NCBI RefSeq assembly: GCF_026241225.1
Contig: NZ_JAPFQP010000002.1
Location: forward strand, 372,001 to 436,000
Origin: Lentiprolixibacter aurantiacus
Lineage (GTDB): Bacteria; Bacteroidota; Bacteroidia; Flavobacteriales; Flavobacteriaceae
DNA length: 64,000 bases
Reading direction: 5' to 3'
Both the position numbers and the translations under genes were made by a program. Under the pieces are notes generated by a model. That model did no database searches and was not told where the DNA came from. It saw only the letters and a program-made list of their open reading frames with translations. This document shows positions 1 to 64,000 of the stretch, piece after piece (position 1 is the first letter of the stretch; each line of letters begins with the position of its first letter).

Positions 1-1344
1 AAAAACCGAACGCTTGTAATGGTTGGCCGCTACGGTAAGTTTGTCTACCGTGGTCTGTCCTATGCCCCGCGCGGGGAAATTTATTACCCGCTTCAGGGCT
101 TCCTCGTCCTTTGGGTTTATGATTAACCTCAGGTATGAAAGTAAATCCTTGATCTCCTTGCGCTGGTAGAAAGAAACACCCCCGTAAATCCGGTAGGGAA
201 TATCCCGTTTCCTCAGGGCGTCTTCTATGGAACGCGATTGGGAATTGGTACGGTACAAAACAGCAAAATCGGAGTGTTTCAGCTGCAACTGCATGGTGTT
301 CTCGAATATAGAACCGGCTACATAGCGGCCCTCATCTGCATCTGTGGGACTCCTGTGCAATTTGATCTTAGGACCTTCTTCATTAGCGGTCCAGACAACT
401 TTCTTGAGCTGGTCTTTATTGTTAGCTATTATGGAATTAGCCGCATTGACGATGTTCTTGGTGGAACGGTAATTCTGTTCCAGGCGGTAGACTGCGGCAT
501 CGTCATAGTCTCTCTGGAAATTGAGTATATTAGAGATATTGGCCCCTCGAAAAGAGTAAATACTCTGAGCATCGTCCCCTACCACGCAAATATTGTGGTA
601 CCGGTCTGCCAGTGCCCTGACAATCAGATACTGGGAATGATTGGTGTCCTGATACTCGTCAACCAGAATATAACGGAAACGGTCCTGATACTTCATTAGT
701 ACGTCAGGAAATCTGCTAAGCAATTCATTGGTGCGCAGCAACAAATCGTCAAAATCCATTGCACCAGCTTTAAAACATCGGTCTACGTAGTTTTGGTAGA
801 TCTCACCCATTCGGGGGCGTCTGGCCATAGCGTCTGCCTCCATAAGCTCCGGATTCTGCAAATAGGCCTTGACCGTAATCAGGCTGTTTTTATAGGCAGA
901 TATCCTGCTCTGTACCTGTTTGTACTTATATACATCTTTATCAAGCCCCATTTCCTTAATAATGGAAGCAATAAGCCTCTGGGAATCCTGGGTGTCGTAA
1001 ATAGTAAAATTACTGGGGTAGCCTAACTTCTGACCATCAAATCGAAGCAGACGGGCAAAGACCGAATGGAATGTACCCATCCATAGGTTCTTGGCTTCAG
1101 CACCTCCTACCAATTGTTCAATCCGTGCTTTCATTTCCCGGGCAGCCTTGTTTGTGAAGGTAAGGGCCAGAATATTAAAAGGATCTATACCCTGTTTCAT
1201 CAGGTGAGCAATGCGATAGGTAAGTACACGGGTTTTCCCGGAGCCAGCACCGGCGATAACCATGAGTGGCCCTTCTTTATGCACAACGGGGGCTCTCTGC
1301 GCTTCATTCAACTCCCCCAGAAAAGTATTCAATTCACTAGACAT
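1..1344 (-). CDS. uvrD: UvrD/PcrA-type superfamily 1 DNA helicase, partial (C-terminus beyond window)
   Basis: ATP-dependent 3'-5' helicase of the UvrD/PcrA/Rep family, acting in nucleotide-excision and mismatch repair. The 448 codons present begin MSSELNTFLGELNEAQ. They show the Q-motif, Walker A (GAGSGKT, about residues 30-36), motif Ia (TFTNKAA), the DEYQDTN Walker B motif near residue 220, GDDAQSIY (motif III) and YRSTKNI (motif IV). The gene runs off the left edge, so motifs V and VI and the C-terminal region are missing. The start is the ATG at 1344, the first in frame before the Q-motif. It is divergent from the exported amidohydrolase, with about 200 bp between them. Family assignment is firm; uvrD versus pcrA naming is convention. 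Confidence 0.95.
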   Translation of the reverse strand, partial: MSSELNTFLGELNEAQRAPVVHKEGPLMVIAGAGSGKTRVLTYRIAHLMKQGIDPFNILALTFTNKAAREMKARIEQLVGGAEAKNLWMGTFHSVFARLLRFDGQKLGYPSNFTIYDTQDSQRLIASIIKEMGLDKDVYKYKQVQSRISAYKNSLITVKAYLQNPELMEADAMARRPRMGEIYQNYVDRCFKAGAMDFDDLLLRTNELLSRFPDVLMKYQDRFRYILVDEYQDTNHSQYLIVRALADRYHNICVVGDDAQSIYSFRGANISNILNFQRDYDDAAVYRLEQNYRSTKNIVNAANSIIANNKDQLKKVVWTANEEGPKIKLHRSPTDADEGRYVAGSIFENTMQLQLKHSDFAVLYRTNSQSRSIEDALRKRDIPYRIYGGVSFYQRKEIKDLLSYLRLIINPKDEEALKRVINFPARGIGQTTVDKLTVAANHYKRSVF

Positions 1345-1548
1345 TTTCGAAGCGTGAAGTTAGCCATATTTCAGGTCCGGAAAAAGACCCCTCTGAAATA
1401 TTATGAACATCCTGAAGCCTATTAGTACATTTTGGATATATTTAGGGGCCAAAATTGGGAAGAAGCAGCAGTACAAAATAAGTTTGATAACTGTATTGTT
1501 GCTTCAAATATTTGGATTAACCAGCGAATTGAAATTATTATAGTCTTT

Positions 1549-2826
1549 ATGAAAAAGTTTTTTGTTTTCTCCATATTACTGAGCAGTCTAACCGTATTTG
1601 GACAGGGGTACGATCTGAGTTCTGATTACGAGGCCATAGAAGATAAGGTAATCACCTGGAGGAGAGATATTCACAGGAACCCGGAGCTGTCTAACCGCGA
1701 ATTCAAAACAGCTGAAAAAATAGCAAAACACCTGAATTCACTTGGTATGGAAGTACAAACCGGGGTAGCCCATACCGGAGTGGTTGGGGTATTAAAAGGC
1801 GACCTTCCAGGTAAAGTGGTAGCCCTAAGGGCAGACATTGACGCCTTGCCGGTTACGGAGCGAAATGACCTCCCTTTCAAATCTGAGGTAACTTCGGAAT
1901 TCCTTGGTGAAAAAGTCGGGGTTATGCACGCCTGTGGTCATGATACCCATACGGCCATACTCATGGGCGTTGCTGAAATCCTGTCCAACAACAAGGATAA
2001 GATTCGGGGTACCGTTAAGTTTATCTTTCAACCTGCAGAAGAAGGTCCGCCGCCCGGGGAAGAAGGAGGGGCATTCCTCATGGTCAAGGAAGGCGTGCTC
2101 AAAAACCCCGATGTCTCAGCGATCTTTGGTCTTCATATCAATTCCGAGACTCCTGTTGGGGTAATACGATATAAGTCCGGTGGTACAATGGCTGCAGCTC
2201 AGGAGTTCAATATCAAAGTGAAGGGAAAGCAATCTCATGGCTCCCAGCCCTGGTCTGGTGTGGATCCCATATTAATCAGTGCTAAAATCATTGACGGTTT
2301 ACAAACCATAATCAGCAGGGAAGCCAAGCTAACCCAGGAAGCTGCAGTAATTACTGTAGGAAAAATAAAAAGTGGAGTGCGCTTCAATATTATCCCGGAA
2401 AGTGCCGAGATGATCGGTACAATCAGGACCCTTGATTATGGTATGAAAGACCAAATCAACAAAAGGATGATGGAAATGGTGCCCACTATTGCCAAAGCAT
2501 ACGGGGGTGAAGCTGTGATTACAATCAAAGATGCGACTGACATTACCTTTAACGATCCGGAATTAGTGACCCAGATGTTGCCTACCCTGGAACGTGTAGC
2601 CGGTAACTCCAATGTTCAAACGCAAAAAGCAGTCACCGGTGCAGAAGATTTTTCATATTACCAGCGGGATGTCCCCGGATTTTTCTTTTTCCTTGGAGGG
2701 ATGACCCCTGGTAACAATGAGGCCTTTCCACATCATACGCCGGACTTCCTGATAGACGACAGTGGTTTAATTCTTGGTGTTAAAGCATTGACCGAAATGA
2801 GCCTGGATTACCTTAACAGAAGTTAA
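1549..2826 (+). CDS. Exported M20D-family amidohydrolase/peptidase
   Basis: Zinc-dependent M20D hydrolase of the N-acyl-amino-acid / hippurate amidohydrolase type, expected to cleave amide bonds of N-acylated amino acids or small peptides. Metal ligands are visible as HACGHDTH and the AEEG pair; a dimerisation domain follows and EDFSYY sits near the C-terminus. The frame is open from 1432, but the ATG at 1549 gives a clean signal peptide (MKKFFVFSILLSSLTVFGQ), so the earlier 39 codons are judged untranslated. The product of 425 aa has the usual family length plus the signal peptide. It should work in the periplasm or at the surface. The substrate cannot be read from sequence. Confidence 0.9.
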   Translation: MKKFFVFSILLSSLTVFGQGYDLSSDYEAIEDKVITWRRDIHRNPELSNREFKTAEKIAKHLNSLGMEVQTGVAHTGVVGVLKGDLPGKVVALRADIDALPVTERNDLPFKSEVTSEFLGEKVGVMHACGHDTHTAILMGVAEILSNNKDKIRGTVKFIFQPAEEGPPPGEEGGAFLMVKEGVLKNPDVSAIFGLHINSETPVGVIRYKSGGTMAAAQEFNIKVKGKQSHGSQPWSGVDPILISAKIIDGLQTIISREAKLTQEAAVITVGKIKSGVRFNIIPESAEMIGTIRTLDYGMKDQINKRMMEMVPTIAKAYGGEAVITIKDATDITFNDPELVTQMLPTLERVAGNSNVQTQKAVTGAEDFSYYQRDVPGFFFFLGGMTPGNNEAFPHHTPDFLIDDSGLILGVKALTEMSLDYLNRS

Positions 2827-2896
2827 AACAAGATATTCCATTCATAATGGAAGCATAAAAGGCCGAATGTGAATGTTCCGGAATCAGGAATTCAAT

Positions 2897-2904
2897 TATT
2901 TTTG
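2897..2904 (+). promoter_or_regulatory. Candidate Bacteroidota -7 element for the 2934 gene
   Basis: The sequence TATTTTTG is an exact match to the TAnnTTTG -7 consensus of Bacteroidota sigma factors and lies 29 bp before the ATG at 2934. No clear TTTG is seen at -33, so this is a partial match only. Confidence 0.35.
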
Positions 2905-2933
2905 TTCCGAAATTGATCAATAAATACCTCTAC

Positions 2934-3704
2934 ATGAAGAAATCTTTACTATTGCTTGTATTGATTGCCCTATCATACTCCCTGAATGCGCAGAGCAAGA
3001 GGGAGCTATTTGCCGAAATAGACCAGCTCAGGGCGGAACTCTCACAGAAAGACAGTGTAATAGCCAGTGCGCAGCAACAGGAAAAGATCAGCACTGCCAG
3101 GGCGGCCGTATTTGAGCGGCAGGTTAGTGAGCTGCAGGATGCCAATGCTACCCTGCTTAAAAACCTGAAAATCTTTACCGAGGCCTCCAGCCGGAGATCA
3201 GAGAGCATAGGGGCAACCCTGGAAAGCCTGCGGGAAAAAGAATCGCGATTAAAAATAATCAACGACCAGTTTAGCAAAGGTGATTCCATCGCGTTGCTAA
3301 TGGTAACCGACTTTAAAAATACGCTTGGGGAAGGTGCTCAGATAAAAATTGGACAGGGAATGCTGGCACTACCGTTATCTCATGAATTCCTTGTTGGGGA
3401 AAATGAAAATGCGGACACCCTCAGTCTGGAAGCCAGTGATTACCTGAAAAAGGTAGGGCAGGTATTAAAACAATACCCCACCTGGCAGCTTGGCCTTATT
3501 ACCCAGGATAACGGAATGATCGACGAAGAAAACCGGGATGCCCAGATAACTGCAGTCCTGGATATTATAAACCAGGAAACCGGTATCCCGGCCTGGCAGA
3601 TAACCCAAAGAAAACTGGATGGGTTGATAAACGCCCTGGAAATCCGATTGCATCCCGATTACGCAGATTTCTATCGAACCATAAGGAAAAGCATGAAGAA
3701 TTAA
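2934..3704 (+). CDS. Secreted coiled-coil protein with degenerate OmpA-like C-terminus
   Basis: Unknown protein of 256 aa. The ATG at 2934 is preferred to the one at 2913 because it gives a standard signal peptide (MKKSLLLLVLIALSYSLNAQ). Residues about 25-115 are heptad-like and rich in E, Q, K and A (REL..EIDQLRAELSQKD), so a coiled coil is likely. The C-terminal part (LSLEASDYLKKVGQVLKQYP, then a final amphipathic helix) resembles the peptidoglycan-binding OmpA/MotB fold but lacks a recognisable TDxxG-type motif. It may be a periplasmic scaffold protein. The function is inferred only from this shape. Confidence 0.7.
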   Translation: MKKSLLLLVLIALSYSLNAQSKRELFAEIDQLRAELSQKDSVIASAQQQEKISTARAAVFERQVSELQDANATLLKNLKIFTEASSRRSESIGATLESLREKESRLKIINDQFSKGDSIALLMVTDFKNTLGEGAQIKIGQGMLALPLSHEFLVGENENADTLSLEASDYLKKVGQVLKQYPTWQLGLITQDNGMIDEENRDAQITAVLDIINQETGIPAWQITQRKLDGLINALEIRLHPDYADFYRTIRKSMKN

Positions 3705-3789
3705 AGGGGGTTGATCCTGCTATTTGTAACCTGATATACTTTTTTAAATCGGCATGCGTTGTAAAACCGTTAACCAAACCTAATATAAA

Positions 3790-4317
3790 ATGACCGGAGA
3801 CGGAATTTTCCAACTATTCGCCTACCTCTTGCCAGCCGTGGTAACCGGAGCCGTGGCGTTTTATTTTTTCAGATTACACACCAGAAATGAAGAAGGCCGG
3901 AGACGGTTCCTATTGCATAAGGACTCTCAAAAAAATGCGATGCCTATACGCCTACAGGCCTATGAGCGAATGGCATTGTTCCTGGAGCGTATCGCAATTC
4001 CAAGCCTTGTGGTTCGCGTTGCTCCACGTTCGGCCGACAAGAATGAATACGAAAATCTGTTGATCAAAACCATAGAGAACGAATTTGAACACAACCTTTC
4101 CCAGCAGATTTACATGAGCGATGAATGCTGGAATATCATCAAGGCGGCCAAAAACGCCACCATACAAACCATCCGAAAAGCAGGCATGAGTGAATCAGAC
4201 TCTTCAGATAAGCTTAGGGAAGATATCCTGAATGCCACTATGGAAAAACAATCTCCTTCGGCCACGGCATTGGCTTATATCAAAAAGGAGATCAGCGGTC
4301 TTTGGAAATCCATTTAG
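3790..4317 (+). CDS. Conserved membrane-anchored hypothetical protein
   Basis: Protein of 175 aa with one N-terminal transmembrane segment (about residues 8-27, LFAYLLPAVVTGAVAFYFF). A basic stretch and a mostly helical cytoplasmic-type domain follow, with conserved-looking RLQAYERMALFLERI and IYMSDECWNIIKAAK segments. I do not recognise a characterised family, although the pattern is typical of single-pass Bacteroidota proteins of unknown function. It ends 6 bp before the convergent patatin gene, so it is probably the last gene of its transcript. Confidence 0.7.
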   Translation: MTGDGIFQLFAYLLPAVVTGAVAFYFFRLHTRNEEGRRRFLLHKDSQKNAMPIRLQAYERMALFLERIAIPSLVVRVAPRSADKNEYENLLIKTIENEFEHNLSQQIYMSDECWNIIKAAKNATIQTIRKAGMSESDSSDKLREDILNATMEKQSPSATALAYIKKEISGLWKSI

Positions 4318-4323
4318 GGGGTT

Positions 4324-5238
4324 TTACTCTTGTTGCTCAGGTTCAATTTCACTGATTTCCTGGTTTTTCTTTTTGGCAAACTGATAACCGCTATGCCACC
4401 ATTCAGTCATCTTCTCCTTGTCGAATATCAGTGAGTTTGTAGTTAATACAGACGGGGTGTAATAGAAATTAATAATGGTATTGTGGTTGTTTGCTACAAA
4501 TTTCCCGATACGAATATTCTGCCTTTCTATTCGATCCAGCATAAACCCAAACATACTGGTCAAAAGCGAAAAGGCATTCTTGGATGGCAGCCGGTTGACA
4601 TGTGTGATTTCTGTATGAAGGATAATAGCATCAACCACGGTTGCCCCTCTTTTAATAGCTTCTTCAATAGGCACCATACTTCCAAGGCCGCCATCGGCAT
4701 ATTCACATCCCTCCTTGCGAACCAGGCTCATAAAAGGCGTATAGTTGCAGGATATCCAAATCCATTCGCAAAAGTCCTCATAGGAGAAATCGCGAATCGA
4801 TTTGTATTCAACGGTGTTAAGCGAAAGATTGGAAACTGTAACGACAATCTCTTTCGAACCGGATCTGAGTTTATGGAACTCTTCCGGGGTAAAGGTCTCC
4901 CGGATAAGGTTGAGGAGGTTGTAACTTTCTCCAAAGGTCTTACTGCCTCTGTAAAAGTTCTTGAGTACATTCCAGTGGTTGATGGCAATGTTGGCCACAC
5001 CATGTTTGTTCTGGATCAGAAACGGGCAGTTGCTAAAAATCTTATCCTGGTTAACTGAGGTGTATACCCCCTTGATCTTCTCAATTTTCTTCAGGGCCAG
5101 ATGAGAGATTAAGAGACTTCCGGTAGAAGTGCCCAAATACAGATCATAATTATAGCCCAGGCCTTCCATAAGATATTGCGCAACTCCTCCGGCAAAAGCT
5201 CCTTTGCTACCTCCTCCAGAAATTACCAGTGCTCTCAT
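4324..5238 (-). CDS. Patatin-like phospholipase
   Basis: Serine lipid acyl hydrolase with a Ser-Asp dyad. The oxyanion-hole motif GGGSKG is at residues 8-13, the nucleophile elbow GTSTG at 36-40 (Ser38), and the Asp in ADGGLGS near residue 181. There is no signal peptide, so it is probably cytoplasmic and acts on phospholipid or neutral lipid acyl esters. The start codon overlaps the stop of the upstream M1 peptidase gene by 4 bp (ATGA), which suggests translational coupling. At 304 aa it has the usual length for bacterial patatins. Confidence 0.9.
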   Translation of the reverse strand: MRALVISGGGSKGAFAGGVAQYLMEGLGYNYDLYLGTSTGSLLISHLALKKIEKIKGVYTSVNQDKIFSNCPFLIQNKHGVANIAINHWNVLKNFYRGSKTFGESYNLLNLIRETFTPEEFHKLRSGSKEIVVTVSNLSLNTVEYKSIRDFSYEDFCEWIWISCNYTPFMSLVRKEGCEYADGGLGSMVPIEEAIKRGATVVDAIILHTEITHVNRLPSKNAFSLLTSMFGFMLDRIERQNIRIGKFVANNHNTIINFYYTPSVLTTNSLIFDKEKMTEWWHSGYQFAKKKNQEISEIEPEQQE

Positions 5239-7328
5239 GATCCCAGGCTTTTATTTAGATAGACCCGCTCCTTTTGCCCCAATTCGCTGAGCATGCCTTG
5301 TACGCGATGTCTATAGACCTCGTCCCGTAATAGTTCTTCCATTAAATTTCGGGCAAAATTTCGAAACTGCCAGACATGATGTACGCAGGCCTGTGCCAAA
5401 TCTTTCAAATTCTGGTCATTCAGCCCCAGCACATCGTGAATAACAACAAAAGCAGTTTGTCTCACCTCAAAACCGTTGTAATTTGCAGTATAACCCCTTA
5501 GCTCTTTTTCCCAATTAGCTTTGGTTTCAGGCGTTCCATAATCCGGTGTTAGCAACGATAACAGCAGCCATGTTAAACGAAAACTCCTGTTGGGTAATCC
5601 GAAAACACCACTGGTAGCATTGAGATATTGCTTCCGCTTATCCGGAAAACTTATCCATAATTTATAGAGTGCATTCTCCCTGGTGATATAACTCGGGGTT
5701 TCCAAAAAGGATTCAAAAGTAGTCTGCATTTCAGGTGTTACACTGGGAAGGCTAACCGCAACTGCCTGATTGACTTTTAAAAGGTCTTCCCTGGCTACAT
5801 TTTTGAGGAAGTGTTCGGACAAGGAGGTTGAATAACCCTTTATGATTCTGCCTTTCAGTTCAGGGTCATCTATATCATTCCAATATTCCTGTACAATATC
5901 CTCATTGGTTTCCGGACGAACCATTAGTTCCTGCTGCAATTTCAGGAACGATCCAACTGAAGGGCTTTTTTTCCTGAGATGATCCTCAGCTTGTTTATAC
6001 GGAAAAGTGGCGGAATCAAACCAGGTTTTGCGGAAATCTTCCAGGCTGCACCGGCATTGCTCTTCAAAAACTGTAAAGAACTGGGACAGGGTGGCATTAT
6101 TAAATGCGTATTCCTCCAGAAACTCCCTGATACTCTTTCGGAATATCTCTTTGCCCACAGCTTCATTAAGCATCAAAGCTGCCCAGGCCCCTTTTTCATA
6201 AAATGTAAGGCTGCCTGCTTTTGGATCTGTGAGTGCTTCGCCTTGTCCCCTGGCATCCTGTTGTTTTAATTGTTGAGCCGTATCCCAGAGTTTCCAGTAA
6301 AAGTAATCTTCCCCAAAAATTTGCTTTTCTGAAAGGTAGGCATAATAGGTAGCTAGCCCTTCATGCAGCCAGTGCTGGCCTGCATCCGTTTCGGTTACCA
6401 TATTACCAAACCATTGGTGTGCCAGTTCGTGTGCATTTACATTTACATAGTTCAAATCCCTGAAAGCGGTAGAATCGACAACATATCCATCAGAATAAAT
6501 CGTAAGGCCAGTATTCTCCATGCCAGCGTACAAAAAATCGCGCACAGGAACCTGCTTGTAGTTTTGCCAGGGATAGGGGACCCCAATTTCCGATTCCAGA
6601 AAGTTGAATATCTCCTCAGAGTAACGATAGGTAGGTTCACTTTTTTGATGGTCTTTCCTGTAGGAATATAGGAAGATCGGTATGCCACTACGACTACTGC
6701 TGGTTGAAGAAACGTAATCCCCAATAGCAAAGGCGAGCAGGTAACTGCTCATGGGCCGGTCCATTTTATACTTCCATATTTTTTGACTTCTGGCAGTCCT
6801 GGCATTGCGTAGCCTGCCATTGGCAATTACCTCATAACCCTTATCAAAACTTATAGCCAAATCAATTATGATCTTTTCATTCATATCATCTGGGGCAGGC
6901 ACCCAATTGCTTGTGTATTTACCCTGGCCTTGTGTCCAGACTTGTTCATTCCGTGGGATACTATCCTGCCACCCAAGGAAATAGACGGCCTGCGCTGGTT
7001 GAGTACGGTATGAAATTTCCAGGCGGTAGCGCTTACCCCTCCCTAGGCTTTTGCCGACAACAATCTTCTTTCCATCATATTTATACGCAACTTCTTTACC
7101 ATTCAGGCGCACTGTGTTAAGTTCCATATCCCTGGCATCCAGATAGAGAGAATCAAGGTGGTCCAGGGCAGTTAATTTATACCTTACCTTACCTCGAATC
7201 TCCTCTTTGAAGGGATCAATTTTCACCTCTATAGATCCCTTAATAAAATCATAAGGCCAGTTGGTCTGACTTATTAGCTGAACTCCTATTAGCAGGAAGG
7301 CAAGAGAAGTTATTAACTTTTTATACAT
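5235..7328 (-). CDS. Exported M1-family metallo-aminopeptidase
   Basis: Zinc aminopeptidase of the M1 (PepN/leukotriene A4 hydrolase) family. The zinc motif HELAHQWFGN is near residue 300 with the downstream Glu ligand in WLHEGLATYYAY. The substrate-recognition motif appears as GMEN (AGMENTG). A signal peptide (MYKKLITSLAFLLIGVQLISQ) places it in the periplasm or outer membrane. The 697 aa cover the beta-saddle N-domain, the catalytic domain and a long helical C-terminal region. It is the first gene of a two-gene unit with the patatin-like phospholipase, and a good promoter match lies just upstream. Confidence 0.93.
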   Translation of the reverse strand: MYKKLITSLAFLLIGVQLISQTNWPYDFIKGSIEVKIDPFKEEIRGKVRYKLTALDHLDSLYLDARDMELNTVRLNGKEVAYKYDGKKIVVGKSLGRGKRYRLEISYRTQPAQAVYFLGWQDSIPRNEQVWTQGQGKYTSNWVPAPDDMNEKIIIDLAISFDKGYEVIANGRLRNARTARSQKIWKYKMDRPMSSYLLAFAIGDYVSSTSSSRSGIPIFLYSYRKDHQKSEPTYRYSEEIFNFLESEIGVPYPWQNYKQVPVRDFLYAGMENTGLTIYSDGYVVDSTAFRDLNYVNVNAHELAHQWFGNMVTETDAGQHWLHEGLATYYAYLSEKQIFGEDYFYWKLWDTAQQLKQQDARGQGEALTDPKAGSLTFYEKGAWAALMLNEAVGKEIFRKSIREFLEEYAFNNATLSQFFTVFEEQCRCSLEDFRKTWFDSATFPYKQAEDHLRKKSPSVGSFLKLQQELMVRPETNEDIVQEYWNDIDDPELKGRIIKGYSTSLSEHFLKNVAREDLLKVNQAVAVSLPSVTPEMQTTFESFLETPSYITRENALYKLWISFPDKRKQYLNATSGVFGLPNRSFRLTWLLLSLLTPDYGTPETKANWEKELRGYTANYNGFEVRQTAFVVIHDVLGLNDQNLKDLAQACVHHVWQFRNFARNLMEELLRDEVYRHRVQGMLSELGQKERVYLNKSLGS

Positions 7329-7344
7329 GAAGTACTTTCTCTTT

Positions 7345-7376
7345 CAAATTTAGCATTTTGGATCGTTGCACTTCAA
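7345..7376 (-). promoter_or_regulatory. Bacteroidota-type promoter of the M1 peptidase-patatin operon
   Basis: On the minus strand a TTG (7374-7376) is followed after 21 bp by TAAATTTG (7345-7352), an exact TAnnTTTG -7 element. The predicted transcript start is about 10 nt before the ATG at 7328. The region also separates this operon from the divergent recG. Confidence 0.5.
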
Positions 7377-7400
7377 TTCTGTAACTAGTATTTTAGTTGC

Positions 7401-9506
7401 ATGATGAGCAGCAGCCTACAAGCTCCGGTAACCTATTTGAAAGGTGTTGGTCCCAACAGGGCTGATCTACTCAAATCGGAACTTGGCATTCACACCTATC
7501 AGGATCTGCTCCAGCTTTTCCCCAACCGATATATTGACAAAACGCGCTACTATAAAATCAGTGAGTTGCAGCGAACCCCGGCAGAAGTGCAAATCGTAGG
7601 GAAAATCACCCATATAGAGCTGATAAAACAAAAAAAGGGGAGTCGGTTGGTGGCCTCATTTATTGATGAAACCGGTTCCATGGAATTAGTATGGTTCAGG
7701 AGTCAGAAATGGATTCGGGAAAACCTCAAACTGAATACACCCTATGTAATCTTCGGGCGAACCAACTGGTTCAATGGTAAATTCTCCATGCCGCACCCTG
7801 AGATGGAGCTCTGGGAGGAACACAAGCAGGGGGTTCGCATAGCCATGCAGCCTATCTACCCTTCCACGGAAAAACTATCGAACAAAGGGGTAACCAACAG
7901 GGTAATCAGCAAATGTATACAACAGCTTTTTATGGAAACGGGGAGCAAATTCCCGGAGACGCTCCCACCCTATCTCTGTGATGAGTTGCGGTTGCTACCA
8001 AAAAGCGAGGCCCTCTACAACATACACTTCCCCAAAAATCAGGAATTTCTGGCCAGGGCAGAGTTCCGACTCAAGTTTGAAGAGTTATTTTACATTCAAC
8101 TGCAATTGCTTACCAAAAAGATTAGCAGGAAGAAAAAGATCAAAGGGTTTCCTTTTGAACAGGTAGGCACATATTTCAATGAATTTTATGAGCACCACCT
8201 CCCTTTTGAGCTTACAAAAGCCCAAAAACGGGTTCTCAAGGAGATACGTGCAGACCTTGGGAGTCAGGCACAAATGAACCGCCTGCTACAGGGCGATGTA
8301 GGATCTGGAAAGACCATTGTGGCCCTGATGTCTATGCTTCTGGCTATGGATAATGGCTATCAGGCCTGCATGATGGCCCCAACAGAAATCCTGGCGATTC
8401 AGCATTACCAGAGTTTAAAATCTTTGCTGGGTTCCATGGATGTAAATGTGTCCTTACTCACCGGTTCGGTTAAAAAGAAGGATCGTACCCAAATTCACCA
8501 GGATCTTGAATCAGGTAAGCTGCATATCCTTGTTGGCACACACGCGGTTCTTGAAGAAAAGGTGGTTTTCCAGAATCTGGGACTGGCGATTATTGATGAG
8601 CAACACAGGTTTGGAGTAGCGCAACGATCCAAGATGTGGCACAAAAATGTGATCCCACCACATATCCTGGTAATGACTGCTACCCCAATCCCCCGCACCT
8701 TAGCCATGAGCCTGTATGGAGACCTGGATATTTCAGTAATCGATGAATTGCCCCCGGGCAGAAAACCCGTTAAGACGGTACACCGATATGACCAAAACAG
8801 ACTCAAAGTTTTTCGTTTCATTCGCGATGAAATCAGGAAAGGGCGACAGGTCTATGTGGTTTATCCACTGATCAAGGAGTCAGAAGCCCTGGATTACAAG
8901 GATTTGATGGACGGATATGAAAGCATCTCCCGGGACTTCCCAATGCCAGATTATCAGATTTCCATTGTTCACGGCAGGATGAAAGCCGAAGACAAGGATT
9001 ATGAAATGCAGCGCTTTGTGAAAGGGGAAACCCAGATCATGGTAGCCACAACCGTAATTGAGGTAGGTGTAAATATTCCAAATGCCTCGGTAATGATTAT
9101 CGAAAGCGCAGAAAGGTTCGGTTTGTCTCAATTACATCAATTAAGGGGACGTGTGGGGCGTGGTGCAGAACAGAGTTACTGTATCCTGATCACTGGATCC
9201 AAACTATCCAATGACGCACAAACGCGTATACAAACCATGGTGCGGACCAATGATGGATTCGAAATAGCAGAAGTTGACCTTCGGTTGCGCGGACCTGGTG
9301 ATCTTATGGGAACCCAGCAAAGCGGTGTATTGAACCTCAGGATTGCAGATGTAGTTCGGGACAGGGATATCCTTAAGACGGCCCGTTTCTATGCGCAGGC
9401 TGTTCTGAGGGAAGACCCGGAATTGAAACTTGAAAAGAACCGGGCGGTTAAGGCCACTTACGCCCGACTCAAAGCACACAAGGAAATTTGGAATTATATC
9501 AGCTAG
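7401..9506 (+). CDS. recG: ATP-dependent DNA helicase RecG
   Basis: Branch-migrating helicase that reverses stalled forks and processes Holliday junctions. The 701 aa comprise an N-terminal wedge/OB domain (about 1-230), then the helicase core with Walker A GDVGSGKT near residue 297, DEQHRFG (motif II), TATPIPRT (motif III), VATTVIEVGVN and the QLRGRVGRG motif VI, followed by the RecG C-terminal segment. It starts with a double ATG; either could serve. Length and motif order match the family fully. Confidence 0.97.
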   Translation: MMSSSLQAPVTYLKGVGPNRADLLKSELGIHTYQDLLQLFPNRYIDKTRYYKISELQRTPAEVQIVGKITHIELIKQKKGSRLVASFIDETGSMELVWFRSQKWIRENLKLNTPYVIFGRTNWFNGKFSMPHPEMELWEEHKQGVRIAMQPIYPSTEKLSNKGVTNRVISKCIQQLFMETGSKFPETLPPYLCDELRLLPKSEALYNIHFPKNQEFLARAEFRLKFEELFYIQLQLLTKKISRKKKIKGFPFEQVGTYFNEFYEHHLPFELTKAQKRVLKEIRADLGSQAQMNRLLQGDVGSGKTIVALMSMLLAMDNGYQACMMAPTEILAIQHYQSLKSLLGSMDVNVSLLTGSVKKKDRTQIHQDLESGKLHILVGTHAVLEEKVVFQNLGLAIIDEQHRFGVAQRSKMWHKNVIPPHILVMTATPIPRTLAMSLYGDLDISVIDELPPGRKPVKTVHRYDQNRLKVFRFIRDEIRKGRQVYVVYPLIKESEALDYKDLMDGYESISRDFPMPDYQISIVHGRMKAEDKDYEMQRFVKGETQIMVATTVIEVGVNIPNASVMIIESAERFGLSQLHQLRGRVGRGAEQSYCILITGSKLSNDAQTRIQTMVRTNDGFEIAEVDLRLRGPGDLMGTQQSGVLNLRIADVVRDRDILKTARFYAQAVLREDPELKLEKNRAVKATYARLKAHKEIWNYIS

Positions 9507-9632
9507 TCGTCCGGTTGAACCAATTAGACCTCATTAAAGTGTGCTGATCTCAGGATAAGCTGTTTACCATACGGGATAAACGTTCAATTGAACTTTGTTC
9601 ATTAGCATTGTATTAATTTGATTATGTGATGT

Positions 9633-9649
9633 TTACATAGGCTATGTAA
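9633..9649. promoter_or_regulatory. Perfect 17-bp palindrome upstream of the leu operon
   Basis: The arms TTACATAG and CTATGTAA are exact reverse complements around a single G. The site lies 104-120 bp before leuC and about 30 bp before the predicted -33 box, so it is a candidate operator or activator site for branched-chain amino-acid control. The binding protein is unknown. Confidence 0.4.
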
Positions 9650-9680
9650 GGCTTGAACATCGTAATTTCAACTGGCTTTT

Positions 9681-9713
9681 TTTGGCCTGCCCTATTGTGT
9701 ATGGCTATTTTTG
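9681..9713 (+). promoter_or_regulatory. Predicted promoter of leuCD-leuA'-leuB
   Basis: TTTG (9681-9684) is followed after 21 bp by TATTTTTG (9706-9713). This is a full match to the Bacteroidota TTTG-N19-21-TAnnTTTG promoter, about 40 bp before the leuC ATG. Confidence 0.55.
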
Positions 9714-9752
9714 AATGTTTGAAATTTTTAGACAAAAATCGGAACCGTCAAT

Positions 9753-11162
9753 ATGAGTGATACATTATTCGACAAAGTATGGGATTCCCACGTGGTACAG
9801 AAAGTTGAGGATGGCCCGGATGTACTTTTTATAGACCGCCATCTGGTACATGAGGTGACCAGCCCGGTAGCCTTTCTTGGGCTTAAAAATCGCAATATCA
9901 AAGTACTTTATCCGGAGCGTACCTTTGCTACGGCAGATCACAACACCCCTACCCTTAATCAACATCTACCCGTTCAGGATCCCCTTTCTGCAAAGCAGCT
10001 ACAGGCCCTTGAAGAGAACGCGGGAGAACATGGGATTCCCTACTGGGGGCTCGGTCATGAAAAAAACGGGATTGTCCATGTGATTGGTCCCGAGAATGGA
10101 ATAACATTGCCTGGAGCTACAATAGTCTGTGGCGACTCACATACATCTACCCACGGTGCTTTTGGGGCAATTGCATTTGGAATTGGAACGTCCGAAGTGG
10201 AAATGGTTCTGGCTTCACAGTGCATTATGCAGCCTAAACCAAAAAGTATGCGGATAACCATTAACGGCCAACTTAATCCGGCCGTTACACCTAAGGATGT
10301 TGCCCTCTATATCATTTCAAGGCTTTCTACTTCCGGGGCCACGGGTTACTTTGTGGAATATGCCGGAGAGGTATTCCGCAATATGAGCATGGAAGGGAGG
10401 ATGACGGTTTGCAACCTCAGTATAGAGATGGGAGCCCGGGGAGGAATGATCGCCCCTGATGATAAGACCTTCGATTATATCAAAGGCAGGGAGTTTGCTC
10501 CTAAAGGAGAAGCCTGGGAGAAAGCAATGAAGTACTGGCAAACCCTCAGGACCGATGAAAATGCTGTTTTCGACAAAGAAATTGAATTCCAGGGGGCAGA
10601 CATTGAGCCCATGATTACCTATGGAACTAACCCTGGAATGGGTGTTGGCATATCCAAGGGCATTCCGGCGGCTGATGACGTGGAAGGCGGTGTTGCTACT
10701 TATAAGAAGTCGCTGGCCTATATGGATTTCAACGAAGGTGAAGACATGCTTGGAAAAAAAATCGACTTCGTTTTCCTGGGTAGCTGTACCAACGGCAGAA
10801 TCGAAGATTTCAGGGCATTTGCCAGTTTGGTCAAAGGGCGAAAGAAAGCCGAACATGTTACTGCATGGCTTGTTCCCGGATCACACAAGGTTGAAGAAGC
10901 GATTGCCAAAGAAGGAATTCTTGATATTCTTGAGGAGGCTGGTTTTCAATTAAGGGAACCCGGATGTTCTGCCTGCCTTGCCATGAACGACGATAAGATT
11001 CCTGCCGGTAAATACGCCGTAAGCACTTCCAACAGAAATTTTGAAGGTCGACAGGGTCCAGGGGCGAGAACCCTGCTGGCCAGTCCTCTAGTAGCCGCAG
11101 CAGCGGCAGTCACTGGAAAAGTAACTGACCCCAGAGAATTACTCCAAACACAAACCGCATAA
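9753..11162 (+). CDS. leuC: 3-isopropylmalate dehydratase large subunit
   Basis: Aconitase-superfamily [4Fe-4S] enzyme that isomerises 2- to 3-isopropylmalate together with LeuD in leucine synthesis. Typical motifs are [13 protein letters not shown] (first cluster Cys), [12 protein letters not shown] (second) and GCSACLAMN (third). At 469 aa it has the standard length. It is the first gene of a four-gene leu cluster, with leuD 10 bp downstream. Confidence 0.97.
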
Positions 11163-11172
11163 GACACGAGCA

Positions 11173-11769
11173 ATGGCATACGATAAATTCAATATCCTGA
11201 AAAGCAAGGCAGTTCCACTACCTATTGAAAATGTGGATACAGATCAGATAATCCCGGCCCGTTTCTTAAAGGCTACCGAACGAAAAGGGTTTGGGGATAA
11301 CCTGTTTCGAGACTGGCGGTATAACCCCGATAATACCCCTAAAGAGCATTTTGTACTCAATAATCCTATCTATTCCGGTAAGATTCTGGTTGGAGGGAAA
11401 AACTTTGGGTCTGGTTCTTCACGGGAACATGCTGCCTGGGCCGTTTACGATTATGGCTTTCGCTGTGTCGTTTCCAGTTTCTTTGCCGATATATTCCGGA
11501 ACAATTGCCTCAATGTTGGTGTATTGCCTGTACAGGTAAGCCCAGAATATCTCCAGAAGATTTTCAGCGCAATTGAAGCAAATCCAAATACAGAGTTCGA
11601 AGTAAACCTACCTGAACAAACTATCACTATTGGTTCAACAGGTGAAAAAGAGTCCTTTGCTATAAATGGATACAAAAAAGAAAACCTCCTGAACGGTTTC
11701 GACGATATCGATTATCTGCTCAACCTAAAGGAAAAAATAAAGGGCTTCGCCGAGAACACGCCACTTTAG
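11173..11769 (+). CDS. leuD: 3-isopropylmalate dehydratase small subunit
   Basis: Swivel-domain subunit that pairs with LeuC. The signature NVDTDQIIPARFLK is near the N-terminus and the substrate-binding GSGSSREHAAWA is near residues 80-90. The 198 aa length is normal. The start lies 10 bp after the leuC stop, consistent with co-transcription. Confidence 0.96.
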   Translation: MAYDKFNILKSKAVPLPIENVDTDQIIPARFLKATERKGFGDNLFRDWRYNPDNTPKEHFVLNNPIYSGKILVGGKNFGSGSSREHAAWAVYDYGFRCVVSSFFADIFRNNCLNVGVLPVQVSPEYLQKIFSAIEANPNTEFEVNLPEQTITIGSTGEKESFAINGYKKENLLNGFDDIDYLLNLKEKIKGFAENTPL

Positions 11770-11820
11770 CCGTCATCTGGGGGGGGTGATAATCCGGATT
11801 TCCTGTTAATAAGAGAGAAA

Positions 11821-13338
11821 ATGAAGAAAAGAAGGGTTGAAATAATGGACACCACGCTGAGGGACGGGGAACAGTCGTCCGGCGTATCATTTTCAGCCTC
11901 GGAAAAGCTGACCCTTGCCAAATTACTGTTGGATGAACTCAAGGTAGACCGCATCGAAATTGCATCGGCAAGGGTTTCAGAAGGAGAGTTTGAATCTGTC
12001 CGACAGATAACCTCCTGGGCGAAGGAACAGGGCTACCTGCACAAGGTTGAAGTACTGACCTTTGTAGATAACGGGCAGTCTCTGATATGGATGGAAAAAG
12101 CCGGAGCCCATGTACAGAACCTGCTCACCAAAGGTTCCTTGAACCACCTTACCCATCAGCTAAAGAAAACTCCTGAAGCCCATTTTAAGGATATCGAAAG
12201 TATAATTCAACAGGCTGCCAAGAAAGGGATAACTACCAATGTGTACCTGGAGGACTGGAGTAATGGTATGCGCAATTCTCCGGATTATGTGTTCCAGTTC
12301 ATTGATTTCCTTAGCAGGCAACCCATCAAACGCATCTTGTTGCCAGACACTTTGGGCGTGCTTACTCATAACGAAACAGCTAGATTCCTGTCCGAGATAA
12401 TTGCAAAATATCCGGATTGTCATTTTGATTTTCACGGCCACAATGATTACGATTTAAGTGTTGCCAATGTCATGGAGGCGCTAAGAGCGGGATGCCATGG
12501 TTTACACCTGACAGTTAATGGAATGGGAGAACGGGCAGGCAATGCACCCCTCGCTAGTGTAGTGGCCGTTATAAACGATTTTTTACCTGAAATAAAAGTA
12601 AATGTAGCCGAAAAGAAGCTGTATAAAGTGAGTAAACTGGTCTCTGCTTTTACCGGGTTTGGCATACCTCCAAACAAACCTATCGTTGGAGATAATGTAT
12701 TTACACAAACTGCTGGTATTCATGCAGATGGAGATAATAAAAACAATTTATACTTTAATGATCTCCTTCCGGAAAGATTTGGACGGAAGCGACAGTATGC
12801 GCTTGGAAAAACTTCCGGAAAAGCCAATATTCAGAAAAATTTGCAGGAGCTCGGACTTACCCTTAATAACGATGAGATTAAACGGGTTACGGAAAGGATA
12901 ATTGAGTTGGGCGACAAAAAAGAAAAAGTGACCAAAGAGGATCTCCCATTCATCATTTCCGACGTTCTGGACAGTGAGAAATTCCAGCAGAAGGTGTTTG
13001 TGCGCTCCTTTGTACTCACCCATTCCAAAGGCTTAAAACCATCCACAACGGTGGCCATTGAAATAGAGGGCGAGACCATGGAAGAAAATGCCCAGGGAGA
13101 TGGACAGTTCGATGCCTTTATGAATGCTTTGCGGAAAGTTTACAAAGCAAAGAAAAGGCATTTACCCAACCTTATTGATTACGCTGTCAGGATTCCTCCG
13201 GGAAGCCACTCTGACGCTCTTTGCGAAACCATTATTACCTGGGAAAGCAACGGCCGTGATTTTGCTACCAGGGGCCTGGATTCTGATCAGACCGTTTCGG
13301 CTATCAAGGCCACTGAAAAAATGCTAAACATAATATAA
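11821..13338 (+). CDS. 2-isopropylmalate synthase / citramalate synthase family enzyme
   Basis: DRE-TIM acyltransferase that condenses acetyl-CoA with a 2-oxo acid. DTTLRDGEQ lies at the N-terminus with the metal-binding HGHND near residue 205 and GNAPLASV after it. A LeuA-type allosteric dimer domain fills the C-terminal third. The second strand reads [15 protein letters not shown] rather than the IEAGFP expected of typical LeuA, so it belongs to the divergent branch usually found between leuD and leuB in Bacteroidota. It could be a second isopropylmalate synthase or a citramalate synthase that uses pyruvate. Its 505 aa sit 51 bp after leuD and 19 bp before leuB. Confidence 0.88.
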
Positions 13339-13357
13339 TACTACTGAATACCACCCT

Positions 13358-14413
13358 ATGAAACTAACAATTGCACTCCTCCCGGGCGACGGAATTGGTC
13401 CTGAAGTAATTGAACAGGCTGTAAAAGTTTGTGATGCAATAGCCATTAAATACAAGCATGAGATCCACTGGAAAAAGGCACTTACCGGTGCTGCAGCGAT
13501 TGATGCCGTTGGCGATCCTTATCCGGATGAAACCCATGAGGTATGCAGCACCTCAGATGCCGTATTATTTGGCGCTATCGGAGATCCCAAATACGACAAT
13601 GATCCTTCCGCGAAGGTAAGGCCTGAACAGGGTTTACTGCGCATGCGCAAAAAGCTGGGATTATTTGCCAATGTAAGACCCACCTTTACATTTCCATCAT
13701 TGATCGATAAATCGCCCCTTAAACGGGAGCGAATTGAAGGGACAGATCTGGTTTTCCTTCGGGAACTTACAGGAGGCATCTATTTTGGCAAGCGCGGGCG
13801 GGAAGATAATGGCGATACTGCCTATGATACCTGTACCTATACCCGGGCAGAAATAAAAAGACTGGCCAGGAAAGGTTTCGAACTGGCAATGAAACGATCC
13901 AAAAAGCTCTGCTGCGTTGATAAGGCAAATGTGCTTGAATCCTCGAGGTTGTGGCGGGAAACTGTGCAGCAAATGGAAAAGGAGTATCCGGAGGTAACGG
14001 TTTCCTATGAATTTGTGGATGCTGTGGCCATGCGTTTGGTTCAATGGCCCAATGATTACGACGTACTGATCACAGAAAACCTTTTTGGGGACATCCTGAC
14101 CGATGAAGCCTCAGTAATATCCGGATCAATGGGCTTGATGCCTTCCGCTTCCCTGGGCGAATCTATAGGTCTCTACGAGCCTATTCACGGATCGTATCCA
14201 CAGGCCGCCGGCAAAGACATCGCTAATCCTTTGGCAACTGTGCTTTCTGCCGCCATGATGTTCGAAGACCTGGACTTAACAGAGGAAGCCGGGGCGATAC
14301 GGGATGTAGTTAATGCTTCGCTGGCCCAGGGTGTGGTAACCGAAGACCTTGCAGAAGGCGGCAAATCCTATAAAACCAGTGAAGTTGGTGACTGGCTGGC
14401 CCGGAATATTTAA
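13358..14413 (+). CDS. leuB: 3-isopropylmalate dehydrogenase
   Basis: NAD-dependent oxidative decarboxylase giving 2-oxoisocaproate. It shows the family N-terminus ([11 protein letters not shown]), the ELTGGIYFG substrate loop, [16 protein letters not shown] with the metal-binding aspartates, and [18 protein letters not shown]. The 351 aa length is normal. It is the last gene of the leu cluster, and its stop is only 5 bp from the convergent gapN stop with no obvious terminator hairpin between them. Confidence 0.97.
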
Positions 14414-14418
14414 TTGGT

Positions 14419-16011
14419 TTACAGTAAGTAATCAGTACTGATAAAATTGGAAAGCTTGGTTTCCAGCAACTTCTCCAGTATCTCGTTGTTGAGCTCAGTA
14501 TCCTTTGAGGCAACGAAGGTCCTGATGGAAAAAGACCGCAATGCATCATGCACGCTCAGTGTAGCCACCGCCGAGTCTTTCCTTCCGGTAAATGGATAGA
14601 CATCAGGTCCGCGCTGGCAGGAACTGTTCAGGTTTACCCTGCATACCAGGTTTGCCAGTGTGTCGATAAGCGGAGATAAGGCGTAGACATCCTTACCAAA
14701 CAGGCTTACCTGTTGTCCGTAATTGGATTCGGCCATATCATCCAGGGGCTCATCAATATCTTCAAATGCAACCACCGGTATAATTGGGCCAAACTGCTCT
14801 TCTTCATACACCCGCATATCCTTGGTTACCGGATACATTACCGCTGGCCAGATATAATTTTCAGAACGCTGCCCGCCTTTTTTATTCAAAATCTTAGCCC
14901 CCTTTTCAATGGCGTCATCAATGAGTTCCTGTATGTAATCAGGTTTTCCCGGTTCAGGCAATGGAGTCAGGTCTACCCCTTCCTCCCAGGGATTCCCAAA
15001 TTTAAGGGCATCTACCCTATCCGAAAACCGCTTGTTGAACTCCTGTAGAATATCCTTGTGCACGTAGACCACTTTTAAGGCTGTACAGCGCTGACCGTTA
15101 TAAGAAAGTGTACCATTTAAACACTCGGATATTGCAAGGTCAAGGTCTGCATCAGGAAGGACTATCGCCGGGTTCTTGGCTTCCAACCCCAGAACCAGCC
15201 TTAATCGGTTGCTTTTCGGGTGCTGGTTTTGCAATGCGTTTGCCGAGGAACTATGCCCAATAAGGGCCAGTACATCAACCTTGCCTGTTTTCATTATTGG
15301 GCCAGCAATGGCACGACCTCTTCCGAAAAGGATATTTACCACGCCTTTGGGGAAGCATTTCTGAAAGGCTTCAATGAGTGGTGTAATTAACAGAACCCCG
15401 TGTTTGGCCGGCTTGAAAATAGCGGTATTCCCCATAATAATGGCCGGGATCAGAAGAGCGAAGGTCTCATTTAACGGATAGTTATAGGGTCCCAGGCAAA
15501 GCACCACTCCCAAAGGGCCACGACGGATGTGTGCGTGTACTCCGCTGTGTTTGTGGAATTTAGCTGAATCCCGGTCTAACTGCTTATACTCTTCTATGGT
15601 GTCATAGATGTATTCCACGGTACGGTCAAACTCCTTTTGAGAGTCCGGCAGGGATTTTCCTATTTCCCACATCAGCAGCTTAACCACTTCATCCCGCTTG
15701 GTTTCCATCATTTTAACGAACTTCAGCATGCACTCAATCCGGTCCTTCACCTTCATGGTTGGCCAGGCGCCTTTACCCTGGTCATAGGCCTTTACCCCCG
15801 CATCCAAAGCATTAAGGGCTTCTTCCTCACCCATGGTGGGAATGCTTCCCAATAAGGTCGGGGCATAGGTTTCAGTGCTGGATATGGTGGAATAGACGTC
15901 TGAAACAGGTCCATCCCAAACCTTTATTTCCCCATTTATCAAATAGTCTTTCTGATGAATTACCTTACTGATCTGAAATTGTTCAGGGATTGGTTTAACT
16001 GCAGTTTCCAT
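14419..16011 (-). CDS. gapN: NADP-dependent glyceraldehyde-3-phosphate dehydrogenase (non-phosphorylating, GapN-like)
   Basis: Aldehyde dehydrogenase superfamily member of 530 aa. The general-base Glu is in LGLEAKNPA near residue 277 and the catalytic Cys in GQRCTALK near residue 309. Overall resemblance is to the NADP-dependent GapN branch, which oxidises glyceraldehyde-3-phosphate directly to 3-phosphoglycerate and yields NADPH. It follows ilvC by 51 bp on the same strand, so it probably forms the end of the ilv transcript. The aldehyde substrate is inferred by family resemblance; other ALDH activities cannot be excluded. Confidence 0.82.
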
Positions 16012-16062
16012 AATGTATGTGTTCTCTTAAACAGCACTATAAAGGTAGCGCTTTAATCCAGG

Positions 16063-17538
16063 CTAGACAATTGGCTTCATGGCCGTCATGGAAGCTCGAA
16101 GTCGGTCTCCAACCACTTCTACGGGATGGTTTCTTATAGCCTTGTTAACTGCAATCAAACGGGCATTATCCACACTATTATCGCGATTAGCACCATATGT
16201 TTCCCCTATGACGTCAGTTTCTATTCCTTTCATAAAATCTGCAAGCAGGGGCTTACAGGCATGGTCGAATAAATAGCAGCCATACTCAGCTGTATCTGAA
16301 ATAACCCGATTCATTTCAAATAGTTTTTTCCTTGCGATTGTATTGGCAATCAAGGGGGTTTCGTGCAGGGATTCGTAGTAAGCAGATTCCCCTATGATAC
16401 CGGAATCGGTCATGGCTTCATATGCCAGTTCTACGCCCGCTCTTACAAAGGCAACCATAAGAACTCCGTTGTCGTAGTATTCCTGCTCAGATATGGATAC
16501 GTCTGCGGCGGGTGTCTTTTCAAATGCCGTTTCACCTGTGGCCGCTCGCCAGGTAAGCAGGTTTTTATCGTCATTGGCCCAGTCTTCCATCATGGTTTTG
16601 GAAAAATGACCACTCATAATATCGTCCATATGCTTTTGGAACAAAGGCCTCATGATATCTTTTAATTCTTCAGACAATTCAAATGCCTTTATTTTAGCTG
16701 GATTGGAAAGCCTGTCCATCATATTGGTAATACCGCCGTATTTAAGACCTTCGGTAACCGTTTCCCAACCGTACTGTATGAGTTTAGAAGCATAACCCGG
16801 GTCCACTCCTTTTTCAACCATTTTATCAAAGCACAGGATGGATCCCGTCTGAAGTAAACCGCAAAGTATGGTTTGTTCCCCCATAAGGTCTGACTTAACC
16901 TCTGCCACGAAGGATGATTCCAGAACACCTGCCCGGTTCCCTCCGGTGGCAACTGCATAAGCCTTGGCCTGATCCAGTCCAACCCCTCTCGGATCATTAT
17001 CCGGGTGTACGGCAATCAGCGTAGGGACCCCGAAACCTCTTTTGTACTCTTCCCTCACTTCTGAACCGGGGCACTTTGGAGCCACCATGATTACCGTAAG
17101 GTCTTCACGGATTTTCATTCCTTCCTCCACAATGTTAAAACCATGAGAATAGGAAAGCGTTGCGCCCTGCTTCATCAAGGGCATTACTGCCTTTATTACC
17201 GAAGTATGCTGCTTATCGGGAGTAAGGTTTATGACCAGGTCTGCGCCAGGTATAAGTTCTTCGTAAGTTCCCACATTAAAGGCATTTTCTGTAGCATTCT
17301 GGTAGGATTGCCTTTTCTCTTTAATGGCAGATTCCCGAAGGGTATAAGAGACATCCAGGCCAGAATCGCGCATATTCAGCCCCTGGTTAAGGCCCTGAGC
17401 ACCGCATCCTACAATAACTATTTTTTTTCCTTTCAGAGCGCTTACCCCATCCGAAAATTCCTGTGCTTCCATGAAGCGACATTTCCCTAATTGATTAAGT
17501 TTATCCCTCAGCGAAAGGGTATTGAAATAATTGGCCAT
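16063..17538 (-). CDS. ilvC: Ketol-acid reductoisomerase, long (class II) form
   Basis: NADPH- and Mg-dependent isomeroreductase of valine and isoleucine synthesis. The Rossmann motif is [10 protein letters not shown], the 2'-phosphate-binding loop contains [11 protein letters not shown], and INLTPDKQH follows. The 491 aa include the duplicated knotted domain that marks the class II (E. coli-like) form rather than the roughly 330 aa class I form. It is fourth in the ilvD-B-N-C order, 24 bp after ilvN. Confidence 0.97.
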
Positions 17539-17565
17539 AATGGTCTTTTATTATTTGAGTTTAAG

Positions 17566-18093
17566 TTAATCGTGATACATTTTGTTCAACAAGGCGGTTA
17601 TTGGCATTTCCGCCTTGGTTACCGTAATCCTGCCCGATCGTACAAACTGCAAAATCCCAAAGGGCTCCAGCTTGTCGTGCATATCGTCTATTTCATGTCT
17701 GCGTCCGGTTTTGGCCAGGACAAAAAACTGCCGATTTACGGTTACTATTTTTGATTTGCTTGCAGCAATGATATTCTGAATCTGTGGTTCGTCAAAAAGG
17801 AGATGAGATTCAATTTTAAAAAGGGCAGATTCCTGATAAATGGTTTCCTCATCCGTATGGTAATAGGCTTTGATTACCTCGATCTGCTTTTCAATCTGTG
17901 CTACGATTTTGCGGGTCCAGTCTTCTGTAGTAAAGACAACAATTGTAAATTTAGAAACTTCCTTTATCTCTGATTTAGAAACATTTAAGCTTTCTATATT
18001 AATGTGGCGCTTTAGAAATATACCGGATATTCGGTTAAGCAATCCCACATTATTTTCCGAGTATACGGAAATTGTAAACCACTTTTTTTCCAT
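17566..18093 (-). CDS. ilvN: Acetolactate synthase regulatory subunit
   Basis: Small subunit with an N-terminal ACT domain (FTISVYSENNVGLLNRISG) that binds valine and activates or feedback-inhibits IlvB. The C-terminal half resembles IlvN/IlvH. The length of 175 aa is typical. It lies 4 bp after the ilvB stop, which indicates tight coupling. Confidence 0.94.
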   Translation of the reverse strand: MEKKWFTISVYSENNVGLLNRISGIFLKRHINIESLNVSKSEIKEVSKFTIVVFTTEDWTRKIVAQIEKQIEVIKAYYHTDEETIYQESALFKIESHLLFDEPQIQNIIAASKSKIVTVNRQFFVLAKTGRRHEIDDMHDKLEPFGILQFVRSGRITVTKAEMPITALLNKMYHD

Positions 18094-18097
18094 CTTA

Positions 18098-19831
18098 TTA
18101 TTTTAGTCTGATATCGGATACTGAAGCACCTGATGGGATCATAGGAAATACGTTGTCTTCCTTTTCTACCCGCACTTCCAGGAAGTAGGGTTCTTTGGAT
18201 GCCATCATCTCCTCCACCTTCTCCCTTAGGTCCTTCCGTTCGGTTACTCGACTGGCCTTGATATAGTAGCCTTCTGCTATTTTTACAAAATCAGGATTGG
18301 TCATTACTGTTGAGGCATAACGACTTTCAAAGAACAATTCCTGCCATTGCCTCACCATCCCTAGATGGTCATTGTTTAACACAACTATTTTAACCGGGGT
18401 CTGATTCTGATAAATCGTGGCCAGTTCCTGTATGGTCATCTGATAGCCCCCGTCTCCAACAATGGCGACAACTTCCCTATCCATGGCACCCATTTTAGCG
18501 CCAATAGCTGCCGGTAGTGCAAATCCCATAGTACCCAGTCCACCGGAGGTGATGTTGCTTTTAGTTTGATCAAATTTTGCATATCGACAGGCGATCATCT
18601 GATGTTGCCCGACATCAGTAACGATAACCGCCTTGTTCTTGGAAGCCAGATTGATTTCTTCAACAACCTCACCCATGGTCAGGCCCGGTTTGGTGGGATG
18701 AAGATCGTTTTCAATTACCGCCTGGAATTCTTCCTCATATTTTTTATCGAACTCCTTTTTCCAGGCTTCATGGCTGTTTTTCCTGATCAGTGGCAGTAAT
18801 AATCCGAGTGTTTTTTTGGAATTGCCCAAAACGGCAATATCCACCTTTACATTTTTGTTTACCTCTGCCGGGTCTATTTCAAAATGGATAATCTTGGCCT
18901 GTTTGGCATAGGTATCCAGATTGCCCGTAACACGGTCATCAAATCGCATCCCAATGGCTATAAGTACATCACACTCGTTAGTGAGAACATTGGGGCCATA
19001 ATTGCCGTGCATACCCACCATACCTACATTTAGCGGATGGTCAGTAGGTAATGCTGACAGCCCCAGGATGGTCCATGCAGCAGGAATACCTGCTTTCTCC
19101 ACCAGTTTCTTTAACTCATCTTCCGCTTCTCCCAGGATCACCCCATGACCAAAAACGATATAGGGTTTCTTAGCATTGTTGATTATTTCTGCTGCTGCTT
19201 CAATAGCGGACAAGTCCGGTTTGGGTTCGGCATTATAACTTCGAATTCGGGTGCAGGGTTGATAAGTAAAATCCATTTCCTCAAACTGCGCATTCTTGGT
19301 TACATCGATAAGGACGGGTCCGGGCCTCCCTGATTTGGCAATATAGAATGCCTTGGCCATTATTTCCGGGATTTCCGCAGCCTTAGTAATTTGATAATTC
19401 CATTTGGTTACCGGTGTGGATATACCTATGATATCGGTTTCCTGAAAGGCATCAGAACCCAGTAAATGCCTGGGTACCTGCCCGGTAAGGCACACCATCG
19501 GTGTTGAATCGATCTGGGCATCGGCAAGTCCGGTTACCAGGTTGGTTGCACCGGGGCCTGAAGTAGCTACAGCCACTCCAACCTTACCTGTAACACGGGC
19601 ATATCCCTGAGCGGCGTGGGTAGCCCCCTGCTCATGTCGGGTAAGTACGTGCTGAAGCCTGTCCTGAAATTTGTACAATTCGTCATAAACCGGCATTATA
19701 GCTCCACCCGGGTACCCGTAAATCAGGTCAACCCCTTCCGCCAGGAGGCAATGGATCAAGGCCTCAGCTCCGGTTATCCGAAGACTTTTTGATTCCTTTT
19801 GCTCTCCCTGTTTTTTCTTCAAAGTTTCCAT
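18098..19831 (-). CDS. ilvB: Acetolactate synthase catalytic subunit
   Basis: ThDP-, FAD- and Mg-dependent enzyme that forms acetolactate or acetohydroxybutyrate. It shows the N-terminal YGYPGGAIMPVYDEL, the catalytic Glu in RHEQGATHAA, and the ThDP motif starting GDGGYQMT. Its 577 aa fit the family. It lies in the ilvD-B-N-C operon, 51 bp after ilvD. Confidence 0.97.
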   Translation of the reverse strand: METLKKKQGEQKESKSLRITGAEALIHCLLAEGVDLIYGYPGGAIMPVYDELYKFQDRLQHVLTRHEQGATHAAQGYARVTGKVGVAVATSGPGATNLVTGLADAQIDSTPMVCLTGQVPRHLLGSDAFQETDIIGISTPVTKWNYQITKAAEIPEIMAKAFYIAKSGRPGPVLIDVTKNAQFEEMDFTYQPCTRIRSYNAEPKPDLSAIEAAAEIINNAKKPYIVFGHGVILGEAEDELKKLVEKAGIPAAWTILGLSALPTDHPLNVGMVGMHGNYGPNVLTNECDVLIAIGMRFDDRVTGNLDTYAKQAKIIHFEIDPAEVNKNVKVDIAVLGNSKKTLGLLLPLIRKNSHEAWKKEFDKKYEEEFQAVIENDLHPTKPGLTMGEVVEEINLASKNKAVIVTDVGQHQMIACRYAKFDQTKSNITSGGLGTMGFALPAAIGAKMGAMDREVVAIVGDGGYQMTIQELATIYQNQTPVKIVVLNNDHLGMVRQWQELFFESRYASTVMTNPDFVKIAEGYYIKASRVTERKDLREKVEEMMASKEPYFLEVRVEKEDNVFPMIPSGASVSDIRLK

Positions 19832-19882
19832 ACAAACTTTTTAATATTGGCCTGTCTTTATTCACAGCAGGCAGCATTTCTG

Positions 19883-21559
19883 CTAAATTTCATCCGTGAC
19901 ACATCCCTCAGAAGCCGAAGAGACCATCCTGGCATACTTGTAAAGGCTACCCCTGCTCACTTTAAGCGGAGGCTTCTGCCACAGGCTTTTTCGATTATCC
20001 AATTCTGCGTCTGATAAGTCTACGGAAATGGTATTCTTTTCCGCGTCTATCGTAATAATATCTCCATCTTTAACCAGGGCAATAGCCCCTCCTTCCTGGG
20101 CTTCAGGCGAAACATGTCCTACCACAAATCCATGGGTGCCTCCGGAGAAACGACCATCAGTTATCAGGGCCACATCTTTGCCAAGACCAGCTCCCATAAT
20201 TGCAGCCGTTGGCTTTAACATCTCAGGCATACCGGGTCCGCCCTTGGGTCCTTCATATCGTATGACCACCACATCACCTTTTTGGACTTTTCCGGCTCCT
20301 ATCCCCTTATTGGCGGCAAACTCATCCTCAAAGACTTTGGCCGGCCCTGTGAATTTTAATCCTTCTTTACCTGTAATCTTGGCAACGGCTCCTTTTTCTG
20401 CAAGGTTACCGTACAATATGCGTATATGTCCTGTTTCTTTAATAGGGTTTTCAAGGGGATGAACCACATCCTGCCCTTCAGCCAGGCCTGGAAGTTCCGC
20501 GAGGTTTTCAGCAACGGTTTTACCCGTCACGGTCATACAATCGCCGTGAAGCATGCCATGTTCTAACATAAACTTCATAACAGCAGGTGTGCCTCCTACC
20601 CTGTGAACATCCTCCATCAAATAGCGACCGCTAGGTTTTAAATCTGCCAGGAAAGGGGTGGAATCACTTATTCGTTGAAAGTCGTCCAGGGTAAAGTCTA
20701 CTTTTGCCGCCTTGGCAATAGCCAGGAAATGGAGAACCGCATTAGTGGACCCACCCATCAGGGTTAGAAAGCGCACTGCATTCTCCAGGGATTTGTGATT
20801 AATGATATCGCTTGGCTTCAAGTCCTTTTCCAGCAAATACCTCAGGGCCCTGCCGGCATTTAAGCAATCCTCTTCCTTGTCTTTTCCAATAGCCGGATTG
20901 GAGGAGTTATAGGGCAATGCCATTCCCAGGGCTTCAATTGCCGAGGCCATGGTATTGGCTGTATACATACCGCCACAGGCCCCTGCACCCGGACAGGCAT
21001 TTTCAATTACCTCCCTGAACTCCTTTTCGTTCATGGTACCCGCTACCTTTTCACCCCAGGCTTCAAAAGCTGAAACGATATCCAGTTTTTTACCGCGTAA
21101 ACAACCGGAAGCAATAGTACCTCCATAAACCAGGATAGAAGGCCGGTCCAAACGGATCATAGCCATCAATGCCCCGGGCATATTCTTATCGCAACCCACT
21201 ACAGTGGCCAGGGCGTCATAATTCATTGCCTGAACTACAGTTTCCATGGAGTCGGCAATAATATCCCTGGAAGGAAGGGAATACCGCATACCGTAAGTTC
21301 CCATGGAAATACCATCACTTACTCCTATAGTGTTGAAAACCAATCCTACCAGATCTTTCTCAATAGTCCCTTTTTTGACCAGCTGTGCCAGATCATTGAG
21401 ATGCATATTGCAGGGGTTACCCTCGTATCCTGTACTGGCGATGCCTACGAGGGGTTTTTTCAGATCTTCATCGGTAAGCCCTATTGCATGAAGCATGGCC
21501 TGGGCAGCAGGCTGGGTAGGATCCTGCGTAACGTTTTTGCTGTGTTTATTTAATTCCAT
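19883..21559 (-). CDS. ilvD: Dihydroxy-acid dehydratase
   Basis: Fe-S dehydratase forming 2-oxo acids in valine and isoleucine synthesis. Cluster-binding cysteines are in [14 protein letters not shown] and [12 protein letters not shown], and [10 protein letters not shown] is near the C-terminus. The 558 aa are standard. It is the first gene of the ilv operon, with a promoter-like element about 50-60 bp upstream. Confidence 0.97.
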
Positions 21560-21608
21560 ATAGTGGCCTGTACTCAGAGATGCCCATTTTGAAGGGCTAT
21601 GCTTAGTT

Positions 21609-21624
21609 CAAAGATAATTCTTTG
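21609..21624 (-). promoter_or_regulatory. ilvD -7 element within an inverted repeat
   Basis: On the minus strand TATCTTTG (21609-21616) is an exact TAnnTTTG match. It forms one arm of the perfect inverted repeat CAAAGA-4 bp-TCTTTG (21609-21624). Overlap of a promoter with a palindrome suggests repressor control of the ilv operon. No clear -33 box was found at the right distance. Confidence 0.4.
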
Positions 21625-21840
21625 ACTATCCTATGAATGGATTTCAGACATTCATACACAAAGTCAAGCGCCGGGATAAACAATTATATTGCTGTTTTAC
21701 AGATATTTAAGTATATTATTTATATCATATTCATATTACTGTACGCCCTTTCTTAAAGGTTTCAATAGATTCAGTTAGGATGTACTATGCCATCATTTTT
21801 CCTGTAAGAAGCCTTACCTTTCCGTAAAATTGTATTCAAC

Positions 21841-22566
21841 ATGGAAAAATCGGTCAGTGATGCCATAGCCTATAGAAGGTCGGTGCGTATTTATAAAGAC
21901 GAGTCCATTGATACCGAAAAAGTCAGGAAATGCCTGGAGAACGCTGCTTTGGCCCCTACAAGCAGTAATTTGCAGCTTTGGGAATTCTATCACGTGGTTG
22001 ACCCGGAAGTATGCAGGCAGATAGCCAAAGCCAGTTTTAACCAGCCGGCTGCGCGTACAGCAAAGCAACTTGTTGTAATGGTAGTTCGCAAAGACCTGTG
22101 GCGAAAGAGGGCCAAAGCCAACTTGGCCTTTCTAAGGGATAGTTTTGGTCATAAAGCCAAATCAGAATACAGCAAAAGAGAAAAATTTGCCCTATCCTAT
22201 TACCAGAAACTCATGCCTTCCATATACTCAGATTTTCTGGGGGTTCTTGGTATGATACGCTACCTGTTTTTTAATGTAGTCGGATGGTTTCGCCCGGTTT
22301 ACAGGCAGGTCAGGGCCTCTGATATGCGTGTAGTAGCCCATAAAAGTGCCGGGCTTGCAGCACAGAACTTCATGATATCTATGGCTGCCATAGGTTACGA
22401 CACCTGCCCTATGGAAGGATTTGACAGCCTCAGGGTTAAAAAGATACTGGGATTGCCTGCTTCAGCGGAAATAAACATGCTTATTGGTTGCGGGATCAGG
22501 GATGAGTCCGGCGTTTACGGCAGAAGGTTCAGAGTTCCCTTCGAGACGGTTTACAAGAAGATCTGA
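21841..22566 (+). CDS. Nitroreductase-family protein
   Basis: FMN-dependent oxidoreductase of the nitroreductase superfamily. The N-terminal RRSVRIY(K) and LAPTSSNLQLWEF segments contain FMN-phosphate-binding residues, and a GYDTCPMEGFD loop lies near the C-terminus. A charged insertion with a hydrophobic stretch (about residues 95-150) is longer than in minimal nitroreductases. The 241 aa product should reduce quinones or nitro compounds; the natural substrate is unknown. It is divergent from ilvD and convergent with pxpC (3 bp apart). Confidence 0.88.
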   Translation: MEKSVSDAIAYRRSVRIYKDESIDTEKVRKCLENAALAPTSSNLQLWEFYHVVDPEVCRQIAKASFNQPAARTAKQLVVMVVRKDLWRKRAKANLAFLRDSFGHKAKSEYSKREKFALSYYQKLMPSIYSDFLGVLGMIRYLFFNVVGWFRPVYRQVRASDMRVVAHKSAGLAAQNFMISMAAIGYDTCPMEGFDSLRVKKILGLPASAEINMLIGCGIRDESGVYGRRFRVPFETVYKKI

Positions 22567-22569
22567 GAA

Positions 22570-23412
22570 CTACTTCTGAATTACAAATTCTATTTTGTCC
22601 CCATGCTTTTTCTGGGCCAGCAGATTAATGGAACCTTCTGATAGCTGAAGAATCCTGGGGTAACCACCGGTTGTCTGCCCATCTACCATCAGGATGATAA
22701 TCTTACCAGCCGGTGTTAATTGCACCGTTCCCGGAAGTGTTGCTGAGGTAAGCATAGAATGGATGTTGGGGCTCAAATGTTCCTCGAGCTGATACGCCAT
22801 CCTGTTGTTTTCCTTCGCTATAGTAAACGACCTCACAAATAAACCTTCCAGTTGTTTGTCGTCCAGCAAATCGAATTCCGGGCCGGGATAGACCTGCAGC
22901 TGATTGCGCTTCCAGAAAGTATCCGGCTTTACCTGCATGATCTTGGGAACATAACTATCACAAGGTGTGTAAGGCAATTCCATATGCTCCCTGATACGGT
23001 TCATCTCCGTGATCGGTTTGTAAAAAGAACGACTATTCAGTATGGATGCAGTTTGAAAACCACCTTTGATTGCCAGATACACCCGTAAACCCTTTTTTAA
23101 TTGTCCAAAACTCAGGATATCCCCGGGTTCTATTTCGTGTACCTCATTAATCCCAATGCTTTCACCGTTTAATTTGGCCGACATATCTGCACCGGCAAGG
23201 GCTATATAGGTAGGCTCGTGGAACTCCAGTTCCGGCCCGGTCATGGTAATTTCTAGCAAGGCATCTCCTTTCTGGTTTTCCAGCAATGAATTAGCACGGC
23301 GGGCTGCATAGCGATCCATAACACCAGAAACGGGCACCCCAAGATGACGGTAACCAAACCTGCCTGCGTCCTGCAGCGTAGTAAAAAACCCGCTTTTCCT
23401 TACGCTAATCAT
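22570..23412 (-). CDS. pxpC: 5-oxoprolinase subunit PxpC (KipA-like carboxyltransferase domain)
   Basis: One of three subunits of the bacterial ATP-dependent 5-oxoprolinase, which opens pyroglutamate to glutamate. It begins MISVRKSGFFTTLQDAGRFG, the classic start of this family. The frame is open to an ATG at 23430, but the ATG at 23412 overlaps the pxpB stop by only 8 bp and matches the family N-terminus, so it is preferred. It is the last gene of the operon and gives 280 aa, the normal length. Confidence 0.92.
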   Translation of the reverse strand: MISVRKSGFFTTLQDAGRFGYRHLGVPVSGVMDRYAARRANSLLENQKGDALLEITMTGPELEFHEPTYIALAGADMSAKLNGESIGINEVHEIEPGDILSFGQLKKGLRVYLAIKGGFQTASILNSRSFYKPITEMNRIREHMELPYTPCDSYVPKIMQVKPDTFWKRNQLQVYPGPEFDLLDDKQLEGLFVRSFTIAKENNRMAYQLEEHLSPNIHSMLTSATLPGTVQLTPAGKIIILMVDGQTTGGYPRILQLSEGSINLLAQKKHGDKIEFVIQK

Positions 23413-24142
23413 GCCATTCCTTTTTTTCAATGCGATATATCCCTACCTCTGCCTCAATTTGATGGAGGTCGTATTCCGCTTTGCTAATTTCATAAAATTG
23501 AACCCTGTCCCCTACACTGATAAAACACGGAGGATCCTTGCTCACATTGAAAACAGGAACAGGACAGTTCCCTATAATGTTCCATCCTCCGGGCGATTCC
23601 TGCGGATAAATCCCTGTTTGCTTAGCAGCTAAACCCACTGAACCCTTTTGCACATCCAGCCTGGGAGTTGGTTTCCTGGGTACTTCAAGGGATTTTGGCA
23701 AACCTCCGAGATACATAAAACCCGGAAGAAACCCAATCCCGTAAACCAGGTATGGCTGTCGGGTATGCATGTGGACAACCTCCTTCACGGACATCTGCAG
23801 TCTTCCGGCTACTTCTTCCAGGTCAATGCCGAAAGAGAGATCATAACAGACCGGTAATTTCCAGAGCCATCGGGTGGCAGGCTGACTGCCTTTTTTACTT
23901 TGATAGGCCCCGATCAATAAATCTTCATACTTATCTAATTCAACATTATTGAGATTATTGATCACCGTAAGGGAATTGTATGCAGCAACCAGCTCCCACT
24001 CCCCCTTAGGAAAAGCAGTGTTTATAAGGTGTTCTTTAAAATCAATTATATCCTCTAGTATGGCTTCCTCTACCCTGTCCGGCCAGGTAATTATTATTGC
24101 CCGTTCCCCAAAAGGTTTTATGTTTATTTTGAATGCTCCCAC
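23405..24142 (-). CDS. pxpB: 5-oxoprolinase subunit PxpB (KipI-like)
   Basis: Carboxyltransferase domain 1 family subunit that works with PxpC and PxpA. Characteristic segments are FGERAIIITW near the N-terminus and GIGFLPGFMYLGGLP with PGGWNIIG later. The start is a GTG at 24142 whose G is shared with the pxpA stop (TAGTG), implying translational coupling. The 245 aa are typical. In Bacillus the homologue (KipI) was named for kinase inhibition, but the operon context here argues for oxoprolinase. Confidence 0.93.
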   Translation of the reverse strand: MGAFKINIKPFGERAIIITWPDRVEEAILEDIIDFKEHLINTAFPKGEWELVAAYNSLTVINNLNNVELDKYEDLLIGAYQSKKGSQPATRWLWKLPVCYDLSFGIDLEEVAGRLQMSVKEVVHMHTRQPYLVYGIGFLPGFMYLGGLPKSLEVPRKPTPRLDVQKGSVGLAAKQTGIYPQESPGGWNIIGNCPVPVFNVSKDPPCFISVGDRVQFYEISKAEYDLHQIEAEVGIYRIEKKEWHD

Positions 24143-24876
24143 TATTTAACCTGAACTGCTCTTTTAGGTAATTCGCGGGAAAGATACATCAATATCTGCA
24201 AAACATATGGGGTATCGCCATGAAGGCAAAATGTTTCAGCCCTGATAGGTTGTATATCGCCGGATATTGTCTTTACCTTACCGGTATCAATAATATTTAA
24301 AATGTGGCCCATAACCTTTTCAGGATCGAGGATCAGTGCATTGGGCTCATTCCTTGATACCAGGCTCAGATCATTATTGTAGTTGCGGTCTCCAAAGGCT
24401 TCATAAACCAGCTCCCATTCCTGTTTTTGAGCCTCTTCTGCAATTACCGACCCAAAGGGCACATATAGTTTAACTCCGGACTTAAAAGGAGATACAGCAT
24501 CGAGAAAAACCTTTGAAAGTACCGGATCATTGGCCAAATCATTGTAAAGCGCCCCATGGGGCTTGATATGGTTCAGGGAGGCTTTTTGTTTTTCAAGTAT
24601 CTCACAAAAGGAATTCAATTGTGCCCGAATACTTTCTATAAAAGCATTTCGACTCATCTTTACGGATTTCCGTCCAAAATTTTCCCGATCCGGGTAAGAC
24701 GGATGGGCGCCAATCTTCACTTTATGGCGCATGGCGATGCCAATCACCTCCTCCATGGTCTGCACATCGCCAGCATGCCCACCGCAGGCAATACTGCAAG
24801 ATGATATCAGGGGCAAGAGCTCGTTTTCGTTTCCCACACCCTCCCCTACATCACAATTCAAATCAATTTGCTTCAT
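24142..24876 (-). CDS. pxpA: 5-oxoprolinase subunit PxpA (LamB/YcsF family)
   Basis: TIM-barrel-like LamB/YcsF protein that supplies the catalytic subunit of 5-oxoprolinase. It shows the signature N-terminus MKQIDLNCDVGEG, then SIACGGHAGD and KIGAHPSYPDRENFG. The frame is open up to 24972, but the ATG at 24876 starts exactly at the family motif and lies 5 bp after the transporter stop. Translation from further up would overlap the transporter gene. Length is 244 aa. Confidence 0.94.
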   Translation of the reverse strand: MKQIDLNCDVGEGVGNENELLPLISSCSIACGGHAGDVQTMEEVIGIAMRHKVKIGAHPSYPDRENFGRKSVKMSRNAFIESIRAQLNSFCEILEKQKASLNHIKPHGALYNDLANDPVLSKVFLDAVSPFKSGVKLYVPFGSVIAEEAQKQEWELVYEAFGDRNYNNDLSLVSRNEPNALILDPEKVMGHILNIIDTGKVKTISGDIQPIRAETFCLHGDTPYVLQILMYLSRELPKRAVQVK

Positions 24877-24881
24877 ACCAA

Positions 24882-26081
24882 CTATGATAAAACACCAAAA
24901 ACACCCGCTATGCTTTTCAAACCAAGTAGTAAAACCAGTACTAATATGATCAGTGCCAGCCCGTTTTGCCACCTCTTATTGGTATAATTTCCCATCACAT
25001 CTGATTGATTTACAATCCACAACATCAGTCCGGCTACGGCGGGTAATAAAAGCCCATTAGTCACCTGGGCAAACTTAATAATCTCTATAGGTTTAAATTC
25101 CAGGGTTAAACTTAGGGCTCCCATAAGCAACACAAACATCCATACCCCCCTGAAACGATAGTCTTTTAATCCCGCCTTCCATCTAAAGCAGCTGTCGGCT
25201 ACATACGCAGCTGCGAGTGGAGCAGTAATGGCTGATGTAACGCCAGCAGCAAACAATCCGATACCCATGAAATAACGTGCTGCGTTACCATAAAGGGGCT
25301 CCAGGCCTTTGGCAAGGTCCAGGGCACCACTAATGTGCTTTTCAGGTATGGCCACGGCAACTATCACAATTGCCATAGAAATAAGCCCTCCAATTCCTAT
25401 GGAAAGTATAGCATCCCTCCTTACATGGACCAGGTCATTTTCTTTACTCCATTTCTCTTTTACCAGGCTGGCATGCAAGAACAGGTTGTATGGGACCACA
25501 GTAGTTCCAATGAGTCCCACCACAGTTAAGAGTCCTCCCTCCGGAAGTTCCGGGACTAAAAGACCCCTGAATATTCCTGAGATATCCGGTTTGGTTATAA
25601 TGGCAGTGAGCAGAAATGAAATGCTCATCAGTATAACCAGGCCTACAAAAACCCGTTCCAGAAATTTGTAAGAGCCTCGATACAGCAATAAGAAGGCAAG
25701 TAATCCTATAATCCACGGATACCAAACCAGGTATTCCCGGCCAAAGAGGGCTTCAAGACCTAATACGGCACCACCAATATTACCGGCTTCGTATGCTGTA
25801 TTCCCAATGACTATGGCGCCAAGTATCAGTATCACTACAACCACCTTCTTCCAGGGGGTTTTCAATGCCCTGAAAAGTGAATCAGCAAGACCCTGCCCCG
25901 TGATTATCCCAAGTCTTGCTGCCATTTCCTGCAATACAATAGTTGCAATGACGGAGAGAAGGAGTGCCCATAACAAGGTAAAGCCAAACCTGGCGCCGGC
26001 CAGTGTACATAAAGTAACTGTACCCGGCCCGATGAAGGCTGCAGCCACAAGAACCCCGGGTCCTAATTTTCTAAACATCAA
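24882..26081 (-). CDS. Nramp-superfamily transporter lacking the metal-binding signature; probable 5-oxoproline-linked permease
   Basis: Membrane protein of 399 aa with about 11 hydrophobic segments and the LeuT-like Nramp fold pattern. The TM1 DPGN motif of true metal transporters is GPGT here (residues 18-21), and the TM6 motif MPHN is VPYN. The residues that coordinate Mn/Fe in Nramp are therefore absent. It heads the pxpABC operon, with pxpA starting 5 bp downstream. Bacillus ycsG, also Nramp-like, sits next to ycsF (pxpA) in the same way. Uptake of 5-oxoproline is a context inference; metal transport is less likely. Confidence 0.85.
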   Translation of the reverse strand: MMFRKLGPGVLVAAAFIGPGTVTLCTLAGARFGFTLLWALLLSVIATIVLQEMAARLGIITGQGLADSLFRALKTPWKKVVVVILILGAIVIGNTAYEAGNIGGAVLGLEALFGREYLVWYPWIIGLLAFLLLYRGSYKFLERVFVGLVILMSISFLLTAIITKPDISGIFRGLLVPELPEGGLLTVVGLIGTTVVPYNLFLHASLVKEKWSKENDLVHVRRDAILSIGIGGLISMAIVIVAVAIPEKHISGALDLAKGLEPLYGNAARYFMGIGLFAAGVTSAITAPLAAAYVADSCFRWKAGLKDYRFRGVWMFVLLMGALSLTLEFKPIEIIKFAQVTNGLLLPAVAGLMLWIVNQSDVMGNYTNKRWQNGLALIILVLVLLLGLKSIAGVFGVLS

Positions 26082-26171
26082 TTGTTTTTACCATCGTTGC
26101 GCTTGTTAAAGATACGAGTTTATGCTACTCAGCGTAATGATCGGTTTTTCAATTTTAAATCGCTCTTAAGG

Positions 26172-26206
26172 TGCAGTTCGTCTAAAAAAATGCAGTTCGT
26201 CTAAAA
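26172..26206 (+). repeat. Two 16-bp direct repeats, possible LytTR-type regulator site
   Basis: TGCAGTTCGTCTAAAA occurs at 26172-26187 and again at 26191-26206, a 19 bp period. The core GCAGTTCGT matches the published LytTR half-site pattern [TA][AC][CA]GTTN[AG][TG] at 8 of 9 positions. The pair is about 85-120 bp before the ATG at 26292, a suitable place for an activator. The regulator identity is inference. Confidence 0.45.
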
Positions 26207-26291
26207 GTTGGGTGTCATACGTCGATTAAACATAATAATCAAAAAATATCGCGGTTATTAAATCCCCAAACCTACTTTTACCTACTTACGA

Positions 26292-26735
26292 ATGACCTGT
26301 TTAGACTGTAAAAAAGAGCTAAGCTACCTGGACCATAAAAATTCCATGGATACCCTAGGGGTAGAACTTTGCCATCAACATAAAACCCGATTGGATAAGC
26401 TGATAAGGCTCAACAATACTCCCATTGAGGCTATACAGCTCTACTACGGACTTAAAAATGCCGGCGTGAGCCCAATGCTGGAATGGTGGGACGGAAATAA
26501 ATCTATTGACATCGCCATTTCCAGGGTAAAACTCAACATCGAGATAGACACCGATTACCAGATGATGACTCATGAACAGGCCATGAACAACCTGGAAGAG
26601 GCCATGCATTCCTTCAGAAATGGATTCACCACAATTCGGATCCCCCATACGCTGATCCGCCACTACCTGAGTGAGACCGTCAACAGCGTACTGGGTATTA
26701 TAGAGGGGTTAAGATTGAATATTAAGGTAGTATAA
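26292..26735 (+). CDS. Small protein with zinc-finger-like N-terminus and PD-(D/E)XK nuclease-like core
   Basis: Protein of 147 aa. The N-terminus has a CLDCKKEL...LCHQH pattern (CxxC then CxxH), a possible zinc knuckle. The core SIDIAISRVKLNIEIDTDYQ, with hydrophobic strands around D, E and D, resembles the DUF559/Vsr-like restriction-endonuclease fold (D...ExD in place of ExK). It ends in a strand-helix TIRIPHTLIRHYLSETVNSV. The active-site lysine of the usual motif is not evident, so catalytic activity is doubtful. The assignment rests on pattern resemblance alone. A TACTTTTA -7-like element lies at 26273-26280. Confidence 0.65.
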   Translation: MTCLDCKKELSYLDHKNSMDTLGVELCHQHKTRLDKLIRLNNTPIEAIQLYYGLKNAGVSPMLEWWDGNKSIDIAISRVKLNIEIDTDYQMMTHEQAMNNLEEAMHSFRNGFTTIRIPHTLIRHYLSETVNSVLGIIEGLRLNIKVV

Positions 26736-26759
26736 TCCGGGGCCCAAAAACAAATTATT

Positions 26760-27056
26760 ATGGAACCAAGCAGCCAATACACGGAACAGTCTTACAAACT
26801 AAGTAAACTCATACTTTGTTTACTAACCTTTGCTGCTGTTGCCATTATGGTAAACAGCAAGGCTGAATTTTCCAGGTACATCTTTGGCTTTCCCATAATC
26901 GTATCCGGAATCCTGGGTATTATTGGCTCCTATATCCTGTACAAGGGAAGGCATGAGCCTTTTAATGAGAAAAAGGTCATTGCTGTAATAGTGAATGTTG
27001 CTATGGTACTCTTAATACTTACTATCCTGATATCCAACACCCTGTACCGCCTATAA
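26760..27056 (+). CDS. Small integral membrane protein, unknown function
   Basis: Protein of 98 aa with three predicted membrane helices, about residues 13-31, 39-59 and 72-95, joined by short charged loops (YKGRHEPFNEKK). No characterised family is recognised. It begins 24 bp after the nuclease-like gene and is probably co-transcribed with it. Confidence 0.65.
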   Translation: MEPSSQYTEQSYKLSKLILCLLTFAAVAIMVNSKAEFSRYIFGFPIIVSGILGIIGSYILYKGRHEPFNEKKVIAVIVNVAMVLLILTILISNTLYRL

Positions 27057-27068
27057 CAGTGGCTATCA

Positions 27069-27097
27069 CAACTGACCGGAAATCATACGTTCAGTTG
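27069..27097. other. 7-bp inverted repeat (weak terminator candidate)
   Basis: CAACTGA (27069-27075) and TCAGTTG (27091-27097) are exact reverse complements around a 15 nt loop, starting 12 bp after the membrane-protein stop. No T-tract follows, so it could be a weak terminator or a regulator site for the next gene. Confidence 0.25.
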
Positions 27098-27161
27098 CTG
27101 ATTTAAATTATCAGATTTCATTTGCCGGTTTTTCGTATCTTCTTCTCATATTCATTGCACT

Positions 27162-28274
27162 ATGAGAAATGTAGACCGACGACAATGGTTAAGGACTGTT
27201 GGACTTTCCGGAAGCTTTGCTTTCCTGGGAGGGCTTGAAGCCCTCGCCCTGGACTTTCCCGAACGGCCAGTCATTAATGACCAGCCCGTTAGGCTTAGTT
27301 CTAATGAAAATCCCTATGGCCCTTCTAAAAGGGTGCGGGAGGTGATGTCCAGCACCTTTGACGAAGCCTGCAGATATCCATTTAATGCCCTCAGGGGTTT
27401 GGTGCAAATGATTGCCGAGAAAGAAGGGGTGAGCAAAGATCATGTTGTAGTTACAGGAGGTTCAACGGAAGGCCTGAAGGCAACAGGGCTGGTTTATGGG
27501 CTTGGTGGTGGTGAGATCGTTGCCGCAGATCCCACTTTTCAGGCCATGCTGCAGTATGCAGAAACATTTAATGCACATATTCACCGGGTTCCCCTGGATG
27601 AAAATATGCAACACGACCTTGTTGCCATGGGCAAAAGGGTCAACAACAAAACACGGTTGATATTTATATGCAATCCCAACAACCCAACGGGAACGCTTCT
27701 CGATGCCTCAGCCCTCAGGGATTTCTGTACAAGTTACGACAGGGAAGCCCTGATATTCAGCGATGAAGCGTACTACGATTTCATTACGGAGCCAGACTAT
27801 CCATCCATGGTTGAATTGGTAAAGGAAGACCGGAACATAATTGTTTCCAAAACGTTTTCGAAAGTCTACGGGCTGGCCGGACTGCGAATAGGCTACCTGA
27901 TCGCAAGACCGGATATTGCTTCAAGACTTAAGGCTGCCGTAATGGCTAACACCAACATGCTCGCCATTGAGGCTGCCAAGGAAGCACTCAGGGACACGGA
28001 CTTCTACAAATACAGCCTGTTGAAGAACGAAGAAGCCAAATCCTTAATCTATCAAACCCTGGATGGTTTGGGATTACCCTATGTACGTTCTCATACCAAT
28101 TTCGTCTTCTTTAAATCAGGCAGGCCCATTCAGGATCTGATTTCCGCTATGCAAAAAGAAGGAGTGCTTATAGGCAGGCCATTTCCTCCGATGTATAACT
28201 GGGCCAGGATCAGTACCGGAACTGTACAGGAAGTAAGTGCCTTCAATAGTGCTTTGAAGCATGTAATGGGTTAA
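27162..28274 (+). CDS. Class I/II aminotransferase, HisC-like, with Tat signal
   Basis: PLP-dependent fold type I enzyme related to histidinol-phosphate aminotransferase. It shows RLSSNENPYGPS, CNPNNPTGTLL, the SDEAYYDF Asp region and the PLP lysine in SKTFSKVYGLAGLRIGY. The N-terminus is MRNVDRRQWLRTVGLSGSF, a twin-arginine motif followed by a hydrophobic stretch, so export in folded, cofactor-loaded form is predicted. A biosynthetic HisC would have no reason to leave the cell. The gene is not in a his cluster. An exported aminotransferase acting on an amino acid or amino-sugar derivative is likelier, but the substrate is unknown. Confidence 0.85.
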   Translation: MRNVDRRQWLRTVGLSGSFAFLGGLEALALDFPERPVINDQPVRLSSNENPYGPSKRVREVMSSTFDEACRYPFNALRGLVQMIAEKEGVSKDHVVVTGGSTEGLKATGLVYGLGGGEIVAADPTFQAMLQYAETFNAHIHRVPLDENMQHDLVAMGKRVNNKTRLIFICNPNNPTGTLLDASALRDFCTSYDREALIFSDEAYYDFITEPDYPSMVELVKEDRNIIVSKTFSKVYGLAGLRIGYLIARPDIASRLKAAVMANTNMLAIEAAKEALRDTDFYKYSLLKNEEAKSLIYQTLDGLGLPYVRSHTNFVFFKSGRPIQDLISAMQKEGVLIGRPFPPMYNWARISTGTVQEVSAFNSALKHVMG

Positions 28275-28447
28275 AGGTATTTTTTATCGATAAACGGTAT
28301 TATTTTACCGATAAACCATTAAAGTGTAGGAGAATTACGATGTAGTTCATCGGATTTTCGGTTATAAGTCGATAAAATATTCCTTACGTGGAGTTAAATT
28401 AGGAAGGACTTTTTCGTTTTTGTTACTTGCTTAAGCAATTCAATCCC
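28275..28447. other. Intergenic region with a TGTAGTTCATCGGATTTT element
   Basis: AT-rich spacer. It holds TGTAGTTCATCGGATTTT at about 28340-28357, close to TGCATTTCATCGGATTTT at 38774 and related in its first half to the direct repeats at 26172. No other structure is convincing. Confidence 0.35.
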
Positions 28448-28543
28448 ATGAAAAAGAGTACCACAACCACTTACATCCTCTATGCCTTTTGTGCTTTTTG
28501 CATCCTTTGGTCGTGGTATATTTTTATGTTTAAGACCCTCTGA
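28448..28543 (+). CDS. Putative 31-aa single-pass membrane microprotein
   Basis: A short frame (MKKSTTTTYILYAFCAFCIL..., ending MFKTL) encodes a basic, Thr-rich N-terminus followed by one hydrophobic, aromatic helix of about 20 residues. This is the typical make-up of small membrane proteins. It stands alone in a 470 bp gap with a possible regulatory element about 100 bp upstream. No homologue is recognised and no strong ribosome-binding site is visible, which is normal in this phylum. Confidence 0.35.
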   Translation: MKKSTTTTYILYAFCAFCILWSWYIFMFKTL

Positions 28544-28748
28544 AACGGTCAATTCCAGATTCATTCCCACTTAAAACTATATGCGCCAAGAACTTAAGCG
28601 CAGATATAATTGGCTTCTTGTATAATAAAACAAGGGGTTCAGGAGTTATTTATTAGGATATTCCAATGGCTAGAACGGCATATTGCTTCTAGCTTCAATA
28701 CTTCCCGGAAGTTGCGGGAAATATTGAGATTCGGATTAACCCTGATAC
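28544..28748. other. Spacer without identifiable feature
   Basis: About 200 bp between the microprotein and the large secreted protein. A short open frame in this stretch runs into the next gene in another frame and is not protein-like. No promoter match or hairpin was identified. Confidence 0.3.
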
Positions 28749-30473
28749 ATGAAACATCGCTTACTGATAGCCCTATACTACCTGTCGGTGTTGCTTGTAC
28801 CTGTTTACGGTGCAGGACTATTCCCTATTTCCACAACTGAAGACCCTATTGCGCTTTGCAAACAAATACTGGATCAAAAGCCAGAACCCTGGCAGCCTGA
28901 CTCCAGGCAAAATTTGCTGGAGCAGTATGGGGATGCCTATGGCCTTGCAGAGAACGAAGACAAGTACATTCTTCTGGAATCCCCCACCCTGGCCTTCAGT
29001 TATTTCCAGGGAGGCTCATCGGTTATTGGCCAGTCCATATCCAGGGATGTGCTTATCCATATGCTCAAGCAGGCCATAACCGCTCCACAGGAAACTACTA
29101 ATATCCTTGCCAGAGCCACAATACAGCAGGGAATGAAGGAGTACCTCAAAGCCTATGAAATTGCTGCGAAATACCGGGAAAGTCAGGAACTTAATTATGC
29201 AGATGCCCTACAGTTCCTGGACAATCGCTTTGGGTATTCCAAGCTGAACCATGCCGAACGACTAAGCGGACGACAAGTAAGTAATTCACAGGCTTTTAAT
29301 GCCGATAAAAACACCAAAAAAATACTATCGGAATTAGAGAAGATCGGAAAACGCTATCCAAGCTCAATTCCCCTGGTCAACGCCCTTCCAATATTTGAGG
29401 ATATCTACCAGCAACTGCTGGCTGCCAATGTAGGCATAGCCAGTTATCAGCCCTTCCGCGAATTCAGTAGTGAAATGCAACGCCTGAACCAGACAAGGAT
29501 CAATGAACGGATCAAGTTCAGGTCTGAGATTCGTATTACTTATCCTGATTCTGGTACAGTCTGGACTATTCCGGAGCCTGTGGAATTGAAATGGACAACC
29601 GAAAAGATAGACCCGGACAAGACTATCCGGTTTTTCCTCGTCAAGGACGATATGGTGGTCCAGGACCTAGGAATTTTTAAGAATGAATCAGTCAGGAGCG
29701 ACATTGTCCTGAGAAGGGGTTTGCCCGCCGGAGATAACTATAAAGTAATGGGAATAGAGCAATTCCCGGCCAACAAATACCACGTCGCAAAATTTGCAAC
29801 ACCTTTTTTCAGTATCCGCAAAGCGCCCCGCCCTCAAAAGAAACCTGAACCCGAGCCCGAACCTGAAATAGTGGTCGAGGAAGCTGCAAAACCAGAGCCT
29901 GCTCCTGTGGTTCCTGAAATACCCGAGCCTGTAAAACCGGAAGAGGTTGCAGTTGAAAAGCCCATTGTTACCGAACCTCCTGTTGCTGAAAAATCTGCTG
30001 GCGAAGAGCAAGTCCCAGTAGAAATCATTAAGGAAGAAACCCCGGTAGCGGAAAAGCAATCAGAAGTGCCCGTGAAAATACCTGAGAAAAGACCTGAAAC
30101 TGAAGAAGAAATTGCCTTGAGAAACTTCTTTGATGGCAGGAGTATTTCCTACACCAAAGAACTGGTTGTGGAGACCGACAGGATCCAAATCAGCCTCTGG
30201 GATCACGGCCGACAGGATGGCGACATCGTTTCCATTTACCTGAATGGGGATCAGGTGGTTTCCAAGCATACACTTACCTACAAGAAGAAGGTCTATGAGG
30301 TGACACTGGATAAATCAAAGCCCAATGACCTCTTCCTGTACGCACATAACCTGGGTCGCTTTGCCCCCAATACCGTGTCTATTGAGATCAATGATGGCAG
30401 TAATGCCGAAAATATAATCCTCAATTCGGACCTTAAAAGCTGCGAAGCAGTGCTGATCAACGTTAAGCAGTAG
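28749..30473 (+). CDS. Secreted modular protein with Kre9-like segment, Pro/Glu-rich linker and conserved C-terminal beta domain
   Basis: Protein of 574 aa with a signal peptide (MKHRLLIALYYLSVLLVPVYG). Residues about 30-240 are helical. Residues about 255-355 contain ITYPDSGTVW...PVELKWTT, which resembles the Ig-like Kre9/KNH cell-wall domain. Residues about 358-455 are a Pro/Glu/Val/Lys-rich linker with repeated PEP and KPE units. Residues about 457-574 (LWDHGRQDGDIVSIYLNGD, LYAHNLGRFAPNT) match a C-terminal beta domain common in secreted Bacteroidota proteins. This suggests a periplasmic or surface binding protein whose linker spans a wall or envelope distance. The ligand is unknown. Confidence 0.75.
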   Translation: MKHRLLIALYYLSVLLVPVYGAGLFPISTTEDPIALCKQILDQKPEPWQPDSRQNLLEQYGDAYGLAENEDKYILLESPTLAFSYFQGGSSVIGQSISRDVLIHMLKQAITAPQETTNILARATIQQGMKEYLKAYEIAAKYRESQELNYADALQFLDNRFGYSKLNHAERLSGRQVSNSQAFNADKNTKKILSELEKIGKRYPSSIPLVNALPIFEDIYQQLLAANVGIASYQPFREFSSEMQRLNQTRINERIKFRSEIRITYPDSGTVWTIPEPVELKWTTEKIDPDKTIRFFLVKDDMVVQDLGIFKNESVRSDIVLRRGLPAGDNYKVMGIEQFPANKYHVAKFATPFFSIRKAPRPQKKPEPEPEPEIVVEEAAKPEPAPVVPEIPEPVKPEEVAVEKPIVTEPPVAEKSAGEEQVPVEIIKEETPVAEKQSEVPVKIPEKRPETEEEIALRNFFDGRSISYTKELVVETDRIQISLWDHGRQDGDIVSIYLNGDQVVSKHTLTYKKKVYEVTLDKSKPNDLFLYAHNLGRFAPNTVSIEINDGSNAENIILNSDLKSCEAVLINVKQ

Positions 30474-30488
30474 GCTTCGTGTTGGCAA

Positions 30489-30506
30489 TAGTGTTTGAAA
30501 ACACTA
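30489..30506. terminator. Bidirectional hairpin between convergent genes
   Basis: TAGTGTTT and AAACACTA are perfect 8-bp arms around GA (30489-30506). The hairpin lies 15 bp after the + strand stop and covers the stop of the opposite gene. No long T-tract follows, so efficiency is uncertain. Confidence 0.45.
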
Positions 30507-31559
30507 GGGCCTGGCCTCCAGAATAAGATTGAACGGGGTTTCGGTAGCTCTCCTAAACCGCGTAAACCCACCTCCTGTCACGGCTTCTTTTATCTTTTTT
30601 TCTCCAGCCTGTGCACCCAGTGCCAGTCCAACTTCCTGATTCAGCGAGCAGGGAACACATAGTTGCGTAGAGAAGGCATAAAATGCCCTTCCTACCGGAT
30701 TCAAGTTTTTTGACAGACTGTCTTCGGCATAAGGTTCCACTACCATACAGGTACCATCGGGCTTTAGAATCTCCTTCACATGAGAACATGCCCCTGCAGG
30801 GTCTCCCATATCATGAAGACAATCGAAAAATGCAACAAAGTCGTAGTCGCTGCCGGGTACATCTTTAGCTGCACACACCTCGAAGGAAACGTTTTCAACG
30901 CCCGCTTCTTTTGCCTTGGCACGGGCATGCTCTATTGATTTGTCATGGTAATCATAACCAAAGAATTGCGATTTTGGAAAGGCCTTAGCCATGATTATCG
31001 TAGAAGCTGCATGTCCGCAACCAATATCAGCTACCTTGGCTCCATTTTCCAGTTTTTCGACTACCCCGTCCAGTGCCGGCAACCAGCTGGAAACCAGGTT
31101 GCCCTCATATGAAGGACTAAAGAACTTTTCCGTACCGCAGTAAAGGCATTTGTTATGGTTGCCCCATGAAATACCCTCTCCAGTTTTGAAGGCTTCCATC
31201 ATCTTAGGCTCATCGTGGTACAGGGAGGTAATAGCGTAAAACGCACCGGTCATAAAAACCGGACTATTTCTATTTCCGAAGGCCATTGCCTGTTCAGGTG
31301 TCATATGAAAGGATTCAGAAGAATCATCGTACTCCACATAACCTGATGCCGCTTGTGCAGCCAACCATTCTTTAACATAGCGTTCCGCGGTTCCTGTAGC
31401 CTTTGCCAATTCAGCCGGCGACATAGGCCCTTTTTCAGATAGGGTGGTGTACAGTCCCAACTTATCACCAATTGTGATTAAAGGCCCATTTGCTGCTGCG
31501 CCCATCTCCACTACAATCTTACCTAATAGTTCATGTAGCTTTTCCTCATTAATTTCCAT
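30504..31559 (-). CDS. Class I SAM-dependent methyltransferase with winged-helix N-domain
   Basis: Small-molecule methyltransferase of about 351 aa. The N-terminal winged-helix/dimerisation domain (MEINEEKLHELLGKIVVEMG) is followed by a Rossmann core with the SAM motif VADIGCGHAAS and the acidic-loop FGYDYH. A CLYCGTEKFF segment is shared with a widespread family of uncharacterised methyltransferases. The frame extends to 31610, but the ATG at 31559 matches the family N-terminus. The cysteine pair could bind a metal. The substrate is unknown. Confidence 0.82.
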   Translation of the reverse strand: MEINEEKLHELLGKIVVEMGAAANGPLITIGDKLGLYTTLSEKGPMSPAELAKATGTAERYVKEWLAAQAASGYVEYDDSSESFHMTPEQAMAFGNRNSPVFMTGAFYAITSLYHDEPKMMEAFKTGEGISWGNHNKCLYCGTEKFFSPSYEGNLVSSWLPALDGVVEKLENGAKVADIGCGHAASTIIMAKAFPKSQFFGYDYHDKSIEHARAKAKEAGVENVSFEVCAAKDVPGSDYDFVAFFDCLHDMGDPAGACSHVKEILKPDGTCMVVEPYAEDSLSKNLNPVGRAFYAFSTQLCVPCSLNQEVGLALGAQAGEKKIKEAVTGGGFTRFRRATETPFNLILEARP

Positions 31560-31807
31560 GACTTTCTTTGCTTTAGTTAATTGTTCTGCTTGTTTTTGTA
31601 ATTTGATCAATTATTATTGATCTTATTGAATATAAGCTACTTACGATTTTTAGTCGTGCTAATTTGGACGAACCTCGGGCTTTTATGTCCGAAGTAGATG
31701 AAATACTTATCGAAGCAATTACCCATACGGATATGTTTTGGAAGAATCCAATCTGATATGTTGTGTCTCAATTCTTTATCTTCGGTTTTTATACCAAAAA
31801 CAGACCT

Positions 31808-32941
31808 ATGCCTTTTACCGAAAACCCTATCTATGTTCTGATGGTCCTGGCACTATTGGTGCTGCTTTCTGTTTACTCGGCCAAAACCTCCCTGGGTAAA
31901 AACCTGGGCGCCGCCCTGCTAGTTATCCTGTTTGCGGCGGTCCTGGCCAACCTCAAACTCATTCCCTCTGCATCCAATAGCATTCCCCTGTACGATGGGA
32001 TATTTACCTACGTGGCCCCTATTTCAATCTTTTATCTGTTACTGGATGTAAACCTGGGTACCCTGAAGAAAGCAGGTATTCCCATGATTGGATTGTTCCT
32101 TATTGGTTCCTTCGCCACCTTGGCAGGTATCCTGCTCAGCTGGTGGTGGCTAAGTCCTTCTGAAACCCTTGGAGAAGCCGGCAAAATCATCGCAGGCATG
32201 CTTGCCGGAACCTATACAGGGGGAAGCATAAACTTTAACGCCATTGCGATCGCTTACAATTTCCAGGAGGAGAGTGTTCTCTATGCAGGTACCATCGCTG
32301 TGGATAATGTGGTTACCACTATTTGGATACTGGCTACGCTTGCCTTTCCGGTGGTATTGCGGAAGATTAAAACAGATAAAAAGATAATTGTTACCCAACA
32401 GGACGAAGAGGTATCTTATAATAATCCTATCGACCTGAGTTCCCTCATGTGGTTGCTATTCCTTGGAGTGCTGGCGTATTATTTATCCGATCTTTTATCT
32501 CAGCTTGTTCCTCAAATCCCATCTATTCTCACTATTTCCACCATTAGCCTTGTGCTGGCACAGTTTAAGTTTATAAAGCGTTTAAACGGCAGTCATTCAC
32601 TGGGTTTGTATATGGTATTTCTATTCCTGGCGGTTATCGGTGCCTATTGTGAGATCAGTGCCGTGGTAGCCCTGAAGGATGTGGGGGTTACACTCTTGCT
32701 TTTTGCACTGGGCGCTGTATTGATTCACGGTGCGCTCATTATCCTGGTGGGAGGACTGTTATTCCGGGATTGGGACATGCTCGCTATCGCCAGCCAGGCA
32801 AACATTGGCGGTGGCACCTCGGCTATAGCACTGGCAGAGAGTTTTGACAGGAAGGAACTTATCCTGCCCGCTATCCTGGTTGGAACCCTGGGCAATGCAC
32901 TTGGCACCTACCTGGGATTTCTGGTAGTTTGGATGCTGTAG
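31808..32941 (+). CDS. DUF819-family integral membrane protein
   Basis: Polytopic protein of 377 aa with roughly ten hydrophobic segments. It resembles the DUF819 (YjcL-like) family: MPFTENPIYVLMVLALLVLL at the start, ANLKLIPSASNSIPLYD, and a final GGTSAIALAESF motif. The frame is open from 31763, but the ATG at 31808 is preferred because the family begins there and upstream codons add an unrelated stretch. It is a presumed transporter of unknown substrate. Confidence 0.85.
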   Translation: MPFTENPIYVLMVLALLVLLSVYSAKTSLGKNLGAALLVILFAAVLANLKLIPSASNSIPLYDGIFTYVAPISIFYLLLDVNLGTLKKAGIPMIGLFLIGSFATLAGILLSWWWLSPSETLGEAGKIIAGMLAGTYTGGSINFNAIAIAYNFQEESVLYAGTIAVDNVVTTIWILATLAFPVVLRKIKTDKKIIVTQQDEEVSYNNPIDLSSLMWLLFLGVLAYYLSDLLSQLVPQIPSILTISTISLVLAQFKFIKRLNGSHSLGLYMVFLFLAVIGAYCEISAVVALKDVGVTLLLFALGAVLIHGALIILVGGLLFRDWDMLAIASQANIGGGTSAIALAESFDRKELILPAILVGTLGNALGTYLGFLVVWML

Positions 32942-32975
32942 GAATATAAAAAAGGAAATTGATAAAAGGGGAAGG

Positions 32976-33392
32976 TTAAGCCTCAGAAAATGCTTTAACT
33001 ACCAGGTAAATCAGGTAGATCCCCCAGGCAAGACCCCCAATAAACAAGATGTATTTGGCAAGGATAAGGAGAAACCGCAGCGGACCTTTGAATAGCCAGA
33101 CTACAAACAGCCCAGCCAGTACGCCTCCAATTAACGGCCAGTACCATTCTAAATCGGTTCCGGTTACCCCGTAATAAGTCACAATTCCCCAGGAAGCAAG
33201 CCCCAACATAGAAGCCGCCCAATCCTCAAAGGATTCCGAACCGGATGTACCAGGTCCGGGTCCCCCAATAGGTCCAGGCTTTGGATTGCCGGGAACCCAG
33301 ATCGTCCCCATCCCGTTACATACCACACAATCGCCCCCAACTCCACTTCCACGGCCGGTTCCTCTGCAAGCCACACAAGTCTCTCTTGCCAT
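32976..33392 (-). CDS. Small protein with DnaJ-like CxxCxGxG zinc motif fused to a membrane domain
   Basis: Protein of 138 aa. The first 30 residues contain CVACRGTGRGSG and CVVCNGMGT, two CxxCxGxG repeats like those of the DnaJ zinc-finger domain. A Gly/Pro-rich linker follows, then three membrane helices (about 60-78, 86-102 and 108-133). There is no J-domain. It may be a membrane-tethered zinc-binding or redox/chaperone-like protein; the role is unknown. Confidence 0.7.
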   Translation of the reverse strand: MARETCVACRGTGRGSGVGGDCVVCNGMGTIWVPGNPKPGPIGGPGPGTSGSESFEDWAASMLGLASWGIVTYYGVTGTDLEWYWPLIGGVLAGLFVVWLFKGPLRFLLILAKYILFIGGLAWGIYLIYLVVKAFSEA

Positions 33393-33686
33393 TCTTTTCT
33401 AACTACGATTGATCAATTCAAGATACAAAAAAGAGGATTGCCCAAAGACTGTCAATAAAACGAAATAGATAAGCACAAAAGGATTTTATGTTATCACATG
33501 CCTATGGGATTCTATAACCAGGGTGCTTAAGTGCTCTAGTAAATGATCAAGGTCATTGTATCCTTTAGCCTGTATGCTGAACTTGCGCATTGATCTTAAT
33601 ACCTGCTTCTTTACCAATCTGTTTGTAAAATGCCAGGGTTGTAGCAGGTACTCCAATTAAACACATTAACTCAAATCAATATCATT
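33393..33686. other. Intergenic region with two short minus-strand frames and a long-range inverted repeat
   Basis: On the minus strand two overlapping short frames (33565-33666, 33 aa, containing VPATTLAFYKQIGKEAGI; and 33486-33590, 34 aa, MRKFSIQAKGYNDLDHLL...) look protein-like and may be remnants of one frameshifted gene. TACCTGCT (33600-33607) and AGCAGGTA (33643-33650) are complementary. Confidence 0.3.
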
Positions 33687-34202
33687 ATGTATCCAATTGA
33701 AGTCGGAAAAAAGAAGGATGAACAAACCCAACATAAGGGAACAGAATTGCTAATTACCCTTAGAGTAGATGCCGCTAAACTTTACAAAATAGAACATACG
33801 TCAAGGGAAGATATAAATGCTTATTGCCATTTATCAGATACTAATCCGCCAGAGTCCCACAAGGAAGAACACATTGAACATTTTGAATCCTTGGTAGAGC
33901 CAGGACAGCAGGTCCGATGGATTGCAAAACCAGGCGACCCGAAAAGTGAATTTACCGTATCTGTTGAAAGCGTTGTGCATGCACACTACAAGAAAAATAA
34001 ACTGGACAAGGCCAGGGAAGAGAATTTCTTCAATGCCATTGCCATTTGCAGTTCGGACGGGGAAATAGTTCGGGCAAAAGTGAATGAAGGATTTGAATCC
34101 GGTACCTGGGTCTACATTTATGACCTGAATTTCAATATTCGTAAAGAAGGAAAAAAACTGAGGTCTTACAGCATTGACCCGAGGTTGAAAATAGAATTGT
34201 AA
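33687..34202 (+). CDS. Hypothetical cytoplasmic protein
   Basis: Protein of 171 aa without signal peptide or membrane segment. It is highly charged (MYPIEVGKKKDEQTQHKG) with predicted beta strands (LLITLRVDAAKLYKI, VRWIAKPGDPKSEFTVSVE, WVYIYDLNFNIRKEG). The alternating strands suggest a beta-sandwich. I do not recognise a named family. It stands alone, 132 bp before the acyl-CoA ligase. Confidence 0.65.
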   Translation: MYPIEVGKKKDEQTQHKGTELLITLRVDAAKLYKIEHTSREDINAYCHLSDTNPPESHKEEHIEHFESLVEPGQQVRWIAKPGDPKSEFTVSVESVVHAHYKKNKLDKAREENFFNAIAICSSDGEIVRAKVNEGFESGTWVYIYDLNFNIRKEGKKLRSYSIDPRLKIEL

Positions 34203-34271
34203 CCCAAAATAGCACATTGGCTAGCCTTGAATTGAGCAATCATCATTTCAAACCGTATATTAAAATTTCCA

Positions 34272-34308
34272 ACCCTGTTTCTGGAATTTACAGGGTGGGT
34301 TATCTTTG
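34272..34308 (+). promoter_or_regulatory. Promoter and candidate operator of the acyl-CoA ligase gene
   Basis: TATCTTTG (34301-34308) is an exact -7 match, and TTTC (34278-34281) sits 19 bp upstream in the -33 position. The inverted repeat ACCCTGT (34272-34278) / ACAGGGT (34290-34296) covers the -33 region, so a repressor could block initiation. Confidence 0.45.
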
Positions 34309-34334
34309 AATGAAATCAACTACGAAGAAACCAT

Positions 34335-36035
34335 ATGACTGCATTAAGTTATGCCTCAGGCACAAGCAATGAACCTTTACTGGGCATTACCATCGGAGAT
34401 AAGTTTGATGAAATAGTAAGCCAATATCCCGACAATGATGCGTTAATCGTACACCACCAAAAGGTAAAATGGAGCTACCGTGAATTACAGCAGCAGGTTA
34501 ATGATTGTGCCAAAGCGCTCATAGCATCGGGCATCAAAAAAGGCGACCGGGTAGGGATCTGGTCTTCGAACCGATCTGAATGGACAGTACTGCAATTCGC
34601 CACTGCCAAGGCAGGAGCTATACTGGTCAACATCAACCCTTCCTACCGCATCCATGAACTGGAATACGCCCTTAATCAGTCCGGTTGCAAGATGCTGGTC
34701 CTGGCAGACAAGTTCAAGTCTTCCAATTACGAAAAGATGATCCTGGAACTGGCTCCGGAAATATCCCATGCGAAAATCGGGCAGCTGCATGCCACCATAC
34801 TTCCTGAATTGACTACAGTTATTTCCATGTCGGACAACCCACCCAAAGGAATGCTCCCCTGGTCGTCTTTTATGGGAAGAGCGAAGGAATGTCTGGACGA
34901 AATCCTGGAAAAAAGGCAGGGGGAGCTGAGCTTTGATGACCCTATCAACATACAGTATACCAGTGGCACAACCGGCTTCCCCAAAGGTGCCACCCTGAGT
35001 CACCACAACATCCTGAACAATGCCTATTTTGTGGCCAGGACCATGCAATTTACGGATAAAGACAGGGTGATAATACCGGTTCCTCTCTACCATTGTTTCG
35101 GGATGGTCCTGGGCAACCTGGGCTGCCTTACCCATGGAGCCTGTATGATCTACCCCTGCGAAGGTTTTGATCCGTTGGCTGTATTGCAGGCCGTAGAAAA
35201 GGAAAAGGCAACTGCCTTATACGGGGTGCCCACCATGTTCATTGCCGAACTGGAACATCCTGAGTTTGATAAGTTTGACCTGAGCAGTTTACATACCGGT
35301 ATTATGGCCGGATCCCCCTGCCCTATTGAAGTCTTGAAGAAGGTTCACAGCCTGATGCACATGAAGGATGTGCAAATCGCCTATGGGATGACTGAAATAA
35401 GTCCGGTTTGCACCCAGACCCGGATGGGTACGCCCCTGGAGAAACAAATCAGCACGGTAGGGCAGATCCACCCACACCTGGAAGTGAAGATCATTGACCC
35501 GGAGACCGGACTGACTGTGCCTCTGGGTACCACTGGTGAACTTTGCGCCAGGGGCTACAGCGTAATGCTGAGGTACTGGAACAACGAGGAACAGACAAAG
35601 TCTACTATTGATTCCGCCCGATGGATACATACCGAAGACCTCGCGACCATGGATGAGGACGGCTATGTCAATATTGTTGGCCGCATCAAGGATATGATAA
35701 TCCGTGGCGGGGAGAATATCTACCCCAAGGAGATTGAGGAGTATTTGTTTACCCACCCCAAGGTCAGTGAGGTAAAAGTGATTGGAGTGCCGGATATTAA
35801 ATACGGAGAAGCGGTTATGGCCTGGGTAAAGCTCAAGGAAGGGGAAACCTCCAGTGCAGAGGAGTTAACGGAATACTGCAAGGGCAATATCGCCCATTTT
35901 AAGGTGCCTAAATATTTTAAGTTTACGGAGAGCTTCCCCATGACGGTTACCGGCAAGATCAGGAAGATCGAAATGCGGCAGATAAGCATCAGGGAACTGG
36001 AGCTGGATGCGGCGAGTAAAATTGAAACGGCTTAG
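34335..36035 (+). CDS. AMP-binding fatty-acyl-CoA synthetase
   Basis: Adenylate-forming ligase that activates a carboxylic acid with ATP and CoA. The P-loop-like [16 protein letters not shown] is present (about residues 211-226), then YGMTEISPV (A5), [12 protein letters not shown] (A7), [20 protein letters not shown] (A8) and the catalytic C-terminal Lys in TVTGKIRK. At 566 aa with no signal peptide it resembles medium- to long-chain acyl-CoA synthetases of the FadD3/AcsM type. The exact chain length cannot be told. Confidence 0.92.
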
Positions 36036-36084
36036 AGGTTAAAAGTATTACCTATGGAGTATAGAATTCAATTGGAATAATTTA

Positions 36085-36459
36085 TCACACACCATAACAA
36101 TCACCCGTGCTCAAACAATAAATTGATGCAACTATTATATATGCTCCAATCGCAATAAGTCCCCAAGCCCACCAGGGTAAGCCTTTTTTTATCAGTACCT
36201 CTTCTACTTCTTCTACCAAAATTGGGAACTTGACATCCTCTCCTGGATTATCCTTGACCCCGTAAAACTGCCGATTTTCATAAACAATGTACTTGTTCTT
36301 ATAGGTGTCGTCATCAACGGTAATAATCTTGACCGCTTTTTCTTCCTGTGCTGCTTGTTGCATTGTAACCCGGGTTTTGTAGGCAGAACAGCTTTGAAGC
36401 AAGATTAATCCGGATAGGAAAAGCACTAAAACTCTGAATCTAAGTTTGAACTTTCTCAT
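36085..36459 (-). CDS. Small lipoprotein, paralogue of the one at 36944
   Basis: Lipoprotein of about 124 aa. The signal peptide ends in the lipobox LLQSC, followed by a domain with KIITVDDDTYKNKYIVYENR and FYGVKDNPGEDVKFPI, then a C-terminal membrane helix. It is nearly identical in its core to the product of 36944..37303. The start codon choice is ATG-GTG-ATG (36465 or 36459); the second aligns with the paralogue's start. It follows the middle lipoprotein gene by about 10 bp and is probably co-transcribed with it. Function unknown. Confidence 0.75.
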   Translation of the reverse strand: MRKFKLRFRVLVLFLSGLILLQSCSAYKTRVTMQQAAQEEKAVKIITVDDDTYKNKYIVYENRQFYGVKDNPGEDVKFPILVEEVEEVLIKKGLPWWAWGLIAIGAYIIVASIYCLSTGDCYGV

Positions 36460-36469
36460 CACCATGTTA

Positions 36470-36832
36470 CTATTCTATTGCCTCAAATACAGCAGTGGCG
36501 TTTACCGTATAGGGAGACTCTTCATAATAAGTAAAAATACTTCTACTACAGGGATTGATTGTACTGATACAAAAATCTCCTTCCCAATGTGAAAAAGAGA
36601 ATCCTGCAGAAGGAATGGCATTTAGTTCAATTCTATAAACAGAATACTCAACGTAGTAGACATAGGTTTCCACTCTTCCCGAATCTTCAGGAGATACTGT
36701 AACATTAAAAACAAAATCGAAACCACCACCACCATTATTTTCATTGCTATCTTGGTTGGAGCATCCATCCAAAACAAAACAGGAAATTAAAAGTATTATC
36801 ATCATCCCCAGACTTTTCTTGATCTCTTTCAT
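36470..36832 (-). CDS. Small lipoprotein with InlB B-repeat-like domain
   Basis: Lipoprotein of 120 aa with signal peptide and lipobox (CFVLDGC), a short Asn/Gly-rich linker, then FNVTVSPEDSGRV ... IELNAIPSAGFSFSHWEGD ... NATAVFEA. This is the layout of the divergent InlB B-repeat ('bacterial repeat') domain, a small beta fold found in surface adhesins. The frame is open to 36880, but the extension lies in the duplicated promoter, so the ATG at 36832 is preferred. Confidence 0.72.
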   Translation of the reverse strand: MKEIKKSLGMMIILLISCFVLDGCSNQDSNENNGGGGFDFVFNVTVSPEDSGRVETYVYYVEYSVYRIELNAIPSAGFSFSHWEGDFCISTINPCSRSIFTYYEESPYTVNATAVFEAIE

Positions 36833-36849
36833 GACCTCAGAATTTCCAA

Positions 36850-36880
36850 TAAAGGTATTCTGCAGGTGGGTGGTGGGCAA
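36850..36880 (-). promoter_or_regulatory. Promoter of the middle lipoprotein gene (copy 1 of a duplicated promoter)
   Basis: On the minus strand TTG (36878-36880), a 20 bp spacer and TACCTTTA (36850-36857) are followed by the ATG at 36832. The same arrangement recurs at 37321-37351, and the surrounding GGTGGGCAATGATG (36872-36885, plus-strand reading) is identical in both copies. Confidence 0.5.
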
Positions 36881-36943
36881 TGATGCAAGTCAGATACCTA
36901 TGACAATATTTCCTCCTAGGAATTTATTATGAGTAGTTTAATA

Positions 36944-37303
36944 TTAACAATATGCTAGACAGAATATTCCAAGAAAGATAATTGCAAGGAAGGCTAATCC
37001 AGAAAGCGTTCCAACCCACCAAGGTTCTTTTTTCATTAATACCGTAGCAACTTCTTCTGTATCAATGGGAAATTTCACATCCTCACCAGGGTTATCCTTT
37101 ACCCCATAGAACTGTCCATCTTCATAGACGATGTACTTGTACTTATAGGAATCGTCATCAACAGTAATAATCTTAACCGCTTTTTCTTCCTGTACCGCTT
37201 GTTGCAGGGTAACCGGGTTTTTGTAGGCAGAACAACCTTGCAGCAGAATTATCCCTGTCATAAAAATTGAAATAACTCTCAGGCTTTCCTTTAGTTCTCT
37301 CAT
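36944..37303 (-). CDS. Small lipoprotein, paralogue of the one at 36085
   Basis: Lipoprotein of 119 aa with lipobox ILLQGC, then the same KIITVDDDSYKYKYIVYEDG / FYGVKDNPGEDVKFPI core as the 36085 gene and a C-terminal hydrophobic helix (about 95-119). The frame is open to 37351, but the first 16 codons fall in the promoter repeat, so the ATG at 37303 is preferred. Together the three genes look like a duplicated lipoprotein cassette with an InlB-like gene between the copies. Confidence 0.75.
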   Translation of the reverse strand: MRELKESLRVISIFMTGIILLQGCSAYKNPVTLQQAVQEEKAVKIITVDDDSYKYKYIVYEDGQFYGVKDNPGEDVKFPIDTEEVATVLMKKEPWWVGTLSGLAFLAIIFLGIFCLAYC

Positions 37304-37320
37304 AACGGAAGTATTTCCAC

Positions 37321-37351
37321 TAAAGGTATTGCCAGGAAGAAAGGTGGGCAA
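37321..37351 (-). promoter_or_regulatory. Promoter of the 36944 lipoprotein gene (copy 2 of the duplicated promoter)
   Basis: On the minus strand TTG (37349-37351), a 20 bp spacer and TACCTTTA (37321-37328) precede the ATG at 37303. The spacing is identical to copy 1, which supports its use as a real promoter. Confidence 0.5.
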
Positions 37352-37406
37352 TGATGTGGGTCAGCCCTCCAAGAAACACAGAAAGCTATGGAGAAGTGTT
37401 GGTAAG

Positions 37407-38699
37407 CTATTCTCCGGATAATTCCATTGAGGCAAACTGAACGTCGGTCTTCGAGTAAACTTCCTTGACGATCTCGTACAGGTCAGGAATAACCTTGCTT
37501 GCCAGCCTGGAATGGCTGTTTAAAAGGACACAAATCCCCATATCCTCTTCGGGAAAGATGGCTATTTCATTGCGGTAGTTGTTTACACTGCCACCGTGGT
37601 GCCACATGGTTCTTTCCTGATCTGTTTGATCCCCTTTGAATTTGTGTATTCTCCAGCCAAAGCCGTACCAGGAAGATTTATGCCCGGACCAGCGCTGGTA
37701 GTACTTGGCGCGCCCTTTAATCTGAACAACAGGCTGGAAAGCTTCCTCAATGGCCTGCTTATCCATGACCTCGGGGTTATGGCCGAGTACAAACCGCATC
37801 CATCTACCCATGTCCATGGCATTGGCACTAATTCCCCCTGCCGCGATAGCGTTGAAATAGTGATCATTCAATTTCCTAGGCCTCCAGCTCCTTCGCCATC
37901 TGGTATGGGGCAAGGCAACGTTTTCATTCTTCACCAGGGATTCATAGTCCATACTTGTGGAACACATTTCCAGCGGATTGAAAAACCTTTGCTGCAATGA
38001 ATTACGGATATCCTGTCCGGTAGCTCTTTGCACAATCAGGCCTGAGAGGGCAAACAAAGCGTTCTGATAGCTATAGAGCGACCCGGGGGCACTTATGGGA
38101 GCAACTTCTTTAAATCTTTTGGCTATTTCTGGGAGCGACAGTCCGGCTTCTACCAGGTTGGTATAGCTGTGATAAGGGGTCCCGGCGGTATGTGAAAGGA
38201 TATTGGCTAAAGTAATCTGCTCAGCATGCTGAGGATCTCCGAGCTGAAACTCAGGGATATACTCCCTTACTTTATCCTGATAGTCTAATTCTCCATCATT
38301 TTTTAAATCGGCCGCAAGCAGTCCTGCAAAACCTTTTGAAAGGGATCCCAGCCTGAAAACAGTATGGCCGTCAACAACTTCATCAGTACGGATATTCCTT
38401 TTCCCAAATCCTTCTGAAATGACGATGGAGTCTCCTTTGACTATACTTACCCCGGCCCCCACTATGGTGCCCGAGGAAATGGCTTTTTTGAAGTAAGCAT
38501 CCAGGGCGTGCTGAAGCTCTTGTTGTTTCTGTCGGTAAAGTGCGACCTCGATAGGGTCGGCGGGTTCATTCTCCCCCTGTTTTAAGGCACTATCCCGGGC
38601 AGGTGCATTGGTTTCCGGCCTGGTGAAACTGCTATTCGTGAGGCCTACAATGGCGATCAGGAATACAAAGGCCAGTATGAGTATCTTAAAACGCTTCAC
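37407..38699 (-). CDS. Class C beta-lactamase-like serine hydrolase
   Basis: Penicillin-recognising serine hydrolase (beta-lactamase/esterase family). The nucleophile motif SxxK is at residues 119-122 (SLSK), followed by the Y-x-N-like YQN (YSYQNALF) and the third motif HGG (WHHGGSVNN). An N-terminal signal or anchor (MKRFKILILAFVFLIAIVGL) indicates periplasmic action. At 430 aa it could be an esterase, peptidase or PBP4-like D-amino-acid enzyme. HGG in place of KTG is common in such esterase-type members, so true beta-lactamase activity is not implied. Confidence 0.88.
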   Translation of the reverse strand: MKRFKILILAFVFLIAIVGLTNSSFTRPETNAPARDSALKQGENEPADPIEVALYRQKQQELQHALDAYFKKAISSGTIVGAGVSIVKGDSIVISEGFGKRNIRTDEVVDGHTVFRLGSLSKGFAGLLAADLKNDGELDYQDKVREYIPEFQLGDPQHAEQITLANILSHTAGTPYHSYTNLVEAGLSLPEIAKRFKEVAPISAPGSLYSYQNALFALSGLIVQRATGQDIRNSLQQRFFNPLEMCSTSMDYESLVKNENVALPHTRWRRSWRPRKLNDHYFNAIAAGGISANAMDMGRWMRFVLGHNPEVMDKQAIEEAFQPVVQIKGRAKYYQRWSGHKSSWYGFGWRIHKFKGDQTDQERTMWHHGGSVNNYRNEIAIFPEEDMGICVLLNSHSRLASKVIPDLYEIVKEVYSKTDVQFASMELSGE

Positions 38700-39238
38700 A
38701 GCTTCACTTTTTTTTCAATTTGCGTGAAAATAACAGAATATGAGTAAATAACCCATTTATATCGGGATTATTATGCATTTCATCGGATTTTTAGGCTGAA
38801 ATGCAGGGGTCCTAAGCAGTGTAATGATAGCAAGTCTTATCTCATAATTTAATAAAGTAACGGTGCCAATTTTGAGAAACTAAGGGTAGAACAGAATAGA
38901 TGGTCATCCGTACTAAAACCTTACTACCACGCACAAATTAGCATATTAAATGGACCATGCTGTGTATTTTGCCGGAAATTTATACTTGCATAAAAAAACG
39001 CGGTGTTCGGACATTGATTATGCCTCTTCGTCCTGAAGCATGCGGAATCAAAACGCGCGAAGCTTATCTTAATTCATATAAAAGGTATTGGGAAAATCAT
39101 CTTTCATCTTTTTTCCCTGACTAACATGTATATTGATATTGATACAACTCAGAGACATTAGAAAACAGGACACAGAAGCCGATATTGCGATTTAATTCCT
39201 ATTTGTAGAAAACTACCTCCGATGACTAAAATTTCAGC
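38700..39238. other. AT-rich intergenic region with an inverted TGCATTTC element
   Basis: There is no convincing gene. TGCATTTC (38774-38781) and GAAATGCA (38798-38805) form an exact 8-bp inverted repeat about 75-105 bp before the start of the serine hydrolase. Read on the minus strand this is TGCATTTCAGCCTAAAAA, similar to the 26172 repeats. A GC-richer patch near 39000-39060 did not fold into a tRNA shape. Confidence 0.35.
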
Positions 39239-39266
39239 CTGATAAAAATCATATTAAATTACAAAT
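39239..39266 (+). promoter_or_regulatory. FNR-like palindrome plus TTACAAAT element before the LuxR gene
   Basis: TGATAAAAATCA (within 39239-39252) fits the Crp/Fnr-type TGATnnnnATCA palindrome. TTACAAAT begins exactly 20 bp from the start of the first element, and the same pair with the same spacing occurs at 43819-43846. The regulator is inferred. Confidence 0.45.
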
Positions 39267-39319
39267 AGATTTTCCATATTCGTTCTGCATTCTGTAAAGA
39301 AAATTTACACTTCTCAATC

Positions 39320-40123
39320 ATGGACCAGCCTTTGTTTTCAAAAAACTATGAAGCCTTTTTAATTAAAACGAAGGCTTTTTTTAATGACCTGATTAAAAGC
39401 CATAACAATAATTTAAAGTATATCCGGATTAAAAATTTAATTGATTCAGATCAAGTCACTCCTTATCATTCTACCTTCTTTTATGTTATTAATGCCAATA
39501 CACTGTCTTTTGAATATATCGGGAGTAGTTTAGAATATGGAATAGGTCTCAAAAGCGACGTGATAAGGAAAAATGGATTGCATTTCTTTTGGAAAAGAAT
39601 TCATCCGGAAGATTTGGATGATCTGTTGCTTGTCTGGAAAAAGTTGACAGATTATTTGTTAAATCAGGAGGGGGCAGAAAACGGTGAACACATAACATAT
39701 ACCTGGAATTACAGATTCAAAAACAAGAATGAAACTTATGTCAATATTGTTGAAAATGTAACCCCGGTAAGATGCGATGCTCTTCACGAAACAGTCTGTA
39801 TGTTATCGTACTGTACTGTAATAAATTCTGAAATAAACATGAAGGTGACGGCTACAGCCAACATTATTAATAATAATACCTATGAAAAAATAAGTTTTTC
39901 CAATACTCCAGATAATCAGATATCCAGTAAGATCAGCCGTAGAGAAAAGGATATCATTAACTTACTCGCCTTACACCTCTCAAGTAAAGAAATAGGCGAT
40001 AAACTATGCATTAGTACCAATACAGTAAATACACACAGGAGAAATATTATAAAAAAACTCAATATAGCTTCCACAGGTGAGCTCATTGGCATACTTAGAA
40101 ATAAGGGGTATTGGAGTAACTAA
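39320..40123 (+). CDS. LuxR-family transcriptional regulator with PAS-like sensor domain
   Basis: Protein of 267 aa. The C-terminal LuxR/GerE helix-turn-helix is clear (SRREKDIINLLALHLSSKEI, then CISTNTVNTHRRNIIKKL, about residues 200-258). The N-terminal half contains FYVINANTLSFEYIGSSLEY and IHPEDLDDLL, typical of a PAS fold. There is no receiver domain, so it senses a ligand or redox state rather than phosphorylation. It ends 10 bp before the SPOR-containing barrel gene and is likely co-transcribed with it, and may control it. Confidence 0.88.
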   Translation: MDQPLFSKNYEAFLIKTKAFFNDLIKSHNNNLKYIRIKNLIDSDQVTPYHSTFFYVINANTLSFEYIGSSLEYGIGLKSDVIRKNGLHFFWKRIHPEDLDDLLLVWKKLTDYLLNQEGAENGEHITYTWNYRFKNKNETYVNIVENVTPVRCDALHETVCMLSYCTVINSEINMKVTATANIINNNTYEKISFSNTPDNQISSKISRREKDIINLLALHLSSKEIGDKLCISTNTVNTHRRNIIKKLNIASTGELIGILRNKGYWSN

Positions 40124-40133
40124 ATTTCTCTTA

Positions 40134-43118
40134 ATGGTTTTAAAATATCCTTTTTTAAAGTATTTGCTGATTATTTGCTTTCTGGCACCATTAATTAATT
40201 GGTCTCAAAATATTCGCGGTAAAATAGTCAACAGCGACGATTATCCTTTGGAGTTTGCCTATGTATCTATTGTTACTCCGGAGGATTCCGTATTAATAGA
40301 TGCAACCAGTACCAATAAGCGAGGAGAATTTGAATTGACCCTTCTAAACAAAATTTCAAGTGAACATGAATCACAGGGTTTTGAATTGGAGAATCTCAAT
40401 AAAGAAGCACATGAATATAAAATTATTGCAGGAACGTTTGACAATCCTGAAGAGGCCAGAAAAATGGTAAATGAGCTCAGCAAAATAGGCTTTACAGCGA
40501 AGGTTGCAGGGATGAATCAATCCGGATTGACACGGGTTTATATTGATAGTATTAATAACAGCCTGGAGGCAAATAATAATCTGGAAAGGATAAAAACCGT
40601 GGCTCCGGATGCCCGGCTGTCAATCGAAGAAAAGCCATCAAAATCTGGTCAGAATCTGTCTGAAACCGGGTATATTTTTCAAGTTCATTTAGTGGGTTAC
40701 AAAAAGTATCAGAAGCTCATATACTATAAAGGCAAAACAATAAATATGGGCAGTATAGCGCTTGAAAATTGGAATGCCTTAGATGAGGTTACTGTAACTA
40801 TAGTAGTTCCAATTTCAATTAAAAAGGATACCATCTCCTATAACACTGAAGCTTTCAATGTTAAAATTGAAGATTCAGTAGAAGATCTGCTAAAAAAATT
40901 ACCCGGTATTGAAGTAGACGCTTCGGGATTGATCAGAGCCCAGGGAGAAGTGGTAAGCAAAATTTTCATCGATGGTAAAGAATTTTTCCATGGAGATCCG
41001 GCCTTGATAACCAAAAACCTGCCTGCTTACAGTATTAAACGGGTTGAAGTTATTGACCAAAAAAGTGAAAAAGCCAGAATTTCAGGTATAAGCGATTCCA
41101 AGGGAAAAAAAGTAGTTAATCTGAAATTAAAAGAGGAGAATAAGGTAAATGATTTTGGTAAACTTCATGTCGGTTATGGTACTGACAATCGTTATTTAAC
41201 TAGCTTAAATTACAACAGGTTTTCATCAAAAATGCAAGCTTCTGTAATAGGAAAATACAATAACGTAAACAGCTCTGGTTCAGATATTTCAGATCTGATA
41301 AATTTTAATTCCAATGGAAATATGAGTTCGGTAAACAGGCCTGGTTTTTTAACTACCGGAATTGGTGGCTTTAACTTAGGTTATGAATTAAAAGAAGGGC
41401 AGAATATGAATGCCGATTATTTTTACAACTATACCCTGGCAACATCCGGAGACATAATTACGAACAAGACGGAGCTTGTTGGTAACGATGAAATAAACTC
41501 GATAAGAAAAAGTAGCAATGAAAATATTTCTCAGAACCACAACCTGAATTTTATTTATACTGATAGGACTAACGATTTGAGTTCAACATCCTTTAATGGC
41601 AGTTTTTATAGTGACAACAATCAAAGAGACGGTAACAGCTCATTCGAGAGGTACAACGGACAAAATGAACTTGATCTGCAAAGTGAAACCAACACCAGCA
41701 GCCAGCGTACAAATAATTCAATGAATTTATCGGTTCAGTATACAAGAAGGCTTACTGAAAGAAGTAAAAGAAATTTTTCTGTCTCAAGTAACCTAGATGT
41801 TTATAGGAGTACTGATATCAGTTTGCTTAATCAGGTTAACAGCTTTAATATTTCCAATCCGGAGGTTGCTTTTAAAACTTTGGAAAGCACGGACAGGGAT
41901 GAGTCACGAACTAATTTAAATTTTGGAGTTAACCTGGATTACGTGGAACCCCTGGGTAAAAATAATTATTTAGTTTTTCAAAGTAATATGCTCTTTGCTG
42001 CTATTGATGAAAATGTCAATCAGACGAAATATGAAAATGACAACCTGCTGGAACCGCTGATTTTTGAACAGTATTATACCGTAAACAGTACCGAGGGAGG
42101 GCTACTCTATAAATTTGACAACGACAGAACAATGCTCTCTTATGGAGTTTCAATCCTTAATCAAAATCTAAAATTTGGTTTGTTAAAAGAAGAGGAGTAT
42201 AGTAAACGGTATACCAATTTAAACCCGCAAGTCACTTTTATTTACAGGCCAAAAGCAGGGGAAAGCTGGAGTTTAAATTTAAAAAAATCAGTAAGGCTGC
42301 CCCGGATAGATCAACTGAGCCCAGTTATCAATAATTTCAATACGATTTATATTCAGACGGGAAATCCCCTGTTAACCCCGGAAAGAATTGTATCCGTATC
42401 CGGAATTCACAATAGTTATAACTTCAAAAATGGGTTCAATTTTTTTTCAACCGTAAATTACACCCGCATATCCAATAGCATTGTCAATTCGGAGTTTTTA
42501 GACCAATTAGGTATTCTTACATCAAGCTATGAAAATTTTGGTGCTAAAAACAACTTCAATATTGGTGTTAGAATAGGCAAAAGAATAGAATCACTGGGTT
42601 TGAGGTATAGTATTTCTTTAGATAGCCTGTATAGTGATTACCTGTCAATCATTAATACTGAACCCAATGAAACCCAATCTAAAATTGGCTCTTTAGGGTT
42701 TTCACTTGAAAACAACGATAAAGACAAAATTGATATATCATTAGGAGCTAAGTGGAATAAAAATTACACCACATTTTCCAAGGATAGTAACACAACGGAT
42801 CGTGACTTTTTTCAACAGTCTTATTTCACGAAAGTCGATTGGGCTATTGCCGACAGATTAAATTTAAGTTCACAATTCAAATATGACATCTTTACGGATA
42901 GCTTTTTCGGAACGGACCAATCCGTTCCTATCTGGAATGCCACTGCTTCCTGTTCTCCCCTAAAATCCAAGAAACTAACCCTGCTCTTTACCGCTCTTGA
43001 TATATTGAACAGAAATGTTGGGATTGTTAGGTCTAGTACTGTCAATTATTTTGAAGAAATACAACAGGAGGTGTTGGGGAATTACTATTTGGTAAGTTTA
43101 ACCTATAAGTTCAATTAA
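40134..43118 (+). CDS. TonB-receptor-like outer-membrane barrel with a SPOR-like domain inserted in its carboxypeptidase-regulatory-like domain
   Basis: Outer-membrane protein of 994 aa. The ATG at 40134 is preferred over 40077, which lies inside the LuxR gene; it gives a signal peptide ending LINWSQ. Order: first half of a carboxypeptidase-regulatory-like domain (GKIVNSDDYPLEFAYVSI), then an insertion of about 105 residues with SPOR-like YKIIAGTFDNPEEARKMV (about residues 95-165), then the rest of the domain (FQVHLVGYKKYQ). A plug-like region (VEDLLKKLPGIEVDASG) and a long beta-barrel (OMP_b-brl_3 type) follow. The paralogue at 44405 lacks the insertion. SPOR domains bind denuded glycan strands, so contact with peptidoglycan is possible. 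Confidence 0.88.
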   Translation: MVLKYPFLKYLLIICFLAPLINWSQNIRGKIVNSDDYPLEFAYVSIVTPEDSVLIDATSTNKRGEFELTLLNKISSEHESQGFELENLNKEAHEYKIIAGTFDNPEEARKMVNELSKIGFTAKVAGMNQSGLTRVYIDSINNSLEANNNLERIKTVAPDARLSIEEKPSKSGQNLSETGYIFQVHLVGYKKYQKLIYYKGKTINMGSIALENWNALDEVTVTIVVPISIKKDTISYNTEAFNVKIEDSVEDLLKKLPGIEVDASGLIRAQGEVVSKIFIDGKEFFHGDPALITKNLPAYSIKRVEVIDQKSEKARISGISDSKGKKVVNLKLKEENKVNDFGKLHVGYGTDNRYLTSLNYNRFSSKMQASVIGKYNNVNSSGSDISDLINFNSNGNMSSVNRPGFLTTGIGGFNLGYELKEGQNMNADYFYNYTLATSGDIITNKTELVGNDEINSIRKSSNENISQNHNLNFIYTDRTNDLSSTSFNGSFYSDNNQRDGNSSFERYNGQNELDLQSETNTSSQRTNNSMNLSVQYTRRLTERSKRNFSVSSNLDVYRSTDISLLNQVNSFNISNPEVAFKTLESTDRDESRTNLNFGVNLDYVEPLGKNNYLVFQSNMLFAAIDENVNQTKYENDNLLEPLIFEQYYTVNSTEGGLLYKFDNDRTMLSYGVSILNQNLKFGLLKEEEYSKRYTNLNPQVTFIYRPKAGESWSLNLKKSVRLPRIDQLSPVINNFNTIYIQTGNPLLTPERIVSVSGIHNSYNFKNGFNFFSTVNYTRISNSIVNSEFLDQLGILTSSYENFGAKNNFNIGVRIGKRIESLGLRYSISLDSLYSDYLSIINTEPNETQSKIGSLGFSLENNDKDKIDISLGAKWNKNYTTFSKDSNTTDRDFFQQSYFTKVDWAIADRLNLSSQFKYDIFTDSFFGTDQSVPIWNATASCSPLKSKKLTLLFTALDILNRNVGIVRSSTVNYFEEIQQEVLGNYYLVSLTYKFN

Positions 43119-43160
43119 TAGATTATATCTACTAACTTTTGATTAACATAATTGATTAAA

Positions 43161-43194
43161 AATAAAGGCCCACCTAATTAGGTGGGCCTTTATT
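43161..43194. terminator. Bidirectional intrinsic terminator
   Basis: A perfect 34-bp palindrome with a GC-rich core (GGCCCACCT / AGGTGGGCC) flanked by A and T runs. It lies 42 bp after the barrel gene stop and 22 bp after the end of the convergent small secreted-protein gene. Confidence 0.85.
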
Positions 43195-43216
43195 TATTTT
43201 TAGCCAACGGAAACTG

Positions 43217-43567
43217 TTAGTTGTTGATAAATTTCGCAATCAACTGTCCACCTGGTGTAAAAGTAACTTCAAATGGACCAAGAAAAGTTTTATATGCGGT
43301 ATCCGGGATACTACAATGCCCCTCGGGAAGGGAGAAAACTAAAGTTGCTACATGAGGTACACCATCCTTATATTGAATTGTAGTTTTATCAGTAAACACT
43401 TCAAGACCATCACAAGCAGTGAAAACCCAGATTTGGCCTTTAACTACTTCGACAATGGTTCCATTACCAGGGTCATCTAAAGGCTGGGTGGAAGTAAAGG
43501 AACTGAGTGTCCAGGAAAGAATAGCTAACATGGCTATTCCACTAATTATTTTAATGAAACTTTTCAT
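43217..43567 (-). CDS. Small secreted protein, unknown function
   Basis: Protein of 116 aa with a signal peptide (MKSFIKIISGIAMLAILSWTLSSF). The mature part is about 90 residues, mostly beta-strand-like (GTIVEVVKGQIWVFTACDG, VTFTPGGQLIAKFINN at the end), with two cysteines that could form a disulfide. It is not recognised as a known family. Its position between two barrel genes and its fold-size resemblance to the 43892 product suggest a role linked to the barrels, but that is inference. Confidence 0.65.
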   Translation of the reverse strand: MKSFIKIISGIAMLAILSWTLSSFTSTQPLDDPGNGTIVEVVKGQIWVFTACDGLEVFTDKTTIQYKDGVPHVATLVFSLPEGHCSIPDTAYKTFLGPFEVTFTPGGQLIAKFINN

Positions 43568-43667
43568 AATAAATGGTTTTATTGTTATCAGTATGTTAAT
43601 TTAACCATTGAAAAATGCTCAAACAATACTTAAAATGAGCAATTTTCTCAATATCAGTGCTTAAATA
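43568..43667. other. Spacer with an imperfect inverted repeat
   Basis: TTGAAAAATGCTCA (43608-43621) and TGAGCAATTTTCTCAA (43636-43651) form an imperfect stem upstream of the minus-strand small secreted-protein gene. It could be regulatory or a terminator remnant. Confidence 0.3.
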
Positions 43668-43727
43668 TCAGGCCAACCAACCTTCCCGGCCCAGGATTTG
43701 GTATTGGCCGGCTTCCACAATGCACTC
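43668..43727 (-). pseudogene. Vestige of the comM 3' end
   Basis: Read on the minus strand from 43724, the 18 codons before the TGA at 43668-43670 give CIVEAGQYQILGREGWLA. The intact ComM C-terminus is HIAEAIQYRSLDREGWLA: 12 of 18 residues match, in frame and with the stop at the same place. The first 50 bp are about 76% identical to 47231-47280. Similarity fades further up. The orientation is the same as in the intact gene, giving imperfect direct repeats that flank 43.73-47.23 kb. Confidence 0.65.
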
Positions 43728-43818
43728 TCATTAATAGCATTGAAATTGTCCCGTTGGCAATTCTACTGAACAACTTTAATATACGGTGAACTCCCCTCGA
43801 TGATCATAGTTAATCTAC
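43728..43818. other. Spacer without identifiable gene
   Basis: About 90 bp between the comM vestige and the FNR-like element. Faint further resemblance to comM may continue to about 43750, but it is too weak to count. Confidence 0.3.
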
Positions 43819-43846
43819 CTGATCAAAATCATTGCGCTTTACAAAT
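43819..43846 (+). promoter_or_regulatory. FNR-like palindrome plus TTACAAAT element before the 43892 gene
   Basis: TGATCAAAATCA (43820-43831) fits TGATnnnnATCA, and TTACAAAT starts at 43839, again 20 bp from the start of the first element. GATTTTC follows in both copies. A near-match -7 element TAAATTTC is at 43865-43872, which would place the palindrome around -50. Confidence 0.45.
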
Positions 43847-43891
43847 CGGATTTTCACCTTCGCATAAATTTCTAACTAAATATTATCTATT

Positions 43892-44290
43892 ATGAAAACA
43901 TTAAAAATATTATTGGCAGGTTTTGTTGTTTCCTGCTTCTGTTTAACAACAAATGTGTACTCCCAGGAAAAATGGGGAAATTCCGGGAAATGGGAAGAAA
44001 CTCATAGATTCATATGTCCTTGTTCTGGTGAGTATTTAGAAGGAACTCTTGTTTTTCAAATGAATGCCAAAGGGAAAGTTGGGCTTGTGACGATAAAAGG
44101 CCATCTCATTGGTGTTGATGAGTACGGAACCCCTTCTGGGGACAGATATATTTTTAATAGAGTTGATCATTGGAATGCTGAAACAGCACAGGAGAGTATA
44201 AGAGTTCGCACTGTTAGAAAGAAAGATGGCTTAGTCACAAATTTCACGATCTTTTACCAGGATGGAGAAGTTTCGTCTAGATGCTTCTAG
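43892..44290 (+). CDS. Small secreted protein with Cys-rich motif, unknown function
   Basis: Protein of 132 aa with signal peptide MKTLKILLAGFVVSCFCLTT...YSQ. The mature part (about 107 aa) has an ICPCSGEYLEGTLVFQMN segment and a Cys in the last three residues (RCF), so a disulfide is plausible. Beta strands dominate. No family is recognised. It is followed by a strong hairpin and then the second barrel gene, and shares an upstream control element with the LuxR gene. Confidence 0.65.
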   Translation: MKTLKILLAGFVVSCFCLTTNVYSQEKWGNSGKWEETHRFICPCSGEYLEGTLVFQMNAKGKVGLVTIKGHLIGVDEYGTPSGDRYIFNRVDHWNAETAQESIRVRTVRKKDGLVTNFTIFYQDGEVSSRCF

Positions 44291-44352
44291 AGAAAGTATT
44301 GATATGAACAAATCAGATCATTTCGATTTGTTTTTTAGAAATGTTTAGAATT

Positions 44353-44405
44353 TTAAATCGCTTTTATTTTTTCAAATATCACGTTAAAAAATAAAAGCGA
44401 TTTAA
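44353..44405. terminator. Perfect 20-bp inverted repeat reaching the second barrel gene's ATG
   Basis: The arms 44353-44372 and 44386-44405 are exact reverse complements around 13 nt. The core is TCGC/GCGA with A and T runs. It starts 62 bp after the small secreted-protein stop and ends on the A of the annotated ATG at 44405. It could be a terminator, or an attenuator controlling the barrel gene. Confidence 0.65.
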
Positions 44406-47128
44406 TGTTTTATTGTGGTCCTATCAGCAATAGAAATAACAGTGTTTTGATCAAACTAATTAACAAATGTTTTCTAACTAAGATATTCTTCTTTTTATTA
44501 GTGCTGCTCCCAGCCATTCATTGGTCACAAAATATTAAAGGCAAAGTGACTGATAATGAAAATAACCCTTTAGAATATGCTTCTGTCTCTATTGTAAATC
44601 CAAAAGACTCAATTTTAATAAGTTACGCTAATACTGATAAAAATGGCGTTTTTATATTAGATGACATTATCATTGGGAAGCACCTAATTTTAATCCATTT
44701 AGTAGGTTTCAAAATTTACCAGAATACTATTGATTATAGCGGCGAGTCTATTGATATGGGGGTTATTATACTTGAAAGTGACACCGATTTGGAAGAAGTA
44801 GTACTTAGTTTGGTAACTCCAATTTCTATTAAAAAAGACACAGTGATCTATAATGCGAAGGCATTTAAAACTAATACGGATGATACCGTTGAAGATCTAT
44901 TAAAAAAATTACCGGGAATAGATGTTGATATTTCCGGTAAGATTACCGCTCAAGGAGAAGAAGTTATTAAGATATATATTGATGGTAAGGAGTTTTTTAG
45001 TAGAGACCCTGCCATTGCTACAAAGAATTTATCAGCTGATTTCGTAAAACGCATAGAAGTTATTGACGAAAAAAGTGAAAGATTCAGAGTTACAGGAATA
45101 AATGATTCAGAGCGTAAAAAGGTGATTAATTTAAAAATAAAAGAAGATAAAAAAGTAAATGATTTTGGTAAGTACCAAGGGGGATGGGGAACGGATGATC
45201 GGTTTTTAACCAGTCTGAATTACAATCGGTTTACGCCAAAGTTACAGACAGCAGTCATCGGGAAGTACAACAATGTGAATAGCGCTGGTTCAGATATTTC
45301 GGATATTATGGTAATTGAGATTGGAGGAAGAACTATTTCCGGAGATGCTCCGGGTTTTCTAACAACCGCTATTACCGGTTTAAATTTGGGTGTTGAAATA
45401 AATGAAAATCAAAATCTTAATACCGATTATTTTTATAATTATACCAATTCCTCTTCAGGAGAAGAAAACATAAAAAAAACGGAGTTTATCGGAGCACTTG
45501 AGCTAAATACTGAAAGTAAAAACATCTATGAAAATATTTCAAACAATCACAGCTTAAATATTAGTTATAGAGATCAATCTGCTAAATTCAGCTCGCTATT
45601 TGTAAACGGTAGTATAGCACGCAATGATAATAATGGGAATGGCATAAACACATTAACCCGGTATAATGGGCAAGATGAATTAGCCCTGGAGAGTATTGGA
45701 AAAACAAGCAGTAATAGCAAAAGTAATTACGCTAATTTCTCAATTGAGTATACGAAACGATTAAATGAAAAAAGCAGAAGAAATTTTACTGTTTTTGCAA
45801 ATTTTAATCGCTCTGAAAATGAGAACTTCAGCAGTAACAATCAAATTAGCAGATTTAACGTAGCTGATCCTGACAGCACCTATGAAATTGTAGAGGATAT
45901 ATCAAGAGAGCAGCAACTTCAAAACTCAATAATGGGTATAAGTTTGTACTATACGGAGCCTTTAGCTAAAACACATTTCATTGAAGTTAAAAGTACTATT
46001 GGATATGTTTCTACAGAAAATGGGGTTAATCAATCAAAATTTGAAAATGATATCGTTCAAAATCCTTTAATATTTAATCAATATTATAAAAACACAGATT
46101 TAATAGGAGGAGTATTTTACAAATACGATAAGGAAAAAATCACCTTTACTATTGGCAGTAATTTTGCTAGTCAAACACAGGTATTTGGGTTACAAAATGA
46201 GAATGAATACAATAACAGATATAACAATTTTAATCCTGAAGTAAGTTTACAATATAGACCAAAAAGGGGGAATATCATGAGTTTCAATTTAAGGAAAACT
46301 CAAAGATTAGCGAGTTTGTCACAGCTCACTCCAGTTGTAAATGATTTCAACTCATTATACATTAAAATTGGAAATCCTAACTTATCACCTGAAAAGCACT
46401 ATTCAGCCACTATCATGCTTGTTGATAACGGTAATATTGCAAAATCATATAACTTTTCCTCAAGATTAAGATATACCTACATAACCAATAGTATTGTGAA
46501 TTCAGAGTTCACAGATCCATTAGGTATACAAACATCGACTTTTATGAACCTGGGAAACAGAAACAACATAAATTGTAGTGTTAAACTAGGTAAAAGATTA
46601 GCATCATTGGGGCTTAGATATAACGTATCTCTTCATGGAGGTTATCATGAATATTTATCGATGATTAATACAGAAATCAATGAAACCCAATCTAAAAATG
46701 GAAGGTTTAATATTTTATTAGAGAACGATAAAAAGGAAAAAATAGATGCTCTAATAGGGGCAACTTTGAATAAAAATTATACAACTTTTTCTTCTGGAAA
46801 TAATGCCGATAGGGAATACTTGCAACAATCCTATTATACGAAAATAGACTGGAACATTGCAGATAGGCTAAATTTAAATTCACAATTTAAATACGATATT
46901 TACACAGATAGTAACTTTGGAACCAACCAATCAGTACCAATTTGGAATACCTCAATTTCTTATTCCATATTAAAGTCCAAAAAATTGATCTTTATGATTA
47001 CCGGTCTGGATCTCTTAAACAAAAATATTGGTCTAATCAGAACTAGTTCTGATAATTATTTTGAAGAAGTGCAACAAGAGGTGCTGAGCAATTATTACAT
47101 GTTTAGTTTAGTGTATAATCAATTTTAG
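44405..47128 (+). CDS. TonB-receptor-like outer-membrane barrel, paralogue without SPOR insertion
   Basis: Protein of up to 907 aa. The signal peptide ends LPAIHWSQ; an uninterrupted carboxypeptidase-regulatory-like domain follows (GKVTDNENNPLEYASVSIVN ... IHLVGFKIYQ), then the plug-like region (DLLKKLPGIDVDISGK) and the barrel, all closely aligned with the 40134 product. The first ATG (44405) is buried in the 20-bp hairpin arm, so initiation at the in-frame TTG at 44447 is a possible alternative that aligns better with the paralogue. Codon use is strongly AT-biased (AAA, ATT, TTA) compared with the core genes, suggesting acquisition. Confidence 0.85.
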   Translation: MFYCGPISNRNNSVLIKLINKCFLTKIFFFLLVLLPAIHWSQNIKGKVTDNENNPLEYASVSIVNPKDSILISYANTDKNGVFILDDIIIGKHLILIHLVGFKIYQNTIDYSGESIDMGVIILESDTDLEEVVLSLVTPISIKKDTVIYNAKAFKTNTDDTVEDLLKKLPGIDVDISGKITAQGEEVIKIYIDGKEFFSRDPAIATKNLSADFVKRIEVIDEKSERFRVTGINDSERKKVINLKIKEDKKVNDFGKYQGGWGTDDRFLTSLNYNRFTPKLQTAVIGKYNNVNSAGSDISDIMVIEIGGRTISGDAPGFLTTAITGLNLGVEINENQNLNTDYFYNYTNSSSGEENIKKTEFIGALELNTESKNIYENISNNHSLNISYRDQSAKFSSLFVNGSIARNDNNGNGINTLTRYNGQDELALESIGKTSSNSKSNYANFSIEYTKRLNEKSRRNFTVFANFNRSENENFSSNNQISRFNVADPDSTYEIVEDISREQQLQNSIMGISLYYTEPLAKTHFIEVKSTIGYVSTENGVNQSKFENDIVQNPLIFNQYYKNTDLIGGVFYKYDKEKITFTIGSNFASQTQVFGLQNENEYNNRYNNFNPEVSLQYRPKRGNIMSFNLRKTQRLASLSQLTPVVNDFNSLYIKIGNPNLSPEKHYSATIMLVDNGNIAKSYNFSSRLRYTYITNSIVNSEFTDPLGIQTSTFMNLGNRNNINCSVKLGKRLASLGLRYNVSLHGGYHEYLSMINTEINETQSKNGRFNILLENDKKEKIDALIGATLNKNYTTFSSGNNADREYLQQSYYTKIDWNIADRLNLNSQFKYDIYTDSNFGTNQSVPIWNTSISYSILKSKKLIFMITGLDLLNKNIGLIRTSSDNYFEEVQQEVLSNYYMFSLVYNQF

Positions 47129-47226
47129 GAATATAATTCGGAAGTGTTTTCTTATATGTTTGAAAGTCTTAATGACTCTCATAACAGACAGGTGCGCTCC
47201 TAAAAAGGTTTTATTGAAACTTCAGT

Positions 47227-48765
47227 TTATGCCAACCAGCCTTCCCGGTCCAGGCTCCTGTACTGTATGGCTTCTGCAATATGATCTCCCTGAATGGTGT
47301 CGGAATGAGCGAGGTCGGCAATGGTCCGGGAAACCTTAAGTATCCGGTCATATGCCCTGGCAGAAAGGTTAAGGCGGTCCATGGCGCTTTTCAAAAGCCT
47401 CTGTGATTCCGGACTCAAGCTGCAGTATTTCCGGATATGTCGCGTGTTCATCTGCGCATTGTAATGTACGCCCTGCTCCTTTTTTAATCGTTGGGTTTGC
47501 AATGCCCGGGCGGCCACTACCCGCTTGCGAATAACCGCGCTCTCCTCCCCTTTTCGGGTTTCTGCGAGTTTTTCAAAGGGCACAGGGGTAACTTCAACGT
47601 GCAGGTCGATCCTGTCCAGCAAGGGACCTGAAATCTTACCCAGATAACGCCTTACTTCGTTCGGGGAATTCATCCCTTTGGAATCCCCGTCTATAAAATA
47701 GCCGGCTGGACTCGGGTTCATGCTGGCTACAAGCATAAAGCTGCAGGGATAACTAACGGTAAAGCGGGCCCGGGAAATGGTCACTTCCCGGTCTTCCAGG
47801 GGCTGTCTCATCACCTCTAGTACGCCCCGCTTAAACTCGGGCAATTCATCTAAAAACAAAACCCCGTTGTGGGACAGGGAAATCTCGCCTGGCTGGGGAT
47901 AGGAACCCCCTCCCACCAGGGCGACATCAGAAATGGTATGGTGGGGACTCCGGAATGGGCGCTGTGTAATCACCCCGGAACTGCTTATTTTACCAACCAC
48001 GCTGTGGATCTTGGTGGTTTCCAGTGCTTCGGACAGGGTCATGGGTGGCAAAATAGAAGGCAACCGCCTCGCCAGCATGGTCTTTCCGGATCCCGGCGGA
48101 CCAATCAGAATGATATTATGTCCCCCTGCGGCAGCCACTTCCATGCATCGCTTGATAGTTTCCTGTCCCCGCACTTCTGAGAAATCAAAATCGTGCTCCT
48201 TTTGTTCCTCGTAAAAGGTCTTTTCCAAATCTACCACCTCTCTTTGAACACTGCCTTTTCCCTGCATTAGCCCTACCACTTCCTCCAGGTTATTAACACC
48301 GTAAACATGCAGTCCTTCTACAATTGCCGCTTCCTGAGCATTGGCCCTGGGCAGGATGAAACCAGTAAACCCCATTTTCCTGGCATTTAACGCAATGGGC
48401 AAGGCGCCTTTGATGGGTTGTACGCTTCCATCCAGGGATAATTCTCCCATAATCATATAAGAATCCAGGGATAAAACAGGTTGTATTTGTCCTGAAGCGA
48501 CCAGAATACCTGTAGCCAGGGTAAGATCGTAAGCAGAACCTTCTTTTCTTAGATCTGCCGGGAAAAGATTTATGGTGATCTTTTTTCCTGGTATTTTATA
48601 ACCATTATTCTGTAAAGCGGCGGCAATGCGGTAATTGCTCTCCTTTATGGCGTTATCCGGCAAACCAACAAGGTGATAGCCTATGCCAATGTCTACATTT
48701 ACCTCTATCCCTATAGTTCTGGCTTCCACCCCCAGGACCGCACTGGCAAATACCCGGCTTAGCAT
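47227..48765 (-). CDS. comM: YifB/ComM-type Mg-chelatase-like AAA+ ATPase
   Basis: ATPase related to ComM, the hexameric helicase that promotes branch migration during natural transformation. It has an N-terminal Lon-protease-like/ChlI domain (about 1-170), Walker A GPPGSGKTML, Walker B VLFLDELPEF, and a C-terminal Mg-chelatase helical domain ending HIAEAIQYRSLDREGWLA. The 512 aa are typical. A decayed copy of its last codons lies 3.5 kb away at 43.67 kb. Confidence 0.95.
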   Translation of the reverse strand: MLSRVFASAVLGVEARTIGIEVNVDIGIGYHLVGLPDNAIKESNYRIAAALQNNGYKIPGKKITINLFPADLRKEGSAYDLTLATGILVASGQIQPVLSLDSYMIMGELSLDGSVQPIKGALPIALNARKMGFTGFILPRANAQEAAIVEGLHVYGVNNLEEVVGLMQGKGSVQREVVDLEKTFYEEQKEHDFDFSEVRGQETIKRCMEVAAAGGHNIILIGPPGSGKTMLARRLPSILPPMTLSEALETTKIHSVVGKISSSGVITQRPFRSPHHTISDVALVGGGSYPQPGEISLSHNGVLFLDELPEFKRGVLEVMRQPLEDREVTISRARFTVSYPCSFMLVASMNPSPAGYFIDGDSKGMNSPNEVRRYLGKISGPLLDRIDLHVEVTPVPFEKLAETRKGEESAVIRKRVVAARALQTQRLKKEQGVHYNAQMNTRHIRKYCSLSPESQRLLKSAMDRLNLSARAYDRILKVSRTIADLAHSDTIQGDHIAEAIQYRSLDREGWLA

Positions 48766-48840
48766 AATAGAATGATTTAACCGGGAAGATAAGAATAATT
48801 TTATTAATATAGAATATATTCTCTATATATAGATAATAAT
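48766..48840. other. Short AT-rich spacer with a 12-bp palindrome
   Basis: AGAATATATTCT (48811-48822) is an exact palindrome in an AT-only stretch between the penicillin acylase stop and the comM start. It may be part of the comM promoter, but no TAnnTTTG element is seen. Confidence 0.3.
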
Positions 48841-51231
48841 CTATTTTTGTGGCCGGAACTTAAGCACTGATCCAGCCTGGTCCTGAATCTCCTTCTTATT
48901 CATCATCATTTTCCTGAACTGCCCATTCACATACATTTCGGCCTGATCTTCATAATGATCACTAAGTGGGTTGCCCGATTGTCCGGTTGGAAGGATACTC
49001 ATGCTATTTTCAATATCTGAAAAGTCGATAATCCTTCGGGTAGAAGGTCCTGCGTTAACCCTGTACAAAAAATCATCAGTATAGGGAAAAGCCAGGTTGT
49101 TGATCACCTCTCGGGTACCGTGTATAGGGAAAGGTCCAACATTGAAAAAGTCCCTCAGCGAAGGAACCTGCCCTATCGGATGCTCATGCTCCAGAACGTG
49201 CAGCCTGTCCCATGTCCATGAGGCTACATCAATGCCCAGATCAGCTTCCAGTGAGCTCCAGGCATCCTCAAAGGACTTCAGGACAATATCGGACCGTGTT
49301 TCTTTAGTTTCATCAGTCCCTACGTTATCCCACCAAATGGAGCTATTATTCTTGGTTAGCGGTGCAATGGCGCGCTTCAGGAAATGTGTGGACATTACCT
49401 GCTTAAAAAGCTCCTCCCCCAGTTCATCTGCGAGTGTGTTCTTCAATATATAATACATCCATCGATGGTATAACGCAGGCTCTACACTCTTTAGTTCACT
49501 GTTTCCATCCCATTTCAATAATTTTTCCAGCATTCCGGATTGAGCTTCGTCCATCTCCTTGTCGGCCACAAGCCCCACCAAGTCCTGAGCAATTGTAGGA
49601 TTTACAGGGGAGGTAACATCCAGGATCATCTCACTCACACTTTCCCTGTCCCAGTCGTTTTTAGGCTCCAGCAATTCAACGATGCGCCTGGCCCTGTTCT
49701 CAGGCAGGTAATAGCCCGGGATTTTCAGACCAGAAACGGAATCTGGCTGGTTATTGGCAGAATATACATAGCCCCAGGGTGGGTTTACTGCACTTGGGTT
49801 TTCCCTGAAATCCAGGTACCGGATAGGATCCTGCCCGGCATTCGCTTTTAAGACCATCTTGGTATTGGCCTCTTCCGGCATTTCATAAAGCCTGGCTGTT
49901 GCCCACCAGGCAACATTGCCCTCGGCATCGCCATACATAACATTAAGCCCGGGAGCATGAATGTCTGGCAAGTGCGACTCGAATTCAGAAATATTTGTGG
50001 CATGACTTATCCCATACAAGGCGTTTAAAACCCGGTTATCCAGCCGGGTATAGCTCCAGGACATACTCACCGGCGGTAAGCTGTCTAAAGGTTCAAAAAC
50101 CCCGTTTAGCAGGGGGCCACGACTGGTTTGTGCATAAGTATAGTTTACCGATGAGCTATCCTTGACCTTAATAGTCTTGTTTAGCTGTATTAACGCTTTC
50201 CATTCTTCTGCATCCCTGTATTGCAAAGGATTGTCCGGATGGATCTCTTCCTCATAAAAATCAATATCGTCATTTTCGAACATGGTTAGCCCATAGGCCA
50301 AATTGCGGTCATGTGCCAGCAGGGGAAAAGGGACACCAGCCAGGTGATAACCGTATTTTTCGTATTCTGGAGTAACTACATGAGCTTCATACCAGACCGA
50401 CGGTTGTGCAAACCCGATATGCGGGTCATTGGCAAGAATCACTTTGCCGCTTTTTGTTTTGCCAGGACCCAGCACCCAGCTATTGCTCCCAATAAACTGC
50501 GGCACTGGCAGTTTATCCAGTGCATTGTGAACAGCCGTAACCGCAACTACGGGAATGACATCGGAATGGGCCTTATAATTCTTGATCCACACCGTATTTG
50601 AATCCACATCAATGGATAAATCCTTTACGTATTCCGGGCCCAGTTTATTCTGGATATTGGATAGTAGCGGATCCGTCTTATGGGCCATGGCAAAGCTGAA
50701 ACTCATGTATCCAATGGTATTGAGCACATCTTCGAGGGTAAACGGCTGCTTTTCCAGGCTTGTCAGGTGGAATTCTATGGGGGTGGGGCCCTCTTCCACA
50801 AAGAGGTTTACACCATCCAGATAGGCCTGTGCTTCCCGGACCATTTTGGAATCGTAATCCAGCGTCGTCAACGTTCTTTTGGTGGCCTCATCAATGCCAA
50901 GGGAGAGCATAAACTTATCAGTATCCACCAAATCCCTTCCAAAGACCTCAGAAAGGCCTCCACGGGCTATCCTCCTGAGCAGTTCCATTTGCCAAAGGCG
51001 ATCCTGTGCATGTACATAACCCAGTGTCCTGAAGGCATCCAGTTCATTTTTGGCATAGATATGGGGGATTCCGTAGGTATCGTAGTAAACAGTAACCTCT
51101 GTCTTCAATTCAGGGGTATCAACAACTCCGTCATAACTGGGTTTCAGGATCTGCGCCAGGCTAAAAACCGCAACTAGTGCAATGGCAATCAGGGCCAGTA
51201 ATGCCCATCCCGCAATTTTAAGTTTCTTCAT
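48841..51231 (-). CDS. Exported penicillin acylase-family Ntn-hydrolase
   Basis: Penicillin G acylase/acyl-homoserine-lactone acylase family enzyme, made as a precursor and self-cleaved into two chains. The N-terminal nucleophile of the beta chain is the first Ser in GSNSWVLGPG, near residue 250. The alpha chain carries YGIPHIYAKNELDAF, and an N-terminal membrane/signal segment precedes it. At 796 aa it fits the family. It follows dsbD by 42 bp on the same strand. Natural substrates may include N-acyl amino acids or quorum signals; this cannot be decided. Confidence 0.92.
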   Translation of the reverse strand: MKKLKIAGWALLALIAIALVAVFSLAQILKPSYDGVVDTPELKTEVTVYYDTYGIPHIYAKNELDAFRTLGYVHAQDRLWQMELLRRIARGGLSEVFGRDLVDTDKFMLSLGIDEATKRTLTTLDYDSKMVREAQAYLDGVNLFVEEGPTPIEFHLTSLEKQPFTLEDVLNTIGYMSFSFAMAHKTDPLLSNIQNKLGPEYVKDLSIDVDSNTVWIKNYKAHSDVIPVVAVTAVHNALDKLPVPQFIGSNSWVLGPGKTKSGKVILANDPHIGFAQPSVWYEAHVVTPEYEKYGYHLAGVPFPLLAHDRNLAYGLTMFENDDIDFYEEEIHPDNPLQYRDAEEWKALIQLNKTIKVKDSSSVNYTYAQTSRGPLLNGVFEPLDSLPPVSMSWSYTRLDNRVLNALYGISHATNISEFESHLPDIHAPGLNVMYGDAEGNVAWWATARLYEMPEEANTKMVLKANAGQDPIRYLDFRENPSAVNPPWGYVYSANNQPDSVSGLKIPGYYLPENRARRIVELLEPKNDWDRESVSEMILDVTSPVNPTIAQDLVGLVADKEMDEAQSGMLEKLLKWDGNSELKSVEPALYHRWMYYILKNTLADELGEELFKQVMSTHFLKRAIAPLTKNNSSIWWDNVGTDETKETRSDIVLKSFEDAWSSLEADLGIDVASWTWDRLHVLEHEHPIGQVPSLRDFFNVGPFPIHGTREVINNLAFPYTDDFLYRVNAGPSTRRIIDFSDIENSMSILPTGQSGNPLSDHYEDQAEMYVNGQFRKMMMNKKEIQDQAGSVLKFRPQK

Positions 51232-51273
51232 TTCAGCTTTCTTTGGAAATAAAGATAGCGGTTAAAAAGACAA

Positions 51274-53280
51274 TTAAAAAGGATTGGCAATGCTAAGGGA
51301 CTCTTCTGTTGATCCTTTTCTGAATTGAGCAAGGCCAGATTCCAGCCATTCCCTGTAACTGTTGCTGTCTGTATTCTGAATGGAAGCATTCAGCACTTCG
51401 AGATCAGGGGATAATTGTACATAATAAGGCTGGGATGCCGTGCTGAAATTAAGGGTTTGGAAGGTACCCCATTTTTCTCCCACTGTTTCTATGGTCTTTA
51501 CCCTACCTGAATCGAACTGGAAAAGAAACTGCTGATCTTCCGGCAGCGGCTTACGATCATCTATATACAGCGATATCAGCACGTAGTCTTCGTTCAAAAT
51601 CGAAAATACCTCGGGTACGCTCCAGACGTTTTCCTCCATTTTTCGACAATTGACGCATGCCCATCCCGTAAAATCGAGCAGTATGGGTTTATTAACCGCA
51701 CGGGCGTATTCCAGGCCTTCCTCAAAATCCTTAAAACAGTTGATTCCGAGTGGACAATCGGACTCCTTATCTGTAAGGGAATAGAAATCCGGCGGAGGGA
51801 AACCGCTTAAAAGCTTGAGGTTTCCGTAATTACTCAGGCCAAGGATCAGATAAACCGTAAAACCAAGGCTGATCATTGCAAAACCAAGCCGGGTAGCCGT
51901 GAGCTTCCTCTTTGGTCCTTCATCCTTAAACCGGAAGAGGCCAAACAGGTACAGGCTCATCAGCAAAAACAAAAGGATCCAGATACCCAGAAATATTTCA
52001 CGCTTGAAGATGCCCCAATTACCCACTAAATCCGCATTAGAGAGGAACTTAAAGGCCAGTGCCAATTCGAGAAAACCCAGTACCACCTTTACCGTATTCA
52101 TCCAGCTTCCAGATTTGGGCAAACTGGATAGCAGGCTTGGAAAAACAGCAAAAAGTGCAAATGGCAAAGCCAGGGCCACACCAAAACCCGTCATTCCAGC
52201 GGAGAGGTTGGTAGCTACATTTCCTTCTGCCAAGGCCGTTCCACCCAACAGACCTCCAAGAATAGGTCCGGTACAGGAAAAAGATACGATAGCCAGGGTT
52301 ACCGCCATAAAGAATATCCCGAGCCCCCCTCCTGCCCTGGTTGAAATGGCATCCATCTTGTTCCCCCATGAACTGGGAAGGGTTAATTCGTAATACCCGA
52401 AAAACGAAAAGGCAAAAAACACAAAAATGAGGAAGAAGAATACATTGAGCCAGATGTTGGTGGCTATGGTATTTAATATCTGTGAATCAACCGAATCAAA
52501 CAGGTGGAAAGGAATGCTGAGCAGGAAATAAATCAAAACAATGAAAAACCCGTAAAGTATCCCATTCCATACCCCTTTGGTCCTGTTTCCGGATTGCTTT
52601 GTGAAAAAAGACACTGTCAGAGGGATCATGGGGAACACGCAAGGGGTCAATAACGCTATAAGTCCACCGAGGAATCCAAGCACAAAAATTCCCCAGAGAC
52701 TAGGATTGGCATTGCCGGAAATCTGTGCGCCGGCTTGCAGGCGTTCTTTGTTTTTAAGGTTGAGCCTGAGGCCTTTTGAGAGCTCGGCACTCCTCTGGTC
52801 AATTGTTACGGTTTCAGTGACAACTGCCCCCCCGTCCAGCGCTATCTGGAAAACGACTTCCTTCGGGATACAAACCTCCTTACATATTTGATAAAAAAGT
52901 TCTACTTCCAACTGGCGCACCTGAGGGTCCAGTAAACGAATCTTCTGGGTAAATACGGCCTTTTCTTTGAAAAATGTTTCCTCAACTTCAAAGATCTCGC
53001 TGAATTCCTTTATCGTTTTGCTTTCCCCGGTAGTACCAAGCAACTCATAGTCTGTCCCTGCTTTGGTGTAAGTAAATTCGCTGGGCAAACTTCCCCCTTC
53101 TGCCGTAAATTGGGAGTAAATATGCCATCCGGGAGCTATATCTGCGGAGAATACCAATTGGTACTCTCCATTGCCAAGACTCTCAACCTCGTGCGACCAT
53201 AAGGCTGGTTCTTCATCGGTCTGGGCCATTGTAACTCCTGAAAAAAGAACTAAGAGTAAGATTATAAGTTTTGATTTCAT
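51274..53280 (-). CDS. dsbD: Thiol:disulfide interchange protein DsbD-like
   Basis: Inner-membrane electron carrier that passes reducing power from thioredoxin to periplasmic partners. Signal peptide, N-terminal immunoglobulin-like alpha domain with a CKEVCIP pair, about eight to nine membrane helices including GGLIALLTPCVFPM, and a C-terminal thioredoxin domain with WACVNCRKME (CxxC near residue 538). The order fits DsbD, and the 668 aa length is typical for Bacteroidota. It overlaps tilS by 4 bp. Confidence 0.93.
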   Translation of the reverse strand: MKSKLIILLLVLFSGVTMAQTDEEPALWSHEVESLGNGEYQLVFSADIAPGWHIYSQFTAEGGSLPSEFTYTKAGTDYELLGTTGESKTIKEFSEIFEVEETFFKEKAVFTQKIRLLDPQVRQLEVELFYQICKEVCIPKEVVFQIALDGGAVVTETVTIDQRSAELSKGLRLNLKNKERLQAGAQISGNANPSLWGIFVLGFLGGLIALLTPCVFPMIPLTVSFFTKQSGNRTKGVWNGILYGFFIVLIYFLLSIPFHLFDSVDSQILNTIATNIWLNVFFFLIFVFFAFSFFGYYELTLPSSWGNKMDAISTRAGGGLGIFFMAVTLAIVSFSCTGPILGGLLGGTALAEGNVATNLSAGMTGFGVALALPFALFAVFPSLLSSLPKSGSWMNTVKVVLGFLELALAFKFLSNADLVGNWGIFKREIFLGIWILLFLLMSLYLFGLFRFKDEGPKRKLTATRLGFAMISLGFTVYLILGLSNYGNLKLLSGFPPPDFYSLTDKESDCPLGINCFKDFEEGLEYARAVNKPILLDFTGWACVNCRKMEENVWSVPEVFSILNEDYVLISLYIDDRKPLPEDQQFLFQFDSGRVKTIETVGEKWGTFQTLNFSTASQPYYVQLSPDLEVLNASIQNTDSNSYREWLESGLAQFRKGSTEESLSIANPF

Positions 53281-54587
53281 CCCAGATAGGTGATCTTGAT
53301 TATTTTTTTAGTCTTTTCAGTTACCCTGAAACGCTCATCGGACCTGCGCCCGACAACCCATGCGATTTCATTGTCTATGCAAAGAAGCCATTGATTCTCT
53401 TTGGCAATCAAATCCATCTTTTCATCCTTGAAATACTTGGACAGCAATTTCCTTTTTCCCGCCATTCCGAAAGGGTAAAAATAGTCCCCTTTTTTCCATT
53501 TTCTAAGTGTAAGGCTATGCTTTAACGTTTCTTTATCCAGGTATAGTATGCTTTCCGAAAGCTCCCCAAGATTATCCACCTCTTCAATTTTCAGGGCAAC
53601 AGGATCCTCAATATCCCCTGTAGTAAAGGGATATTGATACACTTTGCTATCGGTTGGTTCAAGCTCCTGCAACAAGAGGTCATTTCTGTCTTTAACTATT
53701 CTATAGTTATTGGAATATAGCACTTTACCTGAATTTGATTGGAGTAATAATTCAATATCATCCCACTCCCTGAAACCGTAGTCGGACAGCAAGCCATGAA
53801 GGTATGCGCGCAAAGGATTAAGCCCTTCAAGTGCTTCAAGGCTGATTCTGATAACCCCTTCTTCTTCAGTAAATGCCTCCTTTCTTATTTCCTGTAAATG
53901 GTTTTGCAGCATTGCCTGACTTTCGCGCAAATGACTTTGGGTTCTGGCAAAATTCTGCATGAAAGAAGGGTGCGTCTCCTTAATTCGCGGAAGCACCCTG
54001 TGGCGTATTTGATTGCGCAGGTATTTAAACTCCCTGTTTGAAGAGTCTTCACGCCATTGCAAACGCTGCTCGAGGGCATAATCTGCAATCTCATCCTGAC
54101 TAAAAACCAGCAAGGGCCTTGCCACGTTGGCAGTTTTTTCCGGAATACCCATCAAGCCTTTAATACCTGTCCCCCTGGAAAGGTTGATCAGAAACGTTTC
54201 CAGATTGTCATCCGCATGATGTGCTGTAATGCAAAAAGGCAGGTCATTTTCCTTTTGAATTTCTGCAAACCAGGTATAGCGCAATTCACGCGCAGCTATC
54301 TGAACTGATACTTTATTTATTTTAATATAACTATCTGTATCAAAGTTTTTTACAAATACTTCTCTGTTAATTTTTTTGGCTAATTCTTTTACCCAGACAG
54401 CGTCCTCATCACTTTCGGCTCCGCGTAAACCGAAGTTGCAATGCGCTATTGCAAAATCCATATTCAGGCTGTGGCACAGCCATAACAATACCGTGCTGTC
54501 CATTCCGCCACTGCAGGCAAGCAGGAATTTTTGATCCAGTAGCTCTGGAAAATTTACCTGAATATGTTCACGGAACCTGGATAGCAT
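53277..54587 (-). CDS. tilS: tRNA(Ile)-lysidine synthetase
   Basis: PP-loop ATPase that converts the wobble C of the CAU-anticodon isoleucine tRNA to lysidine. The nucleotide motif SGGMDS is at residues 26-31. It is followed by the substrate-binding region (ITAHHADDNLETFLINLSRG, about 120-140) and TilS C-terminal domains. Length is 436 aa. It is essential in most bacteria. Its stop overlaps the dsbD start, giving a tilS-dsbD-acylase operon. Confidence 0.95.
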   Translation of the reverse strand: MLSRFREHIQVNFPELLDQKFLLACSGGMDSTVLLWLCHSLNMDFAIAHCNFGLRGAESDEDAVWVKELAKKINREVFVKNFDTDSYIKINKVSVQIAARELRYTWFAEIQKENDLPFCITAHHADDNLETFLINLSRGTGIKGLMGIPEKTANVARPLLVFSQDEIADYALEQRLQWREDSSNREFKYLRNQIRHRVLPRIKETHPSFMQNFARTQSHLRESQAMLQNHLQEIRKEAFTEEEGVIRISLEALEGLNPLRAYLHGLLSDYGFREWDDIELLLQSNSGKVLYSNNYRIVKDRNDLLLQELEPTDSKVYQYPFTTGDIEDPVALKIEEVDNLGELSESILYLDKETLKHSLTLRKWKKGDYFYPFGMAGKRKLLSKYFKDEKMDLIAKENQWLLCIDNEIAWVVGRRSDERFRVTEKTKKIIKITYLG

Positions 54588-54637
54588 ATAATTAACGGTT
54601 TGATAGCAAGCAGCAAAGTTGTGAGGCAGGGGCAGGA

Positions 54638-55174
54638 CTAGCCAATCGATTCTTTAAAGGCAGACAAGGCCTTTTTGTGCTCTTCCGATAAGTCAGCATC
54701 CGTAATTCCCTCATTTGCCGTAAAGTTACTGTGAAAAGAGGGTAAAGAAAAAGTAGCTGTAATCTCCGCTCCAAACCGTGGCAGCATTTTCTCGATCACA
54801 CCATGCGATCCTATTCCGCCGCGCTTGCCTGGAGATGCAGACATAAGGAAAACGGAAGTTCCCTCCAGGAAATTCCGGTTAATACGAGAGCACCAGTCCA
54901 GCAGGTTCTTGAAATAAGCAGAGGGATTCCCATTGTGCTCGTTTACGGATAAAACCAAAGCATCCGACTCCTGTAGGGCTTTGCAAAAGTTCAGCAATTC
55001 TTCAGGAAAACCCTGATCACGCTCAAGGTCCTCGCTATACATAGGGAATGGGTGTTCAGCCAGGTTGAGCAACTCAACATCGTGACCTTCGAGGGATCCC
55101 ACGGTGTGTTTTACCAGTTTGAAATTTATAGACCGGGAAGAATTGCTGCCTGCAAAGGCGATGATTTTTGCCAT
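54638..55174 (-). CDS. NADPH-dependent FMN reductase family protein
   Basis: Flavodoxin-like reductase of 178 aa. The FMN-phosphate loop is AGSNSSRSINFKL near the N-terminus and NEHNGNPSAYFKNLLDW is the dimer/FMN motif. It reduces flavins, quinones or azo compounds with NAD(P)H. It lies just upstream of tilS (50 bp), divergent from the membrane acyltransferase. Confidence 0.92.
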   Translation of the reverse strand: MAKIIAFAGSNSSRSINFKLVKHTVGSLEGHDVELLNLAEHPFPMYSEDLERDQGFPEELLNFCKALQESDALVLSVNEHNGNPSAYFKNLLDWCSRINRNFLEGTSVFLMSASPGKRGGIGSHGVIEKMLPRFGAEITATFSLPSFHSNFTANEGITDADLSEEHKKALSAFKESIG

Positions 55175-55235
55175 AAGTAACGGGATTTAGATTGCGAAAA
55201 TATTACAAAAGAAGCGGTTTTGGGAGTTATTTACC

Positions 55236-55243
55236 TAATTTTG
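55236..55243 (+). promoter_or_regulatory. Candidate -7 element for the 55289 gene
   Basis: TAATTTTG matches TAnnTTTG exactly and lies 46 bp before the ATG. The TTTTG upstream is only 13 bp away, too close for a -33 box, so the match is partial. Confidence 0.35.
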
Positions 55244-55288
55244 CGGGCATTAACATCCAAAAGGACGCTGTAAAGAGTATATACCCAT

Positions 55289-56452
55289 ATGAGTAGTAAA
55301 ACAACCCGTTTGTTTTTTATAGATGCTATGCGTGCCTGGGCGATCCTGATGATGTTGCAGGGACACTTTGTGGATGGACTGCTGGACAATGTCTTCCGGG
55401 ATGCCAGCAGCACCCCATACCAGGTCTGGAAATACTTCAGAGGCATTACGGCTCCTGTGTTTTTTACGGTTTCCGGCTTTATTTTTACCTATCTGCTCAT
55501 CCGGGTACCCCAGAAGGGATTTCACAATCCTCGTGTTAAAAAAGGCCTCAGGAGAGGCTTGCAGCTTATATTGATAGGATATTTGCTGCGCCTTAATATT
55601 TTTGGCCTTTTCAAAGGACAACTCTACGGCTCTTTCTTCCTGGTTGATGTGCTGCACATCATTGGCCTGTCCCTGATTGGAATTATTACTATTTATCTGA
55701 TTACGTATAAAAATCCCAAGTACCTCTTTCCTGGCATACTGATTACCACAGCCTGCCTTCTTTTTGCCTTTGAACCCGTCTATAAAACCTGGGAATATTC
55801 ATTAATCCCGGATATGGTAGCCAATTATTTTACCAGGGCCAACGGATCTGTATTTACCATTATCCCATGGTTTGGGTATACTGCTCTGGGTTCAGTGCTA
55901 TCCATTGTATTTACGAGGTTTAAGGACCATAAGTACGTTTATACATGGGCAATTCCCTTGTCTGCCCTAGCGGGATTTACCCTGATTTTTTATTCATCAC
56001 CTCTATTTGTGTTTCTGTATAAACATACCGGGCTGGCCCTTTTCAATCAGATCTACTCAAACAACTACCTGTTTATACGGATGGGCGATGTCCTGGTTGT
56101 TTTTGCTGCATTTATGCTTATACGCAACTGGGTAAGGAGCAGAACCGTACTCAGGATAGGCCAAAATACCCTTTCCATTTACGTGATCCACTTTGTGATT
56201 TTATATGGAAGCTTCACAGGAATGGGGTTATACCGGTTCTTCCACCATAGCCTGAACCCGACAATGACAATCACCGGGGCGCTGGTATTCATGGTGGCAT
56301 GCTCATACAGTGCATTGCTATATGAGAAACACGAGGCGGTAATAAAACGAAAGATAAACCAGCTGGGCTTCCTGGCCTGGACAGCAGTGGAAGCTTCTTA
56401 TTTCTTTTTAAAAGCTTATATCCTGCGGGTAATTAAGGCTAAGCGCGCTTAA
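55289..56452 (+). CDS. Membrane protein of the DUF1624 / heparan-glucosaminide acetyltransferase-like family
   Basis: Protein of 387 aa with about ten membrane helices. The N-terminus FFIDAMRAWAILMMLQGHF carries the D..R(A/G).AI..M..GH pattern of the acyltransferase-3/DUF1624 superfamily. It probably transfers an acetyl or other acyl group to an envelope sugar across the inner membrane. The exact acceptor is unknown. Confidence 0.85.
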   Translation: MSSKTTRLFFIDAMRAWAILMMLQGHFVDGLLDNVFRDASSTPYQVWKYFRGITAPVFFTVSGFIFTYLLIRVPQKGFHNPRVKKGLRRGLQLILIGYLLRLNIFGLFKGQLYGSFFLVDVLHIIGLSLIGIITIYLITYKNPKYLFPGILITTACLLFAFEPVYKTWEYSLIPDMVANYFTRANGSVFTIIPWFGYTALGSVLSIVFTRFKDHKYVYTWAIPLSALAGFTLIFYSSPLFVFLYKHTGLALFNQIYSNNYLFIRMGDVLVVFAAFMLIRNWVRSRTVLRIGQNTLSIYVIHFVILYGSFTGMGLYRFFHHSLNPTMTITGALVFMVACSYSALLYEKHEAVIKRKINQLGFLAWTAVEASYFFLKAYILRVIKAKRA

Positions 56453-56455
56453 AAC

Positions 56456-57859
56456 CTATACATGCAATGCCCTATCTTCGGTTGCTGCAAGGGCAGCTTC
56501 CTTGACCGCTTCTGCGTAGGTGGGATGCGCATGGCTCATGCGGGCAATGTCCTCTGCAGAAGCCCTGAATTCCATAGCAGTTACGGCCTCGGCAATAAGG
56601 TCGGCACAACGCGCGCCTATCATATGAACCCCCAGCACCTCATCCGTCTCCTTATCGGCCAGGATCTTGATAAAGCCATCAACATCCATACTGGCCCTGG
56701 AGCGCCCAAGTGCACGCATGGGGAACTGACCCGATTTATAAGCAACACCCGCTTCTTTTAGTTCTTCTTCCGTTTTTCCTACAGCAGCCACTTCCGGCCA
56801 GGTGTAGACCACACCGGGGATCAGGTTGTAATCGATATGGGGTTTTTGACCTGCCAGTATTTCAGCAACCATGGTACCTTCTTCTTCTGCCTTGTGTGCC
56901 AGCATAGCCCCACGAACCACATCGCCTATGGCGTAGATATTGGCCGCAGAGGTCTGCAGATGATCGTTTACCTCCACACGACCGCGTTCATCCATCTTAA
57001 CACCTGCTGCTTCAGCATTAAGGCCATCCGTGTAAGGCCTTCTTCCTACGGAAACCAGGCAGTAATCGCCAGAAAAACTTATTTCCTTTCCTTTTTTGTC
57101 ATCGGCTTTTATCACCACCTCATCTCCTTTTCGCTCCACCGATTTAACCTTATGTGACAGGTAAAACTTGACTTTCTGTTTTTTCAACACTTTCATCAAC
57201 TCCTTGGACAAAGCCGCGTCCATGCCGGGAATAATACGATCCATATATTCTATCACGGACACTTCTGCGCCAAGACGACGGTATACCTGGCCTAGTTCCA
57301 GCCCAATAACCCCTCCACCAATAATGACCATGTGTTTGGGGATTTCCTTTAGTTTAAGCGCTTCGGTTGAAGTGATAATCCGCTCCTTGTCTATAGTAAT
57401 AAATGGAAGGGTAGCAGGCTTGGAACCGGTAGCGATAATGGTGTTTTTGGCTTCAATTACCACTTCCTCCTTTTCCCCGGCTATTGCAATATGGGTTGCA
57501 TCCTGAAAGCTGCCCATTCCCTGGTAGACATCGATCTTGTTCTTATCCATGAGAAATTGTATGCCTTTGGTAGTCTGATCTACAACAGCCTGTTTACGGC
57601 CAATCATTTTCTCCAGATTAACCCTTATTTCCCCTGGAATTTCGATCCCGTGCTCTTCAAAATGTTTTACCGCATCCTCGTAGTGGTGGCTGGAGTCCAG
57701 CAAGGCTTTTGAAGGGATACACCCTACATTGAGACAAGTTCCCCCCAGCGTGCTGTATTTTTCAACGATTGCTGTCTTCATCCCCAATTGGGCACATCGG
57801 ATGGCTGCAACATATCCTCCAGGGCCTGAGCCTATAACGGCAACATCATATTGATTCAT
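56456..57859 (-). CDS. lpdA: Dihydrolipoyl dehydrogenase (E3)
   Basis: FAD-dependent disulfide oxidoreductase shared by 2-oxo-acid dehydrogenases and the glycine cleavage system. The N-terminal FAD motif is GSGPGG, the redox-active disulfide is CLNVGC (Cys42 and Cys47), and the C-terminal HAHPTYAE carries the catalytic His. At 467 aa it has the usual length. It has its own promoter-like element and an adjacent palindrome upstream. It is convergent with the membrane acyltransferase. Confidence 0.96.
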   Translation of the reverse strand: MNQYDVAVIGSGPGGYVAAIRCAQLGMKTAIVEKYSTLGGTCLNVGCIPSKALLDSSHHYEDAVKHFEEHGIEIPGEIRVNLEKMIGRKQAVVDQTTKGIQFLMDKNKIDVYQGMGSFQDATHIAIAGEKEEVVIEAKNTIIATGSKPATLPFITIDKERIITSTEALKLKEIPKHMVIIGGGVIGLELGQVYRRLGAEVSVIEYMDRIIPGMDAALSKELMKVLKKQKVKFYLSHKVKSVERKGDEVVIKADDKKGKEISFSGDYCLVSVGRRPYTDGLNAEAAGVKMDERGRVEVNDHLQTSAANIYAIGDVVRGAMLAHKAEEEGTMVAEILAGQKPHIDYNLIPGVVYTWPEVAAVGKTEEELKEAGVAYKSGQFPMRALGRSRASMDVDGFIKILADKETDEVLGVHMIGARCADLIAEAVTAMEFRASAEDIARMSHAHPTYAEAVKEAALAATEDRALHV

Positions 57860-57911
57860 AAAATCTTGGCTTTCTATCTTGATTTACAAGCTTATTTTTA
57901 CTTTCGGAAAG

Positions 57912-57947
57912 CAAAAATACGAATGTTTTTGCTCATCGGAATGAGCA
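57912..57947 (-). promoter_or_regulatory. lpdA promoter with overlapping palindromic operator
   Basis: On the minus strand TATTTTTG (57912-57919) is an exact -7 element about 50 bp before the lpdA ATG. A perfect palindrome TGCTCAT-4 bp-ATGAGCA (57930-57947) lies where the -33 box would be. This suggests repression by a dimeric regulator. Confidence 0.45.
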
Positions 57948-57992
57948 TATGTTAAAAAGAAAAGTTTATGCAAATTTGGACCTTTTATTGAA

Positions 57993-58451
57993 TTACAGGG
58001 AGATTGCCGTGGTTTGTTTAACTTCACTAATCACGAATGAACTCTGTGTGCTGCCAATATTCTGTATGGCAGTTAACTTAGTGACCATAAATTCCCTGTA
58101 GGCCTGCATATCCCGTACATGAATTTTAAGGATATAGTCATAATCTCCACTCACATGGAAGCATTCTGAAACCTCTTCCAGTTTGAGTACTTCCCTTTCG
58201 AATTGCTCCACGTTTTCCTTAATATGCTGAATCAATTTCACATGGCACAGCACCGTAAAATCACGATCCACCTTGCTTTTATCGATCAGGGCTACGTATT
58301 TGCGAATAACCCCGTTGCGCTCCAGTCTTTTAATCCGTTCATAAACCGCAGTAGAAGAAAGCCCCAGGGTGCTGGCGAAAGCCTTGGTGGTCTGCTTACT
58401 ATCTGCCTGCAACAAATTCAACAAGTTAACATCTACCTGGTCAAGTTTCAT
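57993..58451 (-). CDS. Lrp/AsnC-family transcriptional regulator
   Basis: Feast-famine regulator of 152 aa. N-terminal HTH (MKLDQVDVNLLNLLQADSKQ, LGLSSTAVYERIKRLERNG, about 1-60) and C-terminal RAM ligand-binding domain (VLCHVKLIQH ... YKLKI-like VSGDYDYILKIHV). It is divergent from the PLP enzyme gene, with a near-consensus Lrp box between them. In Pseudomonas the Lrp-type mdeR regulates the adjacent methionine gamma-lyase gene, so a similar local role is likely. Confidence 0.93.
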   Translation of the reverse strand: MKLDQVDVNLLNLLQADSKQTTKAFASTLGLSSTAVYERIKRLERNGVIRKYVALIDKSKVDRDFTVLCHVKLIQHIKENVEQFEREVLKLEEVSECFHVSGDYDYILKIHVRDMQAYREFMVTKLTAIQNIGSTQSSFVISEVKQTTAISL

Positions 58452-58524
58452 ATAGAATAGTTTTCATTAGAACTCCTAATTTACAAATAAGTTCAGTTTT
58501 TTTATCATAAATATTTAATTATTA

Positions 58525-58539
58525 CAGAATATTTTACGC
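58525..58539. promoter_or_regulatory. Near-consensus Lrp box
   Basis: CAGAATATTTTACGC matches 13 of 15 positions of the E. coli Lrp consensus YAGHAWATTWTDCTR. It lies in the very AT-rich 150 bp between the divergent lrp-type gene and the PLP enzyme gene. Confidence 0.5.
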
Positions 58540-58601
58540 GATTATAAAATTATCATTGATATTTAATCACCATATCCGTAATTTAGATTAAAAATAAAGA
58601 A

Positions 58602-59822
58602 ATGGCACACAAAGCATCAGACCGCATCCTCGACCTGCACAACTTTGGGGAATTTGGAGGCGTAAACCCATCCATATCCGATTCGTCTACCTATACCTTC
58701 CTGTCGGCCAAAACCATGTTCGACACATTTGAAGGGAACACGGAAGGGTGTTACCTGTACAGCAGGCATTCCTCTCCTTCCAACCTATACCTCGGTGAGG
58801 CCCTGGCTGCTCTGGAAGGAACGGAAACGGCAAACGTGACTGCCAGTGGTATGGGAGCTATTACCGCAGTGATCATGCAACTCTGTAATGCAGGTGACCA
58901 TATTGTGAGCAGCCGGACCATATATGGCGGAACTTATGCATTCCTGAAGAATTTCATCAAAAAGTATAACATCAGCACTAGCTTTGTAGATATAACTGAC
59001 CTGGAGTCTGTTGAGAACGCCATAAAAAGCGGCACTAAAATGATCTATTGCGAATCTGTAAGCAATCCCCTTTTGGAAGTTGCCGATATCAAAGCGCTTT
59101 CTCGTATCGCAGACAAACACGGAATACCCCTGGTGGTAGACAATACTTTCTCTCCCCTTTCTATTGCCCCTGCCAAACTTGGGGCACATATTGTGGTCCA
59201 TAGCCTTACCAAGTTCATTAATGGGACCAGTGATTGCGTTGCCGGAGCCGTCTGCGGCACCAAGGAATTCTGCCTGGCCCTGAAAGATGTAAACAGTGGT
59301 GCGGGAATGTTGCTGGGGAGCACGCTCGATAGCCTTCGGGCTGCTTCAATCCTTAAAAACATGCGCACTTTGCACATTCGCATGCAAAAACACAGCTTTA
59401 ATGCACAATTCCTTTCCGAACGATTTGAAGAAGACGGCCTCAGGGTGGTATACCCCGGACTTCCCTCCCATTCCGGACATGAATTGATGAAATCCCAGAT
59501 GGTGCCTGAATACGGCTTTGGTGGCATTATGACCATTGATGTGGGGAGTCTGGAAAAGGCAAACGCGCTTATGGAGCTCATGCAGAAGGAAAACTTGGGG
59601 TACCTGGCTGTTAGCCTTGGATTCTACAAGACCCTTTTCAGTGCTCCGGGCACTTCCACATCATCAGAAATTCCTGTGGAAGAACAGGAAACCATGGGGC
59701 TATCAGATGGATTGATTCGTTTTTCCATTGGACTGGACGACGACATACAGCGCACCTATGACATGATGAAAAACTGTATGCTTAAACTGGATATTCTTGC
59801 ACGGGATAAGGTAGTACTTTAA
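58602..59822 (+). CDS. Cys/Met-metabolism PLP-dependent enzyme (methionine gamma-lyase-like)
   Basis: Fold type I trans-sulfuration family enzyme of 406 aa. YSRHSSPSNLYLGEALAALE and ASGMGAITAV are near the N-terminus, the PLP-phosphate and substrate loops follow, and the PLP lysine is in HSLTKFINGTSD (about residue 203). Best guess is methionine gamma-lyase (methanethiol + ammonia + 2-oxobutyrate); cystathionine gamma-synthase or lyase are alternatives. The divergent Lrp regulator supports a catabolic amino-acid enzyme. Confidence 0.85.
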   Translation: MAHKASDRILDLHNFGEFGGVNPSISDSSTYTFLSAKTMFDTFEGNTEGCYLYSRHSSPSNLYLGEALAALEGTETANVTASGMGAITAVIMQLCNAGDHIVSSRTIYGGTYAFLKNFIKKYNISTSFVDITDLESVENAIKSGTKMIYCESVSNPLLEVADIKALSRIADKHGIPLVVDNTFSPLSIAPAKLGAHIVVHSLTKFINGTSDCVAGAVCGTKEFCLALKDVNSGAGMLLGSTLDSLRAASILKNMRTLHIRMQKHSFNAQFLSERFEEDGLRVVYPGLPSHSGHELMKSQMVPEYGFGGIMTIDVGSLEKANALMELMQKENLGYLAVSLGFYKTLFSAPGTSTSSEIPVEEQETMGLSDGLIRFSIGLDDDIQRTYDMMKNCMLKLDILARDKVVL

Positions 59823-59898
59823 CCATCCCTGAACTGTGGGCCTGTTTGCAGAACCGTCTTCAATGTCGTAATATTACCTGCAAACTAAAACCAACCAC

Positions 59899-61383
59899 AT
59901 GGCCAAGGATGCCTCTAAAAAGAACAGGGAAGACGAGCATATTGTAGAAAACCGGGAGCTGAATATCTGGGAAGCCCTTATTCCCGTTTTTGCCCTTATT
60001 GTAATGCTCGCATACAACGTATATGTTTTTGGTGATGACGCCATAGGAGGGTCTAACCAGTTTATACTTCTGATGGGCGGAGCCGTGGCGGCAATTGTGG
60101 GCTTCTTGAACAAGGTAACTTATAAGCAGATGCTGGCCGAAGTAGCGGAGAACGTTAAATCGACTACCGGCGCCCTGCTAATTTTACTCATGGTTGGCGC
60201 CCTTGCCGGCACCTGGCTGATTAGTGGGATAATCCCGGCCATGATCTATTACGGTTTGCAAATTCTAAACCCTACTATTTTTCTGGCAGCCTGCGTGGTG
60301 ATCAGCGCCATCATATCTGTCGCTACTGGCAGTAGCTGGACTACTGCCGCAACGGTGGGTATAGCCCTGATAGGGATTGGCGATGCGCTTGGTATCTCGC
60401 TGGGGATGACTGCCGGGGCGGTGTTATCCGGTGCCTATTTCGGGGACAAGATGTCGCCCTTAAGCGATACCACAAACCTGGCTCCGGCCATGGCAGGGGG
60501 GGAATTATTCGGGCATATCCGTTATATGACCTATACTACAATTCCTACTATAACCATTACCCTCCTGGTTTTCCTGATTATTGGTTTCAACCTGGATACC
60601 ACTGGAATCGCTGATACGGAATCCATTTTGGTCTCCATAGACAAGGCATTCAACATAAACGGCTGGCTTTTTATTGTACCTCTGGTGGTTATATTCATGA
60701 TCGTGCGCAAAGCCCCTCCTTTGCTGGCTTTGCTGATCGGAACGCTGCTGGGAGGCGTATTCGCCCTTATTTTTCAACCCGCCGTGGTTGCCGGTATTAC
60801 AGGTGCAGGCTCACTGGATTTTGAATCGGGATACAAAGGTATTTTAAATGCCATAACCATTAACACATCGGTAGCTACAGACAATCCAGCCCTGAATGAA
60901 CTGTTTTCAGCCAAGGGCATGGCTGGCATGCTGGGTACCATATGGTTAATTGTTTGTGCCATGGTATTTGGAGGAATAATGGATGGGATCGGGGCCCTGT
61001 CCCGAATAACCAAAAGCCTCCTGGGCCTTGCTAAAACCACCCTGGGCCTTTTTGCCAGTACGGTTGGGAGTTGCCTGGCCCTTAATATTACAGCATCAGA
61101 CCAGTATCTGGCCATTGTGGTCCCCGGCAAGATGTTTGCCCAGGCTTATGAAGACCGCGGGCTGGCCCCGGAGAACCTGAGCCGTACCCTGGAAGATTCC
61201 GGAACGGTCACCTCCGTGCTGATCCCCTGGAATACCTGTGGAGCCTATCACAGCGGTGTACTGGGCGTTAGTGTAGCCGAATATTTCTTCTTCGCCATAT
61301 TCAACTGGCTGAGCCCGATCACCACCCTTTTCTTTGCTGCTTTGGGGATCAAAATCAAGCAACTAAAAACGGCTATAGACTAA
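59899..61383 (+). CDS. nhaC: NhaC-family Na+/H+ antiporter
   Basis: Integral membrane protein of 494 aa with about eleven helices after a charged cytoplasmic N-terminus (MAKDASKKNREDEH). Family-typical motifs are ATGSSWTTAATVGIALIGIG, GAYFGDKMSPLSDTTNLAPA and NITASDQYLAI. It exchanges Na+ for H+, although some members move malate/lactate or amino acids. It follows the PLP enzyme gene by 76 bp. Confidence 0.88.
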   Translation: MAKDASKKNREDEHIVENRELNIWEALIPVFALIVMLAYNVYVFGDDAIGGSNQFILLMGGAVAAIVGFLNKVTYKQMLAEVAENVKSTTGALLILLMVGALAGTWLISGIIPAMIYYGLQILNPTIFLAACVVISAIISVATGSSWTTAATVGIALIGIGDALGISLGMTAGAVLSGAYFGDKMSPLSDTTNLAPAMAGGELFGHIRYMTYTTIPTITITLLVFLIIGFNLDTTGIADTESILVSIDKAFNINGWLFIVPLVVIFMIVRKAPPLLALLIGTLLGGVFALIFQPAVVAGITGAGSLDFESGYKGILNAITINTSVATDNPALNELFSAKGMAGMLGTIWLIVCAMVFGGIMDGIGALSRITKSLLGLAKTTLGLFASTVGSCLALNITASDQYLAIVVPGKMFAQAYEDRGLAPENLSRTLEDSGTVTSVLIPWNTCGAYHSGVLGVSVAEYFFFAIFNWLSPITTLFFAALGIKIKQLKTAID

Positions 61384-61471
61384 ACCAAAACAGGGCAGTA
61401 ATTTTCACGCAAAAGTGATTCCTTTTTCCCTTGATATTTTATAATTTCACGGCAACAAAATCTATGATACT

Positions 61472-61978
61472 ATGGCAACAGTTACTTTAAAAGGAAACGC
61501 AATAAACACGCTGGGTTCACTGCCCGCAGTAGGCAGCATGGCCCCTGAATTTACACTGACCAAAGGAGACCTTTCCGATGCCCGTTTATCCGATTACAGG
61601 GGGAAAAAGGTAGTCCTTAATGTTTTTCACAGCCTGGACACCAGCACGTGCGCACAGTCAGTACGGCAATTCAATGAGGAAGCAGCTGAACTGGATAATA
61701 CAGTTGTTCTGTGCATTTCCAACGACCTTCCGTTTGCCCAGAATCGATTTTGCGCAACAGAAGGAATTAGCAATGTGGAAACCCTTTCCGATTTTAAAGA
61801 CGGTAATTTTGGAAAATCCTACGAACTGGTTTATGTGGATGGACCTATTCAGGGATTACTGTCCAGGGTTGTTATGGTTATTGATGAAGCAGGAAAAGTA
61901 GTTTATTCCGAACAGGTTCAGGAGACCGTTGACGAACCCAATTACAAAGCTGCATTGGAAGCCTTAATGGATGCCTAG
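61472..61978 (+). CDS. tpx: Thiol peroxidase (Tpx-type peroxiredoxin)
   Basis: Atypical 2-Cys peroxiredoxin of 168 aa. The peroxidatic Cys is in SLDTSTCAQSV (residue 60) and the resolving Cys in LPFAQNRFCATEG (residue 94), exactly as in E. coli Tpx. It reduces organic and hydrogen peroxides with thioredoxin. It overlaps dgkA by 8 bp. Confidence 0.96.
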   Translation: MATVTLKGNAINTLGSLPAVGSMAPEFTLTKGDLSDARLSDYRGKKVVLNVFHSLDTSTCAQSVRQFNEEAAELDNTVVLCISNDLPFAQNRFCATEGISNVETLSDFKDGNFGKSYELVYVDGPIQGLLSRVVMVIDEAGKVVYSEQVQETVDEPNYKAALEALMDA

Positions 61979-62336
61979 GGAAAGTTTTCTCAAAAACCGT
62001 ATTAAAAGTGTTGGATTTGCGCTCAGGGGAGCCTGGGTTTTAATCAGGACCGAAAGGAGTATTAAGATCCAGGTTTGCATTGCCCTGCTGGTAACCGCGG
62101 CTGGATTTTATTACGAGATCAGCACTACGGAATGGATTCTTCAAACCCTGGCCATCGCCCTTGTCCTGGGAGTTGAAGGATTGAATACTGCAGTAGAGAA
62201 AATAGCTGATTACATCCAGCCCAGATACGACAGGAAGATAGGTTTTATCAAGGATGTGGCTGCAGGAGCCGTAATGCTTGTGGCTTTAGGGGCAGCGATC
62301 GTTGGGTTGATCATTTATGTTCCCAGGGTATTTTGA
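61971..62336 (+). CDS. dgkA: Diacylglycerol kinase (DgkA family)
   Basis: Small membrane kinase of 121 aa that phosphorylates diacylglycerol or undecaprenol. Three hydrophobic helices; the signature is EGLNTAVEKIADY with the conserved Glu-x2-Asn-Thr-Ala-x-Glu. The start lies inside the tpx 3' end (8 bp overlap), so the two genes are translationally coupled. Confidence 0.93.
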   Translation: MPRESFLKNRIKSVGFALRGAWVLIRTERSIKIQVCIALLVTAAGFYYEISTTEWILQTLAIALVLGVEGLNTAVEKIADYIQPRYDRKIGFIKDVAAGAVMLVALGAAIVGLIIYVPRVF

Positions 62337-62400
62337 GGCTGTACCAAACCCTCCGAAGGGGTGAAATTTGTATTTTAGCGTAACAGAAGCGCAGGATTGC

Positions 62401-64000
62401 ATGGCAAAAAAGAGAAAAAAGTCGAAGACATCATCAGCCGGGAAAAAAGGCTTTTCTTTGACCCTATCTACTCAAAACAAGATTATCCTTGGAAGTCTGC
62501 TGATCCTCTTCAGCATTGCACTGTTTTTCTCATTTGCTTCCTTTTATTTCAGCTGGCAGGCCGATCAGAGCCTGCTGACGGAATTTTCCAACCGCAATGA
62601 ACAGGCCGAAAACCTCCTGAACAAGTTCGGAGCCAGCGTTAGTCATTTCTTTATGTACCGCGGATTTGGCCTGGCCTCCTTTATATTACCTGTTCTACTG
62701 TGTATAACAGGGCTTTACCTGTTTCTCGGGATTGATCGCAAAGGACTGCTCAGCAAATGGATCTGGGGCCTGGTATTCCTGATCTGGATATCCATTGCCC
62801 TGGGCTTCTTCGCGCTTGAAAAACCATTGCTCGGCGGACTTATTGGTTACGAAATGAACGATTTCCTTCAGGATTATACAGGGAAGATCGGAGTATTGCT
62901 CTTGTTATTATTTGGCCTGACCATTATCCTGGTACGTTTGTTTCGTTTTTCACCTCAGGGAATCGCAAAGTACTTTCGCACCAAGGCCAGGGCCGTTAAA
63001 AAGGAATTTGACACCCCGGTTACGGAAACCAATCTTTCTTTAGAGCCCGAACCGGAAACAGAACAGGAAATTCCAGATCCGTATACACACAAAGAGGACA
63101 TCCCTGTTTTAGAATCTGAAAAATCTGAGTCCTCTTTCCTTACCGAGGATGATGCTGGTTCGGACATTAAAATTGAAGTGGAGACCGTACAGGAAGAAAA
63201 GGAAGAAACCGACATCCTGGCCGAAAAACTGGTTGAGGATTTCGGGGAGTATGACCCAACCCTGGAACTGGGCAATTACAAGTTTCCGCACCTGGAACTG
63301 CTGGATACCCACGGTGCAGCTGGTGGGATTACAATCAATCAGGAAGAACTCGAGGAAAACAAGAATCGCATTGTCAACACCCTCAGGAATTACAAAATTG
63401 GCATTTCCCAGATAAAAGCTACCATAGGGCCTACGGTAACCCTTTACGAAATAGTGCCGGAGGCTGGCATTCGTATTTCCAAGATCAAAAACCTGGAAGA
63501 CGATATTGCCCTGTCCCTCGCAGCATTGGGTATCAGGATCATAGCGCCTATCCCCGGAAAGGGAACCATTGGTATTGAGGTGCCCAACAAGAATGCCACC
63601 ATTGTATCCATGCGTTCCGTTATTGCTTCCTCCAAATTTCAGAATGCGGAAATGGAACTGCCCATTGCCTTTGGTAAAACCATTAGCAATGAAACCTTTG
63701 TAGTAGACCTGGCTAAAATGCCCCATATGTTAATGGCGGGTGCCACCGGACAGGGTAAATCCGTTGGTCTCAACGCCGTATTGACTTCCCTACTTTACAA
63801 GAAGCATCCGGCCGAAGTAAAATTTATCCTGGTAGACCCCAAAAAGGTAGAACTTACGCTGTACAACAAGATTGAAAGGCATTACCTCGCAAAGCTGCCG
63901 GATGTCCCGGATGCCATAATCACAGATAACCAGCAGGTAATCAATACCCTGAACTCCCTTTGCATAGAAATGGACAACCGCTATGAGCTGCTAAAGATGG
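62401..64000 (+). CDS. ftsK: DNA translocase FtsK, partial (3' end beyond window)
   Basis: Cell-division DNA pump that resolves chromosome dimers. The first 533 codons are present: a basic N-terminus (MAKKRKKSKTSSAGKKG), four membrane helices (about 20-190), an acidic linker, and the start of the RecA-like motor with Walker A GATGQGKS (residues 447-454) and VKFILVDPKKVELT. The C-terminal gamma domain is off the edge. The ATG at 62401 is the first in frame. Confidence 0.95.
   Translation, partial: MAKKRKKSKTSSAGKKGFSLTLSTQNKIILGSLLILFSIALFFSFASFYFSWQADQSLLTEFSNRNEQAENLLNKFGASVSHFFMYRGFGLASFILPVLLCITGLYLFLGIDRKGLLSKWIWGLVFLIWISIALGFFALEKPLLGGLIGYEMNDFLQDYTGKIGVLLLLLFGLTIILVRLFRFSPQGIAKYFRTKARAVKKEFDTPVTETNLSLEPEPETEQEIPDPYTHKEDIPVLESEKSESSFLTEDDAGSDIKIEVETVQEEKEETDILAEKLVEDFGEYDPTLELGNYKFPHLELLDTHGAAGGITINQEELEENKNRIVNTLRNYKIGISQIKATIGPTVTLYEIVPEAGIRISKIKNLEDDIALSLAALGIRIIAPIPGKGTIGIEVPNKNATIVSMRSVIASSKFQNAEMELPIAFGKTISNETFVVDLAKMPHMLMAGATGQGKSVGLNAVLTSLLYKKHPAEVKFILVDPKKVELTLYNKIERHYLAKLPDVPDAIITDNQQVINTLNSLCIEMDNRYELLKM

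Follow-up and report, generated by a model that had tools for sequence, protein, structure and literature searches.

A predicted SPOR domain nested in the CarboxypepD_reg-like domain of a TonB-receptor-like barrel of Lentiprolixibacter aurantiacus

SPOR domains elsewhere bind denuded peptidoglycan. To our knowledge it is an open question what positions outer-membrane receptors with respect to the wall. The two subjects meet in one gene of Lentiprolixibacter aurantiacus, b1, in which a SPOR-like stretch interrupts the N-terminal part of an outer-membrane barrel protein. Is this stretch real, where might it have come from, and could it bring a receptor into contact with the wall? The gene lies in a window of 64,000 nucleotides (contig NZ_JAPFQP010000002.1, positions 372,001 to 436,000), to which the nucleotide coordinates below refer.

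b1 (40134..43118, + strand) is an uninterrupted reading frame of 994 codons. Its 994-aa product is TonB-receptor-like and matches the outer-membrane barrel profile OMP_b-brl_3 (PF14905) with 59.6 bits (cut-off 27). The paralogue b2 (44405..47128, + strand; 907 aa; identified by open frame, Pfam and BLASTP) has no insert and serves as a built-in control. The Plug domain (PF07715) is not matched by b1 at E ≤ 1; b2 reaches 19.2 bits versus a cut-off of 23.9. In BLASTP the two proteins are 53% identical across 813 columns (b1 180-991, b2 93-904), and residues 1-68 of b1 match residues 18-85 of b2 at 44%. Between these blocks, residues 69-179 of b1 (111 aa; 40338..40670, + strand, from the BLASTP break points) face a loop of 7 residues in b2, a net addition of 104 aa. 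The original prediction, two adjacent barrels that align closely save for about 105 residues in place of a short loop, was thus accurate.

It had also called the insert SPOR-like, and Pfam agrees. In the whole b1 protein the SPOR profile (PF05036) scores 25.4 bits at aa 95-154, above the curated cut-off of 21; the insert alone scores 30.3 bits (E 5.4e-7), as it does in a six-frame search. The match spans profile positions 5-65 of 76, and the last strand consequently falls outside it. The top NCBIfam match for the insert is FtsN, of which only the last part is matched with 19.9 bits versus a cut-off of 107.65. Compared with FtsN in the PDB, the insert on its own gives a weak match (E 0.033); a profile search gives E 3e-5. 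The surrounding domain is less readily recognized. CarbopepD_reg_2 (PF13715) scores 21.5 bits in b1 (cut-off 32.2) and the match stops at residue 72, at the start of the insert. b2 has a complete CarbopepD_reg_2 domain (37.7 bits) and no SPOR.

Might an assembly or frame artefact have fused two genes? The insert is known from a single genome, which leaves some room for this suspicion. Against it, both ends of the insert are in frame, the frame of b1 is kept throughout, and it is re-entered exactly at a strand homologous to b2. At E ≤ 0.01 the insert is matched nowhere else in the genome, and third-position GC is 0.351 in the insert versus 0.348 in the remainder of b1. Frame re-entry, the lack of a second genomic match and the equal base composition together argue against an assembly or frame error, and we regard such an artefact as highly improbable. 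The SPOR insertion in b1 looks to be a genuine feature of the sequence.

When barrels and SPOR domains were combined in one alignment, MAFFT laid the SPOR rows onto the barrel. Therefore, two separate AlphaFold2 models of b1 residues 21-260 were generated, with either 29 SPOR domains or 31 insert-less barrels as companions. In the SPOR-companion model the insert folds as β-α-β-β-α-β with a mean pLDDT of 95-98 in model residues 81-140 and of 87 and 81 in the SPOR end blocks; the remainder folds poorly. The barrel-companion model, whose alignment offers no help for the insert, yields the same six SPOR elements at a pLDDT of 77-90, with 68 in the block which holds the last strand. In this model the CarboxypepD_reg-like domain, termed NTE, has a pLDDT of 79 in residues 1-10 and mostly 89-97 elsewhere (91-97 in blocks 11-50). 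In b1 numbering the SPOR elements are β1 93-102, α1 105-117, β2 122-127, β3 133-140, α2 143-153 and β4 161-166; the domain comprises aa 93-166 (40410..40631, + strand; Pfam, AlphaFold2 and VIA-align). The anticipated SPOR fold is thus present in both models.

The predicted NTE of b1 has seven strands, four before the insert (aa 24-71; 40203..40346, + strand; AlphaFold2) and three after it (aa 179-209; 40668..40760, + strand; AlphaFold2 and VIA-align). It precedes a TonB-box-like motif, LDEVTV, spotted by eye at aa 216-221 (40779..40796, + strand). The linkers which join SPOR to the NTE, of about 20 and 12 residues, are modelled with low confidence. Structural matches are ranked here by VIA-align, and entries within Z 1 of each other are considered as tied. 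With the insert present, the NTE aligns with the SusC NTE 9hfj at Z 11.3 over 79 residues (model residues 3-197), tied within Z 1 with other Ig/transthyretin-like domains. The SPOR part of the barrel-companion model aligns with RlpA 6i09 at Z 10.0 (rmsd 1.8, 72 residues) and with 1x60 at Z 9.6; the SPOR-companion model is led by CwlC (9.9), RlpA (9.5), a Burkholderia exported protein (8.8) and FtsN (7.6). All in all, the structural matches to the insert include the SPOR domains of CwlC, RlpA (also with glycan), FtsN, DedD and DamX. Foldseek reports the same SPOR families with weak E-values, at best 1.1e-3 for the SPOR-companion model. For the barrel-companion model its list is headed by dioxygenases and other Ig-like folds, with the CwlC SPOR ninth (E 6.2e-4), 9hfj 44th and RlpA 50th.

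Because both folds occur in a single model, the predicted layout is that of a nested domain, i.e., one folded domain interrupted by another. We are nearly certain that the NTE of b1 contains a nested SPOR fold between its strands 4 and 5. The proposal that SPOR sits inside a CarboxypepD_reg-like domain is supported by the predicted seven-stranded fold and its likeness to 9hfj; the PF13715 match in b1 is below cut-off and ends where the insert begins.

Is this layout shared? The original prediction had proposed to look for the same nesting in other Bacteroidota, and none of the genomes searched here showed it. All 37 aligned barrels (b2 and 36 others) have a short loop at the insert site. In 110 of 110 barrel frames, as defined by BLAST, no match at E ≤ 10 emerged with a SPOR profile built from 50 HU-CCDC81-type SPOR domains, a profile which could miss a very divergent SPOR; b1, carried along as a control, gave E 1.7e-19. 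The set searched consisted of 534 frames of more than 150 aa from 122 loci, with some genes represented twice and some cut by contig ends. Protein searches of 299, 397, 166, 395, 395, 10, 3 and 3 overlapping genomes did not find the nested layout among the matches listed (299- and 397-genome sets), the best 5 candidates per genome (397-genome and one 395-genome set) or the best 13 (166-genome set), at thresholds of 1e-35, 1e-36 and 1e-8 in the 166-, 395- and 395-genome searches, which hide weaker matches. In the 397-genome search, matches starting ahead of query residue 170 were checked at seven fetched loci only: six are insert-free by alignment and the seventh, L072, has no SPOR profile match. 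Of two scans of genome contigs, one contained no relative at all and the other, covering 80 loci of at least 556 relatives, contained no such layout.

The position at which matches begin conveys the same picture. Of 166 Polaribacter genomes, 21 contain a barrel that passes E ≤ 1e-35; the 22 matches listed start at query residues 174-180. A search of 395 genomes from the order lists 10 matches besides b1 (E ≤ 1e-36, b2 included), which start at 174-182. The closest barrel among the matches listed is from another family (genome G571; 67% identity over 155 matched residues); it has a whole NTE without an insert. The two other genomes of the host's own genus contain no near barrel, with 27-30% identity in the matches listed. 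A frame of 1129 aa among the matches listed turned out to be a PD40-type protein, not such a barrel; by eye, its first 706 residues contain SPOR-like repeats.

None of the other barrels examined carries a SPOR insert, so that, in this sample, the nested insertion is a one-off. With the layout in one gene only, there is no conservation from which to argue for a function. b1, b2 and the G571 barrel form one clade (99/98). In two trees without the G571 barrel b1 and b2 are sisters (SH-aLRT 99 and 97); its inclusion makes it the partner of b1 (85/79), with a pairing of b2 and G571 not rejected by the AU test (p 0.276). b1 has an end branch of 0.76, compared with 0.48 (b2) and 0.27 (G571 barrel); in the other trees those of b1 and b2 are 0.69 versus 0.46 and 0.69 versus 0.62. 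On this sample the insertion would fall on the terminal branch of b1.

Relatives of the insert itself are abundant. Matches at E ≤ 0.01 exist in 285 of 299 genomes of the family; apart from b1 and one PD40-type protein, those listed are frames of 174-466 aa, mostly 300-340. For Polaribacter the figure at E ≤ 1e-6 is 141 of 166 genomes, with frames of 118-411 aa. The frames seen in full combine HU-CCDC81 with SPOR, an assignment made by eye, with Pfam applied to the copy from the own genome only. Among 50 HU-CCDC81-type SPOR domains the best identity with the insert is 46.8%, and the own-genome copy has the lowest of all, 28.2%. Pairwise scores, for which the relatives had been chosen by likeness to the insert, reach 149 (median 138, n=40) for an LTQV-like type from Polaribacter, Lutibacter and Urechidicola, and 121 (median 111, n=20) for an LHQV-like type, which includes the own-genome copy with 68; five other SPOR domains of the own genome reach 67 at most. 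In a tree of 80 columns the end branch of the insert is 1.99 versus a median of 0.17. The AU test retains the insert as sister to the own HU-CCDC81 copy (p 0.416), within the LHQV-type group (p 0.6) or together with the five own SPOR domains (p 0.625); the trees constrained to the latter two arrangements scored above the free tree. By pairwise score and identity, then, the insert appears most like the SPOR domain that ends flavobacterial HU-CCDC81/SPOR proteins; the tree cannot place it.

b1 and b2 are located in an AT-rich island. Between 39.0 and 47.0 kb all eight 1-kb steps have a GC of 0.294-0.360; outside this stretch, 17 of 18 steps between 30 and 56 kb have 0.423-0.500 and one has 0.374. 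Third-position GC is 0.347 in b1, 0.272 in b2 and 0.352 in the regulator gene upstream (overall GC 0.331). Four flanking genes have 0.514-0.594, and four partly read barrels elsewhere in the genome have 0.463-0.52. This regulator, of the PAS/LuxR type (GerE), is part of the island and ends 10 nt upstream of b1 (39320..40123, + strand; Pfam); GerE scores 51.9 bits, and PAS_3 with 22.7 bits is below its cut-off of 25.6. Just 3' of b1 is a terminator-like hairpin with a T-run (43160..43195, + strand; 16 pairs, 7 of them G-C). As a scan of 8.3 kb gave 5 such sites versus 4.3 from shuffles, it stands out by its length only. The neighbouring genes scanned include no SusD. Base composition suggests that the island from 39.0 to 47.0 kb was acquired. 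According to a tree, the source was perhaps Lutibacter/Urechidicola-like, and the insert would have been aboard already or be old enough to be alike. In two Polaribacter genomes a YifB-type gene adjoins the barrels in a different arrangement, which makes loss and rearrangement another possible history of the island.

Does the insert retain what a SPOR domain requires for contact with glycan? In the RlpA complex the polar side-chain contacts are those of Q270, R302, R309 and R311, and F274 lines the glycan; main-chain atoms make most of the polar glycan contacts (PMC6895207). Low sequence likeness therefore does not exclude glycan binding. FtsN R285 is described as homologous to RlpA R309, and DamX W416 as stacking from β4 (PMC6895207). 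At the place of F274 the insert has Phe, as have 49 of 50 relatives. At the place of R309 and FtsN R285 it has Arg, where Gln stands in 42 relatives, Glu in 7 and Ile in 1; in the weak FtsN alignment (E 0.033) Arg 134 of the insert coincides with the Arg of NRV. The Q270 place is taken by Ile, and by Ile or Val in 50/50 relatives. The R311 place is Tyr, with neither Arg nor Lys in the relatives. In β4, the strand comparable to that of DamX W416, a Trp of 50/50 relatives is replaced by Arg. The net charge of the insert is -2 versus a median of +5 in the relatives (range 0 to 12). It departs from four positions which are at least 90% conserved, and none of the 50 relatives does so at more than two; together with the end branch of 1.99 this fits relaxed constraint. 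The evidence is mixed: by these residues Phe and Arg would speak for wall binding, and the missing Gln and R311, the lost Trp and the charge against it. Wall contact by the SPOR insert is possible, with doubt prevailing somewhat.

Where would the domain be located? BT1763 has its NTE before the TonB box, and with the NTE deleted, growth on levan was undetectable; its authors propose that the NTE contributes to TonB specificity, and the role of this domain in Bacteroidota receptors is described as unknown (PMC7782687). In b1 the NTE likewise lies ahead of the TonB-box-like motif and the putative plug, which argues for a SPOR domain in the periplasm, towards the wall. By analogy with BT1763-type receptors we infer that it is positioned under the barrel and within reach of the wall. 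The explanation which we prefer, at a little less than an even chance, is that the nested SPOR domain endows b1 with a weak or altered wall contact. A SPOR domain like the tail of HU-CCDC81/SPOR proteins would have been inserted in frame between NTE strands 4 and 5; the NTE is predicted to close around it, and the low-confidence linkers to hold it out from the NTE. b1 might then prefer sites with denuded glycan, e.g., the division site. A more ambitious version appears unlikely to us: b1 tethered via its own NTE to denuded peptidoglycan and thereby concentrated at the new pole or the site of division, or the state of the wall gating whether TonB can reach the TonB box, i.e., a wall-sensing import receptor created by a single nested insertion.

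Weak or altered wall contact has a serious competitor, which we put nearly level with it. The insert may be a tolerated passenger, a SPOR domain which folds, does not bind glycan and drifts in a permissive NTE hairpin while the NTE remains undisturbed. The loss of a Trp present in 50/50 relatives, the lack of the Gln, the negative charge, the four departures from conserved positions and the long end branch of the insert agree with this, as do its occurrence in one species only and the longer end branch of b1 compared with b2, a margin which is small in one tree. Yet 111 codons are free of stops and frameshifts, both folds are predicted with fair to good confidence, and the 994-aa gene is intact with a regulator upstream and a terminator-like hairpin. 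A further thought is that the RNP-like SPOR fold was repurposed to bind a periplasmic partner, such as TonB, an OmpA-type or another SPOR protein, and so tunes the NTE. The altered binding face of the insert would suit such a role, as would the deletion phenotype and the proposed TonB specificity of the BT1763 NTE (PMC7782687); no partner was found and the sequence points to none, and we rate repurposing as improbable. Weak or altered wall contact remains our preferred reading. At 53% identity b1 and b2 are a natural pair with which to ask if the NTE hangs close to the wall and if wall chemistry can steer a receptor. Further, the hairpin of NTE strands 4 and 5 seems to tolerate an entire domain, a property of use for tagging. 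Should the insert be a passenger, it is a curiosity of domain shuffling.

What is new here? Searches of titles and abstracts in the open-licence PMC literature gave no report of a SPOR domain nested in a barrel receptor. The SPOR family and the NTE are each known; the novelty is a SPOR nested inside an NTE, met nowhere else examined. It is this place that is unusual. The same genome encodes PorP/SprF barrels with a SPOR tail, hence the combination of SPOR and barrel is not new in itself. Like b1, these three proteins (L003, L206, L009) unite barrel and SPOR in one chain; they differ in that SPOR is C-terminal, not nested, and in that the barrel is of the T9SS type. In whole-protein scans the tail of L003 scores 29.2 bits, above the cut-off of 21, and those of L206 and L009 score 20.5 and 17.4, below it; in the six-frame search the places of L206 and L009 score 24.3 and 20.6 bits.

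Other known systems share one half of the design or the other. The PD40/CarboxypepD_reg/OmpA protein L205 pairs an N-terminal SPOR with a CarboxypepD_reg-like domain (30 bits, cut-off 32.3) as b1 does, yet it is an OmpA-type wall binder without a receptor barrel, and its domains are serial, not nested. The HU-CCDC81_bac_1/2 plus SPOR protein of Flavobacteriaceae (own copy G000:C1:709k, L207) carries the C-terminal SPOR nearest to the insert (best 46.8%); there SPOR closes a protein, in most cases of 300-340 aa, which also has HU-type domains and, by eye, a membrane-helix-like stretch. The SPOR domains of RlpA, FtsN, DamX, DedD and CwlC have the fold of the insert and differ in the Gln and other ligand-side residues; their hosts are lipoproteins, inner-membrane or secreted proteins. 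SusC-type NTEs (PF13715; BT1763 6YTC, BT3090 9hfj) are likewise seven-stranded Ig-like domains before a TonB box, and VDEVVV in BT1763 is comparable to LDEVTV in b1 (PMC7782687). From these b1 is set apart by an OMP_b-brl_3 barrel, by the absence of SusD among the neighbours scanned and by an NTE which is split by a net 104 residues.

The AT-rich island at window positions 39000-47000, with a GC content of 0.294-0.360, probably is acquired DNA. Outside of it GC amounts to 0.423-0.500 in 17 of the remaining 18 kb between 30 and 56 kb. The island holds the two barrels, a PAS/LuxR regulator and two small, secreted-looking ORFs. Of the two barrels, the insert-bearing copy b1 (window 40134-43118) seems to be evolving faster: in a tree including the closest barrel found, from another family (G571), its end branch of 0.76 exceeds both that of the insert-free b2, 0.48, and that of the G571 barrel, 0.27. 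A second tree shows this less clearly (0.69 for b1 vs 0.62 for b2).

Two barrels of this kind are also in tandem in Polaribacter G541 (L113:7299-13011), and these are separate from the b1/b2 pair in the second tree just mentioned. A YifB/ComM-type Mg-chelatase gene adjoins the barrels in the window (47227-48765) and such barrels in two Polaribacter genomes (loci L081 and L113), in both of which the arrangement is unlike that of the window. A row of small lipoprotein-like ORFs lies at window 36085-37351 on the reverse strand. By eye, two are clear paralogues (CSAYK...EEKAVKIITVDDD), and the middle ORF has its start region in common with only one of them; the two ORFs of the row that were scanned gave no Pfam match.

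Elsewhere in the genome (G000) three barrels of the PorP_SprF family (type IX secretion) each have a SPOR-like domain at the C-terminus, possibly a wall-binding tail: L003 (C2:443448-443621), L206 (C1:631681-631878) and L009 (C2:54900-55085). In whole-protein scans L003 scored 29.2 bits, above the curated cut-off of 21; L206 (20.5) and L009 (17.4) are below it. A search of the open literature listed no paper on the SPOR and PorP combination. Further, a PD40/CarboxypepD_reg-like/OmpA protein of 933 aa (L205, C1:655.5-658.3 kb) has two N-terminal SPOR matches, and wall binding could occur through both of its ends. Its counterpart in G020 (L080, contig C7) has three SPOR-like repeats, as judged by eye.
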